From assembly GCF_018860365.1 (NCBI RefSeq), contig NZ_JAHKPO010000027.1:92179-156178 (forward strand): DNA of 64,000 bases, in the 5' to 3' direction. Made by a program: the position numbers and the translations under genes. How positions within the stretch are numbered: position 1 is the stretch's first letter; each line of letters opens with the position of its first letter. Shown piece by piece: positions 1 to 64,000 of this stretch. Below the pieces are notes generated by a model. The model saw only the letters and a list, made by a program, of their open reading frames with translations, was not told the origin of the DNA and did no database searches. This DNA is from Arenibacter algicola (GTDB taxonomy: Bacteria > Bacteroidota > Bacteroidia > Flavobacteriales > Flavobacteriaceae).

Positions 1-421
1 TCCCAATATGTGCGGACAAGTCTTTCGTAGCCAATGTGCTAATACATAATTTTGGATAACCAAATGGTAAAACCTGCATAGCTTTTAGAGCTATAAAAGT
101 ACCGCCGCCGCCGCCCATGCCAATTACGGCATTCACTTTATTCTGGGAAAAAAGATCTTCAATTATACTTGCTGCACCAATTCCCATAACTTCAATAGCC
201 CTACCACGGTCTTTTTGGGCACGTAACCCGAATAATGTAATTCCACCTCTTTTGGCTACCTCTTCAGCCTCAAAATGTACAGGGAATAAGTCAGTAGAGC
301 CCATTACACCTGTATTTATGGTAACTACATTTACCCCGTGCTGTATTAAGCAAGTATATAGATATCCAAAATCCTCACCTTTGGTATCGAAGCAACCAAC
401 CATAATAATACTTCTTTCCAA
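1..421 (-). CDS. UPF0261 / Tm-1-like ATP-binding domain protein (N-terminal part)
   Basis: Only the first ~140 residues are inside the window; the rest runs off the left edge. The visible part reads MVGCFDTKGEDFGYLY near the N-terminus, then a GGGGGTF glycine-rich loop, both typical of the Tm-1-like/UPF0261 family, whose ATP-binding N-terminal domain is usually followed by a second domain. The biochemical role of bacterial members is not settled; they often sit beside a TIM-barrel phosphoenolpyruvate-hydrolase-type protein. The start is uncertain: a TTG at 421-419 gives LERSIIMVGCFDTKG, which fits family alignments better than the ATG at 403-401, and there is no clear ribosome binding site for either. 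It lies 55-73 bp behind the glycerate kinase on the same strand, so the two probably share a transcript. Confidence 0.75.
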   Translation of the reverse strand, partial: MERSIIMVGCFDTKGEDFGYLYTCLIQHGVNVVTINTGVMGSTDLFPVHFEAEEVAKRGGITLFGLRAQKDRGRAIEVMGIGAASIIEDLFSQNKVNAVIGMGGGGGTFIALKAMQVLPFGYPKLCISTLATKDLSAHIG

Positions 422-475
422 TGAAGATTGTTTATAGTGTTCCAAAGTCTTTGTTGTTATATAAATCCGTTGATC

Positions 476-1615
476 TTAATCCTTATTAAAACACATAATG
501 GCGGACATTACATTTTTGGTACAGTCCTGAATTAACACAGGGGCTTGGTTTATAGCCTCCTTTAAATCCATAGGTTGATTTACTATGGAAAATACGGCAC
601 TGACACCTATGTTATATATTTCTTCAATTCCCTCCCCTATTTTTCCAGTAAGCACAATTACAGGTACCTCATGTTTTTTTGCCATTGCAGCAATCCCTGA
701 AATAGTTTTGCCATGCAGGGTTTGTCCATCTATTTTACCTTCGCCGGTAAAGACCAGGTCGGCTTGTTTTATAAATTCTTTAATTTTTATGGTCTGTAGA
801 ATTAATTCTATTCCATTTACCAGTTTGCCGTTCAAAAATGCCATTAATCCGGCACCGGTGCCACCAGCAGCTCCTGCTCCGGGAATCTCGGAAACATCTA
901 TATTAAGGGTGGCCTTAATTTTATTGGCATAATGGGCAAGGTTACTATCCAAGAACTCCAAATCTTGCTTACTACCGCCTTTTTGGCCACCATAAACCAT
1001 GGAGGCACCATTTGCACCGGTAAGGGGATTGGATACATCACAGGCAACGATTACCTCGCAATTTTGAATTCTTTTATCAAAATTGGACAAGTCAATGCTC
1101 TTCAACCTTTCTAAACTTCCACCTCCCTCAGGAATCTCTTCACCATTATCATCCAAGAAGGTGGCTCCCAGTGCCCTGACCATTCCAGCTCCCCCATCAT
1201 TGGTGGCGCTTCCACCGATACCGATAATTATCTTATTACACCCCTTATTTAACGCATCCTTTATCAATTGTCCCGTACCAAAGGTTGTAGTTATAAGAGG
1301 GTTCTTTTCATGTTCTTTAAGCAATTCCAATCCAGATGCCTTGGCCATCTCAATAACGGCTGTTTTTCCATCCTTCAAAATACCGTATTCAGCTTTTAAT
1401 TGACGCATAAGGGGATCCATTGCGGAAACTGATATTCTACGGCCACCAACCCCATTTATAAGCGCTTCAAGTACGCCTTCACCCCCATCTGATATCGGGA
1501 TTTCAAAGATTTCTGCATTAGGTGTTATCTTTCGGATTCCTATGGCTATATGGGTGGCCACGTCCTGCGCCGATAAACATTCCTTAAAAGAATCAGGGGC
1601 TATTACGATTTTCAT
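476..1615 (-). CDS. Glycerate 2-kinase, GarK/GlxK family
   Basis: 379 residues, full length for the type I glycerate kinase family, which phosphorylates D-glycerate to 2-phosphoglycerate with ATP in the cytoplasm. Family signatures are the N-terminal MKIVIAPDSFKECLSA, the PISDGGEG segment near residue 43, the glycine-rich IGIGGSATNDGGAGM loop near residue 130, and the FTGEGKIDGQT segment near residue 290. It precedes the UPF0261 gene on the minus strand. The neighbouring plus-strand hydroxyacid dehydrogenase and HpcH/HpaI aldolase would produce glycerate from tartronate semialdehyde or hydroxypyruvate, so the kinase is the plausible last step of that route. The family assignment is firm; the pathway is inferred. 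Confidence 0.93.
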   Translation of the reverse strand: MKIVIAPDSFKECLSAQDVATHIAIGIRKITPNAEIFEIPISDGGEGVLEALINGVGGRRISVSAMDPLMRQLKAEYGILKDGKTAVIEMAKASGLELLKEHEKNPLITTTFGTGQLIKDALNKGCNKIIIGIGGSATNDGGAGMVRALGATFLDDNGEEIPEGGGSLERLKSIDLSNFDKRIQNCEVIVACDVSNPLTGANGASMVYGGQKGGSKQDLEFLDSNLAHYANKIKATLNIDVSEIPGAGAAGGTGAGLMAFLNGKLVNGIELILQTIKIKEFIKQADLVFTGEGKIDGQTLHGKTISGIAAMAKKHEVPVIVLTGKIGEGIEEIYNIGVSAVFSIVNQPMDLKEAINQAPVLIQDCTKNVMSAIMCFNKD

Positions 1616-1726
1616 TATATGCTGATTGGCTCCAGGTTATTTTTTTGACTCATAAATACAAGGGAATAATGTACAAAATATTGGCACGTGAAAAATTATA
1701 TCCATTTTTTTAAATATCAAGGCTTT

Positions 1727-2545
1727 CTAGTCCACATTCGATTTGGATTTTATAAAATCAACCAATAAAGGAAATGCCGGTCCCGTCATATTATGTCCGT
1801 AACCGTCCATTTCGTAAAGGGTAATGTCCTGATGGCCGGCAACTCTCATCATCCTATAGAAATAGGCATTCTCCTCATAACGCCCCAGCATCTCTTTTTC
1901 CCTATCTCCGGTAATTAATAAGGTAGGTGGTGCATTTTTTCTTACATGGTATAGGGGCGCTAGTTTGTCAATTATAGGTTGTTCTCCCGGAATACCTTGT
2001 TCCTTTCTTATCGTAAAATGGGTAATGGTATGACCACTAAAGGGCACTAGTCCTGCGACCAGATCGGAATCTAAATTGTATTTCTTAAGCCAGCTTTTAT
2101 CCATAACGGCCATTAAGGCCAAGTAACCTCCTGCTGAATGTCCGGAGACAAATATCTGACTGGGATCGCCATTATAACGATCAATATTTTTAAATACCCA
2201 AGCAATGGCTGCAGTAGCATCGGCAATACAGGTTTCGGCCTTTATATTTGGGGAAAGCCTATACCCTACTCCGACCACACAAAATCCTTTATCCTTTAAA
2301 GCAGATGGTATTTCCTTTTGACCAGCAGTTAAACCTCCTCCATGAAACCAGATAACCACCGGGACTTTGTGATCCCCTTCAGGATAATAGACATCCAACA
2401 GACTTTTTTCTTTCATATACGAAGTTTGATCTGCCGTTTGGGAATCGTAGTAATATACGTTTTCTACAGTCTTATAACTAAGGGCCTGAGCATTGGCATA
2501 CAGTGGCAATACTGCCACAAACATGTAAATTACTAGATTTCTCAT
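1727..2545 (-). CDS. Secreted alpha/beta hydrolase (esterase, BD-FAE/HSL-like)
   Basis: 272 residues with an N-terminal signal peptide (about residues 1-19, ending ANAQA). The fold is an esterase of the hormone-sensitive lipase/feruloyl esterase type. The oxyanion motif HGGG is near residue 68, the nucleophile elbow GHSAGG near residue 135, the acid lies in LLITGDREKE and the histidine in GYGHN near the C-terminus, so the triad is complete. Such enzymes remove acyl groups (acetyl, feruloyl) from polysaccharides or small esters in the periplasm. It sits upstream of the glycerate kinase on the same strand with a ~110 bp gap and may be part of the same sugar-use locus. Substrate is unknown. Confidence 0.85.
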   Translation of the reverse strand: MRNLVIYMFVAVLPLYANAQALSYKTVENVYYYDSQTADQTSYMKEKSLLDVYYPEGDHKVPVVIWFHGGGLTAGQKEIPSALKDKGFCVVGVGYRLSPNIKAETCIADATAAIAWVFKNIDRYNGDPSQIFVSGHSAGGYLALMAVMDKSWLKKYNLDSDLVAGLVPFSGHTITHFTIRKEQGIPGEQPIIDKLAPLYHVRKNAPPTLLITGDREKEMLGRYEENAYFYRMMRVAGHQDITLYEMDGYGHNMTGPAFPLLVDFIKSKSNVD

Positions 2546-3218
2546 GGCTTAACTTCAGTTTAGGTTGGTTATTGGTTATGAATATTCCTCTAATATCATA
2601 AAAACAGATTAAAAAAATTATCCTTTTCTCTGTAAATAACAATAATAGATTCAGAATTGATACTTTTTGGACCGGAAATGAATCATTTTGAAGTAATTCA
2701 AGATTGTAAGGTGTTATACCTATAGGAATAAACGAATTGATTAAACCTTGTGGCGTGCAAGCCCATCATCGATTATATAGCGGGAAAGTCAATATTTAAT
2801 CTGAATTGGATAAAATATAGGCTAGTATACCCTCACTATATATTTTATATTTGTAGGAAACACAGGGTGTTCTTTGATAGGTTCGTTGTATTGATTAGGC
2901 TTAAATAAGACTAAAAAAAGTGTAATTAGTGCAGGCAACAATTTAATCATCCTTGACCTTTGGCTGTATATTTTATTGGACAATTGGTGGGCGTTTCGGT
3001 AAATACGCTTGTATCGTACAAAAAATAATATTATTTAATAAAATAATTAATAACCAGTTATTTGGTTCTATTTACCTAAAGGTATAGTTTATATCAAAAT
3101 TGGTTGTTGGGCGGAAATAAAAAGTAATTTCTCTCCTAACTTTAGGTGCAATAAAAAGCTTTGGGACCATTTTTGTGAAGTAATAATTATCGATAATAAA
3201 TTAATTAGTGAATAAGAT
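2546..3218. other. Gene-free divergent intergenic region
   Basis: 673 bp between the divergent esterase and dehydrogenase genes. No convincing coding frame, tRNA or terminator is visible. One octamer fits the Bacteroidota -7 box (TATATTTG, 2846-2853) but lacks a properly spaced TTG. A near-match TAACTTTA at 3137-3144 lies 75 bp before the dehydrogenase start. The region probably holds both divergent promoters and any operator for the catabolic block, but none can be fixed from sequence alone. Confidence 0.5.
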
Positions 3219-4184
3219 ATGAAAATTGTTATTCTAGACGGATACACTTTAAACCCAGGAGATCTTAGTTGGGAGAAGCTTAAAAAATATGGAGAACTTA
3301 CTATCTATGACCGAACGGAATACGAAAACGGTAAAATTATTGAAGCCATAGGAAATGCAGAGATTATTTTTACCAACAAAACACCTTTGCCCAAAGAGGT
3401 TTTGGATAAAGTACCTTCGTTAAAATATATTGGGGTGTTGGCCACAGGCTACAATGTCGTTGATGTGGATGCCGCCAAAGAATTAGGTATTGTGGTCACT
3501 AATGTACCCAGTTATGGAACAACGGCAGTGGCGCAGATGACCATGGCCCTCCTCTTGGAAATGTGCCATCATGTAGGAGATCATAATCGTGCCGTTAAGG
3601 AAGGAGAATGGTCCAAGAGCAAGGACTTTTGTTTCTGGAACTATCCGCTTATAGAATTGGATGGCAAAACAATGGGCATTATCGGTTTTGGGAGAATAGG
3701 ACAAGCTTCGGCCAAATTGGCCCAGGCATTTGGAATGAATATTTTGACTTCTGGGAGTAGAAAGAAACCTGAACTGGAGAGCAACACGTGTAAACAGGTC
3801 GATATGGATGAACTCTTGGCTAAATCGGATGTAATAAGTTTACATTGTCCACTTACCCCGGAAACCGAAGGTATTATAAACACTTCCAATATTTCTAAAA
3901 TGAAGGACGGAGCCATGATTGTAAATACCTCTCGCGGACAATTGATCGTTGAGCAAGATTTAAAAGAAGCTTTGGACAATGGAAAATTGGCCGGTGCGGC
4001 CCTAGATGTAGTTTCTAAAGAGCCTATTGATAGGGACAATCCATTACTAAAAGCCAGTAACTGTATCATAACCCCGCACATTGCTTGGGCCCCAAAAGAG
4101 TCGAGGAATAGATTGTTGAATACGGCCCTTGAAAATTTAGAAGCTTTTATAAAGGGGAACCCGATAAATGTGGTAAATAATTAA
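3219..4184 (+). CDS. D-2-hydroxyacid dehydrogenase (hydroxypyruvate/glyoxylate reductase-like)
   Basis: 321 residues, full length for the D-isomer-specific 2-hydroxyacid dehydrogenases, which reduce 2-oxoacids such as hydroxypyruvate with NAD(P)H. The Rossmann motif GFGRIG is near residue 155 in MGIIGFGRIGQASAKLA. The catalytic arginine lies in NTSRGQLI near residue 235, the glutamate in SKEPIDRDNPL and the histidine in ITPHIAWAP near residue 288. It leads a plus-strand set with an HpcH/HpaI aldolase 38 bp downstream, and the divergent glycerate kinase would use its likely product D-glycerate. Closest named relatives are glycerate dehydrogenase and glyoxylate reductase; exact substrate is inferred from context. 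Confidence 0.88.
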   Translation: MKIVILDGYTLNPGDLSWEKLKKYGELTIYDRTEYENGKIIEAIGNAEIIFTNKTPLPKEVLDKVPSLKYIGVLATGYNVVDVDAAKELGIVVTNVPSYGTTAVAQMTMALLLEMCHHVGDHNRAVKEGEWSKSKDFCFWNYPLIELDGKTMGIIGFGRIGQASAKLAQAFGMNILTSGSRKKPELESNTCKQVDMDELLAKSDVISLHCPLTPETEGIINTSNISKMKDGAMIVNTSRGQLIVEQDLKEALDNGKLAGAALDVVSKEPIDRDNPLLKASNCIITPHIAWAPKESRNRLLNTALENLEAFIKGNPINVVNN

Positions 4185-4222
4185 TCATATATCACTGTAC
4201 AAGGAACACTAAATACTAACCA

Positions 4223-5035
4223 ATGCCATTTAACCTCAAACAAAAACTAAGCAACAACCAAAATATCTACGGGACCTGTATTCTGTCTACTTCCCCTATT
4301 TGGTCCAAGGTAGTAAAGGGCACTGGCTTGGATTTTGTTTTTCTGGATACCGAACATGTTCCCTTGGACAGAACGGAGCTTACCTTTCTATGTCAGGTGT
4401 ATAGCGCTCATGGTATGGATCCAATTGTTCGTATACCAAGTCCTGACCCCTATGCGGCATGTATGGCCAAAGATGCAGGGGCTGTTGGGGTCCTGGCCCC
4501 ATATATCGAAAATATAGGTCAAGTACAACAAATAGTAGGTGCTACCAAATATAGACCCTTGAAGGGTGAGCGACTTCAAAATGTGCTTACCGGAAAGGAA
4601 GAATTATCAACAGTATTAAAATCTTATTTGCAGAACTTCAATCAGGACAGTTTGTGTTTGATAAACATAGAGAGTACCATAGCGGTTCAGAGATTGGACG
4701 AGCTTCTTAGTGTACCTGGTTTGGACGGCATCGTTATAGGTCCTCATGATCTTTCCATAAATATGGGTCTACCGGAACAATATGATCACCCCGATTTTGA
4801 AAAGGCGGTGAAAGAAATAATACACAAGGCAAGGGGAAAAGGGCTTGCTGCAGGAATACATTTTCCCGCCCATCCGGAGTATCAGATAAAATATGTCAAG
4901 GAAGGTGCCAATATTGTTTTGCACAGTTCGGATATGCGACTTTTTAGTCAAAAACTTTCTGAGGATCTTAATAACATTAAAAAGGCAGTAGGCGATAGCC
5001 ACAATTTGTCAGCCGGCAGCGAGTTGGCCATATAA
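4223..5035 (+). CDS. HpcH/HpaI aldolase family protein
   Basis: 270 residues, a class II, metal-dependent aldolase of the HpaI/GarL/RhmA type. These cleave 2-keto-3-deoxy acids to pyruvate plus an aldehyde; GarL gives tartronate semialdehyde. Visible signatures are FVFLDTEHVPLD near residue 38 with the conserved acidic and histidine residues, a metal-binding glutamate in INIESTIAVQRLDEL and the metal-binding aspartate in DGIVIGPHDLS. It follows the hydroxyacid dehydrogenase by 38 bp, so pyruvate plus a reducible aldehyde or ketoacid would be handed to that enzyme and then to glycerate kinase. The precise substrate (glucarate-derived or other) cannot be read from sequence. Confidence 0.87.
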   Translation: MPFNLKQKLSNNQNIYGTCILSTSPIWSKVVKGTGLDFVFLDTEHVPLDRTELTFLCQVYSAHGMDPIVRIPSPDPYAACMAKDAGAVGVLAPYIENIGQVQQIVGATKYRPLKGERLQNVLTGKEELSTVLKSYLQNFNQDSLCLINIESTIAVQRLDELLSVPGLDGIVIGPHDLSINMGLPEQYDHPDFEKAVKEIIHKARGKGLAAGIHFPAHPEYQIKYVKEGANIVLHSSDMRLFSQKLSEDLNNIKKAVGDSHNLSAGSELAI

Positions 5036-5090
5036 CAATACAGTTAACATGTGTTAAATGTCTTATAATTAGATAATTAAATTAATTTAT

Positions 5091-7535
5091 ATGAACAGAA
5101 TTTTTAAACTATCCGCATTCTTAATTCTGTTTGTTTTCATTAATCCATCTGTCCTTTTTGGACAAATGATCGATTTGGGCAAGGCTAAAATAATCAGCTT
5201 GGAAAAGAAGGATCCCCTGGTCCTAAATGCCATCACTATTTTACAGGAGGAAATAAGCAAAAGGAGTAGCATTGCATTGTCTAAGGGAAATAAAATACCG
5301 AAACAAGCCCAAAGTGCTATTGTTATTGGACTTGAAAAGGAACTTGATAAATTACCATTAGGATACAGGCAGTACCTGGCCACTATGCCAGAAATAAAGG
5401 CGGAAGGTTATAAAATAGTAGTAGTTCCCAAAAGAAATGTAGTCCTCGTGGTAGGGAAGGATTCCAGAGGTGTGCTATATGGGGTCGGAAAGCTTTTAAG
5501 AAAATTGGAGATATCCCAGGGACAAATTTTTCTGCCTTCTGGTCTGAATATAGCTTCCAGTCCGGCCTTTCCAATACGGGGTCACCAATTGGGATATAGA
5601 CCAAAGACCAATTCCTATGACGCATTTTCTGTGGAACAATTCGATAATTATATAAGGGATCTGGCAATATTTGGAGCAAATAGTATTGAAATAATGCCTC
5701 CCCGCACCGATGATGACTTCACTAGTGTACATATGAAGATCCCGGCAATTGAAATGATAGCGGAACAATCTAAAATCTGTGATAAATATGGCATGGATGT
5801 TTGGATGTGGTATCCCAATTTAGGGTCGGACTATACAAGTCCCGATTCCTTGAGGTTGGAAATTGAGGAGCGCCGCCAGGTATTCAAAGCCGTGCCCAGA
5901 TTGGATGCCCTATTTGTCCCGGGTGGGGATCCCGGGGATCTGGAGCCGGATGAATTGTTCAATTGGCTGGAAAAGGAAGCCCAAGTGCTGCACGAATACC
6001 ATCCAAATGCCAAAATATGGGTTTCTCCTCAGGTTTTTAGGCCCACCAATGCCTGGTTCGAAAGCTTTTATGAGCATGTAAACAAAGAGTACCCTTGGTT
6101 TGGTGGTATTGTATTTGGACCGTGGATAAAAACGCCGTTCAAAGAAATTAGGGAGCGCCTAAATCCGGGAATTCCTATAAGAAGATACCCGGATATAACC
6201 CATAGTCTGAGCAGTCAATATCCTATACCACATTGGGATTTGGCCTATGCCATTACCCTAGGGAGGGAGTGTATTAATCCTAGGCCTAATGACCAAAAAA
6301 TAATCCATAATGCCTTTGACCAATATGCACAGGGAAGTATAAGTTATTCCGAAGGTACCAATGATGATGTAAATAAAATGATATGGAGCGACCAGGATTG
6401 GGACCCCGAAACACCTGTTATGGAAACTTTACGGGATTATGCGCGCTATTTTATTGGTCCTAAATATACTGAGACTGTGTCCCAAGGATTAAAGGCCTTG
6501 GAAAGAAACCTTCAAGGTCCCCTACTTACCAACGATGGTGTAATTAGAACCTTGCAGCAGTGGCAGGATCTGGAAAAAAATGCAACAAAGGAAGTTTTGG
6601 GTAATTTTCGTTTCCAAATGGGACTCATAAGAGCTTATTTCGACGCTTATCAATACAGAAGGTTGATTTATGAGACAGAATTGGAAATGAAGGCGAGGGA
6701 AATATTGTCTGCTGCTAAATCTTTGGGGCCAGTTAAAGCAATGGAGGAAGCCAAGGCGACCTTATATATGGCGAAGTTGCAACCTGTTATGCCCGAATGG
6801 AAAAATAGATGCCATACCTTGGCCGATGATCTATTTGAAAGTATAGGCGCCCAATTAACGGTAGAAAAACACTTTGCCGCTGCTGGGCGAGGAAATTTTA
6901 TAGATAATATTGATGTTCCCTTGAACGATGGTATGTGGCTGTTGGACCAGCTTTCCATAATCGAAAAGCACGGGGATGAAGCCGATAAATTACAAGCAAT
7001 AGCCAATTTATTGGAGCGGAATAACCCGGGTCCCGGTGGATATTATGATAATTTTGGGACAGCAGGAAGTTGGAACAGGGTAGTTTCCAATTATAGCTAT
7101 GAAGAAGACCCAGGTGGGTTGAAATCGCCAAGGGTCGGTTTTGGGGTTGGCCTGAGAGGTGAAGAATGGGTACACGAGATAACGGCGGTAGGCTTTGACG
7201 GCCATACTACTCCCCTATCTTGGATGAACCAAGTTACGGCCCTATATGACGAACCTTTAAAAATGGTGTACCCCGATTTGGATCCCAATGGCTCCTATTT
7301 AATTAAGGTAGGTTATACAGGGCGATTTCGTTCAAAAATTAAATTGATGGCAGAGAACATAATGATACACGACTACATCACCACCGGAGACCAGCCCATA
7401 TACGAGTTTAAAGTTCCTGCCAATGCTTTAGAGGACGGAATTCTGGAACTGGAATGGAGCTGTGGAGAGGGGGAACGGGGATCCCAAGTTTCCGAAGTTT
7501 GGATTATAAACCAAGATGAATTAAAGAAAAAGTAA
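5091..7535 (+). CDS. Secreted glycoside-hydrolase-like protein (GH20/GH67-type N-domain plus barrel)
   Basis: 814 residues with a signal peptide (1 to about 24, LFG then Q). Residues ~25-155 look like the small alpha/beta domain that precedes the barrel in GH20 hexosaminidases and GH67/GH84-type enzymes, ending in SRGVLYGVGKLLR. From residue ~162 (RGHQLGYRPKTNSYDAF) a TIM-barrel-like region follows, with acidic, aromatic-rich segments such as IEIMPPRTDDD, MDVWMWYPN and FVPGGDPGD. The C-terminal ~150 residues look like beta-sandwich. No family can be named with confidence and the catalytic pair is not assigned. Placement after the aldolase and before a metallophosphoesterase suggests a periplasmic glycan step feeding this locus. 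Confidence 0.65.
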   Translation: MNRIFKLSAFLILFVFINPSVLFGQMIDLGKAKIISLEKKDPLVLNAITILQEEISKRSSIALSKGNKIPKQAQSAIVIGLEKELDKLPLGYRQYLATMPEIKAEGYKIVVVPKRNVVLVVGKDSRGVLYGVGKLLRKLEISQGQIFLPSGLNIASSPAFPIRGHQLGYRPKTNSYDAFSVEQFDNYIRDLAIFGANSIEIMPPRTDDDFTSVHMKIPAIEMIAEQSKICDKYGMDVWMWYPNLGSDYTSPDSLRLEIEERRQVFKAVPRLDALFVPGGDPGDLEPDELFNWLEKEAQVLHEYHPNAKIWVSPQVFRPTNAWFESFYEHVNKEYPWFGGIVFGPWIKTPFKEIRERLNPGIPIRRYPDITHSLSSQYPIPHWDLAYAITLGRECINPRPNDQKIIHNAFDQYAQGSISYSEGTNDDVNKMIWSDQDWDPETPVMETLRDYARYFIGPKYTETVSQGLKALERNLQGPLLTNDGVIRTLQQWQDLEKNATKEVLGNFRFQMGLIRAYFDAYQYRRLIYETELEMKAREILSAAKSLGPVKAMEEAKATLYMAKLQPVMPEWKNRCHTLADDLFESIGAQLTVEKHFAAAGRGNFIDNIDVPLNDGMWLLDQLSIIEKHGDEADKLQAIANLLERNNPGPGGYYDNFGTAGSWNRVVSNYSYEEDPGGLKSPRVGFGVGLRGEEWVHEITAVGFDGHTTPLSWMNQVTALYDEPLKMVYPDLDPNGSYLIKVGYTGRFRSKIKLMAENIMIHDYITTGDQPIYEFKVPANALEDGILELEWSCGEGERGSQVSEVWIINQDELKKK

Positions 7536-7538
7536 GTC

Positions 7539-8501
7539 ATGGAGGACAAAAAGAAAAACATGGATGGCAGAAGAAAGTTCTTGCTTCAATCGGGCTTGGC
7601 TGCTGTAGCCATACCCTTTACACAGATGTCCTGTGAAAGTTCAAAGGAAAAGCAAGTAATAAAAGAAAATGAGGATGCGTTTGAATTTGCTTTTCTAACG
7701 GATATACACATAAAACCGGAAATGAATGCACCCAAAGGGTTTCAAATGGCCATAGACAAGGTAAATGAATTGAATCCAGATTTTGTAATTACAGGAGGGG
7801 ATCTTGTATATGACACCATGCGCGGTAACTATGAACAAAGTGAATCATTGTTCACCCTCTATAAAGAGATGAGCAAGGGCTTTAATATGCCAGTTTATAA
7901 CTGTATCGGCAATCACGATCTTTTTGCTATCTATGAGGAAAGTCCGGAATCTGAAGATCATCCCGATTATAAATACGGAATGTGGGAAAGACATTTTGGG
8001 GATACTTACTACTCGTTTGATCATAAAGGCTGGCATTTTATAACCTTGAACTCCTTGGATGTAACCGAAAAAAAAAGATATCAGGGTATCTTTCATGAAG
8101 AACAGTTGGCATGGTTAAAGGCGGATATAGCAAAAGTGGATAAAAACATCCCCATTATCATTACTACCCATATACCTATGATATGCACCTATTCCCAACT
8201 AAACGGCAGCGATGGTAGTAGAACGGTCAACAATGCTTCCGATGTATTTAAGATATTGGAAGGCCATAATTTAAAACTGGTTCTACAAGGTCATATTCAT
8301 TGGAAGGAATACGGATTCATTAATGACCGATTTCATTTTTTAACGGGAGGCTCCATTGCAGGGAACGGTTGGAAAGGAAGAAGGCACAATACCAAGGAAG
8401 GCTTTGTTAAAATTAAGATAAGTGGAAACGATTTTTCATGGGAATATGTGGATCATGGTTGGGAAGCCGAAAGACTTAAATTAGCGGAAAACAATATTTA
8501 A
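7539..8501 (+). CDS. Metallophosphoesterase, calcineurin-like lipoprotein
   Basis: 320 residues. All five metal-site blocks of calcineurin-like phosphoesterases are present in order: FLTDIHI (~49), GGDLVYD (~86), GNHD (~123), TTHIP (~210) and LQGHIHW (~250). The N-terminus has a twin-arginine-like stretch, RRKFLLQSGLAAVAIPF, followed by a lipobox-like QMSC, so the protein is probably exported folded and lipid-anchored. It starts 3 bp after the glycosidase-like gene stop, indicating one transcript. The second Met at 7560, just before the twin arginine, is an alternative start. The substrate may be a phosphorylated sugar or phosphodiester; this is inferred only from context. Confidence 0.88.
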   Translation: MEDKKKNMDGRRKFLLQSGLAAVAIPFTQMSCESSKEKQVIKENEDAFEFAFLTDIHIKPEMNAPKGFQMAIDKVNELNPDFVITGGDLVYDTMRGNYEQSESLFTLYKEMSKGFNMPVYNCIGNHDLFAIYEESPESEDHPDYKYGMWERHFGDTYYSFDHKGWHFITLNSLDVTEKKRYQGIFHEEQLAWLKADIAKVDKNIPIIITTHIPMICTYSQLNGSDGSRTVNNASDVFKILEGHNLKLVLQGHIHWKEYGFINDRFHFLTGGSIAGNGWKGRRHNTKEGFVKIKISGNDFSWEYVDHGWEAERLKLAENNI

Positions 8502-8551
8502 TATTTAAAAATGTTTGCTAAATTGGTTGCATTTTGAGGCAAAATATCAAA

Positions 8552-9064
8552 ATGAAGATTAGAACAAATACGGATTTTATTACTATTATTGAAGAGGTCT
8601 ATACACCTTGCGGCCTAACGGTATCAAACTATGTACTGGATAAGGAAAGTAAAGAATATGAAGCCTCCTCATTTCAATTGAATGGGTTACGGGTTATATC
8701 AAGAAAGGCTAAAATCACTCCAAAAAAAATAGGACAATTCGTAACCTTGTGGAAAAGAAATGCAATTGGCGAAACCACGCCATATGATGAATCCGATAAG
8801 GTAGATTTATTCGTAATAAATATTCAAGAAGGACCACATACAGGTCAATTTATATTTCCTAAAGCCGCCCTAATACAAAAAGGAATAGTATCCCATTATA
8901 AAAAAGAAGGGAAACGAGGTTTTCGGGTTTACCCCCCTTGGTCCCGACCTACCAATAAAACAGCACAATCTACCCAAAAATGGCAATTGGAATATTTTTT
9001 GGAGTTAAGGCAACACTCAAAAACGGACCTCGACAAAGCTAAAGTCCTTTATCTACTTAAGTAA
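8552..9064 (+). CDS. mepB: MepB family protein
   Basis: About 170 residues from the ATG at 8552; a TTG 18 bp earlier would add six residues and is less likely. The sequence matches the MepB family in length and blocks: SSFQLNGLRVISRKAKITPKKIGQFVTLWKR, then DLFVINIQEGPHTGQFIFPKAALIQKGI, then GKRGFRVYPPW. In Staphylococcus aureus mepB lies in the mepRAB multidrug-efflux operon but its biochemical role is unknown. No MepA or MepR is near this copy, so it gives no evidence of drug efflux here. It is 50 bp behind the metallophosphoesterase and converges on the ABC permease. Confidence 0.85.
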   Translation: MKIRTNTDFITIIEEVYTPCGLTVSNYVLDKESKEYEASSFQLNGLRVISRKAKITPKKIGQFVTLWKRNAIGETTPYDESDKVDLFVINIQEGPHTGQFIFPKAALIQKGIVSHYKKEGKRGFRVYPPWSRPTNKTAQSTQKWQLEYFLELRQHSKTDLDKAKVLYLLK

Positions 9065-9123
9065 AAATAATTAAGGGATAAACTGGCTGTTGTTTTCTTT
9101 GGTCATCTCCCTCTTAATTATTT
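9065..9123. terminator. Inverted repeat between convergent genes, possible terminator
   Basis: An 11-base arm AAATAATTAAG (9065-9075) is matched exactly by CTTAATTATTT (9113-9123), separated by 37 bases. It lies between the convergent mepB and ABC permease genes. The stem is AT-rich and the loop large, so its strength as a terminator is doubtful. Confidence 0.35.
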
Positions 9124-9159
9124 AATTTAAACAGAATACATAGATCGTAAAGATTTTCG

Positions 9160-11709
9160 CTATCTGGCCTCCTTCCGTAAAACTTCCAATGGTGGACTTT
9201 TTATAACACTTCTGCTATTTGTTAAACCTATCAATAAGACCAACAAAGTAATTCCTGGGAACAGTACCAGAAATGGAAATAGGGATGGCGTAAAAGCTGA
9301 TTCAAATACGAAAAAAGCTAGTAACTGACTACTTACCAAGGATAGCAAAATTCCGGATAAACCTCCCAAAATACCCAAATAAAGGTACTCCAAGGCGACT
9401 ATTTTAAGTATTTGGTTACTCTTGGCACCAATGGTCCTTAGCAGCACGCTTTCACGTATTCGCTGATATTTACTGGTCCTTACGGCACCCATTAGCACTA
9501 TTATTCCAGTAAGGATGCTAAAAAATGCCATAAAATTAATAATCCATGAAATTTTGTTCAACAAGCCCTCAATTACCACCAAGATTTGCCTTATATCCAG
9601 AATGGATACATTGGGAAATACGCTAACCAATTCCTTCTGCAACTTTGCCGATGCATTTTCATCGGGTACATTGGTGGTAAGCACTGTAAATTGCGGAGCC
9701 TCTTCCAAAATACCCAAAGGAAATACAATGGAAAAGTTTAGTTGCATCCTGCCCCAATCCACCGTTCTTATACTGGCCACAACAGTATTCATAATTACCC
9801 CCTGTACATTAAAGCTTAGCTCGTCCCCCACTTCCACCTTGGCATCCCTAGCAAAATTATCGCTCACGGAGATAGGTATTTTCTCCCTAGAAGTTACTTT
9901 TGGAACCCATTCCCCAAATTCCAATTTTTCGGAGGCGATAAGGCTATCCCTATAGGTTACCCTAAACTCATGGTTCAATATCCAGGAGTTTATTGTGGAA
10001 GTTGTATCCTTTCTTATCTCGTTTACCGACTTGCCATCTATGCTGTTGACCCTCATCGTGACAATCGGGATATCCGTCAATACAGGATGACCGTCGCTCC
10101 GTATGGTATTGGCTACGGCTTCTTTCTGTTCGGTTTGAATATCCAGAAGAATTATATTGGGGCTATTGGCATCTGTTCCCATGGAAGATTTTGCCAACAA
10201 AAAGTCTTTGGTAAAATATAGGGTACTGATCAAAAAGGTGCCTATACCAATTGCCAAGACCAAGGTCAAGGTTTGGTTCTGCGGTCTAAAAAGGTTCGAT
10301 AAACTGTGACGTGCAGTAAAACCCCAAGAAGTTGGAAAATATTTTTTTATTGCCTTCATGGCCAATGCGGACCAACCGGCCATTATGGCAAAGGTAACTA
10401 CTATGCCGGCAACAAAAGACAAGGAATATTTCCAATCCTTTAATAACCAATATGAAAAAAGAAACAAGAAGCTTAAAATAGCCAAAGAGACCAAAATTAG
10501 ACCCCGCCTAGACCTTGACCTATCCACTTCCTGTACCCTTAAAGCTTGAAGGGGCGAGACATACAAGGTTCCCATTAGAGGGTAGAGTGCGAAAAGGACG
10601 GACATGAAGAGACCTAATAGAAGTCCCATGGCTATTGCCTTCGGTGCCAAGGACAATTGTACATCTACCGGTAACAGGTCCCCTAGAAGTAGTGGGAATA
10701 TTTGCTGTAGAATTATACCAAATACGGTGCCTATAGCTCCTCCCAACAATCCAAGCACTGCAATTTGCAGTAGATAAATTAAGAAAGTTTGTTTTTTTGT
10801 TGCTCCCAAGCATTTAAGAACAGCCACCGATCTCAATTTTTCCTTTATATAAATATTGATGGCACTTGCGATTCCAATACAACCGAGAAGGAGGGCAATA
10901 AAAGCGACCAGATTAAGAAATTTTCCAAAATTCCCATATCTGCGACCCAAATTGGCACTCGTAGAGGTATGGGTATCCAAATCGGCACCTTCGGCATCCA
11001 AAATGGGATCCAATTTTTTATCCAGTATATCTAGATCTGTATGTGGCTGGAAGAAATAGAATTCGTAATCTAACCTACTGCCCTTTTGTATCAATCCTGT
11101 TTCTTTAATAAACCTGTAGGGAATCACCACGGGAGGCGCCACAGAACTGAACAGCCCAGAGCTACCCGGTATCGATTTTAGTGACCCGGCAATTGGAAAG
11201 GTAACTTCCCCTATTTTAATACTATCTCCGGCTTGTAGGTTATACTGCAGCATAACTGTGGCATCTACCAAAGCTCCACCATTTTGTTGGTAGTTATCTG
11301 CTGCTGCTAAGGGTATGGTCTCCGGTATACCATAAAAAGGAAAACCGCCTTCAATTCCACGAACTTGTACCAATTTGGAAGCTCCTGTTTTTGGGAAAGC
11401 AGCCATGGAAGGAAAATTTATTTCTTTGGCATTGGCCCCGCCAAGGGAATCCATTATTCCCAGAACCTTTTCATTTGGTGGATTCCTACTATCGATTATA
11501 AAATCGGCCCCCATTAAGGATTTGGACTGTAGGGAGATATTTTTTTTAAGATTATCGCCAAAAGATTGGATAGAGACTACCGCTGCAATCCCCATAATAA
11601 TTGAAGCCATAAAAAGAAAAAGTTTCCTTTTACTTGCTTTTCCATCGCGCCAAGCCATTTTTAGCAGCCATTGAAACCCGGACTTTGAATTGAAATTATG
11701 TTCGTTCAC
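9160..11709 (-). CDS. ABC transporter permease, FtsX/YbbP type
   Basis: 849 residues with the layout of long FtsX-like permeases: an N-terminal membrane anchor followed by a large extracytoplasmic domain, a central group of membrane helices (about 260-450), a second extracytoplasmic domain (about 500-710) and a final three-helix FtsX block. Its start is GTG and overlaps the ATPase stop in a GTGA, so the two are translationally coupled. YbbP-type permeases with LolD-like ATPases act as mechanotransmission or lipid/lipoprotein export systems rather than classical importers. In E. coli the equivalent pair (ybbAP) neighbours the esterase tesA, as does this one. Confidence 0.9.
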   Translation of the reverse strand: MNEHNFNSKSGFQWLLKMAWRDGKASKRKLFLFMASIIMGIAAVVSIQSFGDNLKKNISLQSKSLMGADFIIDSRNPPNEKVLGIMDSLGGANAKEINFPSMAAFPKTGASKLVQVRGIEGGFPFYGIPETIPLAAADNYQQNGGALVDATVMLQYNLQAGDSIKIGEVTFPIAGSLKSIPGSSGLFSSVAPPVVIPYRFIKETGLIQKGSRLDYEFYFFQPHTDLDILDKKLDPILDAEGADLDTHTSTSANLGRRYGNFGKFLNLVAFIALLLGCIGIASAINIYIKEKLRSVAVLKCLGATKKQTFLIYLLQIAVLGLLGGAIGTVFGIILQQIFPLLLGDLLPVDVQLSLAPKAIAMGLLLGLFMSVLFALYPLMGTLYVSPLQALRVQEVDRSRSRRGLILVSLAILSFLFLFSYWLLKDWKYSLSFVAGIVVTFAIMAGWSALAMKAIKKYFPTSWGFTARHSLSNLFRPQNQTLTLVLAIGIGTFLISTLYFTKDFLLAKSSMGTDANSPNIILLDIQTEQKEAVANTIRSDGHPVLTDIPIVTMRVNSIDGKSVNEIRKDTTSTINSWILNHEFRVTYRDSLIASEKLEFGEWVPKVTSREKIPISVSDNFARDAKVEVGDELSFNVQGVIMNTVVASIRTVDWGRMQLNFSIVFPLGILEEAPQFTVLTTNVPDENASAKLQKELVSVFPNVSILDIRQILVVIEGLLNKISWIINFMAFFSILTGIIVLMGAVRTSKYQRIRESVLLRTIGAKSNQILKIVALEYLYLGILGGLSGILLSLVSSQLLAFFVFESAFTPSLFPFLVLFPGITLLVLLIGLTNSRSVIKSPPLEVLRKEAR

Positions 11710-12395
11710 AATGCCGTTGTTTCTTGGTTGGCAATAATTCTACCACCTTTTAACCTTAATATGTGTTTTGTTTTGGCTGCCAATTCCAAATCGTGGGTAA
11801 CTATTACCAAGGTGGTGCCTGCATCAGCATTAAGTTGAAAAAGTAATTGTATCACCTTTTCCCCTGTTTCAGCATCTAAATTACCGGTAGGCTCATCGGC
11901 AAATAATATGGAAGGATTGTTGGAGAATGCCCTGGCCAAGGCAACGCGCTGTTGTTCCCCACCCGAGAGTTGGGATGGATAATGATGGAATCGATTTTGA
12001 AGACCTACCTTGTCCAATAGTTCCATTCCATTCGTCATAGCGTTTTTATCTCCCCTTAATTCCAGCGGAATGGCCACATTCTCCAAAGCGGTAAGTGTTG
12101 GTAGTAGTTGAAAATCCTGAAAAACAAATCCTATATTCCTATTGCGTAGTATGGCCCTCTCATCTTCGTTTAAACTTCCTAATTCAGTTCCGCACAAGGT
12201 CACCGTACCCGAATCCGGTTGATCCAGACCTGCACATATACCAAGCAATGTAGTTTTTCCGCTTCCAGAAGGGCCTACAATGGAAAAAGTATCCCCTTCC
12301 TCCACATCAAAAGTAATATCTTGCAATACCGTAAGTTTTTTAGAGCCACTCGTATAGATTTTCCCTAAATTGTTTACGTTTAATATCTTTGGCAT
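11706..12395 (-). CDS. ABC transporter ATP-binding protein, LolD/YbbA type
   Basis: 229 residues, a single nucleotide-binding domain. Walker A is GPSGSGKTT (~39), the signature LSGGEQQR (~143), Walker [13 protein letters not shown] (~163) and the switch histidine is in [10 protein letters not shown]. This matches the MacB/LolD/YbbA family that powers FtsX-like permeases. The stop codon overlaps the permease start by four bases. It is divergent from the SGNH esterase, with only about 70 bp between the two starts. In E. coli ybbA and tesA are divergently arranged in the same way, so the adjacency looks ancestral. Confidence 0.93.
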
Positions 12396-12466
12396 ATAAT
12401 TTATATTTCAAGGTTTTCCTAAGTAGGCAAAATACTGAAATGATTTTGATTTTAATCCAATATCCC

Positions 12467-13156
12467 ATGCGAACCTTGTTAAGATTTTCTTATTTATTAT
12501 TTATTTTTTTTACTTCTTGCGGAAATATGGCAACCAAGAAGGCCGATGCTGGAGAAAAAGAGGAAAATGCTATTGAAAACAAGATTGAGGAAAAGAACCA
12601 AAGTAAGGTAATTTTGTTTTTTGGAAATAGTCTTACTGCAGGTATGGGCCTTGATCCCAATGAAGCTTTTCCCGCTTTGATACAAGATAAGATAGATTCC
12701 CTGCAACTGTCCTATAAAGTAGTTAATGCCGGTTTAAGTGGGGAAACAACGGCCAGTGGAAAAAATAGGCTTGGCTGGGTACTTAATGCCGATATAGAGG
12801 TTTTTGTTCTGGAACTTGGGGCCAATGATGGTCTACGTGGCATATCACTGGAAGAAACCCGTGGGAACTTACAGGAAATTATAGATGTGGTGCAACAAAA
12901 AAATCCCAATACGACCATTATTCTGGCTGGAATGCAAATTCCCCCCAATATGGGCCAGGATTATACTAGCGGATTCAAGGATATATTTCCAGACCTTGCC
13001 AAAAAGAACAATATTGGTCTAATTCCATTCCTTTTGGAGGATGTGGCAGGAGATCCAGAACTAAATCAACCTGACGGTATACATCCCACAGCCGAAGGAC
13101 AAAAGATTATAGCCAATAACATATGGCCTATAATTGCTAAAATTATTACTGAGTGA
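12467..13156 (+). CDS. SGNH-hydrolase lipoprotein, TesA-like arylesterase/lysophospholipase
   Basis: About 229 residues from the ATG at 12467. That start is preferred over upstream in-frame ones because it begins a clean lipoprotein signal, MRTLLRFSYLLFIFFTSC, with the lipobox cysteine at 18. The four SGNH blocks are visible: FFGNSLTAG (nucleophile serine; the usual GDSL is GNSL here), a glycine in NAGLSGETT, asparagine in ELGANDGL and the Asp-His pair in PDGIHPT. TesA-type enzymes hydrolyse acyl esters and lysophospholipids in the periplasm. The gene is divergent from the LolD-type ATPase, as in E. coli tesA-ybbA. Confidence 0.9.
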   Translation: MRTLLRFSYLLFIFFTSCGNMATKKADAGEKEENAIENKIEEKNQSKVILFFGNSLTAGMGLDPNEAFPALIQDKIDSLQLSYKVVNAGLSGETTASGKNRLGWVLNADIEVFVLELGANDGLRGISLEETRGNLQEIIDVVQQKNPNTTIILAGMQIPPNMGQDYTSGFKDIFPDLAKKNNIGLIPFLLEDVAGDPELNQPDGIHPTAEGQKIIANNIWPIIAKIITE

Positions 13157-13550
13157 TGTCGATATAGCCTTTTTAAGAAGACCCTATCTGCCTTTTATTG
13201 AATTTTCTGTCTACATATTGAATCGCTGGGAAGTAATAAATCATATAGATTGGCTAACTTATTGGAAACCTTGTACCACAATTTTTGGGTATATTCGTGC
13301 CATATAATTGCTATACAGTGCGAGTCTACATGTGGGTTGAAAATTCCTTTCCAAGCAAAATATCGATTACTTTTGGGGCAAATGTAACCAGTCCATTAAT
13401 CGGTGTGAGGATTGAAGCCTCCAGTAAATTGCCTAACCAAAAATATTTGTCGCAACCTATTTTATTTCGAACCATAATTGGTCTTGAATCAACAACCTAC
13501 TCTCCCATATAATATAAACCTAAATTCTATATATTAATTTAAAGTCGATT
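13157..13550. other. Gene-free region upstream of X-Pro peptidase-like gene
   Basis: 394 bp. A 75-codon open frame at 13285-13512 has no recognisable features and untypical composition, so it is not annotated. A TACTTTTG octamer at 13368-13375 fits the Bacteroidota -7 box but has no TTG at the right spacing and lies ~175 bp from the next gene. Nothing else was identified. Confidence 0.45.
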
Positions 13551-15401
13551 ATGATTAAAAACAAAATTGCATTTGTATTCACATTTTTATTGGGAGTACT
13601 AACCATAGTTAGCGCCCAGAAAAGTGAAACTTTATTGGAGAAGAAATCTGTTCCAATTTTTGAGAACGGAGAAGCTCAGGTCGTACCTGGTTTTAGTGAT
13701 GAATCTAAATGGATAACACATGACCTATGGGTTGAAACAGGATTTGATACTGATGGGGATGGTAAGAAAGATAGAATGCATGTCTCGGTCACTAGACCTG
13801 GCCAAACTGAAACGGAAGGACTTAAATTACCGGTCATTTACATTAGTAGTCCTTATTTTGCCGGTGTGGCTTCCAATTTGAATGAGATTTTTTGGGATGT
13901 ACGGCATGAATTGGGTGATACTCCTAAAGAGCGTTTGCACCCCGAGGTAGTCAGGACCGGGAAAAGACCTTATATTTCCAAGTCACATATTCAAACCTGG
14001 GTTCCCCGTGGTTATATCGTGGTTCACTCCTCCTCCCCTGGTACAGGGTTGTCCCAAGGTTCCCCAACAGTGGGTGGGGACAATGAGTCCTTGGCCCCAA
14101 AAGCCGTTATAGATTGGTTATGTGGTAGGGCTAAAGGTTATACGGAACCTTATGGTAAAGAAAAGGTAAAAGCCTATTGGTCTACGGGAAAAGTTGGTAT
14201 GACCGGTACTTCCTATAATGGCACCATACCCTTGGCCGCCGCTACAACCGGAGTTAAGGGATTGGAGGCAATTATTCCCATCGCTCCAAATACTTCTTAT
14301 TATCACTACTATAGATCCAATGGCCTTGTGCGTTCTCCAGGGGGGTATTTAGGAGAGGACATAGATGTGCTTTACGACTTTATACACAGCGGGGACGAGT
14401 CCAAACGTGCGCATAACAATAAGGTTGTTAGGGATACCGAAATGAAAAACGGTATGGATAGGATCACTGGAGATTACAACGAATTTTGGGCTGGCCGTGA
14501 TTACTTGAATGATATGGAACCCATGAAGGCCGCTTTATTGATGGCGCACGGATTTAACGATTGGAATGTAATGCCGGAGCATAGCTATAGAATTTATAAG
14601 GCAGCAAAGGATAAAGGTTTGCCCACCCAAATTTATTATCACCAGAACGGACATGGAGGTGAGCCTCCGCTAACCCTTATGAACAGGTGGTTTACCCGCT
14701 ATTTGCATGGTATTGAAAATGGTGTGGAAGAAGATGCCAAAGCTTGGATTGTTCGTGAGAATGATGATAAGCTAAATCCAACACCTTATAAAGATTATCC
14801 AAATCCGGAAGCGGCACCTGTAACTTTATATCTTGAAGGAGGTGCTCCGGAGAAAGGTGTATTAAGTACTAAAAAGAAACCGGCTCAAGGTGTGGAAACC
14901 CTAGTGGACAATTTTTCTTTTTCTGGAGAAACCTTGGCAAAGGCAGAGAATACCAATCATCGCCTGCTTTATATTACGCCAATACTGAAGAAGGATATTC
15001 ACCTATCTGGAACTCCAAAAATCAGTATTTCTGTGGCGAGCAACAAAGTTGCCGCCAATTTATCGGTTTGGTTGGTTTCCTTGCCTTGGAATGAAGGAAA
15101 GAATGTGAAAATAACGGATAACATTATAACCCGTGGTTGGGCAGACCCACAAAACCACAGTTCCCTTACCCATAGTGAACCTTTGGTGCCTGGACAGTTC
15201 TACAATCTAACTTTTGATTTGATACCGGATGATCAGATTATACCCAAAGGCCAACAAATTGCACTTATGATCTTCTCAAGTGACAGGGAATTTACGCTTT
15301 TGCCAAATCCTGGAACAGAATTATCGGTGGATTTGGATGAAACAACTTTTACCTTGCCTGTTGTAGGTGGAGAGGAAGCTTTCGAAAGTGCGACCGAATA
15401 A
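13551..15401 (+). CDS. Secreted CocE/NonD-type hydrolase, Xaa-Pro dipeptidyl-peptidase-like
   Basis: 616 residues with a signal peptide ending in VSAQ near residue 23. The fold is the PepX/CocE alpha/beta hydrolase with a C-terminal jelly-roll domain (from about residue 420). The nucleophile serine is near 220 in GMTGTSYNG, the acid near 336 in AHGFNDWNVMPEH and the histidine near 367 in NGHGG, so the triad is complete. Homologues release X-Pro dipeptides or cleave acyl esters and lactams; export suggests a role in peptide scavenging. It stands alone, ends at a strong terminator shared with carB, and has ~390 bp of gene-free DNA upstream. Confidence 0.88.
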   Translation: MIKNKIAFVFTFLLGVLTIVSAQKSETLLEKKSVPIFENGEAQVVPGFSDESKWITHDLWVETGFDTDGDGKKDRMHVSVTRPGQTETEGLKLPVIYISSPYFAGVASNLNEIFWDVRHELGDTPKERLHPEVVRTGKRPYISKSHIQTWVPRGYIVVHSSSPGTGLSQGSPTVGGDNESLAPKAVIDWLCGRAKGYTEPYGKEKVKAYWSTGKVGMTGTSYNGTIPLAAATTGVKGLEAIIPIAPNTSYYHYYRSNGLVRSPGGYLGEDIDVLYDFIHSGDESKRAHNNKVVRDTEMKNGMDRITGDYNEFWAGRDYLNDMEPMKAALLMAHGFNDWNVMPEHSYRIYKAAKDKGLPTQIYYHQNGHGGEPPLTLMNRWFTRYLHGIENGVEEDAKAWIVRENDDKLNPTPYKDYPNPEAAPVTLYLEGGAPEKGVLSTKKKPAQGVETLVDNFSFSGETLAKAENTNHRLLYITPILKKDIHLSGTPKISISVASNKVAANLSVWLVSLPWNEGKNVKITDNIITRGWADPQNHSSLTHSEPLVPGQFYNLTFDLIPDDQIIPKGQQIALMIFSSDREFTLLPNPGTELSVDLDETTFTLPVVGGEEAFESATE

Positions 15402-15502
15402 TTGATTCATAAGGAATATTCTCTGGACTAGTTTGGTCTTCCCAAATAGATTTTTGAGTTGTATAACTTAATGGTTTAACTCGGACCTTTATCTACCATA
15501 AC

Positions 15503-15546
15503 AAAAAAAACTCCTTTTTCTAAATTAATAGAAAAAGGAGTTTTTT
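15503..15546. terminator. Bidirectional rho-independent terminator
   Basis: A perfect 12-bp stem, CTCCTTTTTCTA (15511-15522) against TAGAAAAAGGAG (15529-15540), with a six-base loop. It is flanked by an A-run at 15503-15510 and a T-run at 15541-15546, so it works for both the plus-strand hydrolase and the minus-strand carB. Confidence 0.93.
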
Positions 15547-15591
15547 ATTTTCATGGAAGTGAATCCCTTCCAGTATCCATATATCTTGAAA

Positions 15592-18444
15592 CTATTTGCT
15601 CAAGTACATCTTACGCCTAGAATACAGGTTGTAGAATTCGTCGTCCTTAAGACTGTCTATAAACAAAATGCTCTCCCCGGTACTCTTCATTTCGGGTCCT
15701 AAATTCTTATTTACGTTAGGGAATTTATTAAAGGAAAATACCGGTTGCTTAATAGCATAGCCATCCAATTGCGGATTAAAATTAAAGTCCTTTACTTTTT
15801 TCTCCCCCAACATCACCTTGGTTGCATAATTTACATAAGGCTCTTTGTAGGCCTTTGCAATAAATGGTACCGTTCTGGATGCCCTAGGGTTGGCCTCTAT
15901 GATGTATACAATATCATCCTTGATGGCAAACTGAATATTTATTAGTCCAACCGTATTTAGCGCTAAGGCAATCTTCTTGGTATGGTCCTTTATTTGTTGC
16001 ATCACAAATTCGCCCAAATTAAATGGTGGCAAAGTGGCGTTGGAATCCCCTGAGTGAATTCCACATGGCTCAATATGCTCCATAATTCCGATGATGTAAA
16101 CATCTTCCCCATCGCAAATGGCATCGGCCTCGGCCTCTATGGCGCCATCCAAATAATGATCCAACAACAATTTGTTATTTGGTATTTTCCTAAGAAGATC
16201 TACAACATGTTCCTCCAATTCTTCCTTGTTGATCACAATCTTCATTCCCTGTCCCCCCAAAACATATGAAGGTCTAACCAACAATGGGAAGTCTAACTCG
16301 TCTGAAAGGGCCAAAGCTTCATCGGCAGTTTCTGCCACGCCAAACTGAGGGAATGGAATATTGTTTTCGGCCAATAAGTTGGAGAAACTTCCTCTGTCTT
16401 CTGCCAAATCCAAGGCTTTGAAACTGGTACCTATTATTTTAATGCCGTATTTGTCCAGCTTTTCCGCCAACTTAAGGGCTGTTTGGCCCCCTAGTTGAAC
16501 AATGACACCCTCTGGTTTTTCATGTCTAATGATATCATAGATGTGTTCCCAAAATACGGGCTCAAAATATAGCTTGTCCGAAATATCGAAATCCGTGGAA
16601 ACCGTTTCGGGATTACAGTTGATCATGATGGTCTCATAGCCACATTCCGAAGCGGCCAATACACCGTGTACACAGCAGTAATCAAATTCTATACCTTGTC
16701 CTATTCGGTTGGGCCCTGAGCCCAAGACCACAATTTTTTTCTTGTCGGTTACAATACTGTCGTTCTCAACATATTTCTTACCGTCCGGGGTTTCTATTTC
16801 CGCCTCAAAAGTAGAGTAATAATAAGGGGTCATGGCCTTGAACTCCGCAGCACAGGTATCGACCAGTTTGTAAACCCTGTTAATGTTAAGGGCAACACGT
16901 TTATTATAAACTTCACTCTCGTAACAATCCAGCATATGGGCAATCTGCCTGTCGGCAAACCCTTTTTGCTTGGCTTCCAAAAGCAGGTCCTTGGAAAGTG
17001 TTTCAATGCTGAAATTGGTAATTTCCTTTTCCAGTTGATAAAGTTCTTCGTACTGCTTTAAAAACCACATGTCTATTTTAGTGATCTCATGGATCCTGCT
17101 CAGCGGAATCCCTAACTGAATAGCATCATAAATTACAAAGACACGGTCCCAACTTGGGATGGTGAGTTTGCTAATAATCTCATCATAATTGGTATATCCT
17201 TTACCATCTGCTCCAAGTCCGTTCCTCTTAATTTCCAAAGACTGGGTGGCTTTGTGCAGGGCTTCCTGGAAAGATCGGCCAATGCCCATTACCTCTCCTA
17301 CCGATTTCATCTGGAGACCCAAAGTTCTATCCGAACCTTCAAATTTATCAAAATTCCAACGTGGTATTTTTACGATTACATAATCCAGGGTAGGTTCAAA
17401 TAAGGCAGAGGTAGATTTTGTAATCTGATTGCTCAGCTCATTTAAGTTATACCCTATAGCCAATTTAGCGGCTATCTTGGCAATGGGATATCCAGTAGCT
17501 TTTGATGCCAATGCTGATGATCTGGAAACCCTAGGATTGATTTCAATAGCGATAATGTCTTCCTTTTCATCTGGACTAACTGCAAACTGAACGTTACATC
17601 CCCCTGCAAAATCCCCTATACTGCGCATCATTTTAATGGCCATATCCCTCATCCTCTGGAAGGTAGTGTCAGACAGCGTCATAGCTGGTGCTACCGTAAT
17701 GGAATCTCCTGTATGGATTCCCATAGGGTCCATATTTTCAATGGTACAAATAATAACTACGTTATCATTTTTATCCCTTAACAACTCCAGTTCGTATTCC
17801 TTCCACCCCATTAGGGCTTTATCTATCATGACCTCGTGTATTGGGGAAACTTCCAAACCAAGACTAAGAAGTTCGTCAAAATCCTCTGGTTTGTAAACTA
17901 TGGAAGCTCCGGCACCACCAAGGGTATAGGAAGCCCTGATAACCAATGGAAATCCAAATTCTTGAGCAATTTCCTTACCTTTTAGAAAGGATGTAGCAGT
18001 GGCCTGAGGTGCCATTCCAATGCCAATTTTAAGCATTAGCTCACGGAATTTCTCCCTGTCTTCCGTAATATTGATGGCGTCAATATCTACACCTATGATC
18101 TTTACTCCGTAATCTTCCCAAATTCCTTTAGTATCCGCTTCAATACAAAGATTCAATGCTGTTTGCCCCCCCATAGTAGGTAAGACTGCATCTATATTGG
18201 GATGTTTTTCCAAAATCTCCCTAATAGATTTTGTAGTCAATGGCTTTAAGTATACATGATCGGCCATGGTTGGGTCCGTCATGATCGTTGCTGGGTTACT
18301 GTTGATGAGGATTGTTTCTATGCCATCTTCTCTTAAAGATCTCAACGCCTGTGTACCTGAATAATCAAATTCACACGCTTGACCAATAACGATGGGTCCA
18401 GAACCAATAATTAAAATAGAGTTTAAATCTTTTCTTTTGGGCAT
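15592..18444 (-). CDS. carB: Carbamoyl-phosphate synthase large subunit
   Basis: 950 residues. It makes carbamoyl phosphate from bicarbonate, ammonia (from CarA) and two ATP for pyrimidine and arginine synthesis. Two homologous ATP-grasp halves are visible, each opening with a dinucleotide-fold motif: ILIIGSGPIVIGQACEFDYSG at the N-terminus and VVLGSGPNRIGQGIEFDYC near residue 570. The metal-binding segments are AIEINPRVSRSSALASK and IIEANPRASRTVPFIAK. The usual ~1070-residue form has a C-terminal allosteric domain; this one stops just after NLYSRRKMYLSK and lacks it, as in related Bacteroidota. carA is not adjacent. It follows rpmH but is separated by a terminator. Confidence 0.97.
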   Translation of the reverse strand: MPKRKDLNSILIIGSGPIVIGQACEFDYSGTQALRSLREDGIETILINSNPATIMTDPTMADHVYLKPLTTKSIREILEKHPNIDAVLPTMGGQTALNLCIEADTKGIWEDYGVKIIGVDIDAINITEDREKFRELMLKIGIGMAPQATATSFLKGKEIAQEFGFPLVIRASYTLGGAGASIVYKPEDFDELLSLGLEVSPIHEVMIDKALMGWKEYELELLRDKNDNVVIICTIENMDPMGIHTGDSITVAPAMTLSDTTFQRMRDMAIKMMRSIGDFAGGCNVQFAVSPDEKEDIIAIEINPRVSRSSALASKATGYPIAKIAAKLAIGYNLNELSNQITKSTSALFEPTLDYVIVKIPRWNFDKFEGSDRTLGLQMKSVGEVMGIGRSFQEALHKATQSLEIKRNGLGADGKGYTNYDEIISKLTIPSWDRVFVIYDAIQLGIPLSRIHEITKIDMWFLKQYEELYQLEKEITNFSIETLSKDLLLEAKQKGFADRQIAHMLDCYESEVYNKRVALNINRVYKLVDTCAAEFKAMTPYYYSTFEAEIETPDGKKYVENDSIVTDKKKIVVLGSGPNRIGQGIEFDYCCVHGVLAASECGYETIMINCNPETVSTDFDISDKLYFEPVFWEHIYDIIRHEKPEGVIVQLGGQTALKLAEKLDKYGIKIIGTSFKALDLAEDRGSFSNLLAENNIPFPQFGVAETADEALALSDELDFPLLVRPSYVLGGQGMKIVINKEELEEHVVDLLRKIPNNKLLLDHYLDGAIEAEADAICDGEDVYIIGIMEHIEPCGIHSGDSNATLPPFNLGEFVMQQIKDHTKKIALALNTVGLINIQFAIKDDIVYIIEANPRASRTVPFIAKAYKEPYVNYATKVMLGEKKVKDFNFNPQLDGYAIKQPVFSFNKFPNVNKNLGPEMKSTGESILFIDSLKDDEFYNLYSRRKMYLSK

Positions 18445-18482
18445 TTTACTAGTTATTTATATATATGAAAAAGGGAATTGGA

Positions 18483-18519
18483 CAAAAAAAAGGTGCTACT
18501 TCGGAAAAAGTAACACCTT
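18483..18519 (-). terminator. rho-independent terminator of rpmH
   Basis: On the minus strand the arm at 18519-18508 pairs with the arm at 18501-18490 over 12 bp with one G-U pair, a six-base loop and a run of T after the stem. It ends the rpmH transcript before carB. Confidence 0.85.
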
Positions 18520-18545
18520 GTTATTTTAAAAAAACAATTCTATCA

Positions 18546-18707
18546 TTATTTTTTGTGCTTCAGCTCCGAGGATACAGACAATTTCTTTCTTCCTTTAGCT
18601 CTTCTTCTAGCAAGAACTTTTCTACCATTGGCAGTAGCCATACGTTCCCTAAAACCATGTTTGTTTTTTCTCTTTCTTTTTGATGGTTGAAATGTTCTTT
18701 TGCTCAT
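18546..18707 (-). CDS. rpmH: 50S ribosomal protein L34
   Basis: 53 residues beginning [20 protein letters not shown], continuing through [19 protein letters not shown] and ending SELKHKK. This is the canonical L34 sequence: a small, very basic protein of the large subunit near the exit tunnel. The start at 18707 is fixed by the invariant MSKRT-QPS opening. It has its own strong promoter about 80 bp upstream and a terminator behind it, so it is a single-gene unit. In many bacteria rpmH neighbours dnaA or rnpA; here it sits between carB and a DUF6263-like protein, a position seen in flavobacteria. Confidence 0.98.
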
Positions 18708-18788
18708 CGTAGCGTATTTTTTATAGTATGCTTAAATTTCTTTTTTGACAATCTTTAATTTTGCTTCATCGACAGCAAAATCCGGCTG

Positions 18789-18818
18789 CAAATATACAAA
18801 GAGTTTTTGCATTGGCAA
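18789..18818 (-). promoter_or_regulatory. Bacteroidota sigma promoter of rpmH
   Basis: On the minus strand TTG (18818-18816), 19 bases, TATATTTG (18796-18789). This is an exact match to the flavobacterial consensus TTG-N17-23-TAnnTTTG. Transcription would start near 18782, giving a leader of ~75 bases. Confidence 0.8.
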
Positions 18819-18877
18819 ATCTAATTAAAAAAATATTTTTTTTAGGATTGCCCACTATAAGGCCCACAGGTTTTTAC

Positions 18878-18885
18878 TACTTTTG
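18878..18885 (+). promoter_or_regulatory. Putative -7 box for the DUF6263-like gene
   Basis: TACTTTTG matches TAnnTTTG exactly and lies 30 bp before the start codon. No TTG with 17-23 base spacing is present, so only the -7 half is supported. Confidence 0.4.
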
Positions 18886-18914
18886 CAACGGCTTAACCAG
18901 TATGACAATTTAAC

Positions 18915-19799
18915 ATGAAGCGCTTTATTTTTTTAACGGTTTGCATCCTATGCAATATGGGTGTTTATGCACAAACCACATTGCAATATCACTTAAAAAA
19001 GGGAGATGTTTTTAAGATCAAGCAGGATGCCGAGCAGATTATAACCCAGGAATTGGATGGTGCAACCCATGAAATAACGAACCACATAGATGGTATATTG
19101 GAATTTAAAGTGCTGGGGGAGCTGAATAATGGCTATGAGGTAGCATTGACATTTAAGGATTTAAATTTAAAAATGACCTCTAGTATCCAAGGGGAATTAA
19201 TGAATGTCAAGGCCAAAGAGGTTAATGATGAGGATATGCAATCCAAAGTATTCAATACCATATTGAACAACCCGGTGAAAATGGTTTTAGCAAAGACCGG
19301 AAATATATTGAAGGTTCAAGGTGGTGATAGTCTGGTTTCCAAAATGGCAAGGGCTTCTGGTCTTGAGGACGAATTCTCGATCAATATGATGAAAAAATCT
19401 TTGGAAAATGAGTTTGGATCTGAGGCTTTGTCCAATAGTTACAAGCAAATGACCTTTATTTACCCCGACAAGAAAGTCAATATAAACGATAAATGGGAGA
19501 ATGTCTACAATGGCAAATTAAAGACAACCAATGTGTGGACCCTTAAGAGTATCGTTGACAACAAGGTCAAGATTAGCGGCAAAGCTGCGGTGTTGATGGA
19601 CGTAACGGATGCCAATACCATTATGAAACTTAGCGGTACACAAACCACAACCTTAACAGCAGATTCTAATACCGGTTTTATTATGCATATGCTGGTAGAG
19701 GGTACATCTACTGGGATATCCACAATGACACAAATGGGCGGACAAGAAATACCGACCACTATTAAATCTAAAATAACGTACCAATTAATTAATAAGTAA
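18915..19799 (+). CDS. Exported protein of unknown function, DUF6263-like
   Basis: 294 residues with a signal peptide (MKRFIFLTVCILCNMGVYA, cleaved before Q). The mature protein starts LQYHLKKGDVFKIKQDAEQIITQEL and is rich in alternating beta-type segments, with repeated threonine- and asparagine-rich strands such as LKLSGTQTTTLTADSNTG. The opening and overall layout resemble DUF6263 proteins of Bacteroidota, which are predicted envelope beta proteins without known function. One base separates its stop from the next start, so the two form an operon. The DUF name is from memory of the family pattern and should be checked. Confidence 0.7.
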   Translation: MKRFIFLTVCILCNMGVYAQTTLQYHLKKGDVFKIKQDAEQIITQELDGATHEITNHIDGILEFKVLGELNNGYEVALTFKDLNLKMTSSIQGELMNVKAKEVNDEDMQSKVFNTILNNPVKMVLAKTGNILKVQGGDSLVSKMARASGLEDEFSINMMKKSLENEFGSEALSNSYKQMTFIYPDKKVNINDKWENVYNGKLKTTNVWTLKSIVDNKVKISGKAAVLMDVTDANTIMKLSGTQTTTLTADSNTGFIMHMLVEGTSTGISTMTQMGGQEIPTTIKSKITYQLINK

Positions 19800-19800
19800 T

Positions 19801-20316
19801 ATGTTCAATAAAAATTTAAAACTAGTTATAGCTGCACTAATAATAGTTTATGCAGTATACCAATTTGTAGAAGGTAATATTGGTAATGGGATTTCTTTGC
19901 TTCTCCTTTCTTCTATTTTTATATTTCTATATTATAGGAATGAAATAATTTTATTGGCATTCCTAAGAATGCGGAAGCAGGATTTGGCAGGCACAAAAAA
20001 ATGGCTCGATAAAATTAAAAATCCTGATGCCGCCCTTACCAAAAAGCAAAATGGTTATTATAATTACCTAAATGGTATTATTTTCTCCCAGACCAACCTT
20101 ACCCAGGCCGAAAAATACTTTAAAAAAGCATTAAAATTTGGACTAAACATGGATTATGATGTGGCAATGGCCAAATTGAGCCTGGCTGGTATTGCCATGC
20201 AAAAACGTAGAAAAAGGGAGGCTACTACCCTATTGAATGAAGCTAAGAAACTGGACAAACAAAATATGCTTGCCGAACAGATCAAGATGATGCAGCAGCA
20301 ATTGAAAAAAATCTAG
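19801..20316 (+). CDS. Small membrane protein with TPR-like cytoplasmic tail
   Basis: 171 residues. Two hydrophobic helices lie at about 8-24 (LVIAALIIVYAVYQFV) and 31-47, followed by a basic loop and a helical region from ~75 with a TPR-like repeat, YNYLNGIIFSQTNLTQAEKYFKKALKFG, and a second pair through EATTLLNEAKKL. Such proteins are usually scaffold-like, and I cannot name a function. Its start lies directly behind the DUF6263-like gene stop, so co-transcription with that envelope protein is near certain. It converges on cardiolipin synthase with no obvious terminator between. Confidence 0.75.
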   Translation: MFNKNLKLVIAALIIVYAVYQFVEGNIGNGISLLLLSSIFIFLYYRNEIILLAFLRMRKQDLAGTKKWLDKIKNPDAALTKKQNGYYNYLNGIIFSQTNLTQAEKYFKKALKFGLNMDYDVAMAKLSLAGIAMQKRRKREATTLLNEAKKLDKQNMLAEQIKMMQQQLKKI

Positions 20317-20364
20317 TTTCAGTGGGGTTAAACGGTTTTGGTGTCCTACCCATACTAATGATAT

Positions 20365-21828
20365 CTAAAGCAAGGGGGCAAAAAGTCGGCTAAAGGATTC
20401 CTTTAGTCGTCTAATTATATTTCTGTTCTGCCAACGTTCCAAGGTAACTTCGTCACAGTCCTCAAGGTCTAAATGGAATTGCTTTCGCATTTGTTGATTG
20501 ATGTCCTTGTTATATAACAAGGCGTTTATTTCAAAATTCATGGAGAAACTTCGGTAATCCATATTGGCTGTACCAATACTGGAGAACATATCATCTATAA
20601 CTAAGGTCTTGGCATGTATGAACCCTTTTTTATAGCGATGTATGGAGATGCCGGAAAATAAACATTCCTCAATATAGGAATCAGTGGCATATTGAGCCAC
20701 CACTGAATCCGATTCGTACGGCACTATAATTTTTACTTCTACCCCACTTCTTGCTGCTGTGGTCAGAGCCGTTAGTATTGCTGAATTGGGCATAAAATAA
20801 GGCGTTGTGATCAATATACTTTCATGTGCCGAATTAATGGCGCAAAACATGGCTTCCATTATATTGGCCCAATCACTGTCAGGACCGCTTGCCGCAACTT
20901 GTACTGCTACAGGTTTTTGTGGAGCGGACTTTTGTTTCGGGAGTAGAATTTTCTCGATTTCCATCGCATCCTTGGCAGCAAAATTCCAACTTAAAACAAA
21001 AGAGGATTGAAGGGCACCTACTGCTCCTCCCCTAATGCGTAAATGAGTATCTCTCCAGTATCTTTCGTTATTAAAGGAGTTGTCGTATTTCTGATCTAAA
21101 TTAATGCCACCAACGTATCCGATATTACCGTCAATGACCACTATCTTTCTATGGTCCCTATAATTCAGTTTGCTGGTAGAGTTGGAGAACAACACAGGCA
21201 TAAACGCAAAATGCTTCACGCCGCTGTCTGAAAGTTTCTTTTTGTAGGCATTGGAAATATTGCTTCCTACGTCATCATAAATAAGTCTAACACTTATTCC
21301 TTCCTGGGCCTTTTTACATAGAAGTTCAATAATCTCACTTCCCAATCCTTTGTCGAACAACACAAAGTACTCCAGGTGTATGTGGTGTTTGGCATTTTCT
21401 AGATCCTCCCTCAGATATTTAAACTTTTCCTCTCCATTTATCAGGATATCAACCTCGTTATCAAAGGTGAGCACGGCCCTTTCGTTATTCCGCATTAATC
21501 GGTATATCTTAAAAATACCTTCTCCAAGAAATTCCTTTAAATCCTCTCTTTCCGAATTATTGAGGCTGAAGCTGCTGCGCCATTTTTTTAGTCGGTCATT
21601 ATCCTCGACATATTTTTTTTCGAAAATCTTGTCCTTTCTATAATCTTGACCAAAAAAATAATAGACCAGCAGCCCAATAAAGGGTAATGTTGCCAAAACA
21701 AATATATAAGACAAGGTCTTAACCGGATTCCTATTTTTAAGAACGATTAAGACCGAAAAAATGATAACCAACAAATAATTAATCCCTAAAAGAAATGGCC
21801 AAATGTTATCCTTTAGGAAAGAGACCAT
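20365..21828 (-). CDS. cls: Cardiolipin synthase
   Basis: 487 residues, full length for the ClsA-type bacterial enzyme, which joins two phosphatidylglycerols into cardiolipin at the inner membrane. Two N-terminal membrane helices (about 10-29 and 38-59) precede two phospholipase-D HKD motifs: YRDHRKIVVIDGNIGYVGG (~220) and FIHAKTLVIDDMFSSIGTAN (~400). Both histidine-lysine-aspartate sets are intact. The start overlaps the upstream lytic transglycosylase stop by one base (TAATG), so both are made from one mRNA. Coupling links membrane phospholipid and cell-wall turnover. Confidence 0.94.
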   Translation of the reverse strand: MVSFLKDNIWPFLLGINYLLVIIFSVLIVLKNRNPVKTLSYIFVLATLPFIGLLVYYFFGQDYRKDKIFEKKYVEDNDRLKKWRSSFSLNNSEREDLKEFLGEGIFKIYRLMRNNERAVLTFDNEVDILINGEEKFKYLREDLENAKHHIHLEYFVLFDKGLGSEIIELLCKKAQEGISVRLIYDDVGSNISNAYKKKLSDSGVKHFAFMPVLFSNSTSKLNYRDHRKIVVIDGNIGYVGGINLDQKYDNSFNNERYWRDTHLRIRGGAVGALQSSFVLSWNFAAKDAMEIEKILLPKQKSAPQKPVAVQVAASGPDSDWANIMEAMFCAINSAHESILITTPYFMPNSAILTALTTAARSGVEVKIIVPYESDSVVAQYATDSYIEECLFSGISIHRYKKGFIHAKTLVIDDMFSSIGTANMDYRSFSMNFEINALLYNKDINQQMRKQFHLDLEDCDEVTLERWQNRNIIRRLKESFSRLFAPLL

Positions 21829-22784
21829 TATTTGGAAATCTTGTAGTATCCTTTATTTGGGATTTCTATAGTATATTTCTTCCTGGAAGAATTATTTAAA
21901 TGTGGCTCCCTCAACCAAGGGTTATGTCGCTTTAAAATTTTGTAGTTGATCTCGTAAAGGTTTGCAAAATCGGCAAAATTGCTCACAGGTTCATTAATTT
22001 CAACATTAAAAGTTGGAACTGCCGTATACATATCCTCTTTTTCAAGATGAAAACCGTATTTCTCTGGATTGGATAGTATTTCCTTAATGGCCAATATTCT
22101 AAACACGTAGCGACCTGTTTCTTCGCCCAACAGAAGATCATAGTAGCCGTCCGCTTTCTGTATACCCATATATTTTTGGATTCCTCCTGCCCCGGCGTTG
22201 TATGCTGCCGCAGCCAAGGTCCAGCTGCCAAATTTCTCCTTCGACCTTTTCAGGTATTTACAGGCTACTTCAGTCGATTTTTCAACGTGGTACCTTTCGT
22301 CTACATTGCTGTTAATTTCCAGGCCGTATTCTCTTCCTGTGGCACTCATTATCTGCCAAAAGCCTGTGGCCCCTGCAGGAGAAACCACGTTTTGAAGCCC
22401 GCTTTCTGCCAATGCCAAGTATTTAAAGTCGTCCGGAATTCCATTTTTTGCCAAGATAGGCTCAATTATAGGGAAGAATTTATTGGCTCTTTTCATAAGC
22501 AAAAGGGCATTTGACTGCCAATAGGTATTCACCAAAAACTCGCGATCAACACGTTCCATAATCTCTGGATCATCAAAAGGCACCGCTTCACCTGCGAAAT
22601 TCAAATCTTCAGGAATCTCAATGGCTGTTATACGATAGCCCACTTCCTCCCCATCATTTGTTTTGGGCTCCGACTTCTCGACCAGCATGGCAGTTTCCTT
22701 GTACTGATTTTGTACAGCAAAAATTAAGGTGCTTCCTACGAAAAAAACTCCCAAAATCATTAAAATATTCTTTATAACCTTCAT
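21828..22784 (-). CDS. Lytic transglycosylase, SLT/GH23 family
   Basis: 318 residues. A hydrophobic N-terminus (MKVIKNILMILGVFFVGSTLIFA) serves as signal or membrane anchor. The catalytic domain is GH23: the catalytic glutamate lies in ALAESGLQNVVSPAGATGFWQIM (~130), followed by the AYNAGAGGIQ block near 198. The C-terminal part, NFADFANLYEINYKILKRHNPWLRE through IEIP, resembles a LysM-like unit. Such enzymes cleave the MurNAc-GlcNAc bond of peptidoglycan with formation of the anhydro product; the nearest named relative is MltD. It is the first gene of a two-gene unit with cls. Confidence 0.9.
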   Translation of the reverse strand: MKVIKNILMILGVFFVGSTLIFAVQNQYKETAMLVEKSEPKTNDGEEVGYRITAIEIPEDLNFAGEAVPFDDPEIMERVDREFLVNTYWQSNALLLMKRANKFFPIIEPILAKNGIPDDFKYLALAESGLQNVVSPAGATGFWQIMSATGREYGLEINSNVDERYHVEKSTEVACKYLKRSKEKFGSWTLAAAAYNAGAGGIQKYMGIQKADGYYDLLLGEETGRYVFRILAIKEILSNPEKYGFHLEKEDMYTAVPTFNVEINEPVSNFADFANLYEINYKILKRHNPWLREPHLNNSSRKKYTIEIPNKGYYKISK

Positions 22785-22887
22785 CTGTTCAATTGTTTTA
22801 AATTTCTAAATTTTCTTAAGTGCCTTACTACATTGGATTGGCAGATTTCCTACCTGGGTAGCTCATGCCATGTACCTATTTCTACTT

Positions 22888-22919
22888 CAAAGATATTAAA
22901 TAGAACTGCCTTATTGCAA
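22888..22919 (-). promoter_or_regulatory. Putative promoter of the lytic transglycosylase-cls operon
   Basis: On the minus strand TTG (22919-22917), 21 bases, TATCTTTG (22895-22888), matching TTG-N17-23-TAnnTTTG. It overlaps the end of the upstream hydrolase gene and gives a leader of about 100 bases. Confidence 0.45.
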
Positions 22920-23588
22920 AATAATTGTAGGTAAGTGTTCATTAAACCATTTTGACCGGTGAATAATCATCGTATGGGTCCCATTTTTGACTGTAATGCA
23001 ATTTTTTATATATCCTATGGGAAAGACAGGGTCATTTTCACCATGAATATGAATTATATCTTCCATGTAATGGGTTTGTTTCCAATTTACTATAGCATCT
23101 ATGGACCAATCCAGATAATATTTGTCACGGATGGACAAATACTGCTCATAAAGTGCTAGACGTTTGGGGACAGTTTCGCCAAAGGCATATTTTGCCAATA
23201 ATTCCATATTGTTTACTAACCCGGTAGGCAATAGCTTATGTACTTTGGTATACTTGGCAAAAATCATTCTTTTGGGCAATTCCGAATTACTTTTGACGCT
23301 CGAAATAATAATGACCTTTCCTACTTTAATGTGTTTTGCCATCTCCTGGACCAGAATACCACCGAAGGAAACCCCGATCAGGACTGCATCCTCATGTTTA
23401 ATGAGACTGGACATTTTTAAGGCATAATCCTCCAGGCTAATATTCTTATCGGGAACTGACCAATCCAGGAAATGTTTTTCGAAAGTTTCCGATGGTAAGT
23501 TTATGTTGTCAAAAATGGAGGGGTTGGCTGCCATGCCGGGCATGAAATAAACATGTTTTTTATTTTGGACCGTTTGGTTTTCTAGCAT
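22911..23588 (-). CDS. Alpha/beta hydrolase
   Basis: 225 residues, cytoplasmic, without signal peptide. The nucleophile elbow is GVSFGG (~73), the acid lies in HGENDPVFP (~190) and the histidine in NGTHTMI (~206), giving a complete triad. An HGxx-type oxyanion segment is replaced by FMPGMAANPSIF at residues 15-26, a form common in short hydrolases of flavobacteria. The substrate is unknown; similar proteins act on carboxylic esters or thioesters. It lies upstream of the lytic transglycosylase on the same strand, but that gene appears to have its own promoter. Confidence 0.8.
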   Translation of the reverse strand: MLENQTVQNKKHVYFMPGMAANPSIFDNINLPSETFEKHFLDWSVPDKNISLEDYALKMSSLIKHEDAVLIGVSFGGILVQEMAKHIKVGKVIIISSVKSNSELPKRMIFAKYTKVHKLLPTGLVNNMELLAKYAFGETVPKRLALYEQYLSIRDKYYLDWSIDAIVNWKQTHYMEDIIHIHGENDPVFPIGYIKNCITVKNGTHTMIIHRSKWFNEHLPTIILQ

Positions 23589-23744
23589 ACTATTTTAATA
23601 GGATAATAACTATTTTTTCACTAACTTTGTTTTCTTGGCTTTTTCGTCCCTGCTTATGTGCTTATTTAGTTTATGAGCCTAGATTGTAATTTGAGAACGT
23701 TATGATCATAATTCAAAATTAGTCATTATTTAAAATCAAACTAT

Positions 23745-24038
23745 ATGAATGAAGTAGAAATTAAGGACAATGGCTTCTTGAGACAATTTGAAGCCAGGGT
23801 TGACGGCCACTTGGCTAAAATTGAGTATTCTTCCCAAGAGCGTAAAGTTTTTTTAACAAAACTTGTAATTCCTGAGGAAATAACAAAGGAAGGTTTTAAA
23901 GAAGAGTTCATTAAAAGTGTCTTGAGCCATATCCAAGAACAAAATTTAAGAGTGGTGCCTACTAGCCCTCAAATTGCTGGTTTCTTGAGAAAGAATCGAC
24001 AATACAAAGAAATGCTTCCCGTAGGAATTAGAATATAA
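23745..24038 (+). CDS. Small GNAT-like N-acetyltransferase domain protein
   Basis: 97 residues, the size of the short GNAT_CG (PF14542) family rather than full GNAT enzymes. Visible blocks are GHLAKIEYSSQERKVFLTKLVIPEEI and EEFIKSVLSHIQEQNLRVVPTSPQIAGFLRKN, where the usual second half of the acetyl-CoA fold ends early. Related YjdJ/YidJ-type proteins bind acetyl-CoA but lack a known substrate. A TAACTTTG -7-like box lies at 23622-23629, ~115 bp upstream. The gene stands alone and ends at a strong terminator shared with mtaB. Confidence 0.85.
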   Translation: MNEVEIKDNGFLRQFEARVDGHLAKIEYSSQERKVFLTKLVIPEEITKEGFKEEFIKSVLSHIQEQNLRVVPTSPQIAGFLRKNRQYKEMLPVGIRI

Positions 24039-24042
24039 CGAT

Positions 24043-24076
24043 AAAAAAACCTCTCATAATCGAGAGGTTTTTTTTT
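24043..24076. terminator. Bidirectional rho-independent terminator
   Basis: Stem AACCTCTC (24048-24055) with GAGAGGTT (24062-24069), six-base loop, flanked by an A-run on the left and nine T on the right. It separates the convergent GNAT and mtaB genes. Confidence 0.93.
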
Positions 24077-24128
24077 GTTTTAGTGTTTGATTCCTACTGA
24101 AAATAGTTGACCATATCAATGGAGGTAA

Positions 24129-25469
24129 TTAATTGTAGGACTGGGCAGATACCATACTGCCAACTTCTACACCTCTTACCATACCATCATCATCAATTTC
24201 CGTAAGTTTTATTTCGTGCAAGGTATTCACCAAGCTTGGATTCCATGGTGTTTTTATTTTTACGTAATTCTCGGTAAATCCGTGGATATAGCCCTCCTTG
24301 TTTTCGGCTTCGTATAATACCGTTCTAGTAGCGCCCAACTGTCCTTCATAAAAAGCCCTTCTTTTTTTAACAGAGAGCCCCCTCAGCATTTTACTTCTCT
24401 TATTCCTTACTTTTTTGGGAACTACTCCGGTTAATTCCGTTGCCTTGGTGTTGTCCCTTTCAGAATATGTAAATACATGCAGATAGGAAATATCCAGTTC
24501 ATTAAGGAAATTATAGGTTTCCAAAAAATGTTCTTCGGTTTCCCCAGGAAATCCAACAATGACATCGACTCCAATACAGGCGTCTGGCATAACTTCCCTA
24601 ATTTTTTTAACCCGATCCACATACAAGTTGGTGAGGTATCTTCTGCTCATCAATTTTAAAATGGCATCACTACCGCTCTGAAGCGGAATATGGAAATGGG
24701 GAACAAAGGAATTGCTTTGCGCCACAAAATCTATAGTTTCATTTTTTAATAAATTGGGTTCAATGGAAGAAATTCGTAAGCGATGTATGCCTTCTACCTT
24801 ATCCAACGCTTTTACCAAATCTAAAAAAGTATGCTCATGTTTTTTATTGCCAAACTCTCCTTTTCCATAATCGCCAATATTGACGCCGGTAAGTACAATT
24901 TCCTTGATGCCCTTTGATGAGATTTCGGCGGCATTGTTTAATACATTCTGAAGGGTATCACTTCTTGAAATCCCCCTGGCCAAAGGAATGGTGCAATAGG
25001 TGCATTTATAATCGCAGCCATCCTGTACCTTTAAAAATGCCCTGGTTCGATCGCCAATGGCATAACTGCCCACATAAAAGTCGGCCTCTTCTATTTCGCA
25101 GGAATGTACCTGGCCAAAATCGTTTTTGGAAAGATCATTGACATAATCTGCTATCTTAAATTTTTCGGTGGCTCCCAAAACCAGATCAACACCGTCTACC
25201 GCTGCCAATTCTTCTGGTTTAAGCTGTGCATAGCAGCCTATGGCTGCAACAAATGCATTTGGATTGCTTTTCTGTGCTTGCTTGACAATCGACTTAAATC
25301 GCTTATCGGCATTTTCCGTAACGGAACAGGTATTGATGACATACATATCCGCATTTTCGGAAAAATCAACACGCTCAAAGCCCTCCTCTACCAAATCCCT
25401 AGCTATGGTTGAAGTTTCTGAGAAATTGAGCTTGCAGCCCAAAGTATAGAAAGCGACCTTTTTCTTCAT
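24129..25469 (-). CDS. mtaB: tRNA (N6-threonylcarbamoyladenosine(37)-C2)-methylthiotransferase MtaB
   Basis: 446 residues from the ATG at 25469; in-frame codons further upstream add a stretch without homology and are not used (a second ATG directly before it adds one Met). It converts t6A37 to ms2t6A37 in ANN-decoding tRNAs. The N-terminal UPF0004 domain has its three cluster cysteines in LGCKLN, INTCSV and IGCYAQL. The radical-SAM cluster is CDYKCTYC, followed by TIPLARG, which with SRSD points to MtaB rather than MiaB or RimO. A TRAM domain closes the protein (LYEAENKEGYIHGFTENYVKIK). Co-directional with the GlmU-like gene. Confidence 0.93.
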   Translation of the reverse strand: MKKKVAFYTLGCKLNFSETSTIARDLVEEGFERVDFSENADMYVINTCSVTENADKRFKSIVKQAQKSNPNAFVAAIGCYAQLKPEELAAVDGVDLVLGATEKFKIADYVNDLSKNDFGQVHSCEIEEADFYVGSYAIGDRTRAFLKVQDGCDYKCTYCTIPLARGISRSDTLQNVLNNAAEISSKGIKEIVLTGVNIGDYGKGEFGNKKHEHTFLDLVKALDKVEGIHRLRISSIEPNLLKNETIDFVAQSNSFVPHFHIPLQSGSDAILKLMSRRYLTNLYVDRVKKIREVMPDACIGVDVIVGFPGETEEHFLETYNFLNELDISYLHVFTYSERDNTKATELTGVVPKKVRNKRSKMLRGLSVKKRRAFYEGQLGATRTVLYEAENKEGYIHGFTENYVKIKTPWNPSLVNTLHEIKLTEIDDDGMVRGVEVGSMVSAQSYN

Positions 25470-25595
25470 CATTGTTCTTCTTTGACCGAATTCATTTCGG
25501 TTTCTTATACATTGATCCAAATCGTTTGCAAATATACCAATAATTGGGAACCCATATGGTATTGCCAAGGGTTTGGTTAATTCATTGCGTTGAAG

Positions 25596-26771
25596 TTAAT
25601 CTTTACGCCACCTCCTGGTTTCTTCGAAAACGTGGTCCAATATCTTGGCGTCCATTTCATTGAATTCCACTCCCCTACGTGCCATCATTACCTTTGCGGC
25701 TTCATAAGCCTTTTGTGGTTGGTATGTAGTGAAACCAGAGGCACCTCCCCAACTAAAACTGGGAACAAAATTTCTAGGGAATCCGGGCACATAAATATTA
25801 CAGTTTACACCTATTACCGTTCCGGTATTGAACATGGTATTTATGGCCGTTTTGCTATGGTCGCCCATCATGAGGCCACAGAACTGAAGTCCGGTCTGTT
25901 CAAATTTCTCCGTATCGTAATTCCATAGGCGAACCTTTGCGTAATTATTCTTTAAATTGGAATTATTGGAATCGGCACCTATGTTGCACCATTCCCCCAG
26001 TACCGAATTGCCAAGATAGCCTTCATGGCCCTTACTGGAATATCCTATAAGCACGGAATTGGAAATTTCGCCACATACTTTGCTATAGGGGCCCACGGTA
26101 GTAGGGCCATAGATTCTGGCACCCATTTTCACCACCGCCTTTTCGCATAGGGCAAAACCACCTCGAATAAGGTTGCCTTCCCATACTTCAGAATTCTTGC
26201 CTAAGTAAATAGGTCCTTCGGAAGCATTTAATATACTGTATTCAACGCTGGCACCTTCCTCCAAGAAAATGTTTTCCGGGTTCACCAAACTATTGGTCTT
26301 GGAGATGGGAGCACTTTTTCTGCCCTTGGTCAACAGGTCAAAATCTGCCTGCATCGCCTCTCCATTTTTTGAAAAGATATCCCAGGTATTTTCAATCCGT
26401 AGTACGGGACCTTCAAATTCAATATGGGTGTAGGTTGAAAAATCAACTTCTTCCTGAGTCTCCTTGGTATAAAAGGCTATAACCTCCTCACCTAAGAACA
26501 CAGCTTCCTTTTCATTTAAATTGGTTACCAGGTCCACCAATTCGGTATTGGGCAAAAAGGAAGCATTTATAAGTACGTTCTCGTCCATTTCCACCATAGG
26601 AAATCTTTCCGAAAGATAATCCTCGGTTATAGTGGTGATAGTATTACCTAGGTGTTTTTCCCACTTTTCCCTGATGGTGAGAATTCCTATCCTAATATCT
26701 GCAACCGGTCTGGTAAAGGTGAACGGCAACAAGGCCCTTCTTACCGTACCGTCAAAAAGAATATAGTTCAT
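25596..26771 (-). CDS. GlmU-like putative sugar nucleotidyltransferase
   Basis: 391 residues. The N-terminal part (MNYILFDGTVRRALLPFTFTRPVADIRIG) is the NTP_transf_4 form seen in Bacteroidota, with the conserved arginine/proline loop TRPVAD. From about residue 175 there is a left-handed beta helix of hexapeptide repeats, with segments like IYLGKNSEVWEGNLIRGG and GARIYGPTTVGPYSKVCGE, then IGADSNNSNLKNNYAKV. The family is commonly described as GlmU-like, and could make or transfer a nucleotide-activated sugar for cell-wall or capsule use. The true GlmU acetyltransferase residues are not clearly preserved. Sits between mtaB and rpmE2. Confidence 0.85.
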   Translation of the reverse strand: MNYILFDGTVRRALLPFTFTRPVADIRIGILTIREKWEKHLGNTITTITEDYLSERFPMVEMDENVLINASFLPNTELVDLVTNLNEKEAVFLGEEVIAFYTKETQEEVDFSTYTHIEFEGPVLRIENTWDIFSKNGEAMQADFDLLTKGRKSAPISKTNSLVNPENIFLEEGASVEYSILNASEGPIYLGKNSEVWEGNLIRGGFALCEKAVVKMGARIYGPTTVGPYSKVCGEISNSVLIGYSSKGHEGYLGNSVLGEWCNIGADSNNSNLKNNYAKVRLWNYDTEKFEQTGLQFCGLMMGDHSKTAINTMFNTGTVIGVNCNIYVPGFPRNFVPSFSWGGASGFTTYQPQKAYEAAKVMMARRGVEFNEMDAKILDHVFEETRRWRKD

Positions 26772-26787
26772 ACAACTAAATTATAAC

Positions 26788-26814
26788 AAAAAAAGTCACG
26801 CAACTGCGTGACTT
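26788..26814 (-). terminator. rho-independent terminator of rpmE2
   Basis: Stem AAGTCACGC (26793-26801) with GCGTGACTT (26806-26814), four-base loop. On the minus strand the stem is followed by seven T. It ends the rpmE2 transcript before the GlmU-like gene. Confidence 0.9.
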
Positions 26815-26838
26815 AATAACTCTTTTGTAAAGAAAATA

Positions 26839-27090
26839 TTATTTTTTGAACTTCTCGTACTTGCTTTTAAATTTATCGATACGTCCTGCAGTATCCAAAA
26901 ATTTGGCCTTACCAGTGTAGAATGGATGTGAAGTTCTTGAAATTTCCAATTTAACCAATGGATATTCAACTCCATCAACATCTAAAGTTTCTTTGGTATC
27001 GGCTGTGGATTTAGTGATAAAAACCTCTTCATTGGACATGTCCTTAAAGGCTACCAATCTATAATTCCCTGGATGTATATCTTTTTTCAT
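26839..27090 (-). CDS. rpmE2: 50S ribosomal protein L31, type B
   Basis: 83 residues beginning [20 protein letters not shown], with [32 protein letters not shown] at the C-terminus. This is the zinc-free type B L31: the four cysteines of type A are absent, and the loop is longer. It is a peripheral protein of the central protuberance. In Bacteroidota it is often the sole L31. It has a perfect promoter (TTG-N19-TAAATTTG) and its own terminator, so it is a single-gene unit. Confidence 0.97.
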
Positions 27091-27125
27091 TGTAAAAACG
27101 TTTGTTCCTGCTTAATTTCGAGGTG

Positions 27126-27155
27126 CAAATTTAAATATTTTTCTGAAAAGAACAA
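27126..27155 (-). promoter_or_regulatory. Bacteroidota promoter of rpmE2
   Basis: On the minus strand TTG (27155-27153), 19 bases, TAAATTTG (27133-27126), an exact consensus match ~36 bp before the start codon. Confidence 0.8.
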
Positions 27156-27257
27156 CTTAAAACCTCAAAAAAGAAAAATAAAAATTAGCTACCTTTAAAT
27201 GTAACAAATTTAGCTCTGTTACCACTAACCATAAAAACTATAAAATATTTAATCAAC

Positions 27258-27782
27258 ATGGAAGAAACCAAACTAAAAACTGGAAAGTATGCTTTAACCT
27301 ATGGACTTATCCTAGGCGCCATAAGTGTAGCGTTTTTATTGATGTTATATTCGTTGGATATGCATTATCAGGGTGGCCCTATGGTAATGGGTGTTAGCCT
27401 TCTGATAACCATTGCGGTTATCGCTATTGGCATGGTGCAATTTAAAAAGGACAATGGAGGTTTTATGTCCTTTGGGCAAGGATTAAAAGTTGGTGTGGGA
27501 ATTGGTTTGATAGCTGGTATCATTGGGATTATATTCAATCAGATCCTCGCAGGGGTAATTGACCCTGAAATGATGAACAAGGCCATGGAATACCAAAAGG
27601 GCTTGCTTATGGAAAATCCTAAAATGACTCCAGCGCAAATTGATGCCCAAATGGAAATGGCCAAAAAATTCTCAACACCATCAATGCAAATCGTTTTTGG
27701 ATTGGTTTATATAGTAGTGTCAAGTTTTATATTATCACTTATTCCTGCTTTAATTTTAAAAAAGAAAGAAACTATTCAGTAA
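27258..27782 (+). CDS. DUF4199 domain-containing membrane protein
   Basis: 174 residues with four predicted membrane helices (about 13-33, 42-60, 73-94 and 145-167). The motif GKYALTYGLILGAISVAFLL at the N-terminus and the segment KKDNGGFMSFGQGLKVGVGIGLIAGIIG are typical of DUF4199, found across Bacteroidota. Function is unknown. It precedes the GT2 glycosyltransferase by 35 bp and is co-directional with it; this pair is common in flavobacteria, so a role in lipid-linked sugar handling is possible but unproven. Confidence 0.88.
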   Translation: MEETKLKTGKYALTYGLILGAISVAFLLMLYSLDMHYQGGPMVMGVSLLITIAVIAIGMVQFKKDNGGFMSFGQGLKVGVGIGLIAGIIGIIFNQILAGVIDPEMMNKAMEYQKGLLMENPKMTPAQIDAQMEMAKKFSTPSMQIVFGLVYIVVSSFILSLIPALILKKKETIQ

Positions 27783-27817
27783 TTTGTACTTTTGAAAAGA
27801 TTTTCCATAAGTACCGA

Positions 27818-28774
27818 ATGAATATATCTATAATAATTCCCTTACTTAACGAAGAAGAATCGTTGACAGAACTGCATGATTGGATTGTACGCGTAATGCA
27901 ATCCAATCATTTTTTATATGAAATACTTTTTATTGATGATGGAAGTACCGATGGTTCTTGGGACATTATCACCAAATTGGGTCAGTCCAATCCCAATGTT
28001 AAGGGTATACGCTTCTTAAAGAATTTTGGAAAATCACAGGCCCTTCATGCCGGATTTAAAGCAGCTCAAGGCGATGTAGTGATCACTATGGATGCGGATC
28101 TACAGGATAACCCTGAGGAAATCCCAGAATTATACCACATGATCAAACAAGAGGGCTTTGATCTTATTTCGGGATGGAAGAAAAAAAGATACGACTCCAT
28201 ACTCAGTAAAAACCTTCCCTCCAAGTTATTTAATTGGGCCGCACGCAAAACTTCCGGGGTAAGGCTGCACGATTTTAATTGTGGACTAAAAGCCTATAAG
28301 AAAGAGGTTGTAAAAACCATTGAGGTCTCTGGGGAAATGCACCGCTATATTCCCGTTTTGGCCAAAAGTGCTGGATTTCATAAAATAGATGAAAAGGTAG
28401 TACAGCACCAAGCCAGGAAATACGGCAAGACCAAATTTGGTATGGACCGCTTTATAAATGGCTTTTTGGATCTGATTACCATCTGGTTCGTTTCCAAGTT
28501 TGGAAAACGGCCTATGCACCTTTTTGGTGCTTTGGGAGTCCTAATGTTTACCATTGGTTTTGGATTTGCCCTTTATTTAGGTATAGATAAAGTATTTATC
28601 AACCCTTTTGGGCGACTCATTACGGAGCGACCACAATTTTATATTGCACTGATAGCCATGGTTATAGGAACACAACTTTTCCTTGCAGGCTTTTTAGGCG
28701 AAATAATGGTAAGATCTCGCAAGAATGAAACCCGTTACAATATCACCGAAGAAATAAATCTGACCGAAAAATAA
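27818..28774 (+). CDS. Glycosyltransferase family 2, polyprenyl-phosphate sugar transferase-like
   Basis: 318 residues. The GT-A domain opens with MNISIIIPLLNEEESLTEL, has FIDDGSTDGSWDI (~47) and the metal-binding DADLQDNPEEIPEL (~92), and ends with HDFNCGLKAYKKEV. Two membrane helices follow at the C-terminus (about 238-258 and 272-300). This architecture fits DPM1/ArnC/GtrB-type enzymes, which move a sugar from a nucleotide donor to undecaprenyl phosphate. The next gene is a phosphosugar mutase and then an MsbA-like exporter, so the group likely supplies an envelope glycan. The sugar is unknown. Confidence 0.9.
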   Translation: MNISIIIPLLNEEESLTELHDWIVRVMQSNHFLYEILFIDDGSTDGSWDIITKLGQSNPNVKGIRFLKNFGKSQALHAGFKAAQGDVVITMDADLQDNPEEIPELYHMIKQEGFDLISGWKKKRYDSILSKNLPSKLFNWAARKTSGVRLHDFNCGLKAYKKEVVKTIEVSGEMHRYIPVLAKSAGFHKIDEKVVQHQARKYGKTKFGMDRFINGFLDLITIWFVSKFGKRPMHLFGALGVLMFTIGFGFALYLGIDKVFINPFGRLITERPQFYIALIAMVIGTQLFLAGFLGEIMVRSRKNETRYNITEEINLTEK

Positions 28775-28813
28775 ATGAATATTCTTTGTATTTTTAAGAA
28801 CATATAACACCAA

Positions 28814-30529
28814 ATGACTATGGAAGCCATACTGAAAAACGCCAAAAATTGGTTGACCGATTTTTTCGACGACAAGACCAAAAACGAGATTCAAAAGTTA
28901 ATTGACAACAATACCGAAGAGTTAAAAGACCGCTTTTATAAGAACCTTGAATTTGGGACTGGTGGGATGCGCGGAATTATGGGTGCCGGTACCAATAGAA
29001 TAAATAAGTACACTTTGGGAAAAAGTACCCAAGGCCTTAGTAACTACTTAAAGCAAGTTTATAATAAGGAACAGGTAAAAGTAGTCATTGCCTATGACTG
29101 TAGACATAATAGTGACACTTTGGCCAGGACCGTTGCCCAAGTTTTTGCTGCCAATGGTATTAAAGTCTTCCTTTTTTCGGAACTGCGAACTACCCCTGAA
29201 CTATCTTTCGCTGTAAAATACCTTAACTGCCACGCCGGTATTGTTTTAACGGCTTCGCATAACCCACCGGAATACAACGGTTACAAAGTGTATTGGACAG
29301 ATGGGGGACAAATAGTACCACCTCAGGACGGTGCCATAGTTAGCGAAATAAATAGCCTTGCTTTTGAGGACATCAAATTCAATGCGGATGAAAGTTTAAT
29401 AGAATTAATAGACAAAAAGGTAGATGAAGCCTTTATTGAAGCATCGGTTAAAAATGGGAACTTCAATGCCAAGGGCAAAGACGATTTTAAAATTGTCTTT
29501 ACCTCCCTTCATGGAACTTCTATTACCGTAATCCCTGAGGTACTTAAAAGGGCCGGGTATAAAAATGTTACCGTTATTGAGGAACAGGCCAAACCAGATG
29601 GTGATTTTCCAACTGTAGTATCGCCAAACCCTGAAGAGCCCGAGGCCCTATTCATGGCCATTAAAAAGGCAGAGGAAATTGGTGCGGATATGGTTATTGG
29701 TACCGATCCGGATAGTGACCGTCTAGGAGTGGCGGTGCGCAACTTGGAGGGCGAAATGAAGATTTTGAACGGCAACCAGACCATGATCATGATGACCAAG
29801 TTTTTGTTGGATCAAAGGAAGAAAAAAGGAATTACAGGAAAGGAATTTATTGCCTCCACCATTGTTTCTACGCCAATGATGGACTCTTTGGCCAAGGGCT
29901 ATGGGGTGGAATGCAAGACCGCCCTTACAGGTTTTAAATGGATAGCCAAAATGATCAAGGATTTCCCGGACCAGCCTTTTATTGGTGGTGGCGAGGAAAG
30001 TTTTGGTTTTATGGTAGGGGATTTTGTACGCGATAAGGATGCGGTAACCTCTACCCTATTGGCTTGTGAAATAGGCGCCAACGCCAAAGCAAACGGCAGT
30101 TCGTTCTACAAGGACCTTATAGATTGCTATGTGGACTACGGGTTCTTTAAGGAAAAATTGATTTCCTTGACCAAGAAAGGAATGTCGGGAGCGGAAGAAA
30201 TTAAACAAATGATGATCGATTTCAAGGACAATCCCGTTGAAGCTATCGATGGTTCCAAAGTGGTAACCGTTGAAGATTACAATACGGCGACTTCTAAAAA
30301 CGTAATAACAGGTAAGGTAACCCCAATAGATATTCCAAAATCCAATGTATTGATATACATTACCGAAGATGGCACCAAAATGGCTGCCAGGCCCAGCGGT
30401 ACGGAGCCTAAGATCAAATTTTATTTTAGTATCAACACCAAATTGAAGAACGCGGCCGATTACAAAAAAGTAGATGCCGAGTTGGATGCTAAAATTGAAA
30501 GAATCCTTAAAGAACTGAATATAGGTTAA
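28814..30529 (+). CDS. Phospho-sugar mutase (phosphoglucomutase/phosphomannomutase family)
   Basis: 571 residues, the long bacterial PGM2-like form. The active-site phosphoserine is in TASHNPPEYNGYKVYW (~145), the metal loop in GTDPDSDRLG (~297), the sugar-binding loop in GGGEESFGFMVGD (~395) and the phosphate-binding loop in ARPSGTEPKIKFY near residue 530, so all four domains are intact. It interconverts hexose 1- and 6-phosphates. The stop codon overlaps the ABC exporter start by one base (TAATG), implying coupling. Whether glucose or mannose is preferred cannot be told. Confidence 0.94.
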   Translation: MTMEAILKNAKNWLTDFFDDKTKNEIQKLIDNNTEELKDRFYKNLEFGTGGMRGIMGAGTNRINKYTLGKSTQGLSNYLKQVYNKEQVKVVIAYDCRHNSDTLARTVAQVFAANGIKVFLFSELRTTPELSFAVKYLNCHAGIVLTASHNPPEYNGYKVYWTDGGQIVPPQDGAIVSEINSLAFEDIKFNADESLIELIDKKVDEAFIEASVKNGNFNAKGKDDFKIVFTSLHGTSITVIPEVLKRAGYKNVTVIEEQAKPDGDFPTVVSPNPEEPEALFMAIKKAEEIGADMVIGTDPDSDRLGVAVRNLEGEMKILNGNQTMIMMTKFLLDQRKKKGITGKEFIASTIVSTPMMDSLAKGYGVECKTALTGFKWIAKMIKDFPDQPFIGGGEESFGFMVGDFVRDKDAVTSTLLACEIGANAKANGSSFYKDLIDCYVDYGFFKEKLISLTKKGMSGAEEIKQMMIDFKDNPVEAIDGSKVVTVEDYNTATSKNVITGKVTPIDIPKSNVLIYITEDGTKMAARPSGTEPKIKFYFSINTKLKNAADYKKVDAELDAKIERILKELNIG

Positions 30530-32349
30530 TGGAGTATTTTAAAAAGATTCTTCGCTTTGCGAAACCCTACCGTAAATACGGTTTTTTAAACATTTTTTTC
30601 AATATTCTATATGCCCTTTTCAGTGCCCTTTCCTTTGCGGCCCTAATTCCCATGTTGGACGTGCTTTTTAAGCCGGAGAAAAAGATTTTGGTAGAACCGG
30701 TCTATGAAGGGATGGGGCAATTAAAGGATTATTTGCAGGACTATATAAACTATAGGGTCAATGCATATTCCGGTGATGATGAAATGAAAGGCTTGGTCTT
30801 GGTCATTGGATTGGTATTGATTCTTTTCCTACTAAAAAACTTCTTCAATTACCTGGCCATGTATTTTATTACCTTTCTAAGAAACGGGGTACTAAAAGAT
30901 ATCAGGAACAAGATGTACGCCAAAATAGTGGATTTGCCCATTTCCTATTATTCCGAAAAGCGAAAGGGCGATGTAATTGCACGTATTACTTCCGACGTTT
31001 TGGAAATTCAACATTCTTTCCTGTCCATTTTGGAGCTCATTGTTAGAGAGCCATTGACCATACTGTTTACCATAGTGATCATGTTCGGGATAAGTACAAA
31101 ACTTACCCTCTTCGTGTTTATTTTTATTCCTATTGCAGGTATGATCATTTCGAGGATTGGAAAATCCCTGAAAAAGAAATCGGATCGGGTACAAAGGGAA
31201 CAAGGGGAGTTTTTATCAATAGTAGAAGAAACCTTGGGTGGCCTAAGAGTTATAAAAGCCTTTAATTCCGAATCCCGGTTTTATAAAACCTTTACCACTT
31301 CCACCAACAGATTTTTTCACTTTTCAAACAAGTTATTGAACAGACAAAACCTGGCTTCTCCCACAGGCGAATTTTTGGGAATAATGGTCATTGGGGTCTT
31401 ACTTTGGTTCGGAGGAAAAATGGTACTGATAGATAAAACCTTGGATGCATCCTCGTTTATTGCTTATATGGGACTTGCTTACAACATACTTACTCCTGCA
31501 AAAGCTATTAGTAAGGCCTCCTTCGGCGTGAAAAAGGGAAACTCTGCTGCAGAGCGGGTATTGGAAATTTTGGAAACCGAAAATCCAATTGTTGAAAAGA
31601 AGGATGCTGTTGTAAAACCCAATTTTGAACAAGGAATAGACATTAAAAATGTTTCCTTTAAATATGAGGATGAGTATGTGCTGAAAAAATTTAACCTAAA
31701 GGTTCCCAAAGGCCAGACCGTAGCACTGGTAGGCCAATCCGGAAGCGGAAAAAGTACAATTGCCAACCTAATGACACGCTTTTATGATGTTAATGAGGGT
31801 GAGATAAAAATTGATGGTATCGATATTCGGGATTTTAGCAAAAAATCACTTCGCAATTTAATGGGACTTGTTACCCAAGATTCTATTTTATTCAACGATA
31901 CCGTTAAAAATAATATTGGACTCGGAAAAGAGGATGCCACGGAGGAAGAAATAATTGAAGCCGCTAAAATAGCCAATGCCCACGATTTCATTAGTGAGCT
32001 GCCCCAAGGATATAATACCAATATTGGGGATAGCGGAAATAAATTAAGCGGCGGACAAAAACAAAGGCTGTCCATTGCCAGGGCCGTTCTTAAAAACCCG
32101 CCTATTATGATTCTGGATGAGGCTACCTCTGCCTTGGATACGGAAAGCGAAAGATTGGTTCAGGATGCTTTGGAAAAAATGATGCAGAATAGAACCTCCA
32201 TTGTCATAGCGCACAGGCTTTCCACCATACAAAATGCCAATACTATAGTAGTTTTGCAAAAGGGTGAGATTGTGGAACAAGGTTCCCATACACAACTAAT
32301 GGAAAAAGATGGAGTTTACAAAAAGTTGGTCACCATGCAGTCTTTTTAA
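30529..32349 (+). CDS. ABC transporter ATP-binding/permease protein, MsbA-like
   Basis: 606 residues: six membrane helices in the N-terminal ~330 residues followed by one nucleotide-binding domain. Walker A is GQSGSGKST (~404), the signature LSGGQKQR (~506), Walker B IMILDEATSALD (~526) and the H-loop IVIAHRLSTI (~562). This half-transporter layout fits MsbA lipid flippases and related glycolipid exporters, working as a homodimer at the inner membrane. Its start overlaps the mutase stop. The protein ends inside a long palindrome (32344-32369). Confidence 0.93.
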   Translation: MEYFKKILRFAKPYRKYGFLNIFFNILYALFSALSFAALIPMLDVLFKPEKKILVEPVYEGMGQLKDYLQDYINYRVNAYSGDDEMKGLVLVIGLVLILFLLKNFFNYLAMYFITFLRNGVLKDIRNKMYAKIVDLPISYYSEKRKGDVIARITSDVLEIQHSFLSILELIVREPLTILFTIVIMFGISTKLTLFVFIFIPIAGMIISRIGKSLKKKSDRVQREQGEFLSIVEETLGGLRVIKAFNSESRFYKTFTTSTNRFFHFSNKLLNRQNLASPTGEFLGIMVIGVLLWFGGKMVLIDKTLDASSFIAYMGLAYNILTPAKAISKASFGVKKGNSAAERVLEILETENPIVEKKDAVVKPNFEQGIDIKNVSFKYEDEYVLKKFNLKVPKGQTVALVGQSGSGKSTIANLMTRFYDVNEGEIKIDGIDIRDFSKKSLRNLMGLVTQDSILFNDTVKNNIGLGKEDATEEEIIEAAKIANAHDFISELPQGYNTNIGDSGNKLSGGQKQRLSIARAVLKNPPIMILDEATSALDTESERLVQDALEKMMQNRTSIVIAHRLSTIQNANTIVVLQKGEIVEQGSHTQLMEKDGVYKKLVTMQSF

Positions 32350-32369
32350 GGCTTGTACAAGCCTTAAAA
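32344..32369. terminator. 26-bp perfect palindrome at the end of the exporter gene
   Basis: A perfect 26-base palindrome centred at 32356/32357 (core GGCTTGTACAAGCC), overlapping the exporter stop codon. It can form a hairpin with a GTAC loop, flanked by T on one side and A on the other. For the plus strand there is no T-run after the stem, so it is either a weak terminator or a protein-binding site. Confidence 0.45.
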
Positions 32370-32420
32370 CATTGTGGTGGTCCACTTGATAATTGTACTT
32401 TGGACTATTTGATTGTATAA

Positions 32421-33470
32421 TTATCTAGAAACCTGTTGTTCCAAAATTTGGTTTTGGAAAGACCTATATTTAAGTATATCCAAATATTCCATGGCATTCT
32501 TGTTTTTATGGTCCTTATAGGATTTTGATGCCCAATCCATAGCTGCAGTCAAGTCGCCATTAATTTCGTGCATAACTGCCATATTGTAACAGGCGCGGCC
32601 GGCAATTTTGGAATTGGAATTATCCAATTCCTTTTCCCAAAGTTGTGATGCTCCCTGCCAGTCCCCATTTTCCACTAACACACAAGCCTGTTCGAAATTG
32701 GTGGTGCCACGAACAAAATATGATCTCTCAACACTGTTTTCGAACGGTAATAGTCGCTGTCCATAGTTGCTGCCCGTGGCCTTGCTCTGTTCCACAAGGG
32801 TTTCCTTTCTGCCCTCTATGGCCTTATAAGCCTCTAAAGGATTGGTGCCTTTCCCCTTGGATATAATTTGATCGTTAAATACTATCTCATCAATAATTTC
32901 CTTTGATTTTGGATAGTATATTTTCCATCCATTTTCAATAAGGGTTTCCAAGGTAAGCTCTTGGGCCGGTACCTTTACCTTCACCCTCATGAGGTTTGGT
33001 TGCATCATAGATGTTTTCTTTATGGATACTGTGGTTTCCGTATCAAAAAAGGCCATAGAAAATATGGCATCCACATCGTACGCATTACAAATGTTTTCGA
33101 CAGAGGTCCATGAAATAGAATCGTTTACCATCTCAAAATGCAAAATTTCTTGAGGTACCGAATCCAGGATTTTAATAGTTTCAAAACGATTGTCCTTTAG
33201 CAATTCGTTGAACAATCCTGTAAGGGCAGCATTCCTCCCCTGCTCCAAAAGCCATTGCTCTTCGGCGGCCACCATTCTGTTAAGGCCTGTTTCATCCTCT
33301 TCTACCTCTGGTCGTATGCTCCTATTAACGATGCCTATCCTTTTAATTTTTTGAGAAATATGTACAGGTGAAGGTTCCATGGTTTGAAGTACAATTTCTT
33401 TAGTGGAACCGCAACCTACAGTTAAAGCTATAAGGCTAAATAAAAAAAACTGGAAACAAAACTTGCTCAT
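32421..33470 (-). CDS. DUF6340-family lipoprotein with C-terminal TPR (copy 1)
   Basis: 349 residues from the ATG at 33470. That start is chosen because it begins a clean lipoprotein signal, MSKFCFQFFLFSLIALTVGC (lipobox cysteine at 20); codons further upstream add non-signal sequence. The mature protein carries IKRIGIVNRS near residue 45, the DAIFSMAFFDTET segment near 137, and a C-terminal TPR-like unit (AGRACYNMAVMHEINGDLTAAMDWASKSY). The family is confined mainly to Bacteroidota and has no known function. A tandem paralogue of identical length lies directly upstream, so this is a recent or maintained duplication. Confidence 0.85.
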   Translation of the reverse strand: MSKFCFQFFLFSLIALTVGCGSTKEIVLQTMEPSPVHISQKIKRIGIVNRSIRPEVEEDETGLNRMVAAEEQWLLEQGRNAALTGLFNELLKDNRFETIKILDSVPQEILHFEMVNDSISWTSVENICNAYDVDAIFSMAFFDTETTVSIKKTSMMQPNLMRVKVKVPAQELTLETLIENGWKIYYPKSKEIIDEIVFNDQIISKGKGTNPLEAYKAIEGRKETLVEQSKATGSNYGQRLLPFENSVERSYFVRGTTNFEQACVLVENGDWQGASQLWEKELDNSNSKIAGRACYNMAVMHEINGDLTAAMDWASKSYKDHKNKNAMEYLDILKYRSFQNQILEQQVSR

Positions 33471-33693
33471 GCTTTGTAAAATAAATTCGATCTTAAAAAA
33501 AATTAGACGTAATATCATAACCTTTGTAAAACTCATTTTATAGGGGAAATATTGTCCATTCTCCCCTAAACCATTGAATTTTAGGGCTATTTTGCCTTTT
33601 TTTCAGGAAAATTGCCTTTGTAACAGCGTTTTTGATTTAGTTTTAGAAACATTGCCGAAACTGTAGTTTTGTTAAAAGAATATGTATTTAATT

Positions 33694-33732
33694 AAAAAAG
33701 TCCGTTTCCAATTTTATGGATAACGGACTTTT
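33694..33732 (-). terminator. rho-independent terminator of DUF6340 copy 2
   Basis: Outer stem AAAAGTCCGTT (33696-33706) with AACGGACTTTT (33722-33732), extended by an inner TCCA/TGGA pair and one bulged base. On the minus strand the stem is followed by six T. Confidence 0.88.
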
Positions 33733-33779
33733 AAGTTGTTATATTCCAATGAAATATTCCTTATAGAGGACAGTTAAGT

Positions 33780-34829
33780 TTATCGCGATGCTTGTTGCTC
33801 CAAGACTTCATTTTGTGATAATCGGTATTTAAGAATATTTAAATATCTAAGCGCATCCTTATTATCATAATCCGCGTAAGACTTTGAAGCCCAATCCATG
33901 GCGGCATTCAAATCCCCGTTGATCTCATTTATTATCGCCATATTGTAGCAGGCCCTTCCTGCAATTTTCGACTTGGAATTACCCAATTCTTTTTCCCAAA
34001 GTTGGGCAGCACCTTGCCAATCCCCGGTTTGTGCCCTTCTTTTGGCCACTACGAAATTGTCGGTTCCACGTACAAAGTAGTCCCTAGTGATCCTATGTCT
34101 ATATGGGGATATCCTGGACCCATAGGCATAACCAATATTTTTGCTTAACTCTTCAACAGCTTCGTTCCTGCGAGCTACGGCTTCTATTGCCTTTACCGGG
34201 TTAATACCTCTTCCTGAGGATACCAAATGGTCTGTGTACATAAATTCGTCCACGATTTGTCTGGTACGGGGGTTATAGATACGCCATCCATTTTTTATAA
34301 GTGTGTTCAGAGTGACTTCATGGGCCGGTACCGACACTTTAACTCCCAAACTATTGGGAAGTTGCATTACGGATGGTTTATAGGAAACCTGTGTATCCGT
34401 ATCATAAAATGCCAAGGAAAAAATAGCATCAACACCGTTGGCCGCACAAATCTCTTCTATTGTCTCCCAGGACAAGCTGGCCGGAAAGACATCCAGTCCT
34501 TTTCTTATTTCAGTTTCGTTATCCAAAATAAGTATTTCTTCGAACCTTCCTGTGCCTGCCAATTCATCGGACAAAGCGTTAATGGCAACTTCGGCCCCTT
34601 TTTTATCGAGATTAAGTCCTTCGGCGGACAATATCTGGTCTATTTTGTCAATTTGCTTATTGCCTTCAGAAGGCAAACTTCTATTAATAATACCTATTCT
34701 CTGTATATCATTGGGAAGATGCACTATGGCTGGTTCTGTGGCTCCCATCGTTAAATTATTGGTGGCACTACAGGACATTAATAAAATTCCTATACCAATA
34801 TATCCGAGTATTAATTTATGGTTTTTCAT
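33780..34829 (-). CDS. DUF6340-family lipoprotein with C-terminal TPR (copy 2)
   Basis: 349 residues, identical in length to its downstream paralogue. Lipoprotein signal MKNHKLILGYIGIGILLMSC, lipobox cysteine at 20. Shared blocks with copy 1 are IQRIGIINRS, CAANGVDAIFSLAFYDTDT, the LVSSGRGINPVKAIEAVARR segment, DYFVRGTDNF and the TPR-like end. Both ends keep LKYR and LEQQ followed by SR. The two copies differ at many positions, so they are not a very recent duplication. A strong terminator follows this gene, so each copy is probably transcribed separately. Function unknown; the TPR unit suggests protein contacts in the envelope. Confidence 0.85.
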   Translation of the reverse strand: MKNHKLILGYIGIGILLMSCSATNNLTMGATEPAIVHLPNDIQRIGIINRSLPSEGNKQIDKIDQILSAEGLNLDKKGAEVAINALSDELAGTGRFEEILILDNETEIRKGLDVFPASLSWETIEEICAANGVDAIFSLAFYDTDTQVSYKPSVMQLPNSLGVKVSVPAHEVTLNTLIKNGWRIYNPRTRQIVDEFMYTDHLVSSGRGINPVKAIEAVARRNEAVEELSKNIGYAYGSRISPYRHRITRDYFVRGTDNFVVAKRRAQTGDWQGAAQLWEKELGNSKSKIAGRACYNMAIINEINGDLNAAMDWASKSYADYDNKDALRYLNILKYRLSQNEVLEQQASR

Positions 34830-35025
34830 GTGGTGGTTTTAATGGTTACTAAACAAAACTATTGTAATAGCCTAGCTATAAAACATATACTGTGCCAAAA
34901 ATATTGTTCTAGGAACCAACATTCCTCTACTTTTCTATAGTTTGGTCAGGTCTTTAGACTAAAAAAAGGTGGACCATGGCAACAAATACATGCATTTACA
35001 GTCTTCCCATATTGCACCTATTCCT

Positions 35026-35033
35026 TACCTTTG
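35026..35033 (+). promoter_or_regulatory. Putative -7 box of mutS2
   Basis: TACCTTTG matches TAnnTTTG exactly, 37 bp before the mutS2 start. No correctly spaced TTG is seen. Confidence 0.35.
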
Positions 35034-35070
35034 AAGGTTATAAATCCTTATGGAAAGGAAAATTGAATAA

Positions 35071-37242
35071 ATGAATAAAATAAGTTCAAAAACGCTTCAA
35101 GATCTCGAGTTTAATACCGTTCTACTGCAATTGGCTGCCCGATGCACCACAGAGCTCGGAAAGGAACAGGTAACTAATTTGGAACCAATATCCGAGAAAA
35201 CCGAATTATTGGACGTTTTGGGACAGACTTCCGAGTATTTGGCCTCCTACTCCAACGACAATAGGATTCCCAATCATAACTTTGATGCCATTAATTCGGA
35301 GTTGAAACTCCTTAAAATTGAGAATACCACTTTGGAAGTAGGTGGATTCAAGAAAATAGGTTCCATTTGTACCACAGTTGCAACCCATATTAAGTTCTTT
35401 TTAAAATTTAAGGAGTACTATCCCCTGCTTTATGCCGTTTCCGATAGTGTTACCCTGAATACTGAAATTCCTCGAAATATTGAGGCTGTCATAGATAAAT
35501 TTGGGGAAATAAAGGATAATGCCTCCAACAACCTACAAAATATCCGTTCTCAAATGGTTGTGGTTAAGGGCAAAATAAATCAAAGTTTTGCCACTGCGCT
35601 CAATACCTATCACGCCTCGGAACTTTTGGACGAGATCAGGGAATCCGTTGTAGATAATAGACGGGTACTTGCCGTAAAGAGCATGTATCGAAAAAAAGTA
35701 AAGGGAGCCGTTATGGGAACCTCCAAAACTGGAAGTATTGTCTACATTGAACCGGAGGCTACCCTTAGGTACAGTAGGGAACTCGGGAACCTGGAATTCG
35801 AGGAACGGGAGGAGATACAAAAAATACTGAACGATCTAACCAACCGTATACGGCCTTTTGCGCCTGAATTATATGCTTATCAAGATTTTCTGGTTCATAT
35901 CGACATTACGGCGTCCAAAGCAAAATATGCTCTGGAAATGGATGCTCTCTTGCCAGAAATTAGTGAAAATAGGGAGCTTTATTTAAGGGATGCCTATCAT
36001 CCCTTGTTGTTTTTGAGCAATAAATACAAAAAAGAAAAAACATATCCACAAACCATTGCCCTGCATCCCGAGAACAGAATTATCGTTATATCGGGACCTA
36101 ATGCCGGGGGAAAAAGTATTACCCTGAAAACCATTGGTCTTTTACAGGTAATGCTGCAGAGCGGTTTGTTGATCCCAGTACATGAGCGGTCCAAGGTCTG
36201 TTTATTCGATAATGTACTGACCGATATTGGGGACAACCAATCCATAGAAAACCATCTCAGCACCTATAGTTACCGATTGAAGAACATGAATTATTTCTTG
36301 CGTAGATGCAACGACAAGACCCTTTTTCTGATCGATGAATTTGGAACCGGGAGTGATCCGGAATTGGGTGGTGCCCTGGCCGAGACTTTCTTGGAGGTGT
36401 TCTATGAAAGAGGTGCCTACGGGGTTATTACCACCCATTATGCCAATCTGAAACTATTGGCCAATGAATTGCCCCATGTTACCAATGCCAATATGCTTTT
36501 TGATGGAAAATCGTTGGAACCCACTTATCAATTGGTATTGGGACAGGCCGGTAGTTCCTTTACTTTTGAAGTGGCACAAAAGAATGGCATTCCCTATAGC
36601 CTCATAAACAAGGCTAAAAAGAAAATAGAGCGCGGTAAGGTCCGTTTTGATGCCACCATTGCCAAACTTCAAAAGGAGCGTAGTAAAATGGAGAAAACCG
36701 GTTCCAGGCTTCAAGAAGAGGAATCCAAGGCCAGGACGGAAGCCCAAAAATTGGAGGACCTTAATTCCAAGATCAAATCCAAATTGGAAAACTATCAGGA
36801 ACTGTACGACCATAACCAACGGATGATCTATTTGGGAAATAAGGTAAATACGGCTGCGGAAAAATATTTTCAGGATAAAAAGAAGCGTAATTTGGTTTCT
36901 GAATTGATACGTATTGTGGAAACCGAGAATAGTAAGCGCAAAAAACAAACTGTAAAAGAAGTAAAGGCCCAAAAGGAAAAGAAGGCCAAGGTAGAACAAG
37001 AGGTGATAAAAAAGGTGGAGGTAATCCGCGAAAAGAAAAAAGTTGAGAAAAAGAAAGCCGAAGTAAAGGAAAAAAATAAGCCACGTCCGGTATTTAAAGT
37101 AGGCGACCGTGTACGCCTTATGGATGGAAAGGCCGTAGGTAGTATAGATAGTTTGGAAAAGAACAAAGCTATTGTCAACTATGGTATTTTTACCACTAAT
37201 GTTGCGGTAGACCAACTGGAATTGGTAGAAAGAAAAATGTAA
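35071..37242 (+). CDS. mutS2: MutS2 family DNA-binding ATPase, without Smr domain
   Basis: 723 residues. The MutS core and clamp (residues 1-~300) lead to the ATPase with Walker A GPNAGGKS (~343), Walker B LFLIDEFGTGSD (~423) and the conserved TTHYANLK (~453). A coiled-coil region follows (~515-600), then a Lys/Glu-rich linker (~615-670) and a KOW-like end, FKVGDRVRLMDGKAVGSIDSL. MutS2 acts on recombination intermediates and stalled ribosomes. The usual ~785-residue form ends in an Smr nuclease domain; here it is absent, as in many flavobacteria. The DCC gene follows after 17 bp. Confidence 0.93.
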   Translation: MNKISSKTLQDLEFNTVLLQLAARCTTELGKEQVTNLEPISEKTELLDVLGQTSEYLASYSNDNRIPNHNFDAINSELKLLKIENTTLEVGGFKKIGSICTTVATHIKFFLKFKEYYPLLYAVSDSVTLNTEIPRNIEAVIDKFGEIKDNASNNLQNIRSQMVVVKGKINQSFATALNTYHASELLDEIRESVVDNRRVLAVKSMYRKKVKGAVMGTSKTGSIVYIEPEATLRYSRELGNLEFEEREEIQKILNDLTNRIRPFAPELYAYQDFLVHIDITASKAKYALEMDALLPEISENRELYLRDAYHPLLFLSNKYKKEKTYPQTIALHPENRIIVISGPNAGGKSITLKTIGLLQVMLQSGLLIPVHERSKVCLFDNVLTDIGDNQSIENHLSTYSYRLKNMNYFLRRCNDKTLFLIDEFGTGSDPELGGALAETFLEVFYERGAYGVITTHYANLKLLANELPHVTNANMLFDGKSLEPTYQLVLGQAGSSFTFEVAQKNGIPYSLINKAKKKIERGKVRFDATIAKLQKERSKMEKTGSRLQEEESKARTEAQKLEDLNSKIKSKLENYQELYDHNQRMIYLGNKVNTAAEKYFQDKKKRNLVSELIRIVETENSKRKKQTVKEVKAQKEKKAKVEQEVIKKVEVIREKKKVEKKKAEVKEKNKPRPVFKVGDRVRLMDGKAVGSIDSLEKNKAIVNYGIFTTNVAVDQLELVERKM

Positions 37243-37259
37243 AAAGTGGTTGGACCACT

Positions 37260-37670
37260 ATGGAAATGATTGAAAATAATAAAATAATTCTCTTTGACGG
37301 AGTTTGCAACCTTTGCAATAGTTCTGTCCAGTACGTTATTAAACACGATAAAAGCAATGCGTATAAGTTTGCAGCACTGCAAAGCGAAATTGGAAAGAAT
37401 TTAGTTAAAGAACGCGGGATAGATACCTCCCAGATCGATTCCATTATTCTAATAGAGCCAGGTGTGGCCTATTACACCAAATCTACCGCAGCCCTTAAAA
37501 TTGCCCAGTCTTTTGGAGGAGTCTGGCAGTTGACAAGCGTGTTCGAATGGATACCCGAAAAAATAAGAAACTGGGTGTATGACTATATTGCCAAGAACAG
37601 GTATAAATGGTATGGTAAAAAGGATGCCTGTATGATTCCCACTCCGGAACTAAAATCTAAGTTTTTATAA
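37260..37670 (+). CDS. Thiol-disulfide oxidoreductase, DCC family (DUF393)
   Basis: 136 residues. The family motif DGVCNLCNSSVQY lies near residue 13 (D-x-x-C-x-x-C), followed by FAALQSEIGKNL and the segment IILIEPGVAYYTKSTAALKIAQSFGG, then WVYDYIAKNRYKWYG. This is the DCC/DUF393 family, a thioredoxin-like fold that is often membrane-associated in other organisms; here no transmembrane helix is evident. It is 17 bp behind mutS2 and on the same strand, a pairing seen in flavobacteria that may be only transcriptional. Reduction of a partner is inferred from the CxxC. Confidence 0.9.
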   Translation: MEMIENNKIILFDGVCNLCNSSVQYVIKHDKSNAYKFAALQSEIGKNLVKERGIDTSQIDSIILIEPGVAYYTKSTAALKIAQSFGGVWQLTSVFEWIPEKIRNWVYDYIAKNRYKWYGKKDACMIPTPELKSKFL

Positions 37671-37726
37671 CAGGAAAAGTACCTTCTTAGCCCATTTGGA
37701 AATTTTATTACTTAACGAGATAAATG

Positions 37727-37734
37727 TAAATTTG
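37727..37734 (+). promoter_or_regulatory. Putative -7 box of fumC
   Basis: TAAATTTG matches TAnnTTTG exactly, 27 bp before the fumC start. The nearest TTG is 28 bases away, longer than consensus. Confidence 0.4.
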
Positions 37735-37761
37735 TAATTATCAATAAACTCAATTTAAATT

Positions 37762-39159
37762 ATGGAATACCGTATAGAAAAGGATACCATGGGCGAGGTT
37801 AAAGTGCCGTCCAACAGATATTGGGGAGCTCAAACCGAACGCTCGAGAAATAATTTTAAAATTGGTCCGGCGGCATCAATGCCCTTGGATGTAGTTTATG
37901 GATTTGCCTATTTAAAAAAAGCGGCGGCCTACGCTAATTTTGAGTTGGGGGTACTTTCTGAGGAGAAAAGAGATCGAATTGCCCAAGTATGCGATGAAAT
38001 TTTAGATGGTAAGCACGATGATCAATTTCCTTTGGTAATATGGCAAACCGGCTCGGGGACCCAAAGCAACATGAACGTTAACGAGGTTATCGCCAATAGG
38101 GCCCATGAATTGGCTGGGAAAAAGATAGGGGAAGGTGAAAAAACGATTCAACCCAATGATGATGTAAATAAATCGCAGTCTTCCAACGATACTTTTCCTA
38201 CCGGAATGCATATCGCGGCCTATAAAAAGATTGTTGAAGTTACCATACCGGGAATTACGCAACTTAGGAATACGTTGGATAAAAAATCCAAGGAATTTGC
38301 CAAGGTGGTAAAAATAGGGCGAACGCATTTAATGGATGCCACTCCCCTAACCTTGGGCCAAGAAATTTCCGGTTATGTTTCCCAACTGGATCATGGACTA
38401 AAAGCTTTGGACAATACCTTGGATCATTTGAGTGAATTGGCGCTTGGAGGTACTGCCGTAGGAACCGGTTTAAATGCTCCCAAAGGTTATGATGTATTGG
38501 TTTCACAATATATAGCCAGATTTACCGGACTACCCTTTAAAACTGCTGACAACAAGTTTGAGGCCTTGGCATCCCATGATGCCATAGTAGAAACACATGG
38601 TGCCTTAAAGCAATTGGCGGTAAGTCTAAATAAAATAGCCAATGATATAAGAATGATGGCTTCCGGACCAAGATCAGGAATCGGTGAAATTATTATTCCC
38701 GCGAACGAACCAGGTAGTTCTATTATGCCCGGAAAAGTAAATCCAACACAATGTGAGGCGCTGACCATGGTTTGTGCCCAAGTGATGGGGAACGATGTAG
38801 CCATAACCGTAGGTGGAACCCAAGGGCATTATGAACTAAATGTTTTTAAACCTATGATGGCAGCGAACATATTGCAATCTGCCCAACTTATAGGGGATGC
38901 CTGTGTTAGTTTCGACGAGAATTGTGCCGTAGGTATAGAACCTAACCACGATGTAATTAAGCAACTTTTGAACAATTCCTTAATGTTGGTTACGGCCCTG
39001 AACACTAAAATAGGTTATTACAAGGCTGCGGAAATTGCCAATACTGCCCATAAAAATGGTACTACTTTAAAGGAAGAGGCTATTAATTTAGGATATGTAA
39101 CCGCTGAAGAATATGATGAGTGGGTAAAACCTGAAGATATGGTAGGTACCTTGGATTAA
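37762..39159 (+). CDS. fumC: Class II fumarate hydratase
   Basis: 465 residues, full length for the homotetrameric, iron-free fumarase that converts fumarate to L-malate in the TCA cycle. The signature [15 protein letters not shown] lies near residue 315. Further blocks are [19 protein letters not shown] (~95), [11 protein letters not shown] (~137) and [19 protein letters not shown] (~185), the last carrying a catalytic histidine. Aspartase and argininosuccinate lyase relatives differ in these blocks, so FumC is firm. It stands alone and ends at a strong bidirectional terminator. Confidence 0.97.
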
Positions 39160-39177
39160 TACTTGAAGTCAATAATT

Positions 39178-39210
39178 AAAAAAGGCCAATCCCGAAAGAT
39201 TGGCCTTTTT
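39178..39210. terminator. Bidirectional rho-independent terminator
   Basis: Stem AAAAAGGCCAATC (39179-39191) with GATTGGCCTTTTT (39198-39210), six-base loop, between the convergent fumC and the coiled-coil gene. Confidence 0.93.
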
Positions 39211-39230
39211 ATTTAAATGGATAGTGTTCC

Positions 39231-40118
39231 TTATTTTAATTGAAACTTGGAAGTCCCCAATAATTTTAAATTGTTATCATAAACATTTACCATATAATTC
39301 CCTTTTTGAAATTCACTTGCTGGCTTGTTAATGAAATCACATACGTCCAAAGAGCGGTTCTCATAGTAGAATTCCGTTCCTTTACTGTAAGTTACAGAAG
39401 CGCCGGAATCACTTGTTTTAGAGAAACTTTCTCCCAATACATTTCCTTGTGGATCCAAAACCTCAATAAAGAATTGTCTGTCACCAGCTTGAGCAATTAC
39501 GTTGTCTGCAACAGTGAAACAAACTTTTAATTTGTCGGTAGCCTTAGCTCTAGAAGTAGAAACCAATTTTCCGCTTGTTCTTTCCTTAACTGCATCTACA
39601 GAAAATTTGGATAAATTTAAAGCTGAACCTTTGGAAACAACATCTGCCAACTGAGTGTTCTGTACTACTAAGGAATCATTGAAAACTGTTTGTTTTTCCA
39701 ATTCAACATAGGTACTGTCCCTTTGCATGGCCAAGAAAGTATTGGATCTGGTTAAAGAATCTACTTTTCTTATTAATTGCTCTCTTTCTTTGGTCAAGAT
39801 ACCTACTTGCTTTCTGTAACGATAAAGACTGGCAATATCGGCTTTCATGGTCTTAACGGAATCAATGTATTTTGCAATGTTATCCCTAGCAGAAACCAAT
39901 TCTTCATTGGTAGCGTTGCTTTCCAAGATAGCTTTGTCATACTCTGATTTTAAACTGGTCAAATCTTCAACAACCAATTCTTTTTCTTTTGTAAGTAATG
40001 CAGTGTTCTTTTGTTTATCCTGATATAAACTTACTGTGTAAATGATTACCCCAAGTAAAATTACACCTAATAAACCTGCAATAACCTTCAATCCATTATT
40101 ACTTTTTGTTTCAGTCAT
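39231..40118 (-). CDS. Membrane-anchored coiled-coil protein of unknown function
   Basis: 295 residues. One membrane helix lies at about 10-29 (LKVIAGLLGVILLGVIIYTV) with a short cytoplasmic N-terminus. A long coiled coil follows from about 33 to 160, rich in Lys, Glu, Leu and Asn heptads. The C-terminal ~110 residues (from KLKVCFTVADNVIAQAG) look like a beta domain, ending in KLLGTSKFQLK. Such proteins are widespread in flavobacteria, and are sometimes mislabelled as SMC-like. Function unknown; a structural or cell-division role is possible. The gene is flanked by terminators, so it is transcribed alone. Confidence 0.85.
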   Translation of the reverse strand: MTETKSNNGLKVIAGLLGVILLGVIIYTVSLYQDKQKNTALLTKEKELVVEDLTSLKSEYDKAILESNATNEELVSARDNIAKYIDSVKTMKADIASLYRYRKQVGILTKEREQLIRKVDSLTRSNTFLAMQRDSTYVELEKQTVFNDSLVVQNTQLADVVSKGSALNLSKFSVDAVKERTSGKLVSTSRAKATDKLKVCFTVADNVIAQAGDRQFFIEVLDPQGNVLGESFSKTSDSGASVTYSKGTEFYYENRSLDVCDFINKPASEFQKGNYMVNVYDNNLKLLGTSKFQLK

Positions 40119-40291
40119 AATTGTAATTATTAATTATTTAATTTTTTTTTAACCTTAAAATTATTTGTTTGTAACACTCTATATACGATCAGGTTTGGAT
40201 TTTAGATTTTTTTAGTTAAAAAAAATTAACATATCTTCCAAATAATACAAAATGCTTACCTTAACTTTATGGGTATATTGATTTAATACAG

Positions 40292-40756
40292 ATGGATTTA
40301 AACATAATTCCCTTTGAATCCCAATATGCCAAGAGGTTTAAGGAGCTTAATGTAGCTTGGTTGGAGAAGTACTTTTATGTGGAACCAAAGGACACCTTTC
40401 TTTTGGAAAATTGTGAATCCAGCATTATTGATAAGGGTGGATATATTTATTTTGCAAAGTACAAGGACAAAATAGTTGGATGTTTTGCATTGATAGAATT
40501 GGGAACCGACGAATATGAATTGGGTAAAATGGCTGTAGACCCAAATTATCAGGGATTAAAAATTGGTCAAGCCCTTCTTCGTTTTGCTATTGATCTAGCG
40601 AAACAAAACACCTGGAAGAAATTAATTTTATACTCCAGCACCAAATTGGAAAACGCCCTTTATATTTATAGAAAGTATGGTTTTAAAGAAATTGAAATCG
40701 AAAAAAATCTCCCTTATGCCAGGAGCGACATTAAAATGGAATTATTAATAATTTAA
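40292..40756 (+). CDS. GNAT family N-acetyltransferase
   Basis: 154 residues, typical full length. The acetyl-CoA-binding motif A is KMAVDPNYQGLKIGQALLRFAI, with the pyrophosphate loop Q-G-L-K-I-G in place of the usual R-G-x-G-x-G. Motif B is ENALYIYRKYGFKEIE near residue 127. The substrate is unknown. The MBL-fold lipoprotein starts 12 bp downstream, so the two probably share a transcript, though no functional link is evident. Confidence 0.9.
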   Translation: MDLNIIPFESQYAKRFKELNVAWLEKYFYVEPKDTFLLENCESSIIDKGGYIYFAKYKDKIVGCFALIELGTDEYELGKMAVDPNYQGLKIGQALLRFAIDLAKQNTWKKLILYSSTKLENALYIYRKYGFKEIEIEKNLPYARSDIKMELLII

Positions 40757-40768
40757 AATACGCTAATT

Positions 40769-41569
40769 ATGCGCCATTCAAAACACCTTATTATAACAGC
40801 TTTATTTATGGGTCTATTGACTATGGGATGTAAGGAGAAATCCAAGTCCAGTCAAGAAAAAGCGGAAGCAATAGGCCTAAAGACGGAAAATACGTTTTCT
40901 AGTATTGATATCACGCCAATAGAACACGCTACTGCGGTTTTGGATTGGGATGGTACCATAATATATGTAGATCCCGTTGGAGGCAAGGATGCCTTTGCCA
41001 GTGTCGAGGAGCCAGACCTTATATTGATTACCGACATTCATGGTGACCATTTTAGCTTGGAAACACTGCAGGCTTTAAATACCGGTAAGGCCAAAATAAT
41101 TGTCCCACAAGCAGTAGCCGATAAGATTCCAGCCGAATTTACTCCACAACTGGATATTTTAAATAATGGGGAAGCTAAAGAACGTTATGGTATCAACATT
41201 GAAGCGATACCTATGTACAACCTACGTGAAGAAGCTAAGGATTTTCACACTAAAGGAAGAGGTAATGGGTATGTGCTCAGTAAAAATAATGAACGCATAT
41301 ATTTTTCCGGGGATACCGAGGATATTCCTGAAATGCGGGCCTTACAGAATATAGATAAGGCCTTTGTATGCATGAACCTTCCCTATACTATGACTGTAGA
41401 AAGTGCTGCGGATGCCGTACTGGAATTTAAACCTAAGCAGGTCTATCCCTATCATTATAGAGGAAAGCCCGATGTTGGGGATGTGGCCAAATTTAAGGCG
41501 TTGGTAAATGATAAGAATCCCAATATTGAGGTAGTACAATTGGATTGGTATCCCAAGGAAGATTATTAA
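40769..41569 (+). CDS. MBL-fold metallo-hydrolase lipoprotein, UlaG-like
   Basis: 266 residues with a lipoprotein signal (MRHSKHLIITALFMGLLTMGC, lipobox cysteine at 21). The metallo-beta-lactamase fold is shown by EHATAVLDWDGTIIYVDPVGG, the metal motif ITDIHGDHFS near 90, and YPYHYRGKPD near residue 232 carrying a further histidine. The motif is DxHxDH, with Asp in place of the first His of the usual HxHxDH, so metal ligation may be altered. UlaG relatives hydrolyse lactones or other small esters. The role is unknown; it is probably in the envelope. Confidence 0.85.
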   Translation: MRHSKHLIITALFMGLLTMGCKEKSKSSQEKAEAIGLKTENTFSSIDITPIEHATAVLDWDGTIIYVDPVGGKDAFASVEEPDLILITDIHGDHFSLETLQALNTGKAKIIVPQAVADKIPAEFTPQLDILNNGEAKERYGINIEAIPMYNLREEAKDFHTKGRGNGYVLSKNNERIYFSGDTEDIPEMRALQNIDKAFVCMNLPYTMTVESAADAVLEFKPKQVYPYHYRGKPDVGDVAKFKALVNDKNPNIEVVQLDWYPKEDY

Positions 41570-41604
41570 GGGTCTTACAGTACCAGGGGTCTCTATTTGT
41601 TAAA

Positions 41605-41650
41605 AATAATACGCTGTTGTCACAATTTCTTGTGGCAACAGCGTATTATT
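41605..41650. terminator. Long hairpin between convergent genes
   Basis: A 21-bp stem, 41605-41625 against 41630-41650, with one G-U pair and a four-base loop. The sequence reads AATAATACGCTGTTG at the outer end. On the minus strand it is followed by TTTTT, so it acts best as a terminator for ettA. The plus-strand tail is only weakly T-rich. Confidence 0.8.
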
Positions 41651-41666
41651 AAATAGGTCAATTGAA

Positions 41667-43358
41667 TTAGCGTACCAACTTTTTATATTTTAGTCGCTTA
41701 GGTATTAAATCTCCTCCCAGACGTTTCTTCTTATTTTCTTCGTATTCAGAGAACGATCCTTCAAAGAAATATACTTGGGAATCACCTTCAAACGATAGGA
41801 TATGGGTACAAATCCTATCCAAGAACCACCTGTCGTGGGAAATGACCACGGCACAACCGGCAAAATTTTCCAAACCTTCCTCCAAGGCTCTTAGGGTGTT
41901 AACATCCAAATCGTTGGTAGGCTCATCCAATAGAAGTACGTTGCCCTCTTCTTTAAGGGTCATGGCCAAATGCAGTCGGTTACGCTCCCCACCGGAAAGC
42001 ATTTCCACCTTTTTGTTCTGCTCACTTCCCGAAAAATTGAATCGACTTAAATAGGCCCTGGAATTTACCTGTCTACCGCCCATCATGATCAATTCCTGCT
42101 CATCGCTGAAATTCTGCCAAATGGTTTTATTGGGATCTATATTGGAATGACTCTGGTCCACGTAGGCAATTTTTGCCGTTTCCCCAACTACAAACTCCCC
42201 TTTGTCAGGTTTTTCCTCACCCATGATCATGCGGAAAATAGTGGTTTTACCAGCCCCGTTAGGACCAATAATACCTACAATGCCCGCCTGTGGTAATTTA
42301 AAATTAAGGTCCTCATAAAGCAATTTATCCCCGTAGGCCTTACTTACACCCTTGGCTTCTATTACATTGGTCCCCAATCGAGGTCCGTTAGGGATATAGA
42401 TCTCCAGTTTTTCATCCAATTGTTTTTGGTCCTGGCTCATCAATTTGTCATAGTTCTGTAAACGCGCCTTTTGTTTTGTCTGTCTACCTTTGGCCCCTTG
42501 TCTTACCCAATCCAACTCCCTTTCCAGTATTTTCTGTCTTTTGGAGGCTGTTTTACTTTCTTGGGCCATACGCTTGGATTTTTGGTCCAGCCAGCTAGAG
42601 TAGTTTCCTTTCCAAGGAATGCCTTCCCCCCTATCCAATTCCAAGATCCATCCGGCTACATTATCCAAGAAATACCTATCGTGGGTAACTGCAATAACGG
42701 TTCCTTTGTACTCTGCCAAATGGTGCTCCAACCAATGTACAGACTCCGCATCCAAATGATTTGTAGGCTCATCCAGCAATAGAATTTCAGGTTCTTGCAA
42801 CAACAATCGGCACAGCGCTACACGTCTTCTTTCACCTCCGGAAAGTATTCCGATTTTCTTATCGGAGTCCGGGGTACGCAAGGCATCCATGGCAACTTCC
42901 AATTTGTTGTCAAGTTCCCAAGCATTGGTAGCATCTATCTTATCCTGAAGTTCGGCCTGCTTATCCATGAGTTTTTGCATTTTATCAGCATCCTCATATA
43001 CTTCGGGAAGTCCGAACATATCATTGATCTTATTGTATTCATCCAGGATGGCCACAGTATCTGCCACACCTTCCTTCACCACTTCCAAAACGGTTTTATT
43101 CTCGTCCAATAGAGGTTCCTGTTCCAAATAACCTACCTTATAACCTGGGGAAAAAACCACATCCCCCTGAAAGTTCTTGTCCACACCTGCAATTATTTTT
43201 AACAGGGTAGATTTACCAGAACCGTTAAGACCCAAAATTCCGATCTTAGCTCCGTAAAAGAAACTTAAATAAATATTCTTTAATACTGGGGTATTGGCAG
43301 TTTTGTACGTTTTAGTAACCCCAGACATCGAGAAAATTACTTTCTTATCGTCCGACAT
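41667..43358 (-). CDS. ettA: Energy-dependent translational throttle protein EttA
   Basis: 563 residues, an ABC-F protein with two nucleotide-binding domains and no membrane part. Domain 1 has Walker A GLNGSGKST (~43), signature LSGGERRR and Walker B LLLDEPTNHLD. Domain 2 has GPNGAGKTT (~360), LSGGERNR and LLLDEPTNDLD. The arm and linker region between them, IPWKGNYSSWLDQKSKRMAQESK, is diagnostic of EttA. It binds the ribosomal E site and gates elongation according to ATP/ADP ratio. A CAL67264-family membrane protein lies 140 bp upstream on the same strand. Confidence 0.95.
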   Translation of the reverse strand: MSDDKKVIFSMSGVTKTYKTANTPVLKNIYLSFFYGAKIGILGLNGSGKSTLLKIIAGVDKNFQGDVVFSPGYKVGYLEQEPLLDENKTVLEVVKEGVADTVAILDEYNKINDMFGLPEVYEDADKMQKLMDKQAELQDKIDATNAWELDNKLEVAMDALRTPDSDKKIGILSGGERRRVALCRLLLQEPEILLLDEPTNHLDAESVHWLEHHLAEYKGTVIAVTHDRYFLDNVAGWILELDRGEGIPWKGNYSSWLDQKSKRMAQESKTASKRQKILERELDWVRQGAKGRQTKQKARLQNYDKLMSQDQKQLDEKLEIYIPNGPRLGTNVIEAKGVSKAYGDKLLYEDLNFKLPQAGIVGIIGPNGAGKTTIFRMIMGEEKPDKGEFVVGETAKIAYVDQSHSNIDPNKTIWQNFSDEQELIMMGGRQVNSRAYLSRFNFSGSEQNKKVEMLSGGERNRLHLAMTLKEEGNVLLLDEPTNDLDVNTLRALEEGLENFAGCAVVISHDRWFLDRICTHILSFEGDSQVYFFEGSFSEYEENKKKRLGGDLIPKRLKYKKLVR

Positions 43359-43495
43359 ATTTTAAATGTATTATTAATTGTGATTATTCTAATTATAAGT
43401 GGCAGGCCGGTTACTAGTAGTATTTAGCTGTTAATTTTCCAATATGGTGCTAAGTTAGCCTTCAATTTTCAAATCGCTAAATCCGCAGTGGCCGT

Positions 43496-43678
43496 TTATA
43501 CCCTGCCCTTTAGTGCATTAAATACCCATGCAATTGCAAAGAAACCTATACCAACCGAGGCAAACCCCCATCCGGCTACATCATCGTATCTAAAAGCACC
43601 CAACGCTATAAGCGAAAGACCTACAATTATCATTATAAAGGTTGCCCATGCAAGCACTGTATTCTTATTCATTCCCAT
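43496..43678 (-). CDS. CAL67264 family membrane protein
   Basis: 60 residues (58 if the second Met at 43672 is the start). Two membrane helices, roughly residues 8-27 (VLAWATFIMIIVGLSLIALG) and 34-54 (GWGFASVGIGFFAIAWVFNAL), joined by FRYDDVA. This is the small CAL67264 family known from Flavobacteriaceae and almost invariant in sequence, which supports the taxonomic assignment. Function unknown. It is co-directional with ettA and in many flavobacteria keeps this position. Confidence 0.88.
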   Translation of the reverse strand: MGMNKNTVLAWATFIMIIVGLSLIALGAFRYDDVAGWGFASVGIGFFAIAWVFNALKGRV

Positions 43679-43811
43679 TTTTTAACTGGTTTGGTTTGTA
43701 GAGCCTCAAATATCGTAAATTTTACAAGAATTTATGACCTTACAAAAAAACTTTATTAGTGAAACACTTATTTCAGAAGCCACAGGCGCATTGAAATACG
43801 ATAGTCGAACG

Positions 43812-43877
43812 AATCCCGCTTGTTTAGCGGGGTTACTGGTTTAAAACCACTACCCTTGGATTGTCTCCTATTAGGAG
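43812..43877. other. Cluster of three hairpins in a gene-free region
   Basis: Hairpin one has a 9-bp stem with one G-U pair, 43812-43820 against 43826-43834. Hairpin two is weak (TGGTT 43837-43841, AACCA 43845-43849). Hairpin three is CTCCT (43865-43869) with AGGAG (43873-43877). It lies 3' of the Gfo/Idh gene and 5' of the CAL67264 gene. It could be a terminator set, an RNA or a repeat; none has a T-run on either strand. Confidence 0.4.
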
Positions 43878-43907
43878 TTCAGGTCTTGCCTAGGGGCTTA
43901 ATACCCT

Positions 43908-44891
43908 TTATTCCTCAAATGGAAATGCAATTCCATTTTGTTTTCTAACGGTGTCCATTAAGGTTATTAAATCAAGACTGTTCCTATGACTCCAAAGACT
44001 GCTTTCCAACTTCCCTTGGTCGAGACAGGCATGAACTTCCTTTATTTCGTAAAAATACCCCCTACCGGTAGTTGGCATGCTGAACTCCTCCTTTTCTCCA
44101 TTTATTTCAACCGTATATCCCTGTGCTTCATGCCATCTGGGTGGTATATATATAGTTCCCTTTTCTCCGGATATTTCCGCTTTCATTTCGGATCTACTCG
44201 TAAAACCTGAATATAAAATTGCCTGGGCGTTGGGGTATTTAAAGATCATTGAAGTCTGGACCTCGGCACCATTGTCATGAAAGTTAGAGGTGGATAAGAT
44301 CTGGTCCGGTTTACCAAGAAGTAAATAAGAAAGGAAAATAGGGTAAATGCCAATATCCAATAATGAACCTCCAGCAAGTTTAGGATTTAGCACCCTTCCT
44401 TCAAAGTCCCTATCCAAGGCGTAAAAGGCAAAATCTGCATGTAGATATGCTAATGGACCAATATCTCCAGAGTCTACCATTTGTTTAACCTTCCTAATGG
44501 AAGGATTAAATCTACTCCATAGGGCTTCCATTAAAAAAACCTTGTTTTCTTGGGCTGCCGCAATCATTTTTTCGACCTCTGCCCTATTTATGCCCATTGG
44601 CTTTTCACATAGCACATGTTTGCCATGTTCCATGGCCATTATGGAAAGCTCGCAATGCGAAGTATGCGGCGTAGCAATGTAGACCACATCAACTTCCTTG
44701 CACTCCAACAGTTCCTTATAGCTTCCAAAGGCATTAGGAATATTATATTCCTCCGTAAACCCCTTGGCCTTTTCCAAATTTCTTGAAGCCGCTGCGTAAA
44801 TTTGAGCTTCCTTGACCAGGGCAAGGTCCTTAACAAAATTACGGGCAATATTACCCAATCCAATAATTCCCCATCTTACGTTTTCACTCAT
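43908..44891 (-). CDS. Gfo/Idh/MocA family oxidoreductase
   Basis: 327 residues. The NAD(P)-binding domain opens with WGIIGLGNIARNFVKDL, and the conserved EKP motif is in HVLCEKPMGINRAEVE (~95). The C-terminal alpha/beta domain begins near 130 with the segment DIGPLAYLHADFAF, and GGSLLDIGIYP (~175) carries a conserved aspartate. Substrates of this family include glucose, inositol and other sugars or bile-like compounds; this one resembles dihydrodiol dehydrogenase-type members. No partner genes are adjacent, so the substrate is open. It is divergent from the carboxylase beta-subunit gene. Confidence 0.9.
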   Translation of the reverse strand: MSENVRWGIIGLGNIARNFVKDLALVKEAQIYAAASRNLEKAKGFTEEYNIPNAFGSYKELLECKEVDVVYIATPHTSHCELSIMAMEHGKHVLCEKPMGINRAEVEKMIAAAQENKVFLMEALWSRFNPSIRKVKQMVDSGDIGPLAYLHADFAFYALDRDFEGRVLNPKLAGGSLLDIGIYPIFLSYLLLGKPDQILSTSNFHDNGAEVQTSMIFKYPNAQAILYSGFTSRSEMKAEISGEKGTIYIPPRWHEAQGYTVEINGEKEEFSMPTTGRGYFYEIKEVHACLDQGKLESSLWSHRNSLDLITLMDTVRKQNGIAFPFEE

Positions 44892-44964
44892 TTAGAATAT
44901 AATTTAGTTAAAGTTAATAAATATAACTCCTTATCTTTATTGCGCAAAAGAAAGGCGTCTCAAC

Positions 44965-46593
44965 ATGGATATCAACTTCAACAAGAACGAAGACCACAAT
45001 AAATTACTATTATCAGCATTAAAACATAAACTGGCCAAGGTAAAACTTGGAGGTGGGAAAAGCAGATTGGAAAAACAACATGTCCAAGGTAAATTAAGTG
45101 CCAGGGAGCGTATTGAGTATCTTTTGGACCAGGGTAGGGAGTCGATTGAAATTGGGGCCTTTGTAGGTGATGGTATGTACGAGGCTCATGGTGGATGTCC
45201 CTCCGGAGGCGTTGTAGTAAAAATTGGCTATGTACAGGGCAAACAATGTATTGTGGTGGCCAATGATGCCACAGTAAAAGCAGGAGCTTGGTTTCCTATC
45301 ACCGCAAAAAAGAACCTAAGGGCCCAAGAAATTTCCATTGAAAATCGCTTGCCCATTATTTACCTGGTCGATAGCGCCGGGGTATACCTTCCCATGCAGG
45401 ACGAAATATTTCCGGACAAGGAACACTTTGGTAGAATTTTTAGAAATAATGCTGTAATGAGCAGTATGGGAATTACTCAAATTTCAGCTGTCATGGGTAG
45501 TTGTGTTGCAGGTGGAGCCTATCTTCCCATTATGAGCGATGAGGCATTGATAGTGGATAAAACGGGGAGTATTTTTTTGGCCGGAAGCTATTTGGTAAAA
45601 GCAGCTATCGGGGAAGTTATAGACAATGAAACCTTGGGGGGAGCCACAACCCACTGTGAAATTAGTGGAGTAACGGATTACAAGGCGAAGGACGACAAAG
45701 ATGCTTTGGATACCATAAAGAACATTATGGGCAAAATTGGGGATTATGACAAGGCGGGATATAACAGGATCCCAGCGGTAAAACCCAAGGAAAAGGAAGA
45801 TGATATTTATGGCATCATTCCAAAATCCAGGGCCGAACAATACGATATGCTGGAAATTATTAATCGTCTGGTAGATAATTCAGATTTTGAACAATACAAG
45901 GAAGGTTACGGAAAAACTATACTTACGGGATATGCCCGCATAGATGGATGGGCTGTGGGTATCGTTGCCAATCAGCGTAAAGTTGTAAAGACCAAAAATG
46001 GGGAAATGCAATTTGGAGGGGTCATCTATTCCGATTCTGCGGATAAGGCCACGCGTTTTATAGCCAACTGCAACCAAAAGAAAATTCCCCTGGTTTTTTT
46101 ACAAGATGTTACCGGATTTATGGTGGGTAGTAAAAGTGAGCACGGGGGAATTATAAAGGATGGGGCAAAAATGGTGAACGCGGTCAGTAATTCTGTTGTT
46201 CCTAAATTTACCATTATTATAGGCAATAGTTACGGAGCAGGAAATTACGCCATGTGCGGAAAGGCTTACGATCCTAGATTGATTGTGGCTTGGCCAAGCG
46301 CCGAGTTGGCGGTAATGAGCGGTAATTCGGCGGCCAAAGTGTTACTTCAGATAGAAACAGCTTCGCTAAAGAAGAAGGGCGAGAAAATAACGGAGGCCCA
46401 AGAAAACGAACTTTTTAATAGAATAAAAGAGCGATATGACAACCAAATATCGCCCTATTACGCGGCATCACGCTTATGGACAGATGGCGTAATAGATCCT
46501 TTGGATACTCGTAAATGGATTTCGATGGGCATTGAGGCAGCCAACCATGCCCCTATTGAAAAGCCATTTAATATGGGGGTGGTACAGGTTTAG
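44965..46593 (+). CDS. Acyl-CoA carboxylase beta subunit (methylcrotonoyl-CoA carboxylase-like)
   Basis: 542 residues, the carboxyltransferase subunit of a biotin-dependent acyl-CoA carboxylase. The crotonase-like fold shows in ARERIEYLLDQG, VVANDATVKAGAWFPITAKK and PIIYLVDSAGVYLPMQDEIFPDKEHFG, the last being closer to methylcrotonoyl-CoA than to propionyl-CoA carboxylase. GGAYLPIMSDEALIV and GNSYGAGNYAMCGKAYDPRLI mark the two acyl-binding halves. Leucine breakdown is the usual pathway. No biotin carboxylase/carrier subunit is next to it here, so its partner lies elsewhere. Confidence 0.9.
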   Translation: MDINFNKNEDHNKLLLSALKHKLAKVKLGGGKSRLEKQHVQGKLSARERIEYLLDQGRESIEIGAFVGDGMYEAHGGCPSGGVVVKIGYVQGKQCIVVANDATVKAGAWFPITAKKNLRAQEISIENRLPIIYLVDSAGVYLPMQDEIFPDKEHFGRIFRNNAVMSSMGITQISAVMGSCVAGGAYLPIMSDEALIVDKTGSIFLAGSYLVKAAIGEVIDNETLGGATTHCEISGVTDYKAKDDKDALDTIKNIMGKIGDYDKAGYNRIPAVKPKEKEDDIYGIIPKSRAEQYDMLEIINRLVDNSDFEQYKEGYGKTILTGYARIDGWAVGIVANQRKVVKTKNGEMQFGGVIYSDSADKATRFIANCNQKKIPLVFLQDVTGFMVGSKSEHGGIIKDGAKMVNAVSNSVVPKFTIIIGNSYGAGNYAMCGKAYDPRLIVAWPSAELAVMSGNSAAKVLLQIETASLKKKGEKITEAQENELFNRIKERYDNQISPYYAASRLWTDGVIDPLDTRKWISMGIEAANHAPIEKPFNMGVVQV

Positions 46594-46749
46594 GATTTGA
46601 TGATGTGGAAATGTACCAATAAGCAAATGTACTAATGTAACAATATGTTTATTTGGGGATTTGAAGATTTGGAAATGAAAAAATTTGGAAATGTAACAAT
46701 GTGTAGAAGTAACAATAGGCGGATTTGCACTCCTGCGAAGGAACGAGGT
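46594..46749. repeat. Degenerate short tandem repeat region
   Basis: 156 bp between convergent genes contain repeated, imperfect units such as GGAAATGTACCAAT, AATGTACTAATGTAACAAT and GGAAATGTAACAATGTG, plus GATTTGGAAATG twice. A small TCCTGCGAAGGA palindrome-like piece lies at 46731-46742. No coding frame or strong terminator is evident. Such low-complexity intergenic repeats occur in flavobacterial genomes; the origin is unknown. Confidence 0.6.
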
Positions 46750-48495
46750 TTATTCAATAAATAATTTCGAATCCGTATTTATTCTACATAAATAAGAATC
46801 TTCCTTAATCCCAGCGAGTTTGAAAACCTTGGTAGCCTTCCTTTGCTCCAAAGTACCGTAATCAAAAAATGTAGTTACTTTCAGGTAAGTTGGGTCTTGG
46901 GAACCATTTCCGAAGTAAGAAACATTGACCACCCATTCCCCTTTTAGGTCGTCGTCCAAAAAGAATTGTTTACTGGAGTATCCTTTTAAAATTGCTGCGG
47001 ACAATTCGGCTTCTTTGGTTTCAACAGTATATTCCCAACTGTCGTAATACTTTTCTGGATCTACAAATTGTAATTCAAATTCGGCTGCACTGTTATTCCA
47101 TTCAAATAATACCCTACTCTCAGGATTTGAAGTACTTTCTTCCATGGACCCACTTTCCAAAAAAAACTTCCCTGCGTTGAGTTTAATAATATTCATCCGT
47201 TCCGTAGTAATAAGCGCGTCCGTACCGTATTTGTCAAATGGAACAGAATCTAGATCGTTGACGGCCAGCTCATAACGGGAATAAATATGAATCGCCTTTT
47301 GGTAATTCCCTATTTCATCATAAGCATTGGCTAAATCCCTGTGCGACTGGGCATCCCTTGGTTTCAATTTCAGAATCGCCAAGTATTGCTGTAAGGCATT
47401 CTCCGAAAATCCAAGTTTTTCATACCTATAGGCCAATGCTTTTAGCGCTATGGCGTCATGGGCGAATTGGTGGGACATGGTATCCAGAAGTGCTTGGGAT
47501 TTTTTGTTGTCTCCCCAGGTGTCCTTAAAATATTGGGAAAGGTCAAGTAAATAATAGGGAGAGTCGGTAAACCTTGTTTTTTGATTTTCAAATATTTGAT
47601 TAGCCCTTTCTTCCGTATCGGCCAAAGAATATTCTTTAATATAGTCAGGAATTTCTGGAACATATGCCGGCTTTATAGCTAACTGATCATAAATACTATC
47701 CCTCAACCCTGAATTGTTGTAGATTCTCTTTACCCCTAGTTCATCTATGCGGGTCTGCTCCTTGGTATTTATAATAATGACTCCGCCAGCACCTCTAGAA
47801 CCATATCTGGCAAATGCACCGTTACGGGTAAGTACCGCAACACGTTCAACGTCTTGAACTGAAATAAATGTCGGTGCCTGTTCATATACAAAGCCGTCAA
47901 CATCATAAATTACAGGGACTTTTGTACTGGCATATTGTGGCAGATAAACAAGTGGATCCAAGGGGTTGGTTACCCTATCAATTAGCATGTTGGGAACCCA
48001 TACAAGTAGCGCATCCAAAAAATCTGTCCCTGCTGGCATTAGATTTTTGCCATCAATGACCCGTATTGAATATGAAGTGCGGTCCTTGTCCATAATTCCC
48101 CACGAGGACTTAATTAGGTTAGTGTTGGTGGGGTAATCTGCCAGAAGTTCTTTTTGGCTTTTACGTTTTCTTTTTTTTACCACAACTTCATCCAATTCAT
48201 CTACATTCTCAGATAGTTTTATATCCAATACGTTGTTCACGCCATCAACAGCTACTTCAATGGTTTGCATTCCCAAATAGGTAAAAGCCAATAAATTTCC
48301 AGGATACACTTCGATATTATATTTTCCTTTGGCATCCGTTTTTGTACCAACCGTAGTACCTTTGATGACCACATTGGCATTGGGCAAAGCTTGGCCCAAA
48401 TGTGTGACCTTGCCTCTAATGGTAATCTTAGTTTCCTGAGAGGTCCCAAAAAAGAAAACACAGAGAAAAGTAATACTGATAACAATCCGGACCAT
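46750..48495 (-). CDS. Secreted CarboxypepD_reg-like / TonB-plug-like / TPR protein
   Basis: 581 residues with a signal peptide (MVRIVISITFLCVFFFGTSQ). Residues ~25-110 form a carboxypeptidase-regulatory-like domain, GKVTHLGQALPNANVVIKGT through NIEVYPGNLLAFTYLGMQTIEV, as in SusC-type proteins. Residues ~130-250 resemble a TonB-receptor plug, with VERVAVLTRNGAFARYGSRGAGGVIIINTK. TPR-like helices follow at about 330-420 (ALKALAYRYEKLGFSENALQQYL), and the C-terminal ~150 residues are beta-rich. There is no 22-strand barrel, so this is not a receptor. Function is unknown; it may be an envelope protein with a plug-type binding domain. Confidence 0.8.
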   Translation of the reverse strand: MVRIVISITFLCVFFFGTSQETKITIRGKVTHLGQALPNANVVIKGTTVGTKTDAKGKYNIEVYPGNLLAFTYLGMQTIEVAVDGVNNVLDIKLSENVDELDEVVVKKRKRKSQKELLADYPTNTNLIKSSWGIMDKDRTSYSIRVIDGKNLMPAGTDFLDALLVWVPNMLIDRVTNPLDPLVYLPQYASTKVPVIYDVDGFVYEQAPTFISVQDVERVAVLTRNGAFARYGSRGAGGVIIINTKEQTRIDELGVKRIYNNSGLRDSIYDQLAIKPAYVPEIPDYIKEYSLADTEERANQIFENQKTRFTDSPYYLLDLSQYFKDTWGDNKKSQALLDTMSHQFAHDAIALKALAYRYEKLGFSENALQQYLAILKLKPRDAQSHRDLANAYDEIGNYQKAIHIYSRYELAVNDLDSVPFDKYGTDALITTERMNIIKLNAGKFFLESGSMEESTSNPESRVLFEWNNSAAEFELQFVDPEKYYDSWEYTVETKEAELSAAILKGYSSKQFFLDDDLKGEWVVNVSYFGNGSQDPTYLKVTTFFDYGTLEQRKATKVFKLAGIKEDSYLCRINTDSKLFIE

Positions 48496-48572
48496 TCGGT
48501 AAACTTTAGAATTTGAAAGGAATATTCAATTCTTCAATTTAAGTAATTATTTTAATATAAACCCCTGAGCCT

Positions 48573-49646
48573 CTATATCTTATATTTTGACAATGTTTTG
48601 GTTCTATCTACCTTTCCGCTCCCTGTCTCTACAAATTGGGGTACGACTAATATTTCTTTGGGAATTTCAAATTTGGAAATTGATTTAAGGGATTTGATAT
48701 CCATATGTAATTGCTCCCTATCAATATTTCCTTCTACCACCAATATCAATTTTTGGCCCAAGATAGCATCAGGGATGCCCGCCACAAAAAATCTAGATTC
48801 GATCAATACAGATAACTTGGTTTCCAGTTGTTCGGGAATTAATTTTACTCCCCCGGAATTAATTATGTTGTCATACCTTCCCAACCACTGGAATTCAGCG
48901 GGTGATATAAGTTTTACCAAATCATTGGTTACTATAACTGTGTCCGAAACTTTTGGTGCTTCGATCACTAGGCAACCCCTAGGGTCTATGGAAAGAACAA
49001 CATCCGGAAGGGTCTTAAAATTATAGTCCTCAGGGCCTTTCGCAAGCTCCTTTACGGCAATATGGGTTATGGTCTCGGTCATTCCATAGGTTTCGAAAAT
49101 CCGCGTATCTACCTTGTTAAGATCTGATTTTAATTCAGGGGAAATGGGTGCTCCCCCAATAATTAAAGTGCCAATTTGGTTTAAATGTGATATGGACCCC
49201 TGTACCTGCAAAGGCACCATGGCAACAAAGTCGTAATGCTTGGTAGTGAATTGTAAAGGATGGGAAGAGGGCTCCACCATGTCTATTTCCCAACCCAGTA
49301 CCATGGCTCGGACCAACATCATTTTCCCGGCTATATGGTCGGCGGACAGACATTGAAGGGCTTTAGTTCCAGGTCCCATTTTATAGAATGCCCCTGTGGC
49401 CAAGGCAGAATTAACCATATGTTCCTTCTTCAGGGCAATTGCTTTAGGGACACCAGTAGATCCAGAGGTATGGACTATAAGAGAATCTGAATCATCCAGC
49501 CAATCCAAAAGAAAATTTCCTATACCCTTCTCGTACTCTTGACCTTCCTTAACAAGACTGTAGGCCAACTCTTTTAAAACTCCAAAATCGTAATGGATTC
49601 CGTTGTATTTAAATTTAGGATGGATATTTTTAAAGGTTGGAATCAC
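48573..49646 (-). CDS. menE: o-Succinylbenzoate--CoA ligase
   Basis: 357 residues, shorter than the ~480 of E. coli-type MenE, matching the compact Bacteroidota form. It activates o-succinylbenzoate in menaquinone synthesis. The AMP-binding signature is HTSGSTGVPKAIALKKEHM near residue 60; the adenylate-binding segments are ETYGMTETITHIA (~190) and WLGRYDNIINSGGVKLIPEQLE (~255), and the catalytic lysine lies in GSGKVDRTK near the end. The start is GTG and lies 17 bases inside the CPBP protease gene. It is the third gene of an overlapping menC-CPBP-menE operon. Confidence 0.9.
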   Translation of the reverse strand: MIPTFKNIHPKFKYNGIHYDFGVLKELAYSLVKEGQEYEKGIGNFLLDWLDDSDSLIVHTSGSTGVPKAIALKKEHMVNSALATGAFYKMGPGTKALQCLSADHIAGKMMLVRAMVLGWEIDMVEPSSHPLQFTTKHYDFVAMVPLQVQGSISHLNQIGTLIIGGAPISPELKSDLNKVDTRIFETYGMTETITHIAVKELAKGPEDYNFKTLPDVVLSIDPRGCLVIEAPKVSDTVIVTNDLVKLISPAEFQWLGRYDNIINSGGVKLIPEQLETKLSVLIESRFFVAGIPDAILGQKLILVVEGNIDREQLHMDIKSLKSISKFEIPKEILVVPQFVETGSGKVDRTKTLSKYKI

Positions 49647-50589
49647 TTTCTTTATTTAGTTGTACAGTTTCTAGACTTTGCACATCACCTGTAAGTTGTT
49701 CTTTCCAATTGGTCCAGCCGTATTTTTTGGAGAATACATACAAGAGTATGGGGTAGATTACCAAAACGGGCAAAAATACATCCCAGCCCAATTCCGGTTC
49801 CGATATATCCCTATAGAGCGATTCGGTCTGGAAGGCAGTCCAATCTGCGGTCACCAAAAGGGCGGTCAATAAATTATTGGCAGCATGAAAACCAATGGCC
49901 AATTCCAATCCCTCATCCATTAGGGTCAAAATCCCTAGGAAAAATCCGGTACCTATATAATAAACCATTATTCCGTAGCCCAATTTTTCAACCTCAGGAT
50001 TAAAAAGGTGCAACCACCCAAAAATCATGGAGGTGATCACCAAAGGAACCCATCTTTTGCCGGACATCAATCCAATACCCTGCATAAGGTATCCCCGCAT
50101 AAAATACTCCTCAAAACTGGTTTGGAGCGGGATTAAGAATACGGAAATAAGGCATAATATGACAAAAGGTATTAGTTCAAAATTAAAAACATAGTCCTCT
50201 GGGGATAGATATATATCCAAACCTGTAATCAAAATGGTTATAAAACCCCAAAGTCCAAAAGCAAAAAACACTCGTTTCCAATCTATTTTGTTTCTGTTTG
50301 TGGTAAGGGAAACTATGGTTTGCCGATGAACATATTTAGCGGTAAGAAATGTTGCCAAAAGGCCAAATACAAAAGAAATAAGCATTAAGAATAAAAATAA
50401 ATTGCTTCCCACCATTTGGGACATTCCGGTAACATCCGTAGGAAAAGTCTCCCCACCAATAGACTTAACAATTATGACCCCTAGTAGTGGAATGGACCCC
50501 AAAAGTTGCCAGCCAATAAATATGATCAAAATTCCTATAAGGTATCGCCAAGATTCATGATTTCCTTTATATCCCTGTTCTATATACAT
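49630..50589 (-). CDS. CPBP family intramembrane glutamic endopeptidase
   Basis: 319 residues with about eight membrane helices. The CPBP/Abi motifs are present: FEEYFMRGYLMQ (the paired glutamates and arginine, ~163), IFGWLHLFN (histidine, ~195) and AIGFHAANNLL (histidine/asparagine, ~235). Such proteases act within membranes on unknown substrates. Its start overlaps the menC stop by ten bases and its stop overlaps menE by seventeen, so it is translationally embedded in the menaquinone operon. This arrangement occurs in flavobacteria, but the reason is unknown. Confidence 0.9.
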   Translation of the reverse strand: MYIEQGYKGNHESWRYLIGILIIFIGWQLLGSIPLLGVIIVKSIGGETFPTDVTGMSQMVGSNLFLFLMLISFVFGLLATFLTAKYVHRQTIVSLTTNRNKIDWKRVFFAFGLWGFITILITGLDIYLSPEDYVFNFELIPFVILCLISVFLIPLQTSFEEYFMRGYLMQGIGLMSGKRWVPLVITSMIFGWLHLFNPEVEKLGYGIMVYYIGTGFFLGILTLMDEGLELAIGFHAANNLLTALLVTADWTAFQTESLYRDISEPELGWDVFLPVLVIYPILLYVFSKKYGWTNWKEQLTGDVQSLETVQLNKESDSNL

Positions 50590-51632
50590 ATATTCTCTAT
50601 TAAATTATTTTCCCAACTCCCAGTTTTTTCATAGGATATTGTTCCATTTTTCACTTTTAACGGGCACTCAAAATTATTGGTGTATAGACCACCGGTACCC
50701 AATCCCTGAGGTAAAGGGTTATTTAATGTATAAGTCCATTGGGCTATGGCATTGAGGCCAATATTGCTTTCCAGCGCACTGGTAACCCACCATTTTATAT
50801 TTAACTTCTCCGCAACTTTTATCCATTCCATACTTCCTCTAAACCCACCTACCAAACTTGGTTTTAGGATTATATACTGCGGCCTTATGGTTTGTAGAAG
50901 TTTCTCCTTTTCCGTTACATCCTTAATACCGATTAGTTCCTCGTCCAAGGCTATGGGGATTGGAGAATTAAAGCATAATTCCTTCATTTCATTGGCGTTG
51001 CCCGCCTTGATTGGTTGTTCTATGGAGTGTAGTTCATAAAGGGAAAGGCGCTCCAGTTTGCGCATGGCCTCCGAAGGGATAAATGCACCATTGGCATCAA
51101 CTCTTAATTCGATTTTATTTTCACTGTATTTATTTCGAATGGATTTTAATAACGCTATTTCCTTCTCAAAATCGATGGCTCCAATTTTTAATTTTATGCA
51201 TTTGAAACCTTCCACCAGCTTTTGCTGGATCTGTTGGTGCATGAAGTGTTCATCTCCCATCCAAATCAGGCCATTGATTGCTATAGGGCTATTGTTTTGC
51301 GTGAATTCTGAAGGATAAAGCAAAAAGGGATCCTTGGAATTTAGGGATAAAAAGGCTTGTTCCACCCCGAACTGGATACTTGGATAATGCATCAAAGCTT
51401 CCCACAGTTGCTCTTTGCCCAAATGGATATTGTCACAGGTCCATTTTAGCCTGTCCTCATAATCGGGAACATCATCAACACTTAACCCCCTTAATATACC
51501 GCATTCCCCAATTCCATATTTATTATCCTGTTCTAAAATAATAAAGAAGGTTTCTTTATGGGTCATAATACCCCTGGAAGTACCACTGGGACGTTTAAAT
51601 TCTAAAATGTATTTTTTGTAGGTCGCTTTCAT
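50580..51632 (-). CDS. menC: o-Succinylbenzoate synthase (enolase superfamily)
   Basis: About 350 residues from the ATG at 51632; an ATG 15 bases earlier adds MILYF and lacks support. It dehydrates SHCHC to o-succinylbenzoate in menaquinone synthesis. The enolase-superfamily signs are the lysine pair in KCIKLKIGAID (~150), the metal-binding aspartate in RVDANGAF (~180), the glutamate in HSIEQPIK (~210), ALDEELIG (~235), and the lysine in ILKPSLVGGF (~260). Related dipeptide epimerases differ; the adjacent menE makes MenC the better call. It is the promoter-proximal gene of the overlapping operon. Confidence 0.9.
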   Translation of the reverse strand: MKATYKKYILEFKRPSGTSRGIMTHKETFFIILEQDNKYGIGECGILRGLSVDDVPDYEDRLKWTCDNIHLGKEQLWEALMHYPSIQFGVEQAFLSLNSKDPFLLYPSEFTQNNSPIAINGLIWMGDEHFMHQQIQQKLVEGFKCIKLKIGAIDFEKEIALLKSIRNKYSENKIELRVDANGAFIPSEAMRKLERLSLYELHSIEQPIKAGNANEMKELCFNSPIPIALDEELIGIKDVTEKEKLLQTIRPQYIILKPSLVGGFRGSMEWIKVAEKLNIKWWVTSALESNIGLNAIAQWTYTLNNPLPQGLGTGGLYTNNFECPLKVKNGTISYEKTGSWENNLIENICI

Positions 51633-51671
51633 GAAATATAAAATCAAATTTAACTATCTTTTTTTCCAATT

Positions 51672-52475
51672 ATGAAAAAAATGAAAACAAAAGTAGATAA
51701 GGTAGTTTGGATAACGGGGGCTTCATCAGGTATAGGCGAGGCACTGACCTATGCACTTAATCGCAAAGGCTATAAACTAATTATATCTTCCAGGAAATTA
51801 ATAGATCTAAAACAAGTAAAGGCCCGTTGCCCAAATAGCGATCTTATCTCCCTACTCCCATTAGATTTGATGGATAGGGATAAAATGTCTGAAAAAGTTA
51901 CGGAAGCTTTGTCTTTTTATGGATCAATAGACCTTTTGATTAATAATGCAGGCATAAGCCAACGCTCCTTGATTATGGAAACCGATTTGCAAGTTTATCA
52001 GAAATTAATGGACGTAAATTACATGGGTACCATTGCACTTACCAAAGCAATCCTTCCTTATTTTGTGTCCCAAAAAAATGGTCATTTTGTTACCGTAACC
52101 AGCCTAATGGGAAAATTTGGCTCGCCTTATCGCTCTGGATATTGCGGGGCCAAGCACGCTCTCCATGGTTTTTTTGATGTTTTGCGCATGGAACATGAAA
52201 AGGAGAACATAAAGGTAACTATGGTATGTCCAGGTTTTGTAAATACCAATGTAGCCATAAATGCCCTAACAGCAGATGGGACTCCCCAAGTTGACAATGA
52301 TATGGCTACTAAAAATGGGCTATCTCCCTATGTTTTTGCCAAAAAAATGGTCAATGCCATAGAAAAAGAGAAATTCGAAGTTTACATTGGCCGGAAAGAA
52401 GTAATGGGTATCTATATGAAAAGATTCTTCCCTAAACTGCTCCACAGGCTAGTACTTCGAAGTAAAGTGAGATAG
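51672..52475 (+). CDS. SDR family oxidoreductase
   Basis: 267 residues. The cofactor motif TGASSGIGEAL is near residue 14, NNAG near 94, the catalytic serine in TVTSLMGKFG, and the YxxxK pair in YCGAKHALHG near 158, so it is catalytically complete. The C-terminal half resembles dehydrogenase/reductase SDR 7-like members and short-chain dehydrogenases acting on lipids or ketones. The start lies 39 bp from the divergent menC start. The stop abuts the end of the convergent UPF0173 gene with no spacer, leaving no room for a terminator between them. Confidence 0.92.
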   Translation: MKKMKTKVDKVVWITGASSGIGEALTYALNRKGYKLIISSRKLIDLKQVKARCPNSDLISLLPLDLMDRDKMSEKVTEALSFYGSIDLLINNAGISQRSLIMETDLQVYQKLMDVNYMGTIALTKAILPYFVSQKNGHFVTVTSLMGKFGSPYRSGYCGAKHALHGFFDVLRMEHEKENIKVTMVCPGFVNTNVAINALTADGTPQVDNDMATKNGLSPYVFAKKMVNAIEKEKFEVYIGRKEVMGIYMKRFFPKLLHRLVLRSKVR

Positions 52476-53156
52476 CTAAACCGTTAAAGATCCCCCTATT
52501 TCCAAAAGAATAAGCTCCTTGCCATGCTTGGAAAATTTTTGAATGGATTCCTTATGATCAATTATAATATACCCGAAAGTATCGTAATGATAACCCAATA
52601 TCCTTGGGCATTCCACAAAATCGGATGCCAAAAGGGCATCATCGACCCCCATCGTAAAATTATCGCCAATAGGCAAGACAGCAAGATCCAACTGAAATGA
52701 CATAGGAATTAGTTTCATATCCATTGTCAAGGCCGTATCACCTGCTATATAAATGTGCTTTCCTTCGGATGATAGAATAAATCCCCCTGGTTGACCACCA
52801 TAAGTCCCATCGGCAAAGGAAGAGGTGTGAATGGCATTTACATATTTCAGGGTGCCAAAATCGAACTTCCAGTTCCCACCGTGATTCATAGGGTGAGCCT
52901 TTAGTCCTTTGTTTTCAAAGTAAGTGGCAATCTCATAATTACTTACCACTGTGGCATTGCTCATTTTTCCAATTTCCTCAACATCCAAGGTATGGTCTTG
53001 ATGGGCGTGGGTAACCAAGATATAATCGGGTTTTAAATCTTCAATGTCGATTTTACCTTTGACTTTATCATTTCCTGAAATAAATGGATCTACCAGTAAC
53101 CTTTTTCCACCTGTTATAATGAGTAAAGAGGAATGGCCTAGAAAAGTAATTTGCAT
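52476..53156 (-). CDS. UPF0173 family metal-dependent hydrolase
   Basis: 226 residues, the full length of UPF0173/UlaG-like MBL-fold proteins. The N-terminus TFLGHSSLLIITGGKRLLVDPFISGN is diagnostic, and the metal motif is VTHAHQDHTLD (HxHxDH, ~50). Further ligands are in NHGGNWKFD, IAGDTALTMDM and LGYHYDTFGYI. Its reaction is unknown; a phosphodiesterase or lactonase role is often assumed. Unlike the similar fold at 40769-41569, this copy keeps the usual histidine set. It ends directly at the SDR stop and follows the sensor kinase by 25 bp on the same strand. Confidence 0.92.
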   Translation of the reverse strand: MQITFLGHSSLLIITGGKRLLVDPFISGNDKVKGKIDIEDLKPDYILVTHAHQDHTLDVEEIGKMSNATVVSNYEIATYFENKGLKAHPMNHGGNWKFDFGTLKYVNAIHTSSFADGTYGGQPGGFILSSEGKHIYIAGDTALTMDMKLIPMSFQLDLAVLPIGDNFTMGVDDALLASDFVECPRILGYHYDTFGYIIIDHKESIQKFSKHGKELILLEIGGSLTV

Positions 53157-53180
53157 AAGTTGAACTGTTTTTATTCAAAT

Positions 53181-55142
53181 TTATTTAAAATTGAACCAAA
53201 AACGAACTCCTTCAGATGTTTTATCGATATTTAAAGTAGATTGAAGCTGATTTACCAAACGATTCATTAACCTTATCCCCATGGAGGAATTGGCCCTATC
53301 ATCAGTATCTTCTGGCAGTCCTACACCATTATCCGTGTACTCAAAATAGCCCTGTCCCCCATTTTTTCTTAAATGGATATAAATTTTTCCATTTTCGTCA
53401 TCGTCCGGGAAGGCATATTTAAATGAATTGGATACCAATTCATTTAAAATAAGTCCAAAGGGAATTGCCCTATCAATATCCAACTCAACGCCTTCGGCAT
53501 CAATGGTAATATTTATATTATGGCCACCTTTTTTGTAAACCGATTGTACACTGTTAATAAGACTTTCTATATAACCCTGCATTTCTATTACGGAGAGATC
53601 ATCGTTCTGATATAGTTTCTGATGGATAAGCGCCATCGCCTTTACCCTGCTCTTGCCCTCTTCCAACGCCTCAATAGCAGCTTTACTACGGGTATTTTTT
53701 GTTTGTAGGCTAAGTAGGCTGGATACCATCTGCAGGTTATTTTTTACCCTATGGTGAATTTCTTTTAAAAGCGAATCCTTTTCTACCAGCGAAGCCTCTA
53801 TTATGCGCTTTTGATCTGCAATGAGTCTCTGGTTCTTAATACTTTTCAAATAGGCAAACACTAAACCGGCAAATCCCAAAAGTGTAAATATCAATGAAAT
53901 AAAAACAATGTTTATTCTTTCCTCTTTGGCCTGTAGATCGCTTCGGGATTGCTCTAGGTCCTTTTTCTGCTGCTCCATCATTTTTTTGGAGTACTCTATC
54001 TCTTGTCCGGCCACCGCCGCCAATTGTTGCTTTTTCATGGAGGATTCATTTCTATTTAAAGAATCCCTGATGCGTACATTTCTTTTTAAATAGTCGACCG
54101 AATTTTTATAATCGCCTATGCGGTCATAATAGGCCGCTAATAATCTATTTCTTCTAAGGATATTTTCTATTTTAACAGGATCTTGCCCATCCAAAAGATA
54201 TTCCTTGGCCTTCTCATAGTCTTCTTTCTGTAAATAGCAATCCGCCAACTCCAAGGTGTTTTCTACCTTGTCCGACGAGAACTTACCCTTATTGTACTCA
54301 TTGATCAGGTTAATGGAGTTTTCCAAATAAGGAATGGCAATATCATATTCCTTGAGTAGGGCATGGCATTTACCAATATTTCCTTCTATAATGGCTTTCA
54401 ATAAATTGCCTTTGCTAATTTCTTGTTCTGTTTTCTCCCTACTAATATCATTGAGGTATACATCAATAAATCCTTTTGCCTTCTTGTAATAGGTTAAAGC
54501 TGTTGGAATGGACATATCCAAAAGAAGGTAGTTTCCAACGTTGCTCTGATATTGGGCCTGGCCAAAATAATCATCCTCCCTTATGGTTTTTAGCTTGTCC
54601 TTGATATAGTCGTCCATTGCCTTTCTATGAAGTCCAAGGTTGGAATAGATATCATAGAAAATAACCTTATCCGTAAGGCCTAAATTCTTTTTCTCATTTC
54701 TTATTTCAAATTGCCGATCGTATAACCCCAATTTAGCATAGTTGTTGTCTATGAGATCTAAAAGAATTTTTTTGGATGGTAAATCCAAATTTTCAATTTT
54801 CTTGTACAATTGGTTTGCAATGGCCACACTTTTACTAAAGTCGCCAATATCATAATAGAGCTGGGATTGCATAAGCTCATATTTAGTGATGCTTATTGAA
54901 TCCTTTACTTTTTGGGCATTGTTGTGATATACATTTACCGCGGCTTGCCAGTCATAGGCCGAATCCTCAAGATAGCGATTGGGGACCCCAAAGAAATAGT
55001 CGAACCTTTCCTGTACTCCTTTCTTATTTTGGAACTCTTGAAAATAATCCGGTTTGGTTGAAGAGTCTTGGGCATGAGAATACCAAAAACACAATGAACA
55101 AATCATTAATGAAACAAATATTTTATTAAAAGACTTCACCAT
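53181..55142 (-). CDS. TPR-containing sensor histidine kinase, HisKA_2 type
   Basis: 653 residues. A signal peptide (ending YSHA) leads a periplasmic TPR-like sensor region (about 30-390, with segments such as ALTYYKKAKGFIDVYL and ADCYLQKEDYEKAKEYLLDG), then a membrane helix near 410-430 (IVFISLIFTLLGFAGLVFAYL). The HisKA_2 domain has its phosphohistidine in LLKEIHHRVKNNLQMVSSL (~465), and the HATPase domain has LILNELVSNSFKYAF and DNGVGLPED. HisKA_2 kinases often pair with LytTR regulators, but no response regulator is adjacent, so the partner is elsewhere. Confidence 0.92.
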   Translation of the reverse strand: MVKSFNKIFVSLMICSLCFWYSHAQDSSTKPDYFQEFQNKKGVQERFDYFFGVPNRYLEDSAYDWQAAVNVYHNNAQKVKDSISITKYELMQSQLYYDIGDFSKSVAIANQLYKKIENLDLPSKKILLDLIDNNYAKLGLYDRQFEIRNEKKNLGLTDKVIFYDIYSNLGLHRKAMDDYIKDKLKTIREDDYFGQAQYQSNVGNYLLLDMSIPTALTYYKKAKGFIDVYLNDISREKTEQEISKGNLLKAIIEGNIGKCHALLKEYDIAIPYLENSINLINEYNKGKFSSDKVENTLELADCYLQKEDYEKAKEYLLDGQDPVKIENILRRNRLLAAYYDRIGDYKNSVDYLKRNVRIRDSLNRNESSMKKQQLAAVAGQEIEYSKKMMEQQKKDLEQSRSDLQAKEERINIVFISLIFTLLGFAGLVFAYLKSIKNQRLIADQKRIIEASLVEKDSLLKEIHHRVKNNLQMVSSLLSLQTKNTRSKAAIEALEEGKSRVKAMALIHQKLYQNDDLSVIEMQGYIESLINSVQSVYKKGGHNINITIDAEGVELDIDRAIPFGLILNELVSNSFKYAFPDDDENGKIYIHLRKNGGQGYFEYTDNGVGLPEDTDDRANSSMGIRLMNRLVNQLQSTLNIDKTSEGVRFWFNFK

Positions 55143-55780
55143 TGTTCAATTGTTGTCTAAAAATTTTAATTACTTCTTGGTCTTTTTAATAATTATATAA
55201 GCCTTCGGCATATTGGGACACAATACTACAAACGCCAAAGCAGGGTTATTGTTGTACCCCTCATATCCCTAATTACCATCATCATTACTTGCCAGATAAT
55301 AACACAAAACAAATTAAGTGATTTGTGGGCAAGTTAACCATTATTTCATCCTTCAACTTTTTATGCCGATAGGAAGATTCAAAAATAAAAAAGGCGATAC
55401 AAATTAATTGCACAGCCTTTTTATATATGTAATGATAAGATTTGGGACTCGTTATCAGTTCAAAAATATATTGTAGAAATGTGAAATTTAGAATTTTGTT
55501 GTGTAACACCACGATCTTGTTGTGAAAGTTGGAAATTGAAGATAATCTTGCATTTCATCGATAATAACAAGCATTTCATCGGATAATTAGCCTATAAGGG
55601 AAACCTTACAATTAGTTGGTACAAATCTTATTTAAGTGCTAAATTATTGGATGGATCCAGCTCCATCCTGTCCGGAAGCAATCAGGGATAACCACTTTCG
55701 AAAATTTTTTATTACCGGATATAACTTGTCTAAAAATAATATACCGGATACCTCTCTTTTAGCCCATCAATAGAACTATA
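55143..55780. other. Gene-free region between kinase and repressor genes
   Basis: 638 bp upstream of the kinase. There is no convincing gene. It holds a paired 21-bp-period direct repeat (55550-55581), a GGATGGA/TCCATCC hairpin (55649-55668) without a T-run, and a weak AAAAAGGC/GCCTTTTT pair (55388-55422) with a long loop. A 75-codon open frame at 55285-55512 on the minus strand has no features and is not annotated. Confidence 0.5.
55550..55581. repeat. Direct repeat with 21-bp period, possible regulator site
   Basis: GCATTTCATCG occurs at 55550-55560 and again at 55571-55581, each followed by (G)ATAAT. A pair of short direct repeats two helical turns apart is the layout bound by LytTR-type dimers. 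Position is ~410 bp upstream of the kinase start. Function is inferred. Confidence 0.5.
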
Positions 55781-56548
55781 TTAATTATTGACTTTTTTTA
55801 ATTGATTTTTTAGCTCATCCATAGATTCCTGCAATTGTCTTAGCAATCCCTTCTCGGAGGTGGCATCCACCCCAAAGGTTATTTTGCTACTAACTTGCCA
55901 CAGCTCTTGTATATCTTCTGTATTAACGCTGTATGGAGGATAGTTTTCATTTAAGGATATTAAGGAAATTACGGCCGGATTGGGAGATTTTTCAATTTTT
56001 TTCACCAAAACGGCATCCTGTAATACCACAACGTAAATTTTATTGGGACTAATATCCTTTAGACCTTCAACGGCTCTGGCCAATACCCATTCCCCTGGCT
56101 TTAGATTGGGCAACATACTGTCCCCTTCAATTTGGAAACCCCTATAAGTTGCATTTCTGAATTCTGGCAAGGGAATATCAAAAGCAGGCAGCTGTTTGTA
56201 CCAACTGGTGTCCTGAATATTTTGTGGGTATCCGGCTGCGGCTTTAGCGTTTACCAATACCATATTCTCGTTTTCGGATGAATTTACCGTAACCACCTTG
56301 GGAATAACACTGATATTTGTAACCGCTAGATACTTTTGGGAACTATCACCAAACAGCCAAAGTGGATTTATTTTGAATTGCTTGAGCAATTCCGCCACTA
56401 CTTTTCCCGATAATTTGGTACGCCCCCTTTCTATGTCCGCTGTGGTATTTGAAATACCAAGCAAGTTGGCAAAATCAGATTGGGTATACCCCAATTCCCG
56501 GCGTAAATCGGTAAAACGCTTGGTCACAATTTCCATATCCTCGTTCAT
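55781..56548 (-). CDS. XRE-family transcriptional repressor with S24 (LexA-like) domain
   Basis: About 255 residues from the ATG at 56548; an alternative is 56536, and codons further upstream add a stretch that does not align. The N-terminal helix-turn-helix (residues ~10-58) contains LGYTQSDFANLLGISNTTADIERGR. The C-terminal S24 peptidase domain has Ala105-Gly106 in AKAAAGYP as likely cleavage site, Ser144 in EGDSMLPNLKPGEWV and Lys183 or 184 in AVLVKKIE, spacings close to LexA. This suggests damage-triggered self-cleavage. It is divergent from a small QLSLF protein and a DNA-repair protein across a four-operator region, so autoregulation is likely. The RecA dependence is inferred. Confidence 0.9.
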   Translation of the reverse strand: MNEDMEIVTKRFTDLRRELGYTQSDFANLLGISNTTADIERGRTKLSGKVVAELLKQFKINPLWLFGDSSQKYLAVTNISVIPKVVTVNSSENENMVLVNAKAAAGYPQNIQDTSWYKQLPAFDIPLPEFRNATYRGFQIEGDSMLPNLKPGEWVLARAVEGLKDISPNKIYVVVLQDAVLVKKIEKSPNPAVISLISLNENYPPYSVNTEDIQELWQVSSKITFGVDATSEKGLLRQLQESMDELKNQLKKVNN

Positions 56549-56623
56549 TGTACAGTTTTTAAATTCATATAGTTGACATAGACATACCCCCCTATTTAGG
56601 TAAAAGACTATATCTAATAGCTT

Positions 56624-56652
56624 CAAATATACGTAATTTGGAATATATCCAA
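56624..56652 (-). promoter_or_regulatory. Promoter of the XRE/S24 repressor
   Basis: On the minus strand TTG (56652-56650), 18 bases, TATATTTG (56631-56624), an exact fit to the consensus TTG-N17-23-TAnnTTTG. Operator 1 (56637-56653) overlaps the -33 element and fills most of the spacer, so bound repressor would block this promoter. Confidence 0.8.
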
Positions 56653-56713
56653 AAAATTTATTGGACTATTTCCATAATTAGGAAATAATCCATATATTTG
56701 GAATAATTACAAA
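56637..56713. promoter_or_regulatory. Array of four repressor operators (GGA-N5-TCC)
   Basis: Four similar palindromes share the core GGA-N5-TCC. Copy 1 TTTGGAATATATCCAAA (56637-56653) is symmetric outside a five-base centre. Copy 2 TGGACTATTTCCA (56662-56674) is also symmetric. Copy 3 GGAAATAATCC (56681-56691) keeps the core. Copy 4 TTTGGAATAATTACAAA (56697-56713) has one mismatched arm. Left GGA cores start at 56640, 56663, 56681 and 56700, i.e. 18-23 bases apart, about two helical turns. The array covers both divergent promoters, as expected for a self-regulating repressor. Binding is inferred. Confidence 0.75.
56693..56700 (+). promoter_or_regulatory. Putative -7 box of the small-protein/TIGR03915 operon
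   Basis: TATATTTG matches TAnnTTTG exactly and overlaps the left arm of operator 4. It lies 22 bp before the small gene start. No TTG with standard spacing is present, consistent with a weak or activated promoter. Confidence 0.5.
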
Positions 56714-56722
56714 TATAAAATT

Positions 56723-56902
56723 ATGACTTTGGACGATTTGCATCAAACATTAAGTAGTCTAGCCTTTTCCGGGATGGAGGATAATGACTTTATCTCAATT
56801 AGTTCTAAGAAGGGGATTGGTTTGGCCAAAGGTCATTTAGTAAAGACCGAAAGAAGACGTTCAAAAAAAGAATTAAGTGTTCAACTAAGTTTATTTGATT
56901 AG
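56723..56902 (+). CDS. 59-residue protein with C-terminal QLSLF clamp-binding-like motif
   Basis: 59 residues, MTLDDLHQTLSSLAFSG at the start, a basic cluster TERRRSKKE (42-50), and an end QLSLFD with QLSLF at 54-58. That pentapeptide is the textbook beta-sliding-clamp-binding motif QL(S/D)LF. The gene lies two bases before the TIGR03915 gene and in the operator-controlled, repressor-divergent transcript, which supports it as real despite its size. No family is recognised. It may tether its partner to the clamp or compete with clamp users; this is inference from the motif and context. Confidence 0.7.
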   Translation: MTLDDLHQTLSSLAFSGMEDNDFISISSKKGIGLAKGHLVKTERRRSKKELSVQLSLFD

Positions 56903-56904
56903 TT

Positions 56905-57624
56905 ATGGAAAATCCTAAGGTTTTAATTTACGACGGCAGTTTCAATGGTTTTTTAACTACGGTTTTCAAAATTTTTGAGGAGAAAATCCCGGTAGCGAAC
57001 ATCCAAAAGAATAAGGAGCTTCAAAAAGGTCTGTTTTCGGAGGCAATAACTGTATTTACCCAAATGGATAAGGCAAGACGGGTGTGGAACAGCATTCAGA
57101 ACAAAAGTAATTCGGTCATTAAGTCTATTTATTTTGCCTTTTTAAGCGAAACAAAGGGCATTGAACTTCTTCTTTACCAGTACATCCGTTCTATGTATGC
57201 CAATCCCAATGAAGATCCTATAGAAGGAATGTCTGACATTATTTTAAAAATTCAGCAACACTCCAGAATGGTGGCTCGGGAAAAACATAGAATAGAAGCT
57301 ATTGCAAATTTTGAAATATCACAAGATCAGGTCTACTTTTCCAATGTTTCTCCTGGGTTTGATGTACTACCACTTATTTCTAAATACTTCAGGTCAAAAT
57401 TCCACGGTCAGGAATTTATGGTGTACGATCGCAAAAGAAAGTATGCCATTTATTACAACCTTTATACCGTTGAAATTATTTCCTTGGAATTATCGGCTTA
57501 TGATTGCACAGGAGATCTTTCCTATACCAACATAAAACAATTGATAAATAACAAATTGCACTCACATTCACGATATTCCGGAAAATCAGAGATGGCCGAT
57601 ATAGGTGAAAAGGCGGCGGTATAA
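56905..57624 (+). CDS. TIGR03915 family putative DNA repair protein
   Basis: 239 residues with the family pattern: VLIYDGSFNGFLTTVFKIFEEK at the N-terminus, SIYFAFLSETKGIELLLYQYIRSMY in the middle, and MVAREKHRIEAIANFEISQD then FHGQEFMVYDRKRKYAIYYN later. TIGR03915 proteins (DUF4130) are usually next to, or fused near, a TIGR03916 radical-SAM protein or a uracil-DNA-glycosylase-type domain, and are presumed to repair or modify DNA. No radical-SAM partner is next to it in this window. The gene is coupled to the QLSLF small protein. Its own catalytic residues are not assigned. Confidence 0.87.
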   Translation: MENPKVLIYDGSFNGFLTTVFKIFEEKIPVANIQKNKELQKGLFSEAITVFTQMDKARRVWNSIQNKSNSVIKSIYFAFLSETKGIELLLYQYIRSMYANPNEDPIEGMSDIILKIQQHSRMVAREKHRIEAIANFEISQDQVYFSNVSPGFDVLPLISKYFRSKFHGQEFMVYDRKRKYAIYYNLYTVEIISLELSAYDCTGDLSYTNIKQLINNKLHSHSRYSGKSEMADIGEKAAV

Positions 57625-57746
57625 TTAATATCCGCGTTTATTTCCTACAGTGTTTAAATTAAGACCCACAGTCCCAGGTTTTAGGCGTGTTTCTAAGTGC
57701 CTTCTATGCAAGGTAATCTATTTGCAGTATGGATAGCTAGTTTAGC

Positions 57747-58274
57747 TTACTTGGTTTTTTCTCCTACAAAATTATCGCTCTGATTTTTAAAGAGCACGTT
57801 AAATGTAGTTAGGCTACCGTAAATTCTGGTTATATACTGTTGTAGGTCAACTTTTTCCTGGTCATCCAAATTATTACTACTATTTATTTTCTGCTCCATT
57901 ACCCTTATTCGGTCCCTTACCATGACTATTTTGTGAAAAAAGGTGTCTATTGGAATTTCTTTTTCGGATAAGTTGGTATCGCCAGGTTTTAAAACTAGGC
58001 TCCCACCCTTCCATTTATCGGCAATTGGGGTAACGGAACTGGCATCGCTCCAGCGCTTTAAAATAGAAATCAACGATTGTTCCACTTCGGAAAAACTTAT
58101 GGTATCCACTTCGTCCTCCACTGCTTCTATAACTTCAAAATTAGAATCCAATTCTATGGTTTCCAAACCATTGTCCATAAAGGTAACCCAATAATGTTTA
58201 GAGGTTACATTGGTAACTACCCCTTTTCCGTATTCGCTGTGATTAATCCTGGAACCTATTCCTAAAAGCTGCAT
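57747..58274 (-). CDS. Uncharacterised protein with SH3/Tudor-like N-terminus
   Basis: 175 residues, no signal or membrane helix. The first ~50 residues (GIGSRINHSEYGKGVVTNVTSKHYWVTFMDNGLETIEL) look like the small beta barrel at the C-terminus of UvrD/PcrA-type helicases, where the pattern is G-x-x-V-x-H-x-x-F/Y-G-x-G-x-V. The rest is helical, with an acidic stretch and a coiled-coil-like end (KIVMVRDRIRVMEQKI). No catalytic motif is seen. It converges on the TIGR03915 gene and is divergent from uvrA. The helicase-like patch makes a nucleic-acid or polymerase contact plausible, but function is unknown. Confidence 0.75.
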   Translation of the reverse strand: MQLLGIGSRINHSEYGKGVVTNVTSKHYWVTFMDNGLETIELDSNFEVIEAVEDEVDTISFSEVEQSLISILKRWSDASSVTPIADKWKGGSLVLKPGDTNLSEKEIPIDTFFHKIVMVRDRIRVMEQKINSSNNLDDQEKVDLQQYITRIYGSLTTFNVLFKNQSDNFVGEKTK

Positions 58275-58389
58275 TTAAAAATATTTTAAAGTTAAGAACG
58301 CTAATTTATAGCTAAGCTTTTAATCTACAAAAAACTAAATAGCACCTACTTCATTTTTAGGAGTCAAAGTCGTAACTTCGCACATTGCT

Positions 58390-61230
58390 ATGAAAATGAT
58401 TAATTACGAAGAGAATATTGAGGTTAAAGGCGCTCGTGTGCACAACCTTAAAAATATAGACGTTACCATACCCCGTGAAAAGCTGGTCGTTATTACCGGA
58501 CTTTCTGGAAGCGGCAAATCATCCTTAGCCTTTGATACCATATATGCTGAAGGTCAAAGGCGGTATATTGAGACTTTTTCGGCCTATGCCCGACAGTTTC
58601 TGGGGGGCTTGGAGCGCCCGGATGTGGACAAGATAGATGGTCTATCTCCGGTAATTGCCATTGAGCAAAAGACAACTTCAAAATCTCCCAGGTCCACCGT
58701 GGGCACCATTACCGAAATCTACGATTTTCTTAGACTTTTATTTGCAAGGGCCGGAGATGCGTACAGTTACAATACCGGGGAGAAGATGGTTAGTTATGAT
58801 GATGCGCAGATAAAGGAATTGATCATATCTTCCTATAGGGGAAAGAAAATAAATATACTGGCTCCTATCATTAAATCCAGAAAAGGACACTATAGGGAAC
58901 TATTTGAACAAATTGCCAAACAAGGTTTCGTTAAGGTAAGGGTAGATGGGGAAATCAAGGATATTATAAAGGGCATGAAAGTGGACCGTTATAAGACCCA
59001 TGATATAGAGATAGTTATTGACCGACTCAAAATTGAGGAGAGTACCGAATTGGACAAACGTATTTCGGAAACTATAAATACGGCCATGTACAGTGGAGAA
59101 AATGTACTGATGATTTTGGAAGAAGGTACGGATGAGCCCCGGTATTTTAGTAGGGATTTAATGTGTCCAACCACTGGAATTTCCTATCCTTCACCCGAAC
59201 CCAATACTTTTTCCTTTAATTCACCAAAAGGCATGTGTCCCGATTGCAATGGGCTTGGACATATTTATGAGGTCAATGAAAACAAAATTTTCCCAAATAA
59301 AAAGCTGTCCATCAAAGGGGGTGGCATTGCACCCTTGGGCGAATATAAAAATTCTTGGGCCTTTAAACAGATAGAAACTATTGCGCAGCGATATAATTTT
59401 GAACTTACCACCTCAATTGCAAAAATACCTGAGGACGCTATTAGTGTATTGCTCTATGGCGGAAAGGAAAGTTTCGAGGTAGACTCAAAATCTTTGGGGG
59501 TAAAGCGCCTCTATAAAATAGATTATGAAGGCATTTCCAATTTTATCAAAAGTCAATTTAATGAGGCCAACTCCACGTCCATAAAACGTTGGGCCAAGGA
59601 GTATATGGACAAAATTAAATGTCCAACCTGTGCAGGTACTAGGTTAAAACAAGAATCCTTAAATTTTAAAATAGACAACAATAATATTGCCGATCTATCC
59701 AATTTGGATATTGCGGAATTGGCGGATTTCTTTAATGGCCTAGAAAAAAAGTTGGAAGGCAATCAATTAAAAATTGCAGAGGAAATTATAAAGGAAATCA
59801 AAACAAGGGTCCAATTTCTTTTGGATGTTGGCCTGGATTACCTCTCCTTAAATAGAAGTAGTAAATCCCTTTCAGGGGGGGAAGCACAGCGTATTAGATT
59901 GGCAACCCAAATTGGCTCGCAATTGGTAGGTGTTCTTTATATTCTGGATGAGCCCAGTATTGGTCTGCACCAAAGGGATAACGAACGATTGATAAAGTCC
60001 TTGGAATCGCTCAGAGACCTCGGTAATTCGGTTATTGTGGTAGAGCATGACCGCGATATGATAGAACGTGCAGACCATGTCATAGATATTGGACCAAAGG
60101 CCGGAAAGCATGGAGGGGAAATAATTTCGGAAGGTAAGCCTGATGATCTAAAAAACCATAATACCCTAACAGCCGATTATATTTCCGGAAAACTAAGAAT
60201 AGAAGTTCCAAAAAAACGTAGGGAAGGAAATGGAAACAGCTTGGAATTATCCGGTTGTTCCGGAAATAATCTTAAAAATGTTTCTGTACGATTTCCCTTG
60301 GGAAAAATGATCGGGGTAACCGGTGTTTCGGGCAGTGGAAAATCTACCTTGATCAACGAAACCCTATACCCTATTTTAAATGCTTATTATTTTAATGGAG
60401 TAAAAGTCCCTATGCCCTACAAGAAAATTAAGGGCTTGGAACATATAGACAAGGTTATAGATATTAACCAGTCTCCTATTGGAAGAACACCAAGGTCCAA
60501 TCCTGCCACCTACACCGGTGTCTTTAGTGAAATTAGATCTCTTTTTGCCAAAACACAAGAAGCTTCGATTAGGGGTTACAAGCCCGGTCGTTTTAGTTTT
60601 AATGTAACAGGAGGGCGTTGTGAAACTTGTCAAGGAGGAGGTCTTAGGGTAATTGAAATGAATTTTCTTCCCGATGTATATGTTGAATGTGAGACCTGTA
60701 ATGGGAAACGCTTTAACAGGGAAACCTTGGAGATAAGATATAAGGGTAAATCCATTGCCGATGTGCTGGAGATGACTATTAACGAATCGGTGGAGTTTTT
60801 TGAAAATATCCCCAAAATTTATCGCAAGTTAAAAACTATTCAGGATGTGGGACTGGGATATATTTCTTTGGGCCAGCAATCTACTACCCTGTCCGGTGGA
60901 GAAGCGCAGCGAATAAAGTTGGCTACAGAACTTTCCAAAAGAGATACAGGAAATACCTTTTATATATTGGACGAACCAACAACAGGCCTACACTTTGAAG
61001 ATATCAGGGTATTGATGCATGTGCTTAACAAGCTGGTAAACAAGGGAAATACCGTTCTGGTAATTGAACACAATATGGACGTGATAAAAATGGTAGACCA
61101 TATTATAGATATAGGGTACGAAGGTGGTCGAAATGGTGGTATGGTAGTTGCGGAAGGTACTCCGGAGGAAGTAGCCCTTGATAAAAAGAGTTACACCTCA
61201 AAATTTTTAAGAAAAGAATTAGGTTTGTGA
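58390..61230 (+). CDS. uvrA: UvrABC system protein A (excinuclease subunit)
   Basis: 946 residues, full length. It is the damage-recognition ATPase of nucleotide excision repair, acting as a dimer with UvrB. Two ABC modules are visible: Walker [15 protein letters not shown] (~33) and [13 protein letters not shown] (~646), with signatures [12 protein letters not shown] (~495) and [12 protein letters not shown] (~837). Zinc-site cysteines are in [15 protein letters not shown] and [20 protein letters not shown] plus CETCNGKRF. It is divergent from the SH3-like gene. Its closeness to the repressor/TIGR03915 module marks this stretch as a repair neighbourhood, though no GGA-N5-TCC operator is seen upstream of uvrA. 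Confidence 0.97.
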
Positions 61231-61324
61231 AATTAACTGTCAATTAAAGATACTATTTTCTTCAAAACTACATTATAACGTTATGAAAATGGTAGTCTAA
61301 ATTGATTAAGGATAATATTCTAAC

Positions 61325-62011
61325 ATGAGAAAAGAACAGCATCACAAAGGATGGAATGAGATAAAAACAAACGATTCTTGGGCCCTATTCAAGATTATGG
61401 GCGAGTTTGTGAACGGATTTGAGAAAATGAGCGCCATTGGCCCATGCGTTTCCGTTTTTGGGTCCGCTCGTACAAAGCCAGGGGAAAAATACTATGAATT
61501 GGCGGTAAGTGTCGCCAAGAGTATTGCTGAAGCCGGTTATGGAATTATTACCGGCGGTGGTCCAGGGATAATGGAGGCTGGGAACAGGGGGGCACATTTG
61601 GCTGGGGGCACCTCTGTTGGCCTAAACATTGACCTGCCTTTTGAGCAACATGACAACCCTTATATTGACGGGGATAAAAGTTTGGATTTTGATTATTTCT
61701 TTGTCCGTAAGGTTATGTTCGTAAAATATTCCCAGGGCTTTGTGGTTATGCCAGGCGGTTTTGGAACGTTGGATGAACTTTTCGAAGCAATTACACTTAT
61801 ACAGACCAACAAAATAGAGAAATTCCCTATTATTTTGGTGGGCTCGGAATTTTGGAATGGATTATTGGACTGGATAAAGGATGCTATGCTGAAAATGGGG
61901 AATATTAGTCCCAATGATCTGGATTTGATACAAATAGTTGACACGGAAAAAGAAGTGGTGGACATTATAGATTCCTTTTACAAAGGAAATATATTGAGCC
62001 CTAATTTCTAA
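61325..62011 (+). CDS. LOG family protein (TIGR00730)
   Basis: 228 residues. The Rossmann-like fold is marked by VFGSARTKPGEKYYELA (~44), IITGGGPGIMEAGNRGAHLAGG (~77) and MPGGFGTLDELFEAITLIQTNK (~140), the PGGxGTxxE motif of LOG enzymes. LOG proteins release cytokinin-type bases from riboside 5'-monophosphates as phosphoribohydrolases; many bacterial ones are also annotated as lysine decarboxylases in error. It is 94 bp behind uvrA and 11 bp before the M1-like gene, so it may be co-transcribed with the latter. Confidence 0.93.
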   Translation: MRKEQHHKGWNEIKTNDSWALFKIMGEFVNGFEKMSAIGPCVSVFGSARTKPGEKYYELAVSVAKSIAEAGYGIITGGGPGIMEAGNRGAHLAGGTSVGLNIDLPFEQHDNPYIDGDKSLDFDYFFVRKVMFVKYSQGFVVMPGGFGTLDELFEAITLIQTNKIEKFPIILVGSEFWNGLLDWIKDAMLKMGNISPNDLDLIQIVDTEKEVVDIIDSFYKGNILSPNF

Positions 62012-62022
62012 ACACAAGATTC

Positions 62023-64000
62023 TTGAGGAAGTTGGAATACATTCGGAAATCTATTTTATTGTTGATAATTGTATTTATCAATGGTCTTTCTATAGCCCAA
62101 CATTCCAATAAACTTACGGCTACCCTGGATGTTGAAAACAAAACCTTCAATATTCAACAGGAAATTATTTACGAAAATAATTCCAAGGACACCTTGGAGT
62201 TTATTTATTTTAATGATTGGGCCAATGCCTATGCCAATAAGAACACGGCCTTGGCCAAAAGATTTTCTGAGGAATTTAAAAAAGGGTTACATCTTGCCAA
62301 GGAGGAAGAAAGAGGAAATACCAAAATTACAAGTACCGTTGATGATAATTACCAAGGTTTGGATTGGGAATATGCCCCGGGAAGGGATATTATAAAAATT
62401 AGTCTGAACCGTCCCCTACCCCCCAAAGAATCCACTAAAATATTTATTACTTATAAGGTGAAGTTGCCTTCGGATAAATTTACTACCTACGGATATGATA
62501 ATAGGGATGGATATTATTTAAAGGATTGGTACCTCACCCCTGCTGTTTATGATGGAGAATGGCACTTGTATTCCAACAAGAATTTGGAAGATCTATATAC
62601 GGATATGGCCAATACGTCCATAGAACTTATTATACCTAAAAATTTATTTGCAGTCTCTAATTTTCATGAATTGGGCAAAAACCTAGAAGGTGATATTCAA
62701 CATGTTTATTTTCAGGGAATTAATCAAAAAAGTGGGGAAATAATTATTAGGCCGTCCAAACAATTTGTAAAACATGTAACGCCGGAGATAACTATTTTCA
62801 CCGACCTGAAGTCTCCGAAGTACGATGAAATATCTTCGGGAATATCCATCAATCGGGTATCAAAATATATCTATGAAAATTTGGGCGATTTTCCTCATAA
62901 ACAATTATTGGTCTCTGAATTGGATTATAATAAGGACCCTTTATATGGAATAAACCAACTTCCAAGCTTTATTAGGCCCTATGAGGAACAGTTTCAATTT
63001 GAAATGAAGTTTCTAAAAACAGCTCTCAATAGCTTTATAAAGGAAACGATGTTCGTAGATCCAAGAAGCGAAAAATGGGTTACCGATGCCATTCTGAACT
63101 ATTTAATGATCGGTTTTGTGGAGGACTACTATCCAGATCAAAAACTGTTGGGCAAATTATCCAAAATTTGGGGTGTGCGAAATTTTCATTTGGCCAAATT
63201 GAATTTTAATGAACAATATCCTCTGCTCCATATGTTGTCGGCTAGAAGAAATATAGATCAGTCCCTCACTACCCCCAACGATTCGCTGGTAAAATTCAAT
63301 CAAAAAATAGCCAACAGGTACAAGGCTGGATTGGGATTGGCCTATTTGGCGGATTATACGGGCAAAGAGCATGTAGACCGCAGTGTGAAGGAATTTTACA
63401 TAAATTATAGATTAAAGCCATCCACAGCCGCAGATTTTAAATTCATAGTCGTAGAAAACTCTGACAAGGATATTAATTGGTTTTTTGACGAATATGTGTC
63501 GACTACCCAAAAGATCGACTTTAAAATAAAAAAAGTGCGGAAAATGGAGGATTCGTTGGTGGTCATCTTAAAAAACAAGGAAGGCACCAATGTACCAATT
63601 TCACTTTTTGGGATAAAAAACGATACTGTAGTTTCAAATTATTGGTTTACGGACATTACCAATCAACAAGCCTTTAGAATTCCAAAGAACGGGGAAGATC
63701 GTTTGGTTTTAAATTATGATCAGACCATTCCGGAATTTAATCAAAGGGATAATTGGAAATCTTTGAACGGCTTCTTTTCAAGTAACAAAAAACTAAAATT
63801 CCAGTTTTTTAAGGATGCCGAGGATCCTTACTACAATCAAGTTTTTTATGTTCCTGTATTGGGATTCAATAAGTATGACGGACTTTCACCTGGCATGCGA
63901 CTACATAATAAAACCTTATTGGAAAGGCCATTCGTTTTTGATCTGGCACCTACCTATGCCCCTAATGAAAAGACTTTTGTAGGCTATGGTAAGTTTAATT
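62023..64000 (+). CDS. M1-peptidase-like protein without HExxH (N-terminal 659 residues)
   Basis: The frame is open from 62023 to the right edge, so this is partial. The start is TTG at 62023 (or the TTG at 62032); no ATG comes early enough, and the result is a good signal peptide, KSILLLIIVFINGLSIAQ. After it, an M1-type N-domain (LDVENKTFNIQQEIIYENNS, NDWANAYANKNTALA) runs to a gluzincin-like part. The GAMEN loop appears to be PLYGINQLPSF (~312) and no HExxH/E set follows; the equivalent helix reads FLKTALNSFI. It is probably a non-catalytic relative. Function unknown. It follows the LOG gene by 11 bp. Confidence 0.75.
   Translation, partial: MRKLEYIRKSILLLIIVFINGLSIAQHSNKLTATLDVENKTFNIQQEIIYENNSKDTLEFIYFNDWANAYANKNTALAKRFSEEFKKGLHLAKEEERGNTKITSTVDDNYQGLDWEYAPGRDIIKISLNRPLPPKESTKIFITYKVKLPSDKFTTYGYDNRDGYYLKDWYLTPAVYDGEWHLYSNKNLEDLYTDMANTSIELIIPKNLFAVSNFHELGKNLEGDIQHVYFQGINQKSGEIIIRPSKQFVKHVTPEITIFTDLKSPKYDEISSGISINRVSKYIYENLGDFPHKQLLVSELDYNKDPLYGINQLPSFIRPYEEQFQFEMKFLKTALNSFIKETMFVDPRSEKWVTDAILNYLMIGFVEDYYPDQKLLGKLSKIWGVRNFHLAKLNFNEQYPLLHMLSARRNIDQSLTTPNDSLVKFNQKIANRYKAGLGLAYLADYTGKEHVDRSVKEFYINYRLKPSTAADFKFIVVENSDKDINWFFDEYVSTTQKIDFKIKKVRKMEDSLVVILKNKEGTNVPISLFGIKNDTVVSNYWFTDITNQQAFRIPKNGEDRLVLNYDQTIPEFNQRDNWKSLNGFFSSNKKLKFQFFKDAEDPYYNQVFYVPVLGFNKYDGLSPGMRLHNKTLLERPFVFDLAPTYAPNEKTFVGYGKFN

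Follow-up and report, generated by a model that had tools for sequence, protein, structure and literature searches.

Which regulator acts on the 174 bp at positions 56549-56722 of the 64,000-nucleotide stretch of Arenibacter algicola DNA analyzed here (the window), and which genes does it serve? This intergenic stretch separates a gene for an XRE/S24 repressor from a divergent open reading frame (ORF) of 59 amino acids, and an initial annotation had placed in it four palindromes with the same core, GGA-N5-TCC, at 18-23 bp spacing. The starts indeed lie 23, 18, and 19 bp apart, and three sites, none of which was assigned a strand, are exact: operator 1 (56640..56650), operator 2 (56663..56673, +23 bp), and operator 3 (56681..56691, +18 bp). 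The fourth is not, as putative operator 4 (56700..56710, no strand, +19 bp) has the sequence GGAATAATTAC, whose right half reads TAC instead of TCC. When this stretch was simulated 100,000 times with a first-order Markov model, no run yielded three exact sites within the 174 bp (97,791 runs had none, 2,186 one, and 23 two); the whole window holds 12 exact matches, including the 3 in the array. We are confident that this four-site region serves as the switch for a DNA-damage repressor that has already been described in marine Flavobacteriaceae.

The sites lie on 2 promoters. The repressor promoter, TTG-N18-TATATTTG, was found as annotated on the minus strand (56624..56652), where operator 1 overlaps it. 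For the opposite promoter, at which the fourth copy had been placed, the divergent operon has a -7-like element, TATATTTG, on the plus strand (56693..56700), but no -33 TTG was found 17-21 bp upstream of it, leaving this promoter as half a consensus.

The repressor (255 aa; 55784..56548, minus strand) combines an N-terminal HTH_3 domain (PF01381) with a C-terminal Peptidase_S24 domain, both above the Pfam cut-off. It is 99% identical to its counterpart in Arenibacter palladensis, and a search of the genome turned up no other S24 match. Residues A105-G106, S144, and K183 were invariant in all 99 distinct orthologs. A canonical LexA was considered and rejected: a Pfam scan to an E value of 0.1 returned, besides S24, only HTH_3, HTH_19, HTH_31, and Pou, and no winged-helix domain. 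Flavobacteriaceae are reported to have a non-canonical LexA, a CI-like S24 repressor that binds GGA-N5-TCC, as supported in Salegentibacter agarivorans by gel shifts, mutated motifs, and induction with mitomycin (reference protein WP_075324850.1; PMC8565304). The same paper describes substitution tests in which a changed dyad abolishes binding, and two or more instances of the motif in several promoters (PMC8565304). Our protein shares with it the HTH_3 plus S24 architecture, the Ala-Gly and Ser-Lys residues, and GGA-N5-TCC at its own promoter (PMC8565304), and every feature of the family that we tested was present. Judged by these features rather than by a tree, it is very likely an ortholog of the Bacteroidetes non-canonical LexA. 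With the motif published and the family features in place, the annotated reading of a LexA-like S24 repressor that regulates itself through GGA-N5-TCC is therefore right, and backed by the published relative (PMC8565304) and by sites before SOS genes, but already known; the novelty read from a consensus unlike other LexA boxes falls away, as GGA-N5-TCC had already been published for Flavobacteriaceae (PMC8565304).

To see how far the layout extends, we compared 110 orthologous loci, comprising the best 80 of 350 named relatives and 30 loci from a family sample, each of the latter from another genus; some of the 110 are perhaps from the same species. Conservation of the palindromes, which the annotation had proposed as a check, was found in 95 of 110 loci, where all three exact sites are retained with spacings of 22/23 and 18 bp (78 of the 80 nearest named relatives and 17 of the 30 family-sample loci). 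In the 15 deviating loci, nine repressors are 59-67% identical. Among 85 distinct arrays, site 3 is followed at +19 by GGA-N5-TAC in 78 and by GGA-N5-TGC in 1, so that the imperfection of the fourth site is itself conserved; in the other 6, an exact GGA-N5-TCC at +23 from site 3 replaces it. The divergent-promoter element TAnnTTTG keeps a fixed place in all 85, and the -7 element of the repressor lies at a constant distance from site 1 in 68 of the 70 distinct arrays with enough sequence. The layout is thus strongly conserved, including its consistently imperfect fourth site. The 6 loci with the exact site at +23 (L085, L163, L164, L166, L168, and L174) are Flagellimonas/Allomuricauda-like and represent a natural switch of operator 4.

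A genome search for TTTGGA-N5-TCCAAA, as the annotation had suggested, was uninformative: with up to 2 mismatches it gave 1,179 places, against 548 for the reversed control. The exact 17-mer occurs at 7 places, one of them the array, and no SOS gene could be recognized by ORF reading beside the other 6, so that the flanking TTT and AAA are no guide to the regulon. Pairs of sites were more telling. The genome was searched for tandem sites spaced 12 to 41 bp apart with a T before the first site; the 24 rows returned were read as 16 distinct places: 4 at 19 bp, 2 belonging to the array, and 10 at other spacings. One 19-bp pair lies upstream of a GIY-YIG exonuclease gene and of a divergent short ORF with a UmuC-like polymerase gene, another upstream of an SRAP gene and of a divergent ORF of 85 amino acids, a third upstream of a radical-SAM (SplB-like) gene, and the fourth upstream of dinB. 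The radical-SAM gene behind its pair we take to be the SplB of the PMC8565304 paper. Operators had been predicted before dinB and other repair genes, and these tandem sites bear that out; sites before DinB/UmuC, radical-SAM (SplB-like), SRAP, and GIY-YIG exonuclease genes are shared with the regulon described for the non-canonical LexA (PMC8565304). Read by eye, 9 of the 10 places with other spacings fall inside ORFs, one of them (L032) well within the frame of a uvrB-like gene. The tenth, with two exact sites 40 bp apart (L033:1501-1552), lies about 110 bp upstream of an ORF that looks dnaB-like by eye.

The 19-bp spacing also follows the repressor across the family. In a sample of 149 genomes, 54 have this repressor type (E below 1e-70) and 95 do not; exact 19-bp pairs occurred in 50 of the 54 and in 2 of the 95, while the reversed 19-bp pattern occurred in 8 and 3, respectively. 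Pairs at 21 bp were present in 32 of 54 versus 33 of 95 genomes and are therefore mildly enriched with the repressor too; as a 21-bp spacing preserves the reading frame, its own background inside genes may be raised. Sampling one pair locus per genome, 22 of 29 lay at most 370 bp from homologs of LexA, DinB/UmuC, SplB, or the exonuclease, and 7 had no SOS homolog. Exact 19-bp pairs mark the regulon; with up to 2 mismatches allowed, 19-bp pairs in the Arenibacter genome were uninformative (198 versus 173 in the control).

Several repair genes carry no such mark. An operator had been predicted before recA, but no exact site was found upstream of it, the sole exact site in the 3.8-kb locus sitting within the coding match; this fits the report that recA is not induced in S. 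agarivorans (PMC8565304). Likewise, no exact GGA-N5-TCC was found upstream of uvrA (58390-61230 of the window), close to the repressor locus, or upstream of one of the three Y-family polymerase genes (L048), and the genome yielded no UmuD-like S24 protein. The short ORF that precedes the UmuC-like polymerase gene behind its 19-bp pair (L025:1503-1838, plus strand; 111 residues as searched) has no Pfam match, and its listed frame begins within the operator pair, so its true start probably lies later. The ORF divergent from the SRAP gene (L030:1537-1791, plus strand; 85 residues as searched) has no Pfam match either. Both short genes are candidates for uncharacterized SOS proteins.

The sites and their spacing and conservation, the features of the repressor, and the association with the regulon were all observed directly. 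We hold it to be highly probable that the non-canonical LexA uses these sites as its operator array, which separates the repressor gene from a divergent SOS operon. For this species, we infer binding, cleavage, the role of site 4, and, from the spacing only, cooperativity; for a relative, it has been published that the repressor binds GGA-N5-TCC and that target genes are induced (PMC8565304). In undamaged cells, repressor dimers would occupy sites 1-3. Site 1, which overlaps the -33 element, would keep the repressor promoter blocked, and site 3, perhaps with site 4, would block the divergent promoter. Upon DNA damage, RecA filaments would trigger self-cleavage of the repressor at Ala105-Gly106, opening both promoters until newly made repressor resets the system. 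Occupancy of site 4 with help from site 3 would give the divergent operon weaker or earlier-released control.

Site 4 is probably a weak operator dependent on site 3, and we lean towards the view that this site, which departs from the published dyad at one base, is filled only when its neighbor assists. By analogy with the published dyad substitutions (PMC8565304), it may even be left unbound altogether. A different and rather unlikely explanation is that GGA-N5-TAC belongs to the initiator or promoter of the divergent operon and is kept for RNA polymerase, not for the repressor. In all 85 distinct arrays it stands directly behind TAnnTTTG, where it would span the probable transcription start, and substitution of the dyad abolished binding in the published tests (PMC8565304). 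However, when we scanned 81 related sequences outside the arrays, TAC stood at that distance after only 8 of 880 TAnnTTTG and is therefore no general promoter element. Moreover, the distance between sites 3 and 4 equals the 19-bp pair spacing of other SOS promoters, and in 6 of the 85 arrays an exact GGA-N5-TCC at +23 takes the place of the TAC site, both of which argue for an operator. That the repressor is instead of the prophage CI type, running a local phage switch rather than an SOS regulon, is highly improbable: its DNA-binding half is of the HTH_3 type, as in phage repressors, and it gave a weak DicA match, but those of its neighbors that were searched proved to be TIGR03915 and uvrA, 17 of the 30 sampled genera and 78 of the 80 named relatives retain the array, and pairs occur at dinB, radical-SAM, SRAP, and exonuclease genes.

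The array nevertheless resembles the operators of a phage repressor. The lambda repressor CI, also an S24 protein, acts at OR and OL, where several dimer sites of unequal strength lie about 20 bp apart between divergent promoters. The array described here likewise has multiple sites, presumably of unequal strength, about 20 bp apart between divergent promoters and an S24 repressor. Unlike CI, this repressor is an SOS regulator of chromosomal genes that uses fixed GGA-N5-TCC dyads, and its cooperativity is suggested by the spacing. Neither the 23/18/19 array nor its conserved imperfect fourth site was found in the passages of PMC8565304 consulted, and the 19-bp pair rule was likewise absent there. 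Two GGA-N5-TCC at 19 bp would offer a simple signature by which to read out the SOS regulon in a large group of mainly marine bacteria, and the naturally imperfect operator a way to learn how a CI-like repressor grades the SOS response.

The first gene of the divergent operon (56723..56902, plus strand) encodes the 59-aa protein, which consists of an N-terminal helix, a variable basic linker, and a C-terminal QLSLFD. It has no Pfam or NCBIfam match, and nothing recognizably about it was found in the literature searched. The structure model contains one helix (residues 3-18), with the rest at low confidence (mean pLDDT 71.1). Its QLSLF belongs to the C-terminal QLxLF type, the consensus clamp-binding motif (PMC4549789). 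The next gene (56905..57624, plus strand) encodes a TIGR03915/DUF4130 protein of 239 aa (149.2 bits against a cut-off of 112.25; model positions 1-195 of 243), which in many relatives stands beside the radical-SAM family TIGR03916; that family gave no match in this genome at an E value of 0.001. A script assigned the divergent gene of the 110 loci to radical-SAM TIGR03916 in 36 cases, to a small gene in 47 (53-75 residues from the likely start, with QLxLF or a close variant at the C-terminus), and to neither in 27, a mixed class in which several loci have an unrelated neighbor or a short flank. L075 is misplaced in this last class, as its radical-SAM gene lies further off and is cut by a short flank.

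The small and the radical-SAM proteins resemble each other at both ends. Each of the 36 radical-SAM proteins has QLxLF at its C-terminus, followed by at most five residues. In an alignment of 36 of the 41 distinct small proteins, M1, Q54, L57, and F58 are invariant, and L10, A14, G17, D20, and L55 occur in at least 90%; with identical numbering, L10, A14, and D20 are invariant in the 25 radical-SAM proteins aligned out of 33 distinct ones (one outside that alignment, L132, has V14). In a profile comparison, residues 1-31 of the small family aligned with residues 1-31 of the TIGR03916 type at an E value of 2e-4, with a probability of only 47%; the control comparison with TIGR03915 gave six columns at an E value of 0.08. 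Individually, 29 of the 41 distinct small proteins beat 95% of their own shuffles against the radical-SAM N-terminal profile and 12 did not, and 2 of the 29, including the copy in the window, had their best register outside the N-terminus. As the window's copy has no N-terminal match of its own, the kinship rests on the small family. We rejected the 59-aa protein as a TIGR03916 member proper, given that the radical-SAM core is absent and that the part of the small family that can be aligned is limited to residues 1-31.

Could the ORF be a chance or decaying frame without function? It has no family match, its own sequence fails to match the radical-SAM N-terminus, and 15 loci have TIGR03915 but no recognized small gene. 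Against this, 12 Arenibacter sequences, compared in 66 pairs, gave a median dN/dS of 0.32 (codons 1-22, 0.21; linker, 0.52; last nine codons, 0.16), 27 Eudoraea pairs gave 0.25, and the 36 aligned sequences share the four invariant and five nearly invariant positions given above. We therefore consider a functionless frame very hard to credit; the rates point to purifying selection on both ends of the small gene. TIGR03915 is constrained in Arenibacter as well (median dN/dS 0.086, 50 usable pairs).

In the genomes sampled, the radical-SAM family occurs only together with its partner. In the 149 genomes, TIGR03916 was found in 32 and TIGR03915 in 47, and all 32 also have TIGR03915. Of the 15 genomes with TIGR03915 only, one match is a 45-position fragment (G132) and one falls below the family cut-off (G126); all 14 besides G132 have this repressor, and their TIGR03915 lies no more than about 1 kb away from it. 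No match to TIGR03916 was found in the 8 small-gene genomes among 30 fetched. TIGR03915 itself differs between the two settings: among the 89 of 110 loci in which it was in view, HxPKRYWKYLSE occurs in 28 of 28 proteins beside a radical-SAM gene and in 0 of 61 without one, 2 of which have a looser form, although these counts share ancestry. We also asked whether the clamp motif had moved to TIGR03915 where the small gene is absent, and did not see it in any of 15 such proteins. Small-gene loci as a single clade were rejected on the repressor tree (99 rows; p-AU 1.1e-6). On that tree, rather than one of TIGR03915, the small label changes at least 4 times counting only small and radical-SAM rows, and 7 times over all rows, 3 of them forced by well-supported branches, with gain and loss indistinguishable.

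These patterns suggest that the small gene may be what is left of TIGR03916 after deletion of its core, retained to serve TIGR03915 as a clamp adaptor. In the full form of this proposal, which we offer as possible but somewhat short of an even chance, TIGR03916 would have lost its whole enzyme core, and the helix and clamp-binding tail would survive as an SOS-induced adaptor of about 60 residues linking TIGR03915 to the replication clamp. Such hollowing would have taken place on more than one occasion within the Flavobacteriaceae, accompanied by loss of the conserved C-terminal HxPKRYWKYLSE from TIGR03915. In the small protein made from the divergent operon, the helix may hold TIGR03915 and the tail may hold the clamp. 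If true, this would separate the enzyme role of the radical-SAM protein from its clamp-tether role, in two uncharacterized repair-associated proteins; HxPKRYWKYLSE would be the radical-SAM contact, and TIGR03915 would work without the radical enzyme.

TIGR03915 and TIGR03916 presumably correspond to the COG1573-COG4277 pair. That pair has been reported to be SOS-regulated (PMC8565304), and similarly the divergent operon here holds TIGR03915 behind operators of the SOS repressor; it differs in that TIGR03916 has no match in this genome and a 59-aa gene stands in its place. While the core of our finding is a new member of a published system (PMC8565304), the fixed array with its imperfect fourth site, the 19-bp rule, and above all the putatively shrunken radical-SAM gene were not found in the literature searched and look new. 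In Maribacter sp. ACAM166 (L167), the array and the start of the radical-SAM gene persist, with a stop after 14 codons; the rest of the gene was not seen in the 1.5 kb examined. A search of TIGR03915 against PDB sequences up to an E value of 1 gave one match, which at 0.33 is not meaningful. Its AlphaFold2 model (mean pLDDT 85.9) gave nothing in Foldseek at an E value of 0.001 or below, the best match being a phosphatase (5.1e-3, TM 0.34); several of the best weak matches (E values from 5e-3 upward, TM at most about 0.35) fall among DHH-type phosphatases or nucleases, RecJ being one example.
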